Assembly (NCBI GenBank): GCA_020846005.1
Contig: JADLEQ010000014.1
Coordinates: forward strand, 1-32,875
Origin: Polyangiaceae bacterium
GTDB taxonomy: Bacteria > Myxococcota_A > Polyangia > Polyangiales > Polyangiaceae
Direction: 5' to 3'
DNA: 32,875 nucleotides
Position 1 is the stretch's first letter; the number at the start of each line of letters is the position of its first letter. The translations under genes and the position numbers were made by a program. Positions 1 through 32,875 of the stretch are shown here, piece by piece. A model generated the notes under the pieces. It ran no database searches, had not been told where the DNA came from, and saw nothing but the letters and a program-made list of their open reading frames with translations.

Positions 1-1
1 C

Positions 2-649
2 ATCGACGCGGCGAGCTGGGCCGCGTGCGCCCACCTCGCCGCCGGCCGCGCCGGCGCGCCGCTCGTCGTCGCCGACGCCGCGGAGGCGCCGCTCCGCGTG
101 AGCGCGACCTGGGTCGATACGTCCACGTCGCCCTTGGTGGCGGCCGCCGCGGGGACCCTCGTCGTGCTCGACGCGGGCCTGCTGCCGGCCGACGCCGTCG
201 ACGCCGTCGACGCCGGCGCGCGGGACGCCCCCGCGCTCGTCGTACTGGTGCAGCGCCTGGACGGGCCGCCGCTGGCGCGGCCCTCGAACCCCCGCGGGCC
301 GACCGCCGCCGCGGAGCGCGTGCGGCTCCCTGGGCTCGCCGAGCGACCCGACGATCTGCGCACCTGCCTCCTCGACGCCTTCGCGCGCGCGGGGCTGCGC
401 GCCCGCGGCGCGCCCCTCGGACTCGAGCCGGGTGCGCTGCGCGCGCTCCTCGACCACGCCTTCCCGGGCAACGACCAGGAGCTCGATGAGCTCGCCGTCC
501 GGGTGGCAGCGCGCGCTTCGGGACCCGTCGTGACGCCCGCCGACCTCGTGCGCGCCGGCTTCGCGCTGAGCCCGACCGCCGCCACGACTCCGCTGCCGCC
601 CCTCCTGCGGCGCTCGCGGCGCCGCGGCGCGCCCCGCCGCGACGGCTGA
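2..649 (+). CDS. Degenerate sigma-54-activator-like AAA+ protein, C-terminal part (partial)
   Basis: The frame is open to the left edge, so the N-terminus lies outside the window; 215 residues are visible. The part seen resembles the second half of the NtrC-type AAA+ domain. There is a Walker-B-like strand (GTLVVLDAG), a segment like the RLPxLxERPxD motif (RLPGLAERPDDLRTCLLDAF), and the sensor-2-like FPGNDQELDELAVR where active members have WPGNVRELxN. The Walker B acid pair is broken: Asp-Ala replaces Asp-Glu. ATP hydrolysis and sigma-54 remodelling are therefore doubtful. A C-terminal HTH of Fis type is not evident; the tail is a short Pro- then Arg-rich stretch. Myxobacteria carry many FHA/sigma-54-like proteins, and a degenerate signalling member is the best guess. 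Family assignment is inference from motif resemblance only. Confidence 0.6.
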   Translation: MDAASWAACAHLAAGRAGAPLVVADAAEAPLRVSATWVDTSTSPLVAAAAGTLVVLDAGLLPADAVDAVDAGARDAPALVVLVQRLDGPPLARPSNPRGPTAAAERVRLPGLAERPDDLRTCLLDAFARAGLRARGAPLGLEPGALRALLDHAFPGNDQELDELAVRVAARASGPVVTPADLVRAGFALSPTAATTPLPPLLRRSRRRGAPRRDG

Positions 650-673
650 GCGAAGGAGCCCACGCTCCCGCCG

Positions 674-682
674 TGTTAGCGT
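674..682 (+). promoter_or_regulatory. Candidate extended -10 for the acyl-CoA dehydrogenase gene
   Basis: TGTTAGCGT fits the TGnTAnnnT extended -10 pattern. Transcription would start near 689-690, giving a leader of roughly 36 nt. A GAGG Shine-Dalgarno at 716-719 lies six nt before the ATG at 726. The same TAGCGT core recurs before two other genes in the window. Confidence 0.4.
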
Positions 683-725
683 CGCCGCCGCGCGCCGTGG
701 CTCGCGCGACGCCCCGAGGCCCCGC

Positions 726-1934
726 ATGGACTTCCAGCACTCCGAACGCGCACGCACCTACCTCGCCTCCGTCGAGCGCTTCCTACGCGAGCGCATCCTG
801 CCCGCCGAGGAGGAGTACTTCTCCGCGCTCACCGGCAGCCCGGACTGGCGGACGTGGCGCATCCCGCCCATCATGGAACGGCTGAAGGCCGAGGCCCGAG
901 AGCTCGGGCTCTGGAACCTCTTCCTCCCGGACCGCGAGCTGGGCGCGGGCCTCGACAACCGCGACTACGCCGCGATCGCCGAGCTCACTGGGCGGTCGTT
1001 CCTGGCGCCCGAGGTCTTCAACTGCAGCGCGCCCGACACGGGGAACGCCGAGGTGCTCGTCCGCTACGGCAGCGACCAGCAGAAGGAGCGCTGGCTCGCG
1101 CCGCTGCTCGCCGGGCAGATCCGCTCCGGCTTCGCCATGACGGAGCCCGCCGTGGCGTCGAGCGACGCCACCAACATGAAGGCGACGTGCGCCGTGGAGG
1201 GCGACCACATCGTCCTCTCGGGGCAGAAGTGGTGGACGAGCGGCGCCGGCGACCCGCGCTGCAAGTTCCTCATCTTCATGGGCGTCACCGATCCAGACGC
1301 CGACCGCCACCGCCGGCACTCGATGGTGCTCGTCCCGCTCGACACCCCGGGCGTCGAGATCTTGCGCATGCTGCCGGTCTTCGGTCACTACGACGAGCCG
1401 CACGGTCACGGCGAGATCCTCTTCAAGGACGTGCGGCTCCCCCTGAGCGCGTTCATCGCGGGCCCGGGACGGGGGTTCGAGATCGCGCAGGGGCGCCTCG
1501 GCCCGGGGCGGATCCATCACTGCATGCGAGCCATCGGCGCCGCCGAGCGCGCGCTCGAGCGGCTGTGTCGGCGCGCCGTCGGCCGGGTCGCCTTCGGCAA
1601 GCCGCTGGCGAACCTCGGCGGGAACCGCGACGTGATCGCCAATTGCCGCATGGCCATCGATCAGGCTCGCCTCCTCACCCTCAAGGCGGCCTGGGCCCTC
1701 GACGAACACGGCACCTTCGGCGCGCTCACCGACATCAGCGCCATCAAGGTCGTGGCGCCCAACGTGCTGCAGCAGGTCGTCGACGCGACCATCCAGATCC
1801 ACGGAGGCGAGGGCGTCGCGGACACCGAGCTCGGCCGGCTCATGGCGATGGGGCGCATCCTCCGCATCGTGGACGGCCCCGACGAGGTGCACCGCGGGAT
1901 GGTGGCGCGTCTCGAGCTCTCGAAGTACCGCTGA
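726..1934 (+). CDS. Acyl-CoA dehydrogenase (ACAD10/11-like)
   Basis: A 402-residue FAD-dependent acyl-CoA dehydrogenase, expected to oxidise an acyl-CoA to the 2-enoyl-CoA and pass electrons to ETF in the cytoplasm. Normal full length for the family. The FAD/substrate motif MTEPAVASSDATN is at about residues 138-150. GQKWWTSGAGDPRC (166-179), QIHGGEG (357-363) and the terminal DGPDEVH (383-389) are typical of the ACAD10/11 and related FadE group rather than short-chain or isovaleryl enzymes. The general base cannot be assigned with certainty from sequence alone. The ATG at 726 has GAGG six nt upstream. The gene stands alone: the upstream gene ends 76 nt before it and the downstream gene is convergent, 17 nt away. 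The substrate is unknown. Confidence 0.9.
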   Translation: MDFQHSERARTYLASVERFLRERILPAEEEYFSALTGSPDWRTWRIPPIMERLKAEARELGLWNLFLPDRELGAGLDNRDYAAIAELTGRSFLAPEVFNCSAPDTGNAEVLVRYGSDQQKERWLAPLLAGQIRSGFAMTEPAVASSDATNMKATCAVEGDHIVLSGQKWWTSGAGDPRCKFLIFMGVTDPDADRHRRHSMVLVPLDTPGVEILRMLPVFGHYDEPHGHGEILFKDVRLPLSAFIAGPGRGFEIAQGRLGPGRIHHCMRAIGAAERALERLCRRAVGRVAFGKPLANLGGNRDVIANCRMAIDQARLLTLKAAWALDEHGTFGALTDISAIKVVAPNVLQQVVDATIQIHGGEGVADTELGRLMAMGRILRIVDGPDEVHRGMVARLELSKYR

Positions 1935-1951
1935 ACCGGCGGCTCGGCGCC

Positions 1952-5866
<3,915 letters not shown>

Positions 5867-5875
5867 GGACCGGCC

Positions 5876-5881
5876 ACCCTA
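5876..5881 (-). promoter_or_regulatory. Candidate -10 (TAGGGT) of the kinase gene
   Basis: TAGGGT on the minus strand ends nine nt before the GTG start of the kinase gene, so the transcript would have a leader of only a few nt or none. No purine-rich Shine-Dalgarno precedes the GTG. It shares a 68-nt divergent intergenic region with the + strand TATCCT at 5921. Confidence 0.35.
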
Positions 5882-5920
5882 GCTCGGCTCCCTCGTCGCG
5901 TCGAGCGCGCCTCGCCGCGC

Positions 5921-5926
5921 TATCCT
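5921..5926 (+). promoter_or_regulatory. Candidate -10 (TATCCT) of the unknown gene pair
   Basis: TATCCT ends eight nt before the TTG at 5935, and no Shine-Dalgarno lies between. This predicts a leaderless or nearly leaderless mRNA. It is divergent from the kinase promoter about 40 nt away. Confidence 0.35.
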
Positions 5927-5934
5927 CGCCCGCC

Positions 5935-7398
5935 TTGCTCGAGCCCGTCGCGCTCCACCAGACACGCCTGCGTGTCCCAGGCGTCGCGCTCGACGCGCGA
6001 GGGGTCGCGCTCGGCGCGCGCGGGCTGGTGCTCCTCGCGTCCGTCGAGCGGCTCGTCGCGTTCCTCGCCGCGTATACGGAGCGCCGTACGCTCCAGCCGC
6101 TCCTCGCCTCGCTCGCCCTGGAGGTCGTCCGGAGCCGACTCGGGGTACGTGAGCTCACGGTGTCCTTCGAGGCCGACTCGACGGAGCGCATGGACGCCGT
6201 CTCCGACACGGCGCGGCTCGTCGGGGGCTACACGTTCACGGGCGGCGGGCGTCACTTCGTCCAGTACCGCGACGCGGACGCGCCCTTCGGCTGGGACGTG
6301 GAGGCGCTCGCCGGCTCCGAGGGCGCGCTCGTCCTCCACCATCGCACCTTCACGCAGTCGTACGACGTCGCGGAGCGCCTCGAGCTCTCGTCGCTGCTGC
6401 TCCGGCTCGCCCCCCACCTGGCCGGCGGCGCGCCGCGGCGCGAGGGCCCGCTCTGGCTCCTCGCCCAGCCGGGGCTCGGGCCGCGCCTCGCGAGCCACCT
6501 GGCGCGCGCCGGTGTCGAGGCGACGGCCTCGGTCCTCGAGCTGCCCGCCGCGTCCAGCGTGGACGAGCCCGAGCGCCGCTGGCTGCTGCACGTCCCGACG
6601 CTCCCCGCCCGCCTGCACGGGCTGATCGACACGCTCCCGGGGCTCGAGGTCTTCGTGCCGGACGCGGCGGGCGTCGCGGTGGCCCGTGGGTACCGGCACC
6701 CGGTACGCCTCGCGGCGTGCCCGGTGTTCGGCGAGGACGGGCTCGTGCTGTTCCGCGCCGGGGCGCCCGCGCTCCGCGTCCAGCGCCTCCCGGCCGCTGC
6801 TCCCGTCGCGGCGCTCGCCCACGTCACCACGGAGGATTCGGCGGCGATCGAGGGCGCCGGCGCTACCCCACCCGCGTCGCTCGAGCTCGCGCTCCGCTGG
6901 GTGCCCTCGACGGAGCCGCCCGGGATCCCGCCGGCGCTCCTCGTGCCCTCCGCCGAGCTCGGCCTGCTCCGCCGGCTCCTCTACGTCCTGCCGGGCGCGA
7001 CGCTCGCGCGCGCCCGCGTGGCGGTGCTGGCAGACGCCCTGCTGCTGTTCGCGGACGCGGAGCTCACCCAAGCGCCCCTGGGGACCCCGCTGCGATCCCT
7101 CGACGCCCGCCTCTACGTGGCGGTCGGCTGGGAGGTGCTCCCCAGGGTACCTCCCGCGGCCATCCTCGCCTCCATCGACGCGCCGCCGGATCACCTCGTG
7201 CTCCTGCGCCCGGGCGCGCCGCCGGCCACCGTCGCGCCGGGGGCGCTCGCGCCGCTCGCCGACGCCCTGCTCCGAGACGAGCCCTGGACCGCGCTCGAGA
7301 CCTCCACGCTCGAGCCGCTCGCCGAGGTCCAGCTCCCCACCCTCTGGCTCGAGCCGCTCGGCTTCCGCCCGCTCGGGCGCCTGCGCGAGGAGCCCTGA
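5935..7398 (+). CDS. Unknown protein, first gene of a two-gene unit
   Basis: A 487-residue Ala/Leu-rich soluble protein without signal peptide or clear membrane segment; I do not recognise its family. The TTG start is chosen because the frame begins there, just after a -10-like TATCCT, and the next in-frame ATG is about 85 codons in, inside coherent coding sequence. The N-terminal third has mixed alpha/beta character with a GGYTFTGGGRHFVQYRD stretch. The C-terminal third (about 345-487) alternates short beta and loop segments, for example LYVAVGWEVLPRVPP and a final LWLEPLGFRPLGRL. That tail vaguely recalls accessory domains of MoxR/vWA ternary conflict systems, a weak impression only. It is followed after three nt by the second unknown gene, so the two products probably act together. 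Confidence 0.75.
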   Translation: MLEPVALHQTRLRVPGVALDARGVALGARGLVLLASVERLVAFLAAYTERRTLQPLLASLALEVVRSRLGVRELTVSFEADSTERMDAVSDTARLVGGYTFTGGGRHFVQYRDADAPFGWDVEALAGSEGALVLHHRTFTQSYDVAERLELSSLLLRLAPHLAGGAPRREGPLWLLAQPGLGPRLASHLARAGVEATASVLELPAASSVDEPERRWLLHVPTLPARLHGLIDTLPGLEVFVPDAAGVAVARGYRHPVRLAACPVFGEDGLVLFRAGAPALRVQRLPAAAPVAALAHVTTEDSAAIEGAGATPPASLELALRWVPSTEPPGIPPALLVPSAELGLLRRLLYVLPGATLARARVAVLADALLLFADAELTQAPLGTPLRSLDARLYVAVGWEVLPRVPPAAILASIDAPPDHLVLLRPGAPPATVAPGALAPLADALLRDEPWTALETSTLEPLAEVQLPTLWLEPLGFRPLGRLREEP

Positions 7399-7401
7399 GC
7401 G

Positions 7402-8301
7402 TTGTCGGAGGCGAGCGAGGCCTGGGAGCTGGTCGTTCGCGTCGCGGAGCACGTGATGCTGCCGCTGGCGGCCGGCGGCGAGCTGCGTCCCGTGCGGTTC
7501 GTGGGCGCGGGCCTCGCGGTCGAGCTCTCCACGCTCGCGCTCCCGCTCCCCGAGGCGCTCGGCGCGCGGCTCCAGGCGGCCCGCCTGCGCGTCCTCCGCG
7601 CGCTCGTCCCGGTCGATCGCCTGCCCGAGCCGAGCGCGGCGACGTGGAGGCTCGCGTTCGCGCTGAACGATCTGCTCCAGTGCGCTCACCCCGATCTCGA
7701 CGCCGCGGACGCCGCGCGGGTGCTGCTCCACGTCGACCGGCTCGTGCAGCGGGCGGGCGCCCCCGCGAACGTCGCCGAGGCGCTCGAGCGCCACTCCTGC
7801 TTCGCGAAGCTGCCCGCGCTCGAGCGAGTCGACGCCGCCGTGTCCTGGTGGTCCGGCTCGGCGATCTTCCGCGGCCAGGCGCCCCCCTCACGGCTCCTCG
7901 CGTGGCGCCGGCTGCGCAAGGTGCGCGTGGACGAGGCGCGCGTGCCGCTCGCCTCCCTGCCCGAGGCGCGCGACCTCCCCCCCCCGAGCGACCTACCCGG
8001 TCGCTGGCGCGCCGGCCTGGATCGGTGGTTCGCGGCGACCCCCTTCACCGCCGTCGCGCGCGCTGGCGAGCCGCACGGAGGCCTCCGGGTGAGCGGCGCC
8101 CTGTTGGGCGTGCTCGCCACGGTGGAGGGGCGCCGCCTCACGCGCCGGGTGGCGCTGACGACCCCGCGGCCCGATCGTGTCGTCGAGGCGCTCCGCGCCG
8201 AGGGCAGGCGCTTCGCGGCGACGCTCCCCGCGGCGTCCCGCGTGCTCGAAGAGGCGGCGAAGGAGCTCGTCGGCGAGGGGGAGTGGATGCGCGTCGGATA
8301 G
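7402..8301 (+). CDS. Unknown protein, second gene of a two-gene unit
   Basis: A 299-residue protein starting at TTG three nt after the preceding stop, so it is almost certainly cotranscribed and probably translationally coupled. No signal peptide, membrane segment or familiar catalytic motif is visible. The middle has a Trp/Ser-rich stretch (VSWWSGSAIFRGQ), then a Pro-rich loop and a terminal helical region ending EEAAKELVGEGEWMRVG. I cannot assign a family. Coding potential is clear from GC-rich third positions and absence of stops. It converges on the aminotransferase gene across a 53-nt gap holding a perfect hairpin. Confidence 0.75.
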   Translation: MSEASEAWELVVRVAEHVMLPLAAGGELRPVRFVGAGLAVELSTLALPLPEALGARLQAARLRVLRALVPVDRLPEPSAATWRLAFALNDLLQCAHPDLDAADAARVLLHVDRLVQRAGAPANVAEALERHSCFAKLPALERVDAAVSWWSGSAIFRGQAPPSRLLAWRRLRKVRVDEARVPLASLPEARDLPPPSDLPGRWRAGLDRWFAATPFTAVARAGEPHGGLRVSGALLGVLATVEGRRLTRRVALTTPRPDRVVEALRAEGRRFAATLPAASRVLEEAAKELVGEGEWMRVG

Positions 8302-8334
8302 GCTCGCCGCCGGGCAGGCGCCGGCGCGGGCGCG

Positions 8335-8351
8335 GAGCCCCCTGGGGGCTC
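8335..8351. terminator. Bidirectional terminator-like hairpin
   Basis: A perfect inverted repeat with arms GAGCCCCC and GGGGGCTC around a single T lies in the 53-nt gap between two convergent genes. Folded with a realistic loop it still has a six-pair GC-rich stem. No T-run follows on either side, so it would be an atypical intrinsic terminator or an RNA-end stabiliser serving both genes. Confidence 0.55.
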
Positions 8352-8354
8352 GGG

Positions 8355-9644
8355 CTAGCGGTCGCGGACGAACCGATCGAGCAAGAGCGCGAGCAGCCGC
8401 GGGACCTTTCGCATCGTCTCGGCGCCCTCGACGTACGCGAGCCGGAGCTGCGTCGACCCGCCTCCGCCAGCGAAGAAGCCGCTCATCGGCGCGAGGAGGA
8501 GCGTGTGGTCCTTGCCGTCGAGCGGGACCCTCCCCCGCTCTGCGCAGAACGTCACGAACCGCTCGGCGTCGAAGCTCGGGACCACGCCGCCGAGATCCAG
8601 CACGCTGTAGAGCGCGGCCTCCGGCTCCGATACGACCAGACCGGGCACCGCGGCGCGGAGCGCGACGACCGTCTCCTGCATCAGCCGCGAGTAGTAGTCC
8701 CGCTGGGCGTCATACCAGGCGCGCAGGGAGACTTCCGTCTCGTGGGCGAGGGCGCCGAAGATCCACTGGCCGATCACGTTCGCGCACAGGTTCGCCGTGT
8801 ACTCCGCCACGGCGGCGGCGTGGAAGGCCGGCGAGTCGGTGAGCAGCGCGCCCACACGGAGCCCGCACGCGTTCCACACCTTGCTCGCGCTCTCGATGCC
8901 GATCCGGCGCCCGCGGATCCCGGGCGCCTCCTCCTCCGTAACCCGCCAGATCGTCGACGCCTCCGCGCCGGCCACGTACCCGAGCTGGCGGTAGGCCTCG
9001 TCGCTCACGAGCCACAGATCGTGGGCGACCGCCAGCTGCGCGAGCTCGACCAGCTCGTGGTGTCGGAGGAGCTGCCCGGTCGGGTTGTCCGCCGGGATCA
9101 CGAGCAGCGCGGCGGGCCGCTCGCGCTCGATCACTCGCTCGATCGCGGCACGATCGGGTAACCGGTAGCGCGACAGCTCGCCGAGCTCACGCGGGACGGC
9201 GACGGTGCGACCCCCGATCCGACGCGCGAAGTCGTTGTAGTTGCTGTACGCCGGGTCGAGGAGCAGGAGCGGGCGCTCGCCGGCCGGCCCCAGCGTGCCG
9301 AGCAGCATGAGCTCCATGGCGGCGGAGCCGCCGTCCGTCACCACGCACCCGAGGCCGTCCGTCGGGGCGCCTGCGCTCTCCAGCACGCGCAAGAAGGCCC
9401 GCGCCGCCTCGTCCGTCCCTGCCGTCGGCGAGTAGCGGACGACCCCCCCGGCGAAGGGGCTGCCCTCGTGGTCGAGCGCCCCGAGGCGCGCACGCAGCGC
9501 GGGGTGGAGCGGGAGCGAGACGTTCCCGATGGCGAGGTTCACGATCTCGAGATCCGCACGATCGGGGCGCGCCAGCGCGAGGATCTGCGCTCGCCGGATC
9601 GGCGAGGGCCTGCGGGCGCGGTAGTGGGCGGACAGGTCGGGCAT
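8355..9644 (-). CDS. PLP-dependent class I/II aminotransferase
   Basis: A 429-residue fold-type I aminotransferase. In the frame read from a GTG one codon earlier (430 residues), the PLP-binding lysine is K256 in IESASKVWNACGLR. NPTG is at 188-191, the ring-binding Asp in SDEAYRQLG at about 216, and YSPTAGTDEAARAF near 72-85 matches the substrate/cofactor motif of the AspC/LL-DAP aminotransferase group. The amino donor and acceptor cannot be told from sequence. The start is set at the ATG because GGAG lies five nt before it; the GTG immediately upstream would leave only two nt. It is downstream of the MoxR gene in the same direction with a gap of about 30 nt, so the two are probably one transcript, though a functional link is not obvious. 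Confidence 0.88.
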   Translation of the reverse strand: MPDLSAHYRARRPSPIRRAQILALARPDRADLEIVNLAIGNVSLPLHPALRARLGALDHEGSPFAGGVVRYSPTAGTDEAARAFLRVLESAGAPTDGLGCVVTDGGSAAMELMLLGTLGPAGERPLLLLDPAYSNYNDFARRIGGRTVAVPRELGELSRYRLPDRAAIERVIERERPAALLVIPADNPTGQLLRHHELVELAQLAVAHDLWLVSDEAYRQLGYVAGAEASTIWRVTEEEAPGIRGRRIGIESASKVWNACGLRVGALLTDSPAFHAAAVAEYTANLCANVIGQWIFGALAHETEVSLRAWYDAQRDYYSRLMQETVVALRAAVPGLVVSEPEAALYSVLDLGGVVPSFDAERFVTFCAERGRVPLDGKDHTLLLAPMSGFFAGGGGSTQLRLAYVEGAETMRKVPRLLALLLDRFVRDR

Positions 9645-9676
9645 CACGGCTCCGAATCAGGCGCTCGAGCGCGGGC

Positions 9677-10531
9677 TCACCAGCGCCGGGCCCCGCTCTT
9701 GCCGGAGCGCGCCTCGGCCACCGTCACGTGATCCTGCTCCTTCTTCAGCAGCACGGAGACGAACGGCAGCTCCGCGCGGACCCGGTCGGTGGCGAGGCCG
9801 GCCTGCGCGAGCACCGCGATCCAGTCGACCAGCTCGCTCGTGCTCGGGCGCTTGCGGACCCTCGGCACGCCGCGGACATCGTAGAAGGCGGCGATCGCCT
9901 GATCGATGAGCTCGTCGTCGAGCGCGGGGTGGTGCACGCGGACGATGCGTTTCATCAGAGGAGGATCGGGGAAATCGATGAAGTGGAAGACGCAGCGGCG
10001 CAGGAAGGCGTCCGGCAGCTCCTTCTCGTTGTTGCTGGTGATGATCACCACCGGGCGGTGCCGAGCGACGATCTCATCGCCCGTCTCGGCCACGACGAAG
10101 CGCATGCGATCGAGCTCGTGCAGCAGATCGTTCGGGAACTCGAGGTCCGCCTTGTCCACCTCGTCGATCAGCAGGACGACCCGCTCCTCCGAGGCGAGCG
10201 CGCGCCCGAGCGCGCCATGCTTGATATAGCGACGGATGTCACGCACCGCGTCCGTGCCGGCGTCGCCGAAGCGGGCGTCGTAGAGGCGCTGCACGGTGTC
10301 GTAGACGTACAGGCCATCCTGCGCCCGAGTGGTGGACTTCACGGGCCAGTGCAGCAGCGGATGCCCCAGGCCCTCCGCCACGGCCTGGGCGAGCAGTGTC
10401 TTGCCGGTGCCCGGCTCGCCCTTGACGAGCAGCGGCCGCTCGAGCGCGAGCGCCGCGTTGACCGCCGCCTCGAGGGCCGGGTCGGTGATGTACGTGGGCG
10501 TACCGCGAAAGTGCCGGAAGGACTCGTTCAC
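9677..10531 (-). CDS. MoxR-family AAA+ ATPase
   Basis: A 284-residue AAA+ ATPase of the MoxR type, which usually acts as a chaperone-like remodeller together with von Willebrand A proteins. Walker A GEPGTGKT is at 38-45, Walker B VVLLIDEVDK at 118-127, sensor 1 TSNNEKELPDAFLRRC at 165-180. The opening SFRHFRGTPTYITD and NAALALERPLLVKG are the usual start of the subfamily and support the GTG start. The expected cytoplasmic vWA partner is not adjacent; an aminotransferase follows instead. A TGCTAGGTC element (10539-10547, minus strand) ends seven nt before the GTG. Substrate unknown. It shares a divergent 100-nt promoter region with the succinyltransferase gene. Confidence 0.92.
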   Translation of the reverse strand: MNESFRHFRGTPTYITDPALEAAVNAALALERPLLVKGEPGTGKTLLAQAVAEGLGHPLLHWPVKSTTRAQDGLYVYDTVQRLYDARFGDAGTDAVRDIRRYIKHGALGRALASEERVVLLIDEVDKADLEFPNDLLHELDRMRFVVAETGDEIVARHRPVVIITSNNEKELPDAFLRRCVFHFIDFPDPPLMKRIVRVHHPALDDELIDQAIAAFYDVRGVPRVRKRPSTSELVDWIAVLAQAGLATDRVRAELPFVSVLLKKEQDHVTVAEARSGKSGARRW

Positions 10532-10538
10532 GCGTGGC

Positions 10539-10547
10539 GACCTAGCA
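10539..10547 (-). promoter_or_regulatory. Candidate extended -10 of the MoxR gene
   Basis: TGCTAGGTC resembles an extended -10 (TGn plus TAnnnT with C for the last T) and ends seven nt before the GTG start, without a Shine-Dalgarno. This suggests a leaderless transcript. Confidence 0.3.
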
Positions 10548-10616
10548 CGAACGGCCGGCCCACGCCGAGGTCGCCGCGACGCCCGGCCGCCGCCCGGCGC
10601 GCCGCGTCCGCGCGGG

Positions 10617-10625
10617 TGGTAGCGT
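10617..10625 (+). promoter_or_regulatory. Extended -10 predicting a leaderless AstA-like mRNA
   Basis: TGGTAGCGT matches TGnTAnnnT and ends exactly six nt before the GTG at 10632. A start site seven nt downstream of a -10 hexamer would coincide with the first base of the start codon. The same arrangement, with near-identical flanks, precedes the DUF362 gene at 21672. Confidence 0.55.
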
Positions 10626-10631
10626 CCCGCC

Positions 10632-11660
10632 GTGCGCTACGAGATCCGAGCCGCGTCGCCGGAGGACGAGGACGACCTGCTCGCCCTCGCCGAGCACCTG
10701 GACAGCGTGAACCTCGCGCACGATCGCGCCCACGTCCGCGCCCTGCTCGAGCAGTCCGATGCCAGCTTCTCGGGCCGGATCGTCGACCCGAAGCTGCGCC
10801 GCTACGTCTTCTTGCTGCGGGATCTGGAGGCGCACCGCGCCGTCGGCACGTCGACCATCATCGCGCAACTCGGGCGCCGAGGCGTCCCGTACGTGTACCT
10901 CGACGTGATCGCCGAGGAGAAGTACTCGTCCGCGCTCGACCTCCACTTTCACCATGTCGGCCTCCGGATGGGGTACTCGTACGACGGCCCGACGGAGATC
11001 GGGGGGCTCGTCGTGCACCCGGCGTACCGCCGCGCCCCGGAGAAGCTAGGGCTCGCGGTGTCCTACGTCCGGTTCTCGTTCATCGCCGCGCACCGCGATC
11101 TGTTCGAGGACGAGCTGCTCGCGGAGCTCATGCCGCCGCTCGAGGCGGACGGAACGAGCCACCTCTGGGAGGCGCTCGGCCGCCACTTCACGGGGATGAG
11201 CTACCAGGAGGCCGATCGCCTCTCGAGCAGCAACAAGGACTTCATCCGGGAGCTCTTCCCGAGCGAGCTCGTGTACGCGAGCGTGCTGCCGCGCGCGGCG
11301 CGCGACGTGATCGGCAAGGTGGGGGCGCAGACGCGCGGCGTCGAGAAGATGCTGCGGCGCATCGGGTTCCGCTACGCCGAGCGCGTCGATCCGTTCGACG
11401 GCGGCCCCCACTTCACGGCGGGCGCCGATGAGGTCACGCTGATCCGCGAGACGCGCCGCGGGCGGTTCGCCGGGTCGCTGGGCGCCGGCGAGGCGGGGCG
11501 CCGCGCGCTCCTCATGCGCGAGCTGGCGCGCGCCCCGTGGCTCCGCGGCGTCCTGACCCAGGTGGCCGGCGAGGGCGAGGCCGTCCGCACCGCGCCGGAG
11601 GCGGCCGGGCACCTCGGGCTCGCGCCGGGCGACGAGGTGGTCTGGCTCCGGCTCGATTGA
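10632..11660 (+). CDS. astA: Arginine N-succinyltransferase-like acyltransferase
   Basis: 342 residues, close to the roughly 344 of enterobacterial AstA. It has the two-part GNAT-like fold of the family, which transfers succinyl from succinyl-CoA to arginine. Family features include SPEDEDDLLALAEHLDSVNL near the start, VGTSTIIAQLGRRGVPYVYL (71-90), EIGGLVVHPAYRR (122-134), HLWEALGRHFTGMSYQEADR (177-196), FIRELFPSELVYASVLP (204-220) and VDPFDGGPHF (252-261). The other ast genes (astB-E) are not in the window, so arginine succinylation for catabolism is not certain, and ornithine or another amine may be the substrate. The GTG start immediately follows an extended -10 and has no Shine-Dalgarno. 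Confidence 0.85.
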   Translation: MRYEIRAASPEDEDDLLALAEHLDSVNLAHDRAHVRALLEQSDASFSGRIVDPKLRRYVFLLRDLEAHRAVGTSTIIAQLGRRGVPYVYLDVIAEEKYSSALDLHFHHVGLRMGYSYDGPTEIGGLVVHPAYRRAPEKLGLAVSYVRFSFIAAHRDLFEDELLAELMPPLEADGTSHLWEALGRHFTGMSYQEADRLSSSNKDFIRELFPSELVYASVLPRAARDVIGKVGAQTRGVEKMLRRIGFRYAERVDPFDGGPHFTAGADEVTLIRETRRGRFAGSLGAGEAGRRALLMRELARAPWLRGVLTQVAGEGEAVRTAPEAAGHLGLAPGDEVVWLRLD

Positions 11661-11734
11661 CCCCGCGGGGCAGGCCGCGCGCTCTCGCCAGAGGCCGCCG
11701 CGCCGGCGCTGGCGCGAGATCCCGCGTTCCGCAA

Positions 11735-11740
11735 TACTGT
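11735..11740 (+). promoter_or_regulatory. Candidate -10 (TACTGT) and Shine-Dalgarno of the lipoprotein gene
   Basis: TACTGT fits TAnnnT in an A/T-richer patch. A start near 11747 would give a leader of about 22 nt that contains a strong GAGGAGGG Shine-Dalgarno at 11753-11760, eight nt before the ATG. No convincing -35 was seen. Confidence 0.4.
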
Positions 11741-11768
11741 CGACACCCCAGCGAGGAGGGTCCGCCCC

Positions 11769-13502
11769 ATGAACGTCACCGCTTCGAAGCCGCTCTTCTT
11801 GACCGCCCTGGCGCTCGCCGCCGCTGGCTGCTCTGCGTCCTCCGGCGGCACGGGCGGAGGCGGAGGGGGCGGCGGCGGGGTGGCCGCGGGGGGCGGAGGG
11901 GGCCTCGGCGGGGGCGGGACGGGCGGCGGCGGCGGCCTGCTCGACGCCGGCGGGGGCGGCGGCGGGGGCGGCTCCCCGGGAGGCATCCCGCAGACGTGCG
12001 CGGAGGCGCTCGCGAGCCAGAGCTACATCGGCTGCGAGTACTGGCCGACGGTCACCATGAACGCGAGCTTGTACGACGGCTTCTCGTTCGCGATCGCCGC
12101 GGCGAACCCGACGGCGGCGCCTGCCCAAGTCACCATCGAGATCGGCGGGCAGCTCGTGCAGACGGTCACGGTCGCCCCCGGCGATCTGCAGACGATCCCC
12201 CTGCCCTGGGTCCCCGCGCTCCTGCAGACGAACCTCGAGCCCGACTCGAAGCTCCTGCAGCGCGTCGCGTACAAGGTGACCAGCTCGGTCCCCATCACGC
12301 TCTACCAGTTCAACCCGCTCGATTTCGAGCTGAGCCCGCCGCCGTTCGGCTGCGAGCTCAGCAACGGCCGCTGCTACTCGTTCACCAACGACGCGTCCCT
12401 GCTGTTGCCGAAGTCCGCGCTCCGCGGCGAGTACTACGGCATCGCCTACCCGACACAGCACTACGGCGCCAGCAACCCGGTCACGCCCCAGCAGTGGGTG
12501 AACTCGCCAGGCTTCCTCTCCGTCACGGCCACCGAGGACGGCACGAGCGTCGAGGTGACGGCCTCCGGCCACATCCGCGCCGGGATCGGGGTCGGCGCGA
12601 TGAGCCCGGGGCAGACGGCGACGTTCAGCCTGAACGCCGGCGACGTCCTCGTCCTCGCCAGCGGCTCCCCGCCAGACGGCGAGACGCCCGCGCCCGGCCA
12701 ACCGTGCGTGACACAACTCAACGGCTCGACGACCCTACGCCTCTGCCCGACCCCGCCGGCGTACGACGTGACCGGGACGCGGATCAAGGCCACCCGGCCG
12801 GTGAGCGTCCTCGGCGGGCACAGCTGCACCTTCGTCCCGTACGACACCTTCGCCTGCGACCACCTCGAGGAGAGCGTCTTCCCCGTCGAGTCGCTCGGGC
12901 AGGATCTGGTCGTCACCGCGCCCCAGGCGATGGCGGGCGCCACCTCGTCGACGAGCCGGCCGGACAACATGTACGTCCGCATCCTCTCCGCGGCGAACGA
13001 CAACGAGGTGACGTTCGAGCCGGCGGTGAGCCCCGGCTTCACGCTCCAGGCCGGGGAGTGGCGGGAGATCGGGCCCATCCAGGGCGATTTCCGCGTGAAG
13101 GGGAAGAACAAGCTCCTCGTGGCCCAGTACATGGTCGGGGAGAACTACAGCGGCGCGTCCGCAGGCGGCGGGGATCCGGCGCTCTCGATCGCCATCCCCG
13201 TCGAGCAGTACCGCCTCGAGTACACCTTCCTCGCGCCCGCGAGCTACACGCACAACTTCGTCAACGTGGTCACCGCGCCCGGCGCGACGATCACCATCGA
13301 CGGGACGCCCATCCCGGCCGCCTCGTTCACGCCGATCGGGAGCAGCGGGCTCGGCGTGGCGCGGCACAAGATCACCGGCGGCGCGCACTCCATCACGGGC
13401 ACGCAGAACTTCGGGATCGTCGTCTACGGGTACGGCAGCTACACGAGCTACATGTACCCGGGCGGGCTGAACCTCGAGACGATCGTCATCGTGCCCGAGT
13501 GA
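11769..13502 (+). CDS. IgGFc-binding-like surface lipoprotein
   Basis: A 577-residue exported lipoprotein. A signal peptide ends in the lipobox ALAAAGC with lipidated Cys21, then a Gly-rich linker (about 26-72) containing LLDAGGG tethers a beta-rich domain (about 75-577). The domain resembles the IgGFc_binding family of myxobacterial and metazoan adhesive proteins: LASQSYIGCEYWPTV at its start, YQFNPLDF, NDASLLLP, VLGGHSCTFVPYDTFACDHL and VAQYMVGENYS are its recurrent segments. Paired cysteines suggest disulfides outside the cytoplasm. A role at the cell surface is likely; the ligand is unknown. The gene is preceded by a strong Shine-Dalgarno and converges on lolD. It has the same LLDAGGG linker module as the vWA lipoprotein at 18093. 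Confidence 0.85.
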   Translation: MNVTASKPLFLTALALAAAGCSASSGGTGGGGGGGGGVAAGGGGGLGGGGTGGGGGLLDAGGGGGGGGSPGGIPQTCAEALASQSYIGCEYWPTVTMNASLYDGFSFAIAAANPTAAPAQVTIEIGGQLVQTVTVAPGDLQTIPLPWVPALLQTNLEPDSKLLQRVAYKVTSSVPITLYQFNPLDFELSPPPFGCELSNGRCYSFTNDASLLLPKSALRGEYYGIAYPTQHYGASNPVTPQQWVNSPGFLSVTATEDGTSVEVTASGHIRAGIGVGAMSPGQTATFSLNAGDVLVLASGSPPDGETPAPGQPCVTQLNGSTTLRLCPTPPAYDVTGTRIKATRPVSVLGGHSCTFVPYDTFACDHLEESVFPVESLGQDLVVTAPQAMAGATSSTSRPDNMYVRILSAANDNEVTFEPAVSPGFTLQAGEWREIGPIQGDFRVKGKNKLLVAQYMVGENYSGASAGGGDPALSIAIPVEQYRLEYTFLAPASYTHNFVNVVTAPGATITIDGTPIPAASFTPIGSSGLGVARHKITGGAHSITGTQNFGIVVYGYGSYTSYMYPGGLNLETIVIVPE

Positions 13503-13503
13503 G

Positions 13504-13523
13504 GCGCCGGCGGCGCTCGGCGC
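13504..13523. terminator. Terminator-like hairpin between convergent genes
   Basis: GCGCCG and CGGCGC arms enclose an eight-nt loop. The hairpin fills the 21-nt gap between the lipoprotein stop and the lolD stop. There is no T-run, and GC-rich background makes chance hairpins common. Confidence 0.35.
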
Positions 13524-14240
13524 TCAGCCGGGCGCGCTCGCGACGTGCATCGCCCCGCGCTCGTCGCGGACGATCTTGCCGTCTTGCATGCGCACCACGC
13601 GCGGCATGCTCTCCGCGAAGCTCGGGTTGTGCGTGACGACGACGATGGTCGTCCCGTGCTCGCGGTTGATCTGGAAGAAGAGATCGTGGATGGCGCCGCT
13701 CGTCGCGCTGTCCAGGTTCCCGGTGGGCTCGTCCGCCAGGACGATCTTCGGATCGAGGGCGAGCGCACGCGCGATGGCGACGCGCTGTTGCTCGCCGCCG
13801 GAGAGCTCGCCGGGGCGGTGGGTCGCGCGATCCCGCAGACCCACCTCCTCGAGCAGCGCCTCCGCCCGGGAGCCCATCGCGCGTCTCGAACGCCCCTGGA
13901 TCAGCCCGGGCATCATCACGTTCTCGAGCGCGTTGAACTCCGGGAGGAGGTGGTGGAACTGGAAGACGAAGCCGATCATGCGGTTTCTCACCGCGGCGAG
14001 CCGCGCCGAGGACATCGCGGTCAGCTCCTCGCCTCCGAGCCGGATGCGACCGCTCGTGGGCAGGTCGAGCGTGCCGATGCAGTGGAGGAGCGTGCTCTTC
14101 CCCGCACCCGAGGCGCCGACGATCCCGATCACCTCGCCAGGGTGGATCACCATGTCGATCCCCCGCAGCACCTCGAGCGTCCGGCCCATGTGCTGGAAGC
14201 TCTTGTATACGTCCTCGATCAGCACGAGCGCGTCGGTCAT
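13524..14240 (-). CDS. lolD: Lipoprotein-releasing system ATP-binding protein LolD
   Basis: A 238-residue ABC ATPase that powers release of lipoproteins from the inner membrane to the periplasmic carrier. Walker A GASGAGKST is at 42-50, the Q-loop region FVFQFHHLLPEF at 91-102, the signature LSGGE at 146-150, Walker B IVLADEPTGNLD at 166-177 and the switch His at 204 (VVTHNPSFAE). FQFHHLLPEFNALENVMMP is characteristic of LolD/MacB-type ATPases. The ATG at 14238-14240 overlaps the permease stop by one base (TGATG), so translation is coupled. Together with the many lipoproteins encoded nearby, a Lol function is more likely than efflux. Confidence 0.93.
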   Translation of the reverse strand: MTDALVLIEDVYKSFQHMGRTLEVLRGIDMVIHPGEVIGIVGASGAGKSTLLHCIGTLDLPTSGRIRLGGEELTAMSSARLAAVRNRMIGFVFQFHHLLPEFNALENVMMPGLIQGRSRRAMGSRAEALLEEVGLRDRATHRPGELSGGEQQRVAIARALALDPKIVLADEPTGNLDSATSGAIHDLFFQINREHGTTIVVVTHNPSFAESMPRVVRMQDGKIVRDERGAMHVASAPG

Positions 14241-15970
14241 CACTCCCACCGGATCCCTTCCACGGGGCGAAGCTGGCTGGCCGCGCGCGCCGGGTAGAGC
14301 GTCGCGAGGGTGGTGATCACCAGCGCCGAGAGCGCGACCAGCGCGTAGTCGGCGGGGTTCACAGCGATGGGTAAGCGGTCCACGTAGTACACGTCCGGAT
14401 CGAGCCGAACGCCGAACCACGACAGGCTGAGCGCCATCACGAGGCCGGTCACGACGCCGAACACCGTGCCGATCGAGCCGATCACGACGCCCTCCAGCAT
14501 GAACACGCGCAGGATCGCGCCGTCGCTCGCGCCGATCGCCTTGAGGATCGCGATCTCCTTGCTCTTCTCCGTGACCATGAGGAGCAGCGTGCAGATGATG
14601 CAGAAGCTCGCCACGATGATGGCGATGCCCAGGATGGCGAACACCACGATCTTCTCCAGCTGGAGCGCACTGAAGAGGTTCTTGTTCAGGGCCTTCCAGT
14701 CGCGGACCCGCAGACCGTGGGCGGCGACGGCCGCGTCGAGCTTCGGGGTCGCCTCGTCGACGCGCTCCACGTCCTCCAGCTTCACGTCGACCCCCGTCAC
14801 GTGGGCGCCGAGATCGAGGAACTCCTGCGCCGTGTCGAGCCTCATGTACGCGTGGCTGGCGTCGTACTCGTACATCCCGCTGTAGAAGATGCCGGCGATG
14901 CGAAACCGCCGCGAGCGCGGCATGACGCCCATCGGCCCGAGATCGCCGAGCGGCGTGACCAGGGTGATCTCGTCGCCGACGTAGACGTGCAGCGTGCGGG
15001 CGAGCTCGCGGCCGACGATCAAGCCCGGGAAGACATCGGGCGGCCGGACGGCGGCGTCCACCGACGAGGCGTCGAGGGAGAAGCCCCGGAGGTCTGGCCC
15101 CTTGAAGTAGAGCTGCCCGTCGGAGGCGATGCCGATCGGGGTCTCCGGCGGGAGCCGCGCGAGCCCGACCTCGTCCTCGAGCCACTCGAGCTTGCCGACC
15201 TCGAGGTTCACGGGGAGGTCGACGACCTGGCCGATGCTCTGCGGGTCCACCCCGCGCACGAGGACGCCCGCGGTGTTGGAGGAGCTCGAGGCCATGGCCT
15301 CCCCCGCGGCGATCGGCGTCGCCGCCCGGACGCCGGGCACGGTGCGCACCGCGTCGAGCAGGTCTCGCCAGCCGTCGAAGCCCCCCGGCTGCTCGGCGTC
15401 GATCTTCACGTGGGCGTTGTTGCCGAGGATCTTGCGCTTCAGATCGGCGCCGAACCCTCCCATGATCGAGACGACCGCGCAGAGCGCGAACGCGCTCACG
15501 CCGACGCCGGCGATGGAAAGGAACGAGATGATGGTGAGGAACCCGCTCTTGCCCGCCCGCACATGGCGCGCCGCCACGAGAGGGACGAATCCGCTCCCCT
15601 CGATCCGATCGAGCACCCGCGGCAGGGAGAGCCAGAGCGAGCCCACCATGAAGCCGATCGCGCCCACCGCCGCGGCGCCGCGCACGAGCTGGTGCCAGAG
15701 CACGAAGTAGCTGCCCCGGAGCTCCGGCAGGCGCCCGCTCCACGTGCCGAACACGACCAGCACGACGAGCGACACCACCGTCCCGCCCACCACGAGGTAC
15801 CGGCGGCGACGCGCCCCGAGCTTGCGGAAGCCGCCCACGACGAGCCAGAGGACGAGCCCGACCGCCACCGCGATCAGGGCGAGCCGTCCGTTCAACCCCA
15901 GCTCAGCCCACAGCGCGGCGAGGGGGGTCGGCGGCTCCTCGAGCAGCCGCGGCTGGGCGGCGAGCGTCAC
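14240..15970 (-). CDS. lolC: LolC/LolE-like ABC permease with N-terminal membrane extension
   Basis: A 576-residue FtsX-family permease, partner of LolD. The canonical LolC/E part starts near residue 130 (PLVAARHVRAGKSGFLTIIS), with a membrane helix at about 145-170, a periplasmic domain, then three C-terminal helices around IVVFAILGIAIIVASFCI, SIGTVFGVVTGLVMAL and ALVALSALVITTLATL, and a final ARAASQLRPVEGIRWE. KSKEIAILKAIGAS is the coupling motif. LolC and LolE are usually about 400 residues; the extra N-terminal 130 hold three further hydrophobic helices (about 29-47, 58-77, 97-116). The GTG start at 15968-15970 overlaps the lysS stop in a GTGA. A single permease gene implies a homodimer rather than a LolC/LolE pair. 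Confidence 0.9.
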   Translation of the reverse strand: MTLAAQPRLLEEPPTPLAALWAELGLNGRLALIAVAVGLVLWLVVGGFRKLGARRRRYLVVGGTVVSLVVLVVFGTWSGRLPELRGSYFVLWHQLVRGAAAVGAIGFMVGSLWLSLPRVLDRIEGSGFVPLVAARHVRAGKSGFLTIISFLSIAGVGVSAFALCAVVSIMGGFGADLKRKILGNNAHVKIDAEQPGGFDGWRDLLDAVRTVPGVRAATPIAAGEAMASSSSNTAGVLVRGVDPQSIGQVVDLPVNLEVGKLEWLEDEVGLARLPPETPIGIASDGQLYFKGPDLRGFSLDASSVDAAVRPPDVFPGLIVGRELARTLHVYVGDEITLVTPLGDLGPMGVMPRSRRFRIAGIFYSGMYEYDASHAYMRLDTAQEFLDLGAHVTGVDVKLEDVERVDEATPKLDAAVAAHGLRVRDWKALNKNLFSALQLEKIVVFAILGIAIIVASFCIICTLLLMVTEKSKEIAILKAIGASDGAILRVFMLEGVVIGSIGTVFGVVTGLVMALSLSWFGVRLDPDVYYVDRLPIAVNPADYALVALSALVITTLATLYPARAASQLRPVEGIRWE

Positions 15971-17670
15971 GGCGACTCCGGCCGGAGCAGCGGGAACGCG
16001 ATCACGTCGCGGATCGAGGCCTGACTCGCGAGCGCCATCACCAGCCGATCGACGCCCAGGCCGAAGCCGGCGGCCGGAGGCATGCCGTGCTCGAGCGCCC
16101 TCACGTAGTCGGCGTCGAAGTCCATGGTCTCCTCGGCGCCGCGCGCCTTCTTCTCGACCTGGTCTCGGAAGCGCGCGGCCTGATCGTCCGGGTCGTTCAG
16201 CTCGCTGAAGGCGTTGCACAGCTCGCGCCCGTGGACGAACAGCTCGAACCGATCGACCAGCGTCGGATCGGAGTCCTTCCGGCGCGCGAGCGGCGACACC
16301 TCGGCAGGGTAGTCGACGACGAACACCGGGCGGCTCCGGGCGCCGTCCTCGGAGCGGAAGTCCTCCGCGAGGAACGGCTCGACCAGGTACTCGTACGCCG
16401 AGAAGAGGCGCTCGCCCTCCGTGTCGCATGCCGCGAGGCCGCGGCGGAAGCTCGCCCAGTCGACCCGCCCTGCGCGCGCGGACGCCCGCGCGAGCTCACG
16501 CGTGAGCGCGTCTCCCCGCGCGCGCGCCGCCTCGGCGCCGGTTGAGGTCGGCTCGGGCAACGCCAGCTCGGGCAGGCGCGCCGGGACGTCGCGCGGCAGC
16601 CCCGCCGCACGGAGCGCTCGATCCACGCCCTCGCGCATGGGGAGGCGCGCGAAGGGCTCGGCGATGGTGAACGGCCGCGCGTCGACGAGCGCCGCCCACG
16701 CGGGGCCGAGCCCGGCCGCGTGCATCGCGGCGGTCACGCGCTGGTCCACGTCGCGGAGGAGCTCCTCCGTCTGGTCCATGAGCTCGACGTACGTGGCGTA
16801 GGCCTGGTAGTACTCGAGGATGGTGAACTCGGGGTTGTGGCGCGTGCTCAGGCCCTCATTACGGTACGCGCGACCGATCTCGTAGACACGCTCGAAGCCG
16901 CCGACGAGCAGGCGCTTGAGATGGAGCTCCGGCGCGATGCGGAGGAACAGCTCGAGCTCGAGGGCGTTGTGGTGGGTCTTGAACGGCTTGGCGGCGGCGC
17001 CCCCCACCAGCGCGTGCAGCGTCGGCGTCTCGACCTCGAGGAAGCCGCGGCCGTCGAGGAACGCGCGGAGCGCCTGCACGATGAGCGAACGCGCCCGGAG
17101 CGCGATCGCCGCGCTCGGGTTGGCGACGAGGTCCACGTACCGGCGCCGGTAGCGCTCGTCGACATCGGTCAGGCCGTGCCACTTGTCCGGCAGGGGGCGG
17201 AGCGCCTTGCTCACCACCCGGAGGCGTCGCACCTCGATCGAGAGCTCCCCGGCGCGCGTCACCATGAGCGGCCCCGCGGCCTCGACGTGATCGCCCACGT
17301 CGAGGTCCTCGAGCCGCGCGAAGGCCTCGCCCATCGAATCGATGCGGCAGAAGAGCTGGAGCTCGCCCGTGCCGTCCCGCAGCCGCAAGAACGCAGCCTT
17401 GCCGAAGCCGCGCCGCGCCAGCACACGCCCGAGCACGCGCCGATCCCCCGCACCCGCGAGCTCCGTCACGCGCGCCGGGTCGTAGCGCTCACCCGCCTCG
17501 TCCACGAGCGCCGGCGCCGCGAGCGCGCGCAGGTCGCGAGCGCGTGATCGGTCGCCCGGCTCGAGGTCGTTCGGGAACGGCGACTCGCCGCGCGCCCGGA
17601 GGCGCTCGGCCTTCGTTCGCCGCGCTTGGATCAGCGCATCTTCTGCGCCGATCTCGTTCGGATCGGTCAT
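15967..17670 (-). CDS. lysS: Lysyl-tRNA synthetase, class II
   Basis: A 567-residue LysS that charges tRNA-Lys. The OB-fold anticodon domain is at about 78-155. The class II catalytic core has the motif 1 region at about 200-216, motif 2 RAYRNEGLSTRHNPEFTILE (267-286) and motif 3 GFGLGVDRLVM (535-545). Bacterial LysS is usually about 490-510 residues; the excess is an Ala/Arg-rich insertion at about 362-418 between motifs 2 and 3. The ATG at 17668-17670 is preferred to upstream frame extension because MTDPNEIGAEDALIQARRTK is a typical N-terminus. A TGCTATCCG promoter-like element at 17684-17692 (minus strand) would leave a very short leader. It leads a lysS-lolC-lolD operon with overlapping genes. 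Confidence 0.95.
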   Translation of the reverse strand: MTDPNEIGAEDALIQARRTKAERLRARGESPFPNDLEPGDRSRARDLRALAAPALVDEAGERYDPARVTELAGAGDRRVLGRVLARRGFGKAAFLRLRDGTGELQLFCRIDSMGEAFARLEDLDVGDHVEAAGPLMVTRAGELSIEVRRLRVVSKALRPLPDKWHGLTDVDERYRRRYVDLVANPSAAIALRARSLIVQALRAFLDGRGFLEVETPTLHALVGGAAAKPFKTHHNALELELFLRIAPELHLKRLLVGGFERVYEIGRAYRNEGLSTRHNPEFTILEYYQAYATYVELMDQTEELLRDVDQRVTAAMHAAGLGPAWAALVDARPFTIAEPFARLPMREGVDRALRAAGLPRDVPARLPELALPEPTSTGAEAARARGDALTRELARASARAGRVDWASFRRGLAACDTEGERLFSAYEYLVEPFLAEDFRSEDGARSRPVFVVDYPAEVSPLARRKDSDPTLVDRFELFVHGRELCNAFSELNDPDDQAARFRDQVEKKARGAEETMDFDADYVRALEHGMPPAAGFGLGVDRLVMALASQASIRDVIAFPLLRPESP

Positions 17671-17702
17671 CGTCGAGCGGGGGCGGATAGCAAGCGGCAC
17701 CG

Positions 17703-17736
17703 GGGTCGTCCAGCGAGGGCGAGGGAACGACGACCC
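17703..17736. repeat. Inverted repeat between the selenoprotein gene and lysS
   Basis: GGGTCGTC at 17703-17710 and GACGACCC at 17729-17736 are perfect complements across 18 nt. A further GTCGTCGGG lies near 17790. The repeat sits in the 148-nt gap after the selenoprotein stop and ahead of lysS, so it could end the first transcript or be an operator for lysS. No T-run is present. Confidence 0.3.
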
Positions 17737-17818
17737 GGCGCGCGAAAGCTCCGGCCGCGCCCACACGCGAGAGCACGATCGGCGCCCGCGTCGTCGGGAC
17801 GGGCCGCCGCGGCGCGGC

Positions 17819-18031
17819 TCAGAGCTTGCCCAGGATCTCCTCGTGCTCCGGGAAGCGCCCGGCCTCGGCCTTCGAGAAGATCACCGCGCCGTCGACCAGC
17901 ACGTCGAACTGCCCGGGCCGCCCGACCTCGAGCTGGGCGGCGACGCCCTTCTCCCGCTCGATCTCCGCCGCGAGCCTCGCGGCGCGGGGGCGGTAGTTTC
18001 AAGCGTGGCAGTAGCGGATGACGATGCTCAC
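17819..18031 (-). CDS. SelT/SelW/SelH (Rdx) family selenoprotein with in-frame TGA
   Basis: A 70-residue thioredoxin-like redox protein, read through a TGA at 17999-18001. The product begins MSIVIRYCHAUNYRPRAA, giving Cys8-His-Ala-Sec11. This is the CxxU motif at the end of the first beta strand that defines the Rdx family; most bacterial relatives have CxxC. The frame continues for 59 sense codons to a normal TGA. It keeps the family's second half: a helix (RLAAEIEREKG), a beta strand, GQFDVLVDGAVIFSK, and the terminal RFPEHEEILGKL. The GTG start follows a TAGCGT -10 by six nt, predicting a leaderless mRNA. A SECIS-like hairpin begins 14 nt after the TGA. Read as a pseudogene instead, the coincidence of the stop with the redox residue and the intact downstream frame would be unexplained. 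Sec machinery genes are not in the window. Target substrate unknown. Confidence 0.87.
17966..17984 (-). promoter_or_regulatory. Bacterial SECIS-like hairpin
   Basis: In the mRNA, arms CGCCGCGA and UCGCGGCG (eight pairs) enclose the loop GGC. The loop lies 22 nt after the UGA. Known bacterial SECIS elements sit inside the coding region just downstream of UGA, with the apical loop roughly 16-37 nt away and a G in the first two loop positions; both hold here. The structure is drawn by eye, not computed. Confidence 0.7.
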
Positions 18032-18037
18032 GACCCG

Positions 18038-18043
18038 ACGCTA
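18038..18043 (-). promoter_or_regulatory. Candidate promoter of the selenoprotein gene
   Basis: TAGCGT on the minus strand ends six nt before the GTG start. Seventeen nt further upstream, TGGACG (18061-18066) matches four of six bases of the TTGACA -35 box. The spacing predicts transcription starting at the first base of the start codon. Confidence 0.5.
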
Positions 18044-18092
18044 CTCCAGCGGGCGCGGGTCGTCCAGCCGCGACCGCGCCCCTTGGGCGCGC

Positions 18093-19292
18093 TCACTCCG
18101 GGACGACGCGCGTGTCGCAGCCGAAGAGGATGTCGAGCTTCGCGTCGGGGACGGCCTGGAGGGTCGTGCACGTCTCGGGGCACACGAGGATCTTCGTCGG
18201 GGTCGTCGGGTCGTCGTAGTACCAACCGCCCGCGCCGCACTTCGCCGGAGAGTCCACGTAGTAGATGTCGGTGGTGGCGCCGCCCTGTGGCGTGAACGTC
18301 ACGTTGACGCGCGCACGATCGAACGTCTCGCCGGCGGGGGGCGGGGGGATCTCCCACTCGCACGCCAGCTTCTTCGACGACACGACCGTCTGCGCGAGCT
18401 GCGTGAAGACCGTCTGGAACCCAGCCTGGTTGCCGCCGCACAGGTCGCCGGCGATCGTCCCGGTCTGCGCGACGAGCTGCTTGTAGACATCCCCCGTGTC
18501 CGCGCACGCGAGGAGGACGCCGCACGAGCCGGTGCAGAAGATGCCGAAGAAGCGCCAGTCCGCGAACATGGGCGATCCGGGCTCGAGCGCTGCGACGCCC
18601 GCAGTGAACGCCGCCGCGGAGAGGTCGCTGTCGTCATCCGTCACGACGGCGAAGTACTTGATCGACTCCTCGCGGAGCGTGGGCTTGTACGTGGGGTAGG
18701 CTTGAAGGAGCTTCTCCAGCGCGTTGTTGCTCCCGACGCTCGTCTCGACATGCTGGTAGTTGGGGGGCTTGCTACCGCCGGGGCACACGCCCGTCGCGAG
18801 CGGGGGGTCGATACAGATCCCAGGGTCCGGGTTGAAGAGGTTGCCGCCGTTCGGGCTCCCCGGCTTCGCCACCACGACGACGCGCGCGTTCATCCCGGCG
18901 ATGTAGTTGTAGAAGCCGTTCAGGTTCGCCTCGACGGCCGTGAGCTCGTTCACCATGCTGTCGGAGGTGTCGAGCGCCCAGATGATGTCGATCGGGCGGT
19001 AGACGTTCTCGGCCGTCTCCGCGATCTCCTGGCACTCGGCGCCGTCCGGCACGCCCCCGCCCCCGGTACCCCCACCGGCATCGAGGAGGACGCCGCCGGA
19101 CCCGCCGGTCCCCGAGGCGGCCGCGCCCGCTGCGCCGCCCCCCGCCGCCGACCCGGCGACGCCGCCGGCGCCGGCCGCGCCGCTCGCCGCGCTGCCCCCC
19201 CCACCCGCGCTGCCACCCGTCGCCGCCGTGCACGCAGCGAGCGCCGCTCCGGCCAGGACGCCCCCGATCGATGACCACCCGATGCTCGGCAT
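18093..19292 (-). CDS. von Willebrand factor A domain lipoprotein
   Basis: A 399-residue exported lipoprotein. The signal peptide ends ALAAC with lipid-acceptor Cys21, followed by an Ala/Gly-rich linker to about residue 82 that contains LLDAGGG. The vWA domain starts at about 100 (RPIDIIWALDTSDSM) with a complete MIDAS motif DTSDS at 108-112, the later acidic loop VVTDDDSD, and a scattering of cysteines (for example FCTGSCGVLLACADTG) suitable for disulfides. The vWA fold with MIDAS usually binds a protein ligand through a metal ion. Myxobacterial genomes have many such lipoproteins of unknown function. The ATG is supported by AGAGGAG seven nt upstream and by the signal peptide beginning there. 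It lies 68 nt downstream of the M23 gene. Confidence 0.87.
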   Translation of the reverse strand: MPSIGWSSIGGVLAGAALAACTAATGGSAGGGGSAASGAAGAGGVAGSAAGGGAAGAAASGTGGSGGVLLDAGGGTGGGGVPDGAECQEIAETAENVYRPIDIIWALDTSDSMVNELTAVEANLNGFYNYIAGMNARVVVVAKPGSPNGGNLFNPDPGICIDPPLATGVCPGGSKPPNYQHVETSVGSNNALEKLLQAYPTYKPTLREESIKYFAVVTDDDSDLSAAAFTAGVAALEPGSPMFADWRFFGIFCTGSCGVLLACADTGDVYKQLVAQTGTIAGDLCGGNQAGFQTVFTQLAQTVVSSKKLACEWEIPPPPAGETFDRARVNVTFTPQGGATTDIYYVDSPAKCGAGGWYYDDPTTPTKILVCPETCTTLQAVPDAKLDILFGCDTRVVPE

Positions 19293-19315
19293 GTCGCGCT
19301 CCTCTCTGGCGCGCG

Positions 19316-19324
19316 AGCCTAGCA
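19316..19324 (-). promoter_or_regulatory. Candidate extended -10 of the vWA lipoprotein gene
   Basis: TGCTAGGCT matches TGnTAnnnT. Transcription would begin about 17 nt before the ATG, leaving just enough leader for the AGAGGAG Shine-Dalgarno. Confidence 0.4.
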
Positions 19325-19360
19325 CCTTCGGCCCGCGGGCCAAGAGCCGCCACCCAGGGA

Positions 19361-20437
19361 TCAGGGCGCGCTGGCGACCGCGGGCGGCGCCGGGGGGGGC
19401 TCCGCGCCGGAGGCCGCGGGGGGCGCCGGCGGCGCCGGCGCGCGGGTCGCGGCGTCGACGTCGTACCCGGCGTGGTACCGCTCGCTCCAGCGGACGCTCG
19501 CCGCCTGGAGCGCGGCGCTGCGCGGCGCGCGGTACGGCGGCTTCCCGGCACCGGCGCAGGTGAGCGCGAGGAACGGATCGAACCGACGGGCGCGGCGCGC
19601 GCCGGTCGGCACGGTCAGCCCGTAGTGCGCGGCGCAGCGCTCGAGCGACCCGGCGAAGAGGTCCGCCGCGGCGCTGGACGACTGGTCGCGCCCGGAGTGT
19701 TCCTCCCCCATGGCGCGGCCATCCGTCGGCTGGATCGCGACCTCGAGGTGGAGGTGCGGCGCGATGTCGGCGCCGCGCGCGTTGCCCGTCTTGCCCACGG
19801 TGCCCAGGCGGTCGCCGCGCTTCACCAGGAACCAGTCGCCGTCCCGGTACGTGGTGGTCGCCAGGTGCGAGTAGTGGAACGACGCGAACAGCCGCTCGGA
19901 GCCCGCGAGCGACGGCGGGACCTTGCAGACGACCTGCACCCACTTGCCGAACGAGCCCGTCTCCCCCGCGCGCGACTTGCCGTCGCACACGCTGAGGATC
20001 GGGGTCTCCAGCGGCGCGAGCAGATCGAGCCCGTTGTGCTGGCCGTGCGAGCGCGGCGCGAGGAACTCGCCCTGCCCGCCGACGTCCCGGCGGAGCCCGT
20101 GGTCGACCGCGAGCGGCCAGCTCCAGTCGGTGCCACGGATCGGAGCGGGCCCGTCGAGTGAGCGCGCGGCCGCCGAGGCGCTGGCGGCGGGCGGCGCGAC
20201 CTCGGCCTCAGGCCTCGCCTGGGCGGCGGCGCTCCCCAGGGGCGGGAGCTCGGGTCGTGGGCCGCCGGCCACCTCCGCGCGCGGCGGCGGCGCGGGCGGC
20301 TCGGCGGCGATCGACGCGCTCGTGGCCGCAACGGGGGTCACGGGGGGCCGCTCTGCGCACGTCGCCACGACGGCGAGGACGACCGGTAGCGGCCATACGG
20401 CGGCGGGCACCCCGAGGAGTCGCACGACGGTCGGCAT
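19361..20437 (-). CDS. M23 family metallopeptidase (exported)
   Basis: A 358-residue zinc peptidase of the LytM/lysostaphin type, expected to cut peptide cross-links of peptidoglycan or to regulate amidases in the periplasm. A hydrophobic leader (about 11-26, ending VVATC) is followed by a Pro/Ala/Ser-rich linker to about 95. The catalytic domain has HNGLDL (zinc ligands His134 and Asp138), FHYSHL (186-191) and HLHLEV (His228 and His230), all the metal and catalytic positions of active M23 enzymes. The C-terminus is again Pro/Ala-rich. Whether Cys27 is lipidated is unclear because Thr precedes it. An ATG six codons upstream is an alternative start; neither has a good Shine-Dalgarno. Confidence 0.88.
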   Translation of the reverse strand: MPTVVRLLGVPAAVWPLPVVLAVVATCAERPPVTPVAATSASIAAEPPAPPPRAEVAGGPRPELPPLGSAAAQARPEAEVAPPAASASAAARSLDGPAPIRGTDWSWPLAVDHGLRRDVGGQGEFLAPRSHGQHNGLDLLAPLETPILSVCDGKSRAGETGSFGKWVQVVCKVPPSLAGSERLFASFHYSHLATTTYRDGDWFLVKRGDRLGTVGKTGNARGADIAPHLHLEVAIQPTDGRAMGEEHSGRDQSSSAAADLFAGSLERCAAHYGLTVPTGARRARRFDPFLALTCAGAGKPPYRAPRSAALQAASVRWSERYHAGYDVDAATRAPAPPAPPAASGAEPPPAPPAVASAP

Positions 20438-20511
20438 ACAGGCGCCGGGCGGCATCGCACAAGAAAACGGCGACGGCGCCGTGGCTCATCCCGGCGCCGC
20501 GCGCCCTGGCG

Positions 20512-21582
20512 CTAGCGGGGCGGCTTCTCGGCCGGCGCTCCGAGCGCGACGTTGCCGAAGCCGACGGCGTCGACGCGCTTCCTCCCGCCGACGGCGCGCT
20601 CCACGAACACGCGCCCAATCTCGCGCCGCACCTCGGTGACCTTCCCCGCGACGAACACCCCACTCACGGCGATCTCCGCGGGCTGGCCCGGCTCGAGCTT
20701 CGGGACGAGCGGGAGCGCGTCGCACGCCGGCTCATCCAGCGCGCGCAGGAGCCCACCGAAGCCGAGCCCGAGCAGCTTGCCCTCGGCGGCGGCGACGACG
20801 ATCCAGCGGCGGCGCACGCCGCCCTCCACGCACGCGACCGTCGTGCCGATCTCGCCCGCGCGCTCGAGCGCGTGGAACGTGCCCTCCGGCAGGACGTCGT
20901 CGCGCTGGCCCCAGCCCGACGGCGCGTCGAAGGCCATGTCGAGGTACCGCACGCGAGGCGCGCCCGGCTCGCCGCCGACCACGATCGCGCGCTCGAGCCC
21001 CGTGCCGGAGGCCCAGCTCGTCAGGACGATCTGGCCCTTCTTCACCCGCTGCCCCGGGCGGAGCGGGAGGACGAGCGCGTTCGGCAGCAGCGACACGAGC
21101 CCGGCCGCCGTGCGGACCTTGGACGACTCGGGCCCGCGCTGCACGAGCCTCGCCGCGTAGTAGACGAAGGCCTGGGTCTCGGCGCCGTGCTCGAGCGCAG
21201 CGTCCAGCCACTCGCGCGGTGGCGCGAGGACGTGGTCGCCCTCCGTAGCCGCCCACGACACCTCCGGGACCGGGACCGGCAGCCGGACCTCCGCGCCCGC
21301 CGAGGCGCGAGGCGCGGCGCTCGCGACGGCGGATGAGGCAGCGCTCGCGCTCGCGGCCGGCGCCGCGCTGGCGCTCCCGGCCGGCCCCGCGGCGCCACGC
21401 TCCAGGGCGACGCCCTCGTCGTCGCCCTGCGCGGGCGCGCGCGCGGCGCGCCCCGGCGCGCTCCCGACGCTGGCCGGCGCCACCGGCGCCGCGTCTCCGC
21501 GCTCGCACGCGACCGCCGCGACGGCGGGCACCGCGGCGATCGCGGCCGCCGCGAGCCAGCGTTGGCGATCGGAGCGATCCAT
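20512..21582 (-). CDS. Probable lipoprotein of unknown function
   Basis: A 356-residue exported protein. MDRSDRQRWLAAAAIAAVPA opens a signal peptide that leads to AAVAC, so Cys26 is a plausible lipidation site though the lipobox is weak. A low-complexity Ala/Ser/Gly linker runs to about residue 110. The remainder (about 110-356) looks like small beta-barrel modules: VLPLRPGQRVKKGQIVLTSW and LEPGQPAEIAVSGVFVAGKV resemble biotinyl/barrel-sandwich or SH3-like strands, and GFGGLLRALDEPACD is helical. I do not recognise the family. The chosen ATG gives a proper signal peptide; upstream residues in frame are basic and not needed. It is divergent from the DUF362 gene, sharing an 89-nt promoter region. 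Confidence 0.75.
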   Translation of the reverse strand: MDRSDRQRWLAAAAIAAVPAVAAVACERGDAAPVAPASVGSAPGRAARAPAQGDDEGVALERGAAGPAGSASAAPAASASAASSAVASAAPRASAGAEVRLPVPVPEVSWAATEGDHVLAPPREWLDAALEHGAETQAFVYYAARLVQRGPESSKVRTAAGLVSLLPNALVLPLRPGQRVKKGQIVLTSWASGTGLERAIVVGGEPGAPRVRYLDMAFDAPSGWGQRDDVLPEGTFHALERAGEIGTTVACVEGGVRRRWIVVAAAEGKLLGLGFGGLLRALDEPACDALPLVPKLEPGQPAEIAVSGVFVAGKVTEVRREIGRVFVERAVGGRKRVDAVGFGNVALGAPAEKPPR

Positions 21583-21656
21583 CTCGCGGTGGTTACAACG
21601 GCGCGCCGGACGCACCAAGGCCTCGGCCCGCGCGGCCGGCGGCGGGGCGTCCGGCG

Positions 21657-21665
21657 TGGTACCGT
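21657..21665 (+). promoter_or_regulatory. Extended -10 predicting a leaderless DUF362 mRNA
   Basis: TGGTACCGT matches TGnTAnnnT and ends exactly six nt before the ATG at 21672. The surrounding 17 bases are nearly identical to those before the AstA-like gene at 10632. Confidence 0.55.
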
Positions 21666-21671
21666 CCGGCC

Positions 21672-23198
<1,527 letters not shown>

Positions 23199-23225
23199 CC
23201 TCCAGCCGCGCGCATCCACTCGGGA

Positions 23226-24242
23226 ATGGCTCGGTCCTGGCTCCGCGTGACGCGCGGGCGCGTCGTCGTCCTCGCGGTCCTCGGCCTCGCCGCGGGCGGG
23301 TTCTTCGCGGCGCGCGCTGGCTGGCGCTGGGCGCAGCACCGGCGCCCGAACCGCCCGCTGCCCCGCCTAGATCCGGTGACCGTCGTCCCGGACGCCGCGA
23401 GCGCGTGCCCGTCGTTCTCGAAGCCGGAGCGCGTGGCCACGATCGGCGCGCCGGGGCTCGAGGAGGCGTCGGGTCTCGCCGCCTCGACGAAGAACCCGGG
23501 CGTGTTCTGGACGCACAACGACTCGGGCGACGCCGCGAGGGGCTACGCGCTGGCGCTCGACGGCCGGATCCTCGCGACGCTGGAGGTCGAGCGCGCCGGC
23601 GCGCACGACTGGGAGGACGTGGCCATCGCCCCCGGCCCCGGCGGCGCTCCCCACCTGTACTTTGCCGACACGGGCAACAACGTGCTGCCGCGGAGGCGCG
23701 TCGTCGTCTACCGAGTCGCCGAGCCGACGATCGACTCGACGACCACCGCCGCCGCGCTGCGGGGCGAGGCGACGCCGCTCCCCCTCGAGCTGCCGGACGC
23801 CGCGCCGCACGACTGCGAGGCCATCCTGGTCGACCCGCCGACGGGCGCGCTCTACCTGTTCTCGAAGACGGACGCCGCAGTGACCGGGGTGTTCGTCGCA
23901 CGCGCGCCCCGCGATCGCGAGCCGACGCAGCTCGCGGAGGCGCTGGCGCTCCGGCTCCCCCGCCGGAGCAAGCGGGGCAGCGGCGCGGTGACGGCGGCGT
24001 CGATCGCGCCAGCCGGTGAGCTCGTGGCCGTGCGCACCTACGCCGAGGCTTACCTCTGGCGGCGCCAGCCCGGGGAGCCGCTCGAGGCCGCGCTCGCACG
24101 CCCGCCGTGCGAGGCGCCCGTCGCGGCGGAGCGGCAGGGTGAAGCGATCGCGCTCCTGCCCGGCGGCGACGGCTTCGTCACGGTGACGGAGACGGGGCCG
24201 GGGCAGCCGCCGCCGCTGCACCTCGTGCGGTGGTCCCCGTGA
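23226..24242 (+). CDS. Membrane-anchored beta-propeller-like protein
   Basis: A 338-residue protein with an N-terminal hydrophobic anchor (about 12-30) preceded by basic residues, so most of it is expected in the periplasm. The body has repeated beta-propeller-type segments: LEEASGLAASTKNPGVFWTH, NDSGDAARGYALALDGRILA, AGAHDWEDVAIAPGP, LYFADTGNNVLPRRRVVVYR and DCEAILVDPPTGALYLFSKT. The DWEDVAI...FADTGNN pattern is shared by a widespread group of uncharacterised secreted propellers. No catalytic residues can be named. It begins 27 nt after the DUF362 stop and overlaps the next gene in a GTGA, supporting one operon. Confidence 0.78.
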   Translation: MARSWLRVTRGRVVVLAVLGLAAGGFFAARAGWRWAQHRRPNRPLPRLDPVTVVPDAASACPSFSKPERVATIGAPGLEEASGLAASTKNPGVFWTHNDSGDAARGYALALDGRILATLEVERAGAHDWEDVAIAPGPGGAPHLYFADTGNNVLPRRRVVVYRVAEPTIDSTTTAAALRGEATPLPLELPDAAPHDCEAILVDPPTGALYLFSKTDAAVTGVFVARAPRDREPTQLAEALALRLPRRSKRGSGAVTAASIAPAGELVAVRTYAEAYLWRRQPGEPLEAALARPPCEAPVAAERQGEAIALLPGGDGFVTVTETGPGQPPPLHLVRWSP

Positions 24243-24913
24243 GCGCCGTCCGCCGGCCGAATCGCGCCGGGGGCGTCGTCTTCGACGTCGACGGCGTCCT
24301 GCTCGACACCGAGCCGCTCTACACCGCCGCCACGCAGGCCATCGTGGGCCGCTGGGGCAAGCGGTACGAGCCGGAGCTCAAGGCGCGGATGATGGGGCAG
24401 AGCTCGGCGGTCGGCGCCCGGATGTTGGTCGCGGAGCTCGGGCTCCCGCTCGAGCCGGAGGAGTACCTCGCGCTCCGCCGCCCGGCGCTCGAGGCGCTCT
24501 TCGCCGACGCGCCCGCGCTGCCCGGCGCCCGCGAGCTCGTCGCCGACCTCCTCGCGTGCGGGATCCCCGTCGCGCTCGCCACCAGCGCGGAGCGCGCGCT
24601 CCACGAGCGCAAGGCCGCGCGGCACGCCTGGCTGCGCGACCTGCCGGTGGTGATCTGCGGCGACGACGCGGCCGCCGGGCGGCCGAAGCCCGCGCCCGAC
24701 ATCTTCCTCGCGGCGGCGTCCGGGCTCGCGCGCGCGCCGGCGAGCTGCGTCGCGATCGAGGACTCGCTCGCGGGGGTGGAGGCGGCGGCGGCCGCCGGGA
24801 TGGCCGTGGTCGCCGTCCCCGACGTGGCGATGGCGCACCTGCCCTTCCGCGGGGCCTCGCTCGTCCTCGACTCCCTGGAGGCGCTGCGCCGCCTGTGGTT
24901 CGCCGCGCCGTGA
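24239..24913 (+). CDS. HAD-superfamily phosphatase (beta-phosphoglucomutase-like subfamily)
   Basis: A 224-residue HAD hydrolase with a C1 helical cap. Motif I is DVDGVLLDTEP (nucleophile Asp16, acid/base Asp18), motif II ATSAER, motif III lysine in GRPKPAPDIF and motif IV IEDSLAGVEAA. The combination resembles pseudouridine-5'-phosphatase/beta-phosphoglucomutase-like enzymes; the substrate is probably a small phosphorylated metabolite but cannot be specified. The GTG at 24239 forms GTGA with the stop of the upstream gene; another GTG three codons earlier is possible. It converges on the outer-membrane protein gene with 17 nt between. Confidence 0.88.
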   Translation: MSAVRRPNRAGGVVFDVDGVLLDTEPLYTAATQAIVGRWGKRYEPELKARMMGQSSAVGARMLVAELGLPLEPEEYLALRRPALEALFADAPALPGARELVADLLACGIPVALATSAERALHERKAARHAWLRDLPVVICGDDAAAGRPKPAPDIFLAAASGLARAPASCVAIEDSLAGVEAAAAAGMAVVAVPDVAMAHLPFRGASLVLDSLEALRRLWFAAP

Positions 24914-24930
24914 GCGGCGCCGCGCCCCCG

Positions 24931-25893
24931 TCAAGGGAGCACGCGGTAGGTGAACGCCACGAAGGGGAGCACGGGGATCGTGTCGCGCGGGTCGAGGATC
25001 CGCCCGAGCGAGACGTCGAGGGCCCAGCTCCGGTAGGGGAAGCGAAAGCCGGGCATCACCGCGATCCCGTGCGCCTGGCCCGCCTCGCGCCCGATCGGCG
25101 TGAGGGTCTCGACCTCGAGCAGGAGCGTCGCCCAGCGCGCGACGTTCCACGTGAGCCCGACCCCTCCGAGCAAGACGGTGACCGGCCCGACGAAGGCGGT
25201 CGTCCCCGCCATCGTCACGCTGGATCGACAGGGCACATCGGCGCAGAGCTGCACCGCGCCGCCCAGACGCCCGAGGAACATGTGCCCCTCCTCCAGCCCG
25301 ACGACCCCGCTGGTCGACACGATCGCGGCGACGCGCACGCGGTCCTCGCGATGCACGACCGTCTTGAGCGACAGATCGAGGAACGCGATCCCGCCATCGA
25401 TGGGCGGGGTCGCGGTGAGCGAGAGCTGCGTCACGTCGCTCACGGCCCACCCCGCCTGGAGGAAGATCAGCTCGTAGCTCGAGAAGGTGAGCGTCCCCTC
25501 GGGGTGGGTGTAGGCCGTCGGGAGGAGGACGACGCGATCCGCGTGCGCGTCCGCCGTGCGCTCGGAGGCGGGCCGGCCGGGCGCGGCGGCGGGCGCTGGC
25601 ACGCGCCGCCTGGCAGGGCGCTCGGCGGCGGCCTGCCCGCTGGGCGGCGTCACGGCGGGCGGCGGCGCGGCAGGCGGCTCAGGCGCCGCCGTGGGCGGCG
25701 CCGTCGAGCCCGCGGGCGCCGGAGGTGTGAACGACGCGGCGGCGGGGGGCGTGAACCCCGGGGCACTCGCGGGCGGGGAGGCGCTCGCCGAGGCCGACGC
25801 CGCCGCGGGCTGTGCCCGAGACCCGCGCGCGGAACCGAGGCCCACGGCCAACACCACACCCGCAAGGAAGCTCGACAGCGGGCTGGCACGCAT
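24931..25893 (-). CDS. Probable outer-membrane beta-barrel protein
   Basis: A 320-residue exported protein. A signal peptide runs to about residue 27 (SARGSRA before QPAA), followed by a Pro/Ala/Ser-rich linker to about 105. The rest is alternating hydrophobic/polar beta strands with short turns, for example SSYELIFLQAGWAVSDVTQL, VTVLLGGVGLTWNVARWATL and the final LPFVAFTYRVLP, consistent with a small barrel. Two cysteines (CADVPC) may form a loop disulfide. No specific family recognised. The ATG at 25891-25893 has GGGA five nt upstream, and a TATCGT -10 candidate lies at 25909-25914 (minus strand). It is divergent from the lipoprotein cassette at 25972, whose products are also exported. Confidence 0.75.
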   Translation of the reverse strand: MRASPLSSFLAGVVLAVGLGSARGSRAQPAAASASASASPPASAPGFTPPAAASFTPPAPAGSTAPPTAAPEPPAAPPPAVTPPSGQAAAERPARRRVPAPAAAPGRPASERTADAHADRVVLLPTAYTHPEGTLTFSSYELIFLQAGWAVSDVTQLSLTATPPIDGGIAFLDLSLKTVVHREDRVRVAAIVSTSGVVGLEEGHMFLGRLGGAVQLCADVPCRSSVTMAGTTAFVGPVTVLLGGVGLTWNVARWATLLLEVETLTPIGREAGQAHGIAVMPGFRFPYRSWALDVSLGRILDPRDTIPVLPFVAFTYRVLP

Positions 25894-25908
25894 CGTGATC
25901 CCACGGGG

Positions 25909-25914
25909 ACGATA
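25909..25914 (-). promoter_or_regulatory. Candidate -10 (TATCGT) for the outer-membrane protein gene
   Basis: TATCGT on the minus strand would start transcription about nine nt before the ATG at 25893. The divergent TACGAT at 25936 serves the opposite cassette. Confidence 0.35.
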
Positions 25915-25935
25915 GCCGCCCATGTACCTCACTGC

Positions 25936-25941
25936 TACGAT
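25936..25941 (+). promoter_or_regulatory. Candidate -10 (TACGAT) of the surface-protein cassette
   Basis: TACGAT fits TAnnnT in one of the few A/T-richer patches of the region. It would give a leader of about 24 nt including GGGG seven nt before the ATG at 25972. Confidence 0.35.
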
Positions 25942-25971
25942 GAATCGGCTCGGTTGCACCGGGGTATCCTG

Positions 25972-26643
25972 ATGGCGCGACACCGGACCCCGTTGCAGCA
26001 CGCGTGCCGAGCGGTGATCCCGCTGGCGATCGTCGCGGCAGGCGCCTGCGGGCGGACGGATCTCGGCCCCTGGGAGCTCGCCGAGCTCGAGCCGAGCGCC
26101 GACGCGGGCACCCTCGGCGAGGACGCCGCCGCCGACGCGACGCTGCCCGTGGCCGACGCGACGCCCGACGCACCCGCCGACGCTCCGAGCCCCGAGGGCG
26201 GCGCGGGGGGCTCCTCCGGGTGCACGCCCGCGCCCGAGGAGTGCAACGGCCTGGACGACGACTGCAACGGCGTGGTGGACGACGGCCTCCCAGCGGAGCC
26301 GTGCCCCGGCGGCGGCGCGCGCTACTGCGTCGCCGGCCGCCTGAGCGAGTGCCCCAAGCGCTGTGAGGTCTGCATCCCCGGCAGCGAGCGCGTGTGTCAG
26401 GTCGCCTACTGCCTGTACTGGGGCGTCCAGACGTGCTCCGCGGATGGCCGCTCGTTCGGCGTCTGCCGCGAGCAGTCCCCGCCCGCGCAGTGCAAGCAGG
26501 CGGCGAAGACGCACGAGCGCTCCGCCGAGCTCGAGCAGTGCTGCATCGACGCGGGCTACTGCTGCCGAGACGAGTACGATCTCGATCGGGACGGCGACAA
26601 GTCGGAGCACCTGGGCGCGTGCGAAGCCGTGACGTGCGAGTGA
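25972..26643 (+). CDS. Cys-rich lipoprotein with MopE-type metal-binding motif
   Basis: A 223-residue exported protein. The leader MARHRTPLQHACRAVIPLAI continues to VAAGAC, where Cys26 is the likely lipid site although the lipobox is not ideal. An Ala/Asp/Pro-rich linker (about 40-80) follows, then a domain with around twenty cysteines. EECNGLDDDCNGVVDDG (about 90-105) is the calcium/metal-binding motif repeated in MopE and many myxobacterial secreted proteins; only one copy occurs here. The C-terminus has further paired cysteines (CCIDAGYCCRDEYDLDRDGD), the last part again acidic and calcium-loop-like. Its stop overlaps the GTG of the next gene, so it heads a coupled three-gene cassette. Confidence 0.83.
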   Translation: MARHRTPLQHACRAVIPLAIVAAGACGRTDLGPWELAELEPSADAGTLGEDAAADATLPVADATPDAPADAPSPEGGAGGSSGCTPAPEECNGLDDDCNGVVDDGLPAEPCPGGGARYCVAGRLSECPKRCEVCIPGSERVCQVAYCLYWGVQTCSADGRSFGVCREQSPPAQCKQAAKTHERSAELEQCCIDAGYCCRDEYDLDRDGDKSEHLGACEAVTCE

Positions 26644-27548
26644 CGCCGGCGCCCCGGTCCCCCCGGGCGGCCCCGCTGCGGGCCCTCGCGCCGCTGGCGG
26701 CGGCGGCGGCGCTGTGCGCCTTCGGCCCGTCGGCGCGCGCCGACGAGTGCGGGCGCCCCGACCTGCTCGAGACGATGCCGCCGGACGGCGCGACCGACGT
26801 GCCCACCGACGCGCGCCTGCAGGCGCGGTACGCGGCGACGGCTGAGTACCTCGGCGAGGAGGTCGTCCTGGAGCACGTGGGCGTCGACGAGCGCGCGGTC
26901 GATCCGATCTTCGACGTGAACGAGGGCCTGCTCGTCGTGAGTCCCCCGGAGGCGCTCGTCCCCGGGGACGAGTACGTGATCCGCTGGCCCCGCCTCCGCG
27001 GCCTGGGGACGGCGACGCTCGGGCGAAGCGCGGACGTGCGCTTCGTCGCCGGGGCGCTCGCCGACGCGACGGCGCCCGAGTTCGCGGGGCTCAGCTCGGT
27101 GGAGTGGGATCTCGACCGCAGCCGCGACGAGTGCACGGACTCGCTCCAGGCGCGCTACGTGTTCGATCTCGGGCTGTCGCCGGCCTCCGACGACGGAGGC
27201 CGAGGCTCGCTGACGCTCGTGGTGTTCCAGACCCGGGGCCCCGGGATCACCGCACCGGAGCCGTTCGCCGTGCGCCGCTTCCCGGCGCCGGGCAAGCCGC
27301 TGCGCGTCGAGCGCACGGAGCGGGACGCGATCGGTGAGGTGTGCTTCGCGGCGGTCGCCCGCGACCTCGTGGGGCGGACGAGCGCGAGCGGCTCCGTGGA
27401 GCGGTGCACGCGGACCGTCCGCCCGCCCTTCTTCGAGGGCTGCTCGGCGGCGCCGCGCGGCCCCCGCCCCGGCGCGCTCGTCTCGCTCGTGCTAGCCGGC
27501 GTGGCTGCGCTCTCGGTCGGTCGGCGCAGGAGCCGCGCGGCCCGATGA
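26640..27548 (+). CDS. Ig-like surface protein with MYXO-CTERM-like sorting tail
   Basis: A 302-residue secreted protein. The signal peptide ends at about residue 34 (PSARA before DECG). A bacterial Ig-like domain follows: PPDGATDVPTDARLQARYAA and GLLVVSPPEALVPGDEYVIR are its usual first and middle strands. A second beta-rich domain spans about 140-255. The C-terminus is a tripartite signal: Cys268 in FFEGCSAAPRG, a hydrophobic stretch (about 279-294) and the basic tail GRRRSRAAR. This matches the MYXO-CTERM pattern that myxosortase processes for surface display; it lacks the second Cys often seen. The GTG start overlaps the previous stop (GTGA) and its own stop overlaps the next ATG (ATGA), so all three genes are coupled. 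Confidence 0.82.
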   Translation: MTPAPRSPRAAPLRALAPLAAAAALCAFGPSARADECGRPDLLETMPPDGATDVPTDARLQARYAATAEYLGEEVVLEHVGVDERAVDPIFDVNEGLLVVSPPEALVPGDEYVIRWPRLRGLGTATLGRSADVRFVAGALADATAPEFAGLSSVEWDLDRSRDECTDSLQARYVFDLGLSPASDDGGRGSLTLVVFQTRGPGITAPEPFAVRRFPAPGKPLRVERTERDAIGEVCFAAVARDLVGRTSASGSVERCTRTVRPPFFEGCSAAPRGPRPGALVSLVLAGVAALSVGRRRSRAAR

Positions 27549-28606
27549 GCGCGAACGCGCGGCGCTGCCGCTCCTTCGTCGGCCTCTCGCTCGCCCTCGC
27601 GGCACGGGCCGCGGCGGCGCCCCCCGCGCCCGCCGCGCCACCGCCCGGCGCTCCGTCGCCCGGCGGTCCGTCGCCCGCCGCTCCGTCGCCCGCCGCTCCG
27701 TCGCCCACCGCGACGGCTCCCGCCCCGCACGCTCGCGCGCCCAACGCGCTCGCGGTCCTCGACACGCACGCCTTCGGCGTAGACGCCGCGCTCGCGGTGC
27801 TGGTCACGCGGGAGGCGCTCCGCGTCGCCGAGGCACGCGGCTGGGCTCCCCTCCCCGCCGCCGAGGCCCGCCGCGTCCTGGGCCTCCGCCGCGCCCCCGG
27901 GCCGCTCACGCAGCCGGAGGTGCGGGATCTCACGCGAGCCGCCGGCGTCGGGCACGGGCTCGTGCTCTCCCTCTACCCCTCACCGCCAGGGTACCGTGTG
28001 GTGGCGCAGGTGGCCGTCGGCCCGTACGTCACGGAGCGCGCGCTCGAGGTCGAGCCCGCGCGGGTGGGCGAGGCCGTGGAGGAGCTGCTCACGGCGCTGC
28101 TGCCGCTCGCGCCGCCCCCCCCGGCTGAGCGCCCTCGCGCGTCCGGCGCCCGGTCGGGCTCCGCCGACTCGCCCGCCGGCCCGCCGGAGCTCGTCCCCTG
28201 GCGCCTGGCGCTGCGGACGGAGGCGGCCCCGGGGCTCGGCGCGTCGCGCTTCTACAACCACTTCCTCGGCGCGCGGCTCGATCAGCGCTTCGCCGAGCGC
28301 ATCACCTTCGGCCTCGAGCTCGCGTACGTGAACCTCCGCGGGAAGGAGGGCCGCGCGCACAACGTCGCGGGGCTCGCGCAGCTCGAGCACGAGCTCTCGC
28401 TCGGCGCTGGCTGGGGCCTCCCGCTGCGCCTCGGGCTCGGGTACCTGCCCCGCAACGGCCCGCTCCTCGAGCTGGCGGCCGGCGCCCGGGTCGCCGTGGG
28501 AGACGCCACGTGGCTCGCGTTCGACGTGGGTCCCACGGTGTGGAACGCGAAGGACCAGCCGCTCGCATCGCTCGACCTCGGCCTCGAGCTATCGTTCGAC
28601 CTCTGA
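27545..28606 (+). CDS. Exported protein with C-terminal barrel-like region
   Basis: A 353-residue protein starting at the ATG that overlaps the previous stop (ATGA). A signal peptide of about 25 residues is followed by a Pro/Ala/Ser linker built from five-residue repeats. The domain at about 65-190 (NALAVLDTHAFGVDAALAVL, EARRVLGLRR, GLVLSLYPSPPGYRVVAQVA) has alpha/beta character like the TolB-N/lipoprotein-type sensor fold, inferred only loosely. The last 120 residues look like antiparallel barrel strands with aromatic girdles (ITFGLELAYVNLRG, LPLRLGLGYLPRNG, LASLDLGLELSFDL). The family is not recognised. As the last gene of the cassette it may provide the outer-membrane anchor for the two preceding surface proteins. 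Confidence 0.75.
   Translation: MSANARRCRSFVGLSLALAARAAAAPPAPAAPPPGAPSPGGPSPAAPSPAAPSPTATAPAPHARAPNALAVLDTHAFGVDAALAVLVTREALRVAEARGWAPLPAAEARRVLGLRRAPGPLTQPEVRDLTRAAGVGHGLVLSLYPSPPGYRVVAQVAVGPYVTERALEVEPARVGEAVEELLTALLPLAPPPPAERPRASGARSGSADSPAGPPELVPWRLALRTEAAPGLGASRFYNHFLGARLDQRFAERITFGLELAYVNLRGKEGRAHNVAGLAQLEHELSLGAGWGLPLRLGLGYLPRNGPLLELAAGARVAVGDATWLAFDVGPTVWNAKDQPLASLDLGLELSFDL
27650..27709 (+). repeat. Four 15-bp tandem repeats in a coding linker
   Basis: Four near-identical 15-bp units (pattern GCTCCGTCGCCCGCC) in phase encode the repeated pentapeptide Ala/Gly-Pro-Ser-Pro-Ala/Gly/Thr. Copies differ by one or two bases. In-frame slippage here would change the linker length without breaking the gene. 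Confidence 0.85.
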
Positions 28607-28626
28607 GGCGCCTCCGCGCCGGGCCT

Positions 28627-28653
28627 GGCGATCCGCGGGCGCCGGCGATCGCC
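28627..28653. terminator. Terminator-like inverted repeat between convergent genes
   Basis: GGCGATC and GATCGCC (seven pairs) flank a 13-nt loop in the 47-nt gap between two convergent genes. An overlapping alternative, TGAGGCG/CGCCTCA at 28604-28610 and 28650-28656, pairs the two stop codons themselves. No T-run is present. Confidence 0.4.
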
Positions 28654-30234
28654 TCAGCTCGCGGCGCCGACGCCGAGCCAGGCGAAGAACTCGGGCATCT
28701 TCGCGCGCTGCTGCGGCGGCATGTACTCGAAGTTGCGCCCCCGATCGATGATCTCCCAGAAGTCCTTGCTGGTGACCCGCTCGAGCTGCTGCCGCACCTG
28801 CTCGAGGCGGTCGATGGGCTCGTCCTTCATGTCGTCGGCGATGCGGCGCGCCTTCGCGACCTCGCCCCGGCTCAGGTAGTACGCCGCCAGCTTCACCTGC
28901 GCCTTGCGGACCCCGAGGAGCGCCGCCTCCTGGCTCCGCGCGCGGAGCGGCCGATCCAGCTCGAGGAAGTCGGCCAGCATCTGCCGCTCCTCTGGGATCC
29001 CGGCCTCCGCCGCCACCTGACAAAGCGTCGAGACATCGTACGCCACCGTCTCCGTCACGAACGTGATCTTCATGTCGAAGCTCACGTGCCCGTAATAGCT
29101 CATGTGCTTCACCCCCTCGACGGCGGCCGCCCCGTTGCCGAGCCGGATCATCGCCTCGACCAGCAGGCGATACTGGTTCAGGACGTTGTACGCCGTCCGC
29201 ACGTCGCGCGCGTTGAGCGTCGAGCGCATGTAGGAATTCATGAACCGCAGGCAGAGCCGCACCAGCTCCTCGTCGCAAGCGGCTCCCGCGGCCTCGGCGA
29301 GGTACCGGGTGTCGATGGCGACCAGGTAGTTGATGTCGCGCATCGTCTGCAGCGCCTCGTTGTAGATGCCGAGGTACTGCCGCATCACCTTCCACTCGAC
29401 CCACGTCCGCCGCTGTTCCAGGTCGGCGAGGGACTCCGGATCCATCGCCACGAAGTCCGGGTTCGTGCGGATCCCCTCCCCGATGCGGAACCACACGTCC
29501 GCCGCGCGCGGCTTCACCGCCAGGTAGGCGAGGGCGAAATCCTTGAGCGCGTCGACGGCGCTGCTCGCGATGATCTTGTCCTTGCCCGAGATCGAGTTGC
29601 TCGTGATGTCCGTGAGCTCTTCCATCGCCCCGAGCGTCTCGACCTGGGCCGCGGCGCTCGCCGGGGCGTCCGTGAGCGCCGTGCCACGCGCCGTCTCGCT
29701 CACGGCCTCGGAGCGGATCCGGTGGATGATGTTGTTCGGCTCCAGGAACCAGAACACGTAGCCGAAGAACGGCGCCATGAGCACGAGCCCGACGGCCGTC
29801 GCCAACATCATCCCAAACACGGACGCCCGCGGGACGAAGTCGCCGTGCACCGCGACGCTGAGGAACACGCCGCAGACGGTGGCGATCACATAGTACCCGA
29901 GCGTCGCGAGGTTGACGCGATCCCGGAGGAACATCCGCGCGACGCCGGTGTAGCGGTCGGCGGACAGCTGCACGATGATGGAGACGACGGTGATCACGAT
30001 GCCGAGCACCGCGGCGTTCATCCCCGCGAGGGAGCTCACGGCGTCCGTGATGCTGCCCGGATCGAACTTGAAGTAGCGCTCGATCGGCCCCGACGGCGCG
30101 GGCGCAGGCACGCCCCCGGTCGCGTAGAAATCGACCGCGTAGAGGACCCAGAAGATCGCGAACGCCAGCGAGACGAGCAGGACGGCGGGGAGCGCCCAGC
30201 GCCCCCGGAAGCCCTCGCTCGTCGGCGCGCTCAT
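28654..30234 (-). CDS. DUF2254-like membrane protein
   Basis: A 526-residue inner-membrane protein. Four hydrophobic helices lie in the first third (about 14-34, 70-90, 108-129, 137-163), followed by a long soluble, mostly helical domain. The segments AAVLGIVITVVSIIVQLSAD and FLRDRVNLATLGYYVIATVC and the later LGAMEELTDITSNSI and KDKIIASSAVDALKDFALAY match the DUF2254 pattern. No function is established for the family. The ATG is seven nt after the PEP carboxykinase stop on the same strand, so the two genes are probably cotranscribed. Nothing in the sequence indicates an enzymatic or transport mechanism. Confidence 0.78.
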   Translation of the reverse strand: MSAPTSEGFRGRWALPAVLLVSLAFAIFWVLYAVDFYATGGVPAPAPSGPIERYFKFDPGSITDAVSSLAGMNAAVLGIVITVVSIIVQLSADRYTGVARMFLRDRVNLATLGYYVIATVCGVFLSVAVHGDFVPRASVFGMMLATAVGLVLMAPFFGYVFWFLEPNNIIHRIRSEAVSETARGTALTDAPASAAAQVETLGAMEELTDITSNSISGKDKIIASSAVDALKDFALAYLAVKPRAADVWFRIGEGIRTNPDFVAMDPESLADLEQRRTWVEWKVMRQYLGIYNEALQTMRDINYLVAIDTRYLAEAAGAACDEELVRLCLRFMNSYMRSTLNARDVRTAYNVLNQYRLLVEAMIRLGNGAAAVEGVKHMSYYGHVSFDMKITFVTETVAYDVSTLCQVAAEAGIPEERQMLADFLELDRPLRARSQEAALLGVRKAQVKLAAYYLSRGEVAKARRIADDMKDEPIDRLEQVRQQLERVTSKDFWEIIDRGRNFEYMPPQQRAKMPEFFAWLGVGAAS

Positions 30235-30241
30235 CGGCAGC

Positions 30242-32038
30242 TCAGGGCGCGGAGAGACGGCGCTCGAGGGAGTCGAGCTCGGCGGTGAGCGGCGCGGGGA
30301 GCCTCGCGCCGAATTGGGCGAAGTACTCGCGGGCGCCGGCGACCTCCGTCTTCCACTCGCCGCGGTCGACGCGGAGCAGCTCGGCGAGCGCGCCCTCCGG
30401 CAGCTTCACGCCCTCGAGCGCGAGGCCGTCGTCCGTCGGCACCCAGCCGATGGGAGTCTCCCGCGACTTGCCGCCGCCCTCGAGGCGCTCGCAGATCCAG
30501 GCGAGGACGCGGCTGTTCTCGCCGAACCCCGGCCAGAGGAACTTGCCGCGCTCGTCCTTGCGGAACCAGTTGACGGTGAAGATCTTGGGCGCGTTCGGCC
30601 CGAGGCGTGCCCCCATCGCCAGCCAGTGGCCGAAGTAGTCGGCCATGTTGTAGCCGCAGAAGGGGAGCATCGCGAACGGATCGCGCCGCAGCTTCCCGAC
30701 GGCGCCCGCCGCGGCGGCCGTGGTCTCGCTCGCGCTCGTGGCGCCCATCAAGACGCCGTGCTCCCAGGAGAAGGCCTGGTGCACGAGCGGGACCACGCTC
30801 GCCCGGCGACCGCCGAAGACGAACGCGCTGATCGGCACGCCTCGCGGGCTCTCCCACTCCGCATCGATCACGGGGCACGCGCCGGCCGGAGCGGTGTAGC
30901 GGGCGTTGGGGTGCGCGGCCGGAGAACCCGAGCCGGGCATCCACGAGTTGCCTCGCCAGTCCGTGAGGTGGTCGGGAGCTTCGTCCGTCATGTCCTCCCA
31001 CCAGACGTCGCCGTCGTCCGTCAGGGCGACGTTGGTGAAGATGCAGTCGCGCTCGAGCGTCGCCATCGCGTTGAAGTTGCTCTTGCGGTTCGTCCCGGGC
31101 GCGACACCGAAGAAACCTGCCTCCGGGTTGATGGCGTAGAGCCGCCCATCCTCCCCGGGGCGCATCCACGCGATGTCGTCACCGACCGTCCGCACCTGCC
31201 ACCCGGGCAGGGTTGGGACCAGCATGGCCAGGTTCGTCTTGCCGCACGCGCTCGGGAACGCGGCCGCGACGTAGTACGTCTTCCCCGCGGGCGAGGTGAG
31301 GCCGAGGATGAGCATGTGCTCGGCCATCCAGCCCTCTTGGCGGCCAGCGAAGCTGGCGATACGCAGCGCGAGGCACTTCTTCCCGAGGAGAGCGTTGCCG
31401 CCGTACCCGGAGCCGTAGCTCCAGATCTCGCGCGACTCGGGGAAATGAACGATGTACTTGTGCTCGGCATCGCACGGCCACGGCACGTCGCGCTTGCCGC
31501 GGGGCAGCGGGTGCCCGACGGAGTGGACGCACGGGATGAACTCGCCGTCCCCGAGGGCGGCGAGCACGGGCGCCCCGATCCGCGCCATGATGCGCATGTT
31601 CGCCACGACGTACGGCGAGTCCGTGAGCTGAACGCCGATCTTGGCGATCGGCGAGCCGATGGGGCCCATGCTGAACGGGATCACGTAGAGCGTCCGCCCG
31701 CGCATCGCCCCGCCGAACTTGGCGAGCAGGGTCGCGCGCATCTCGGCCGGATCGCGCCAGTTGTTCGTCGGCCCGGCGTCGTCCTTCGACGCGGTGCAAA
31801 TGAAGGTCCGATCCTCCACGCGAGCCACGTCGCCGGGGTCGCTCCGAGCGTAGAAGCTGTTCGGCCGCTTCTCCGGGGAGAGCCTCGTCAGCGTCCCGGT
31901 GGCGACCATGAGGTCACAGAGGAGCTGGTACTCCGCGTCGGAACCGTCGCACCAGTGCACCCGGGCGGGCTGGAGCGTCGCCGTCCACTGCTGGACCCAA
32001 TCGAGGAGCTTGCGGTTCGAGGTAGGAGACTTTGGCAT
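30242..32038 (-). CDS. pckG: Phosphoenolpyruvate carboxykinase (GTP)
   Basis: A 598-residue GTP-dependent PEPCK, converting oxaloacetate to phosphoenolpyruvate at the start of gluconeogenesis. The family signature FPSACGKTN is complete at 261-269 and includes the P-loop and reactive Cys265. The kinase-2 metal motif GDDIAWM is at 286-292, and [13 protein letters not shown] (118-130), [13 protein letters not shown] (209-221) and [20 protein letters not shown] near the C-terminus are typical. The open frame extends 32 codons further upstream, but the ATG at 32036-32038 is chosen because AAAGGG lies just before it and the family normally begins here. A TTGAAA at 32093-32098 (minus strand) could be a -35, with only a poor -10. 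It probably forms an operon with the DUF2254 gene. Confidence 0.96.
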
Positions 32039-32212
32039 TCCGGACCCTTTCGCCAACGGCGAGACGGCAGGCATGCCGCAGTGCGGCGCAGGTTTCAACC
32101 CGGAACGCCGCGCGCCACGCCCTGGCGCCCACATGCCAGGGCCGCCGGGCGCACCGGGCCGCTGGGCGAGGCGCGGCCGCGTGCCCCCTCCGGCAGGCGC
32201 GTCGTCGGCCGC

Positions 32213-32875
32213 TCAGCAGCTCGGGCACGTGCAGGTGAGCGACAGCGGCGCGGAGTCCTCCTGGCACGCCTCGTAAGCCACGCACACGCTCGGGCCGTCG
32301 CAGGCACACGAGGCGTCGCCTCCGCAGGCCGCGTCCCGCGTCACGCAGTGCGTGGTGGTCGACCAGGCGGACTCCTTCACGCAGAGCTGCCCCGCGCAGT
32401 CAGCGCAGGAGGTGACGCTCGCGCACTCGGTCACCGGAACGCAGTCGCCCGCCCAGCAGAGCCCGTTGACGCGCGGCACCGTGCCCTCTTGGCACTCGGG
32501 CGTCGGCGCGCCACACACGACGCCGCTCGCGTCGCACGAGTACCCCGCGACGCACCGCCCGGCAGCGCACCGCACGTGCGCCGCGGTGATCCCCCGCGAA
32601 GCGCAGGTGTCCATGATGCACATCACGGCGCACGTCGCCTGCGTCTCCCCCTTGGGGATCCCCTCGCACGTGCAGCAGTCGCTGAAGAGCGCGCAGTCGG
32701 AGTCCTCGTCGCACTCGGGCGTCCCTACCGCCCCCCCTCCGGTACCACCGCTCCCGCTCGCCCCCCCGCTCCCGCTCGCACCCCCACTCCCGCTCACGCC
32801 CCCGCTCGCACCCCCGCCCCCGCTCACGCCCCCGCTCGCACCCCCGCCCCCGCTCACGCCCCCGCTCGCACCCCC
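32213..32875 (-). CDS. Cys-rich secreted protein with Gly/Ser repeat linker (partial, N-terminus off window)
   Basis: The frame stays open to the right edge, so the signal peptide (probably a lipoprotein one) is outside the window; about 220 residues are visible. The first part is a repetitive Gly/Ser/Ala/Val linker, followed from TPECDEDSDCALFSDCCTCE onward by a compact domain with more than twenty cysteines, ending LTCTCPSC. Segments such as CAAGRCVAGYSCDASGVVC and CADCAGQLCVKESAWSTTTH suggest several small disulfide-bonded modules. Similar Cys-rich lipoproteins are frequent in myxobacteria, with no known function. A GTG inside the repeat is not taken as the start because coding repeats continue upstream of it. 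Confidence 0.8.
   Translation of the reverse strand, partial: GGASGGVSGGGGASGGVSGGGGASGGVSGSGGASGSGGASGSGGTGGGAVGTPECDEDSDCALFSDCCTCEGIPKGETQATCAVMCIMDTCASRGITAAHVRCAAGRCVAGYSCDASGVVCGAPTPECQEGTVPRVNGLCWAGDCVPVTECASVTSCADCAGQLCVKESAWSTTTHCVTRDAACGGDASCACDGPSVCVAYEACQEDSAPLSLTCTCPSC
32761..32875 (-). repeat. 30-bp tandem repeat in the lipoprotein linker
   Basis: Two perfect copies of a 30-bp unit start at 32821 and 32851 (the latter cut by the edge after 25 bases). A near-perfect copy occupies 32791-32820 and a degenerate one 32761-32790. The unit is a multiple of three and encodes a ten-residue Gly/Ala/Ser/Val block, so copy-number change keeps the frame. It continues beyond the window. Confidence 0.85.

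Follow-up and report, generated by a model that had tools for sequence, protein, structure and literature searches.

Organization of the locus

The window, by which we mean the whole stretch of DNA analysed here (32,875 nucleotides, the entire contig G000:C14 of the genome G000), contains three overlapping genes for predicted exported proteins, termed g1, g2 and g3, and a fourth one, g4, that faces away from them (Table 1). The question raised by this locus is whether proteins that appear to be anchored to the cell surface in different ways are parts of one system, and what such a system would do. An earlier note on the sequence had claimed that the three genes overlap by GTGA at g1/g2 and by ATGA at g2/g3, and that g4 diverges from them across a gap of 78 nt; the coordinates agree exactly with both statements. 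Four-base gene overlaps on their own are ordinary in bacteria, and the window itself contains another overlap, between a gene ending at 15970 and a gene starting at 15967. On one side the cassette is flanked by what we take to be a HAD-phosphatase-like gene, and on the other side by a gene presumably encoding a membrane protein, followed by a presumed PEPCK-like gene.

Table 1. Coordinates of the cassette and its parts in the window, with the second locus of the same genome
Feature	Position	Strand	Remarks
g4 (P0004, 320 aa)	24931..25893	-	Predicted signal peptide, Pro-rich linker and 12-strand outer-membrane barrel of ~185 residues
Divergent intergenic stretch	25894..25971	.	78 nt, from g4 ATG to g1 ATG
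g1 (P0001, 223 aa)	25972..26643	+	Lipoprotein; lipobox ending GAC, then GRTDL
MopE-type motif of g1, CNGLDDDCNGVVDD	26230..26283	+	Pfam PF11617, E 3e-4, 21.4 bits (cut-off 27)
Cys-rich C-terminal module of g1	26302..26640	+	Homologue of the C-terminal part of lipoprotein fam6
g2 (P0002, 302 aa)	26640..27548	+	Exported, MYXO-CTERM-like tail
MYXO-CTERM-like tail of g2	27438..27533	+	Invariant Cys268, hydrophobic stretch, Arg cluster
g3 (P0003, 353 aa)	27545..28606	+	Predicted signal peptide, Pro-rich linker, TolB-N-like domain and 8-strand barrel
TolB-N-like alpha/beta domain of g3 (residues ~66-186)	27740..28102	+	AlphaFold2 model; Foldseek TolB 7mx5, E 3.1e-5
8-strand barrel of g3 (residues 218-352)	28196..28600	+	AlphaFold2 model; blocks mostly >90 pLDDT
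Consecutive genes fam6, A and B	G000:C28, ~107735-111687		Second locus in the window's genome

Judged from this layout, the divergent gap must hold the promoters for both g4 and g1. Inspection by eye revealed a -10-like element facing g1, TGCTACGAT, and a similar element, TGCTACxTT, in G014, G249, G250 and G245; among the gaps of 12 genomes compared by eye, this TGCTAC-type element, found in some of them, was the only common motif detected. In five loci (L096, L094, L095, L055 and L053) we also noticed by eye a CACGTnGyGTTCCA-like stretch near the start of g1, upstream of the lipobox, which is absent from the window and could be either a regulatory site or part of the N-terminal coding sequence.

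Conservation of the cassette

In a first sample of 59 relatives (37 from the window's own family, f1, and 22 from other families of the same order), g1 (E <= 1e-50) and g2 (E <= 1e-33) were found in the same five genomes (G000, G007, G008, G014 and G039), the E-value tiers called strong in both samples having been picked after the lists had been seen. g3 was found in 19 of these 59 genomes and the barrel part of g4 in six. Matches to g1 at E <= 1e-3 occur in 37 of the 59 genomes overall, and beyond the strong ones they mostly correspond to the short MopE motif. Within f1, all four genes are present in the same four genomes and strongly in no other (a weak g2 match in G010 has an E-value of 6e-4). 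g3 alone is common, occurring in 15 of the 22 same-order genomes outside f1; these include G039, with g1-g2 on a different contig.

A sample of 317 genomes of the class, from which cassette regions were fetched and then scanned with profiles, yielded strong matches to the Cys module of g1 (E <= 6.5e-47) in 14 genomes and weak ones in three. Strong homologues of g2 (E <= 6.6e-62) are present in exactly the same 14 genomes, with weak matches in 39 more. A phylum-wide search of 377 genomes revealed no g2 outside the class: all eight genomes with a match at E <= 1e-20 were carriers already known. The earlier note had named separate orthologues without conserved order as the outcome that would speak against a unit; instead, g1 and g2 are adjacent in all 14 genomes, g4 is divergent in 12 of them (it is not near g1-g2 in G039 and G259), and g3 lies downstream in 11 of the 12 genomes in which its position can be assessed (the contigs of G287 and G069 end too early, and the one exception is G039). 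Genes that flank the cassette differ from genus to genus, and its distribution is patchy over three families (f1, f4 and f15). In G079 and G077 it lies inside or beside what we take to be a cell-division/murein cluster, with FtsZ-, FtsA-, MurC- and MurG-like frames (L097 34-16413; L098 1-5209). The arrangement is more than chance, because it is conserved across genera and not because of the four-nucleotide overlaps. A search of the open-access literature found no paper on this cassette.

Cassette proteins g2, g3 and g4

Scans of domain libraries found no curated domain above cut-off in g2, g3 or g4, and for g3 and g4 the Pfam and NCBIfam scans gave nothing meaningful. The description of g2 as an "Ig-like" protein found no support in Pfam or NCBIfam, and the accompanying MYXO-CTERM label holds in part. 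MYXO-CTERM proteins, according to a passage in PMC11980579, are sorted by myxosortase and are characterized by an invariant Cys, a hydrophobic helix and an Arg-rich tail. The tail of g2 resembles the proteins described in that passage in all three elements, and its Cys268 and Arg297 are invariant in a 14-row alignment of orthologues (14/14). In contrast to MYXO-CTERM proteins, g2 has a single Cys and no GCGC signature, and its TIGR03901 score stays below the curated NCBIfam cut-off (14.3 vs 20 bits), the result being the same for all three of the 14 members scanned.

AlphaFold2 models support the suggestion that g3 and g4 are barrels, with 8 and 12 strands, respectively. The model of g3 (mean pLDDT 84.8) comprises an alpha/beta domain and then exactly eight strands, and its Foldseek matches include NspA (1p4t), OmpA (1qjp), OprF (4rlc) and TolB (7mx5). 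The model of g4 (mean pLDDT 71.9, which is moderate) has 12 strands at residues 135-318, and its best match in the PDB is KdgM (4fqe; TM 0.75 normalised on the target). When normalised by the query, the TM scores for the two models fall to 0.2-0.4, as the matches do not extend to the linkers and the second domain. Both proteins are candidate outer-membrane beta-barrels by strand count and Foldseek matches, with signal peptides read by eye and moderate model confidence for g4. The predicted folds are those of the 8-strand barrels of OmpA and NspA, the 12-strand porins of the KdgM type and the N-domain of TolB, although sequence identity to these proteins is ~10%. No entry among the Foldseek matches listed combines a TolB-N-like domain and a small barrel in one chain. 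In g3 from f15 the TolB-N-like domain is unmatched, as the profile matches begin at model position 150 or later; these copies are barrel only by profile, and therefore the barrel is the constant part of g3.

The gene pair A-B

Eight of the 14 cassettes have two further genes, the pair A-B, in the space between g2 and g3 (A alone in the case of G287). A encodes a lipoprotein rich in Cys, and B encodes a multiheme c-type cytochrome with 8-9 hemes. The eight cassettes are those of G007, G008, G079, G077, G259, G067, G069 (the contig ends in B) and G287 (the contig ends inside A). The six cassettes without A-B inside (G000, G014, G249, G250, G245 and G039) come from genomes that all have A-B elsewhere. 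The following gene has a possible start with a four-nucleotide overlap at 5 of 14 junctions between g1 and g2 (with other short overlaps at 8 further ones), at 8 of 13 between g2 and the next gene, at all five between A and B, and at five of six between B and g3; the gene after g2, whether A or g3, tends to start in the stop codon of g2. In G067 and G069 A and B form one open frame, and a fusion of 829 aa is encoded by L101:5287-7776 in genus g88. Such naturally occurring fusions hint that the two proteins are in contact.

Complete copies of B contain 6-8 CxxCH motifs and 1-3 longer CX3-4CH motifs (four and two, respectively, in the truncated copy of G312). Cytochrome_C7 and Cytochrom_c3_2 match above cut-off in G007, G008 and the window genome's own copy, so B has both the several CxxCH motifs and the cytochrome domain that mark a multiheme c-type cytochrome. 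A simple script detected a lipobox in most copies of A and B, and none for B of G079 and G245, for fused B and for some others. B also shows weak similarity, below the cut-offs, to the models of cytochrome c554 and NrfB. Residues 296-411 of B (L130:9221-11188) match the C-terminal part of NF041198 (UshA-like (seleno)protein) with an E-value of 2e-10, likewise below cut-off.

The lipoproteins g1 and fam6

The label of g1 as a MopE-motif protein needs qualification: the motif is present, but its score misses the gathering cut-off of the MopE copper-binding family PF11617 (Table 1). A copper system built on MopE alone was dropped from consideration, the shared sequence being too short. The lipobox was detected by the simple script in g1 of 13 of the 14 cassette genomes, the exception being G287. 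The relationship between the Cys module of g1 and the C-terminus of fam6, a lipoprotein encoded near A-B, was identified by hhalign (A6 against A11, probability 97.3, E 2.3e-11) and by reciprocal profile matches in all 14 g1. fam6 is a MopE-type lipoprotein with scores above both cut-offs (PF11617 34.2 bits, NF033662 55.4 bits), and the genome of the window encodes it at L130:7236-8441 (G000:C28), in addition to g1. This copy contains several acidic double-disulfide repeats, in addition to the module common to g1. fam6 is present beside A-B in 10 of 12 unlinked loci (L130-L141), with the copies of G011 and G132 on the opposite strand; the flanks that were fetched around A-B of G245 and G039 gave no match to fam6. 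Weak matches to g1 (~1e-9 to 1e-10) were also obtained in G060-G062. In G060 and G061, the two of these that were fetched, the matches belong to proteins of the fam6 type whose surroundings lack cassette genes, and they were rejected as cassettes.

Co-inheritance of A-B and the cassette

B (E <= 5.2e-92) was found in 19 of the 317 genomes, 13 of which are among the 14 with g1; the only g1 genome without a match to B is G287, cut at the contig end. B was scored on three candidates per genome, so second copies may be missed. At the genus level, nine genera have both g1 and B, 10 have g1 and 14 have B, out of 151 (Fisher p 2.2e-10, a value that ignores relatedness). G000 and G245 have both g1 and B, with the loci on different contigs, and neither g1 nor B was found at the thresholds used in G001 (same genus as G000) and G022 (same genus as G245). 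Strong A and B without g1 occur in six genomes (G247, G011, G132, G133, G053 and G312), which indicates that A-B can do without the cassette.

In a tree of B (21 rows, one row per genome label, G133 left out), a single clade (92/95) unites the unlinked copies from families f1, f3, f4 and f25, with the linked copies outside and the remote unlinked rows G060, G311 and G044 standing apart. This separation suggests that linked and unlinked B may be two subfamilies with different partners. The copies of g3 from cassettes form a clade (95/97), G259 excepted, and taken with the tree of B this implies that the join or split of A-B and the cassette is old.

A proposed joint surface system and its alternatives

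We predict that the four window genes and A-B probably make up one multi-protein system of the outer membrane and surface, with B and its partner A as the redox centre. That a surface/outer-membrane unit is kept together appears very likely, and we favour the view that B takes part in its work. An alternative, which we regard as unlikely, is that the cassette is a separate surface unit for adhesion, envelope integrity or uptake via the KdgM-like barrel, and that a rearrangement in a single lineage brought A-B, a cytochrome module in its own right, into the position between g2 and g3. Such a unit would agree with the KdgM porin as the best fold match of g4, with the separate grouping of linked and unlinked B, and with the six genomes that have strong A-B without g1, where the pair usually brings its own fam6. 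However, every one of the six cassettes without internal A-B has A-B elsewhere in the genome, presence and absence go together within genera, and the Cys module is common to g1 and fam6. Quite unlikely, in our opinion, is another end use of the same cassette, in which B would be an enzyme at the outer membrane (e.g. a reductase of small oxyanions), g3 and g4 would admit its substrate, and no electron would pass to the outside. The similarities of B to cytochrome c554, NrfB and the C-terminus of UshA-like NF041198 point in this direction, as does the lack of a large porin near B, but all those matches are below the family cut-offs and no catalytic heme motif was identified in B. Co-inheritance might also stem from a common habitat and from envelope islands being passed on horizontally, with no joint function, the order being kept only by the shared promoter region and overlapping starts. 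This would fit the patchy distribution over f1, f4 and f15, the differing flanks and the copies beside cell-division genes, but is distinctly improbable given that loci lying on separate contigs are retained or lost jointly and that two genomes have A fused to B.

Returning to the joint system, the division of labour proposed in the earlier note, with one protein lipid-anchored, one sorted to the surface and one forming a barrel, fits the sequences and models as far as it goes, but it is incomplete in that it misses A and B. In the extended scheme the outer membrane would contain g3 and g4 as barrels, the lipoproteins with disulfide-rich or heme-bearing domains would be g1, A and B, and g2, by virtue of its tail, might be lipidated and exported to the surface by type II secretion. 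Relatives encode the six components as one divergent cassette, with g4 facing away from g1-g2-A-B-g3. In the lineage of the window A-B occupies a separate locus (G000:C28), accompanied there by a MopE-type lipoprotein of its own, fam6; hence the window shows the split version, and is probably one half of a split, co-inherited and redox-active surface system. The likeliest job would be surface redox chemistry, with electrons exchanged with a partner located at the outer membrane or outside, and g1 or fam6 may dock B. That the system serves to transfer electrons to the outside is a tentative proposal. The sequences and models provide the gene order, co-occurrence, heme motifs, lipoboxes and predicted barrels; one physical complex, its surface orientation, and the direction and partner of electron flow are inferred. 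In its most specific form, which we consider improbable, the proposal describes a new kind of outer-membrane electron system of Polyangiia, in which B would be held by disulfide-rich lipoproteins (A and g1 or fam6) and the myxosortase-type g2 on the small barrels g3 and g4, would pass electrons across or along the outer membrane with no cytochrome-filled porin, and could operate whether the genes form a single cassette or lie at two unlinked loci.

Many surface proteins of Myxococcota have no known role. If the joint system exists, a testable joint role and a handle, the heme, would be gained for six gene families, of which five match no curated domain above cut-off. It would unite a MYXO-CTERM-like protein with MopE-type lipoproteins and a multiheme cytochrome in one envelope system, and would provide a naturally occurring example of a divided operon, both halves of which are still co-inherited.

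Comparison with known surface cytochrome systems

The cassette with A-B resembles porin-cytochrome conduits of the MtrCAB type in that a predicted outer-membrane barrel and a predicted multiheme lipoprotein are encoded in one operon, and B shows a weak match to the MtrC/MtrF domain (30.8 bits vs a cut-off of 30 in G008, and 28.4 in G007). Heme motifs combined with a lipobox in most copies make B a candidate surface multiheme lipoprotein. Unlike MtrC, B scores far below the cut-off of the OmcA/MtrC model, and unlike the MtrCAB type, the cassette has barrels of 8 and 12 strands in the models. Barrels of this size are too narrow in comparison with the 26-strand MtrB kind. No second gene with at least three CxxCH motifs, which could encode a periplasmic multiheme partner, was found besides B in any cassette locus scanned. 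With neither a large cytochrome-enclosing porin nor a periplasmic cytochrome gene alongside, a conduit of the MtrCAB type was rejected.

A parallel may be drawn with Methylococcus capsulatus, for which PMC4831470 describes the surface protein MopE together with multiheme c-type cytochromes at the cell surface; one of the cytochrome operons includes a gene for an outer-membrane barrel. The system proposed here resembles what is described there in having a MopE-type protein alongside a multiheme c-type cytochrome and a barrel gene, but g1 shares with MopE of M. capsulatus only the 18-residue motif, below the cut-off. Within Myxococcota, a passage in PMC11495043 reports extracellular cytochromes in Anaeromyxobacteraceae. 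The comparison suggests that the cassette and A-B constitute a surface multiheme-cytochrome system distinct from the known porin-cytochrome conduits.
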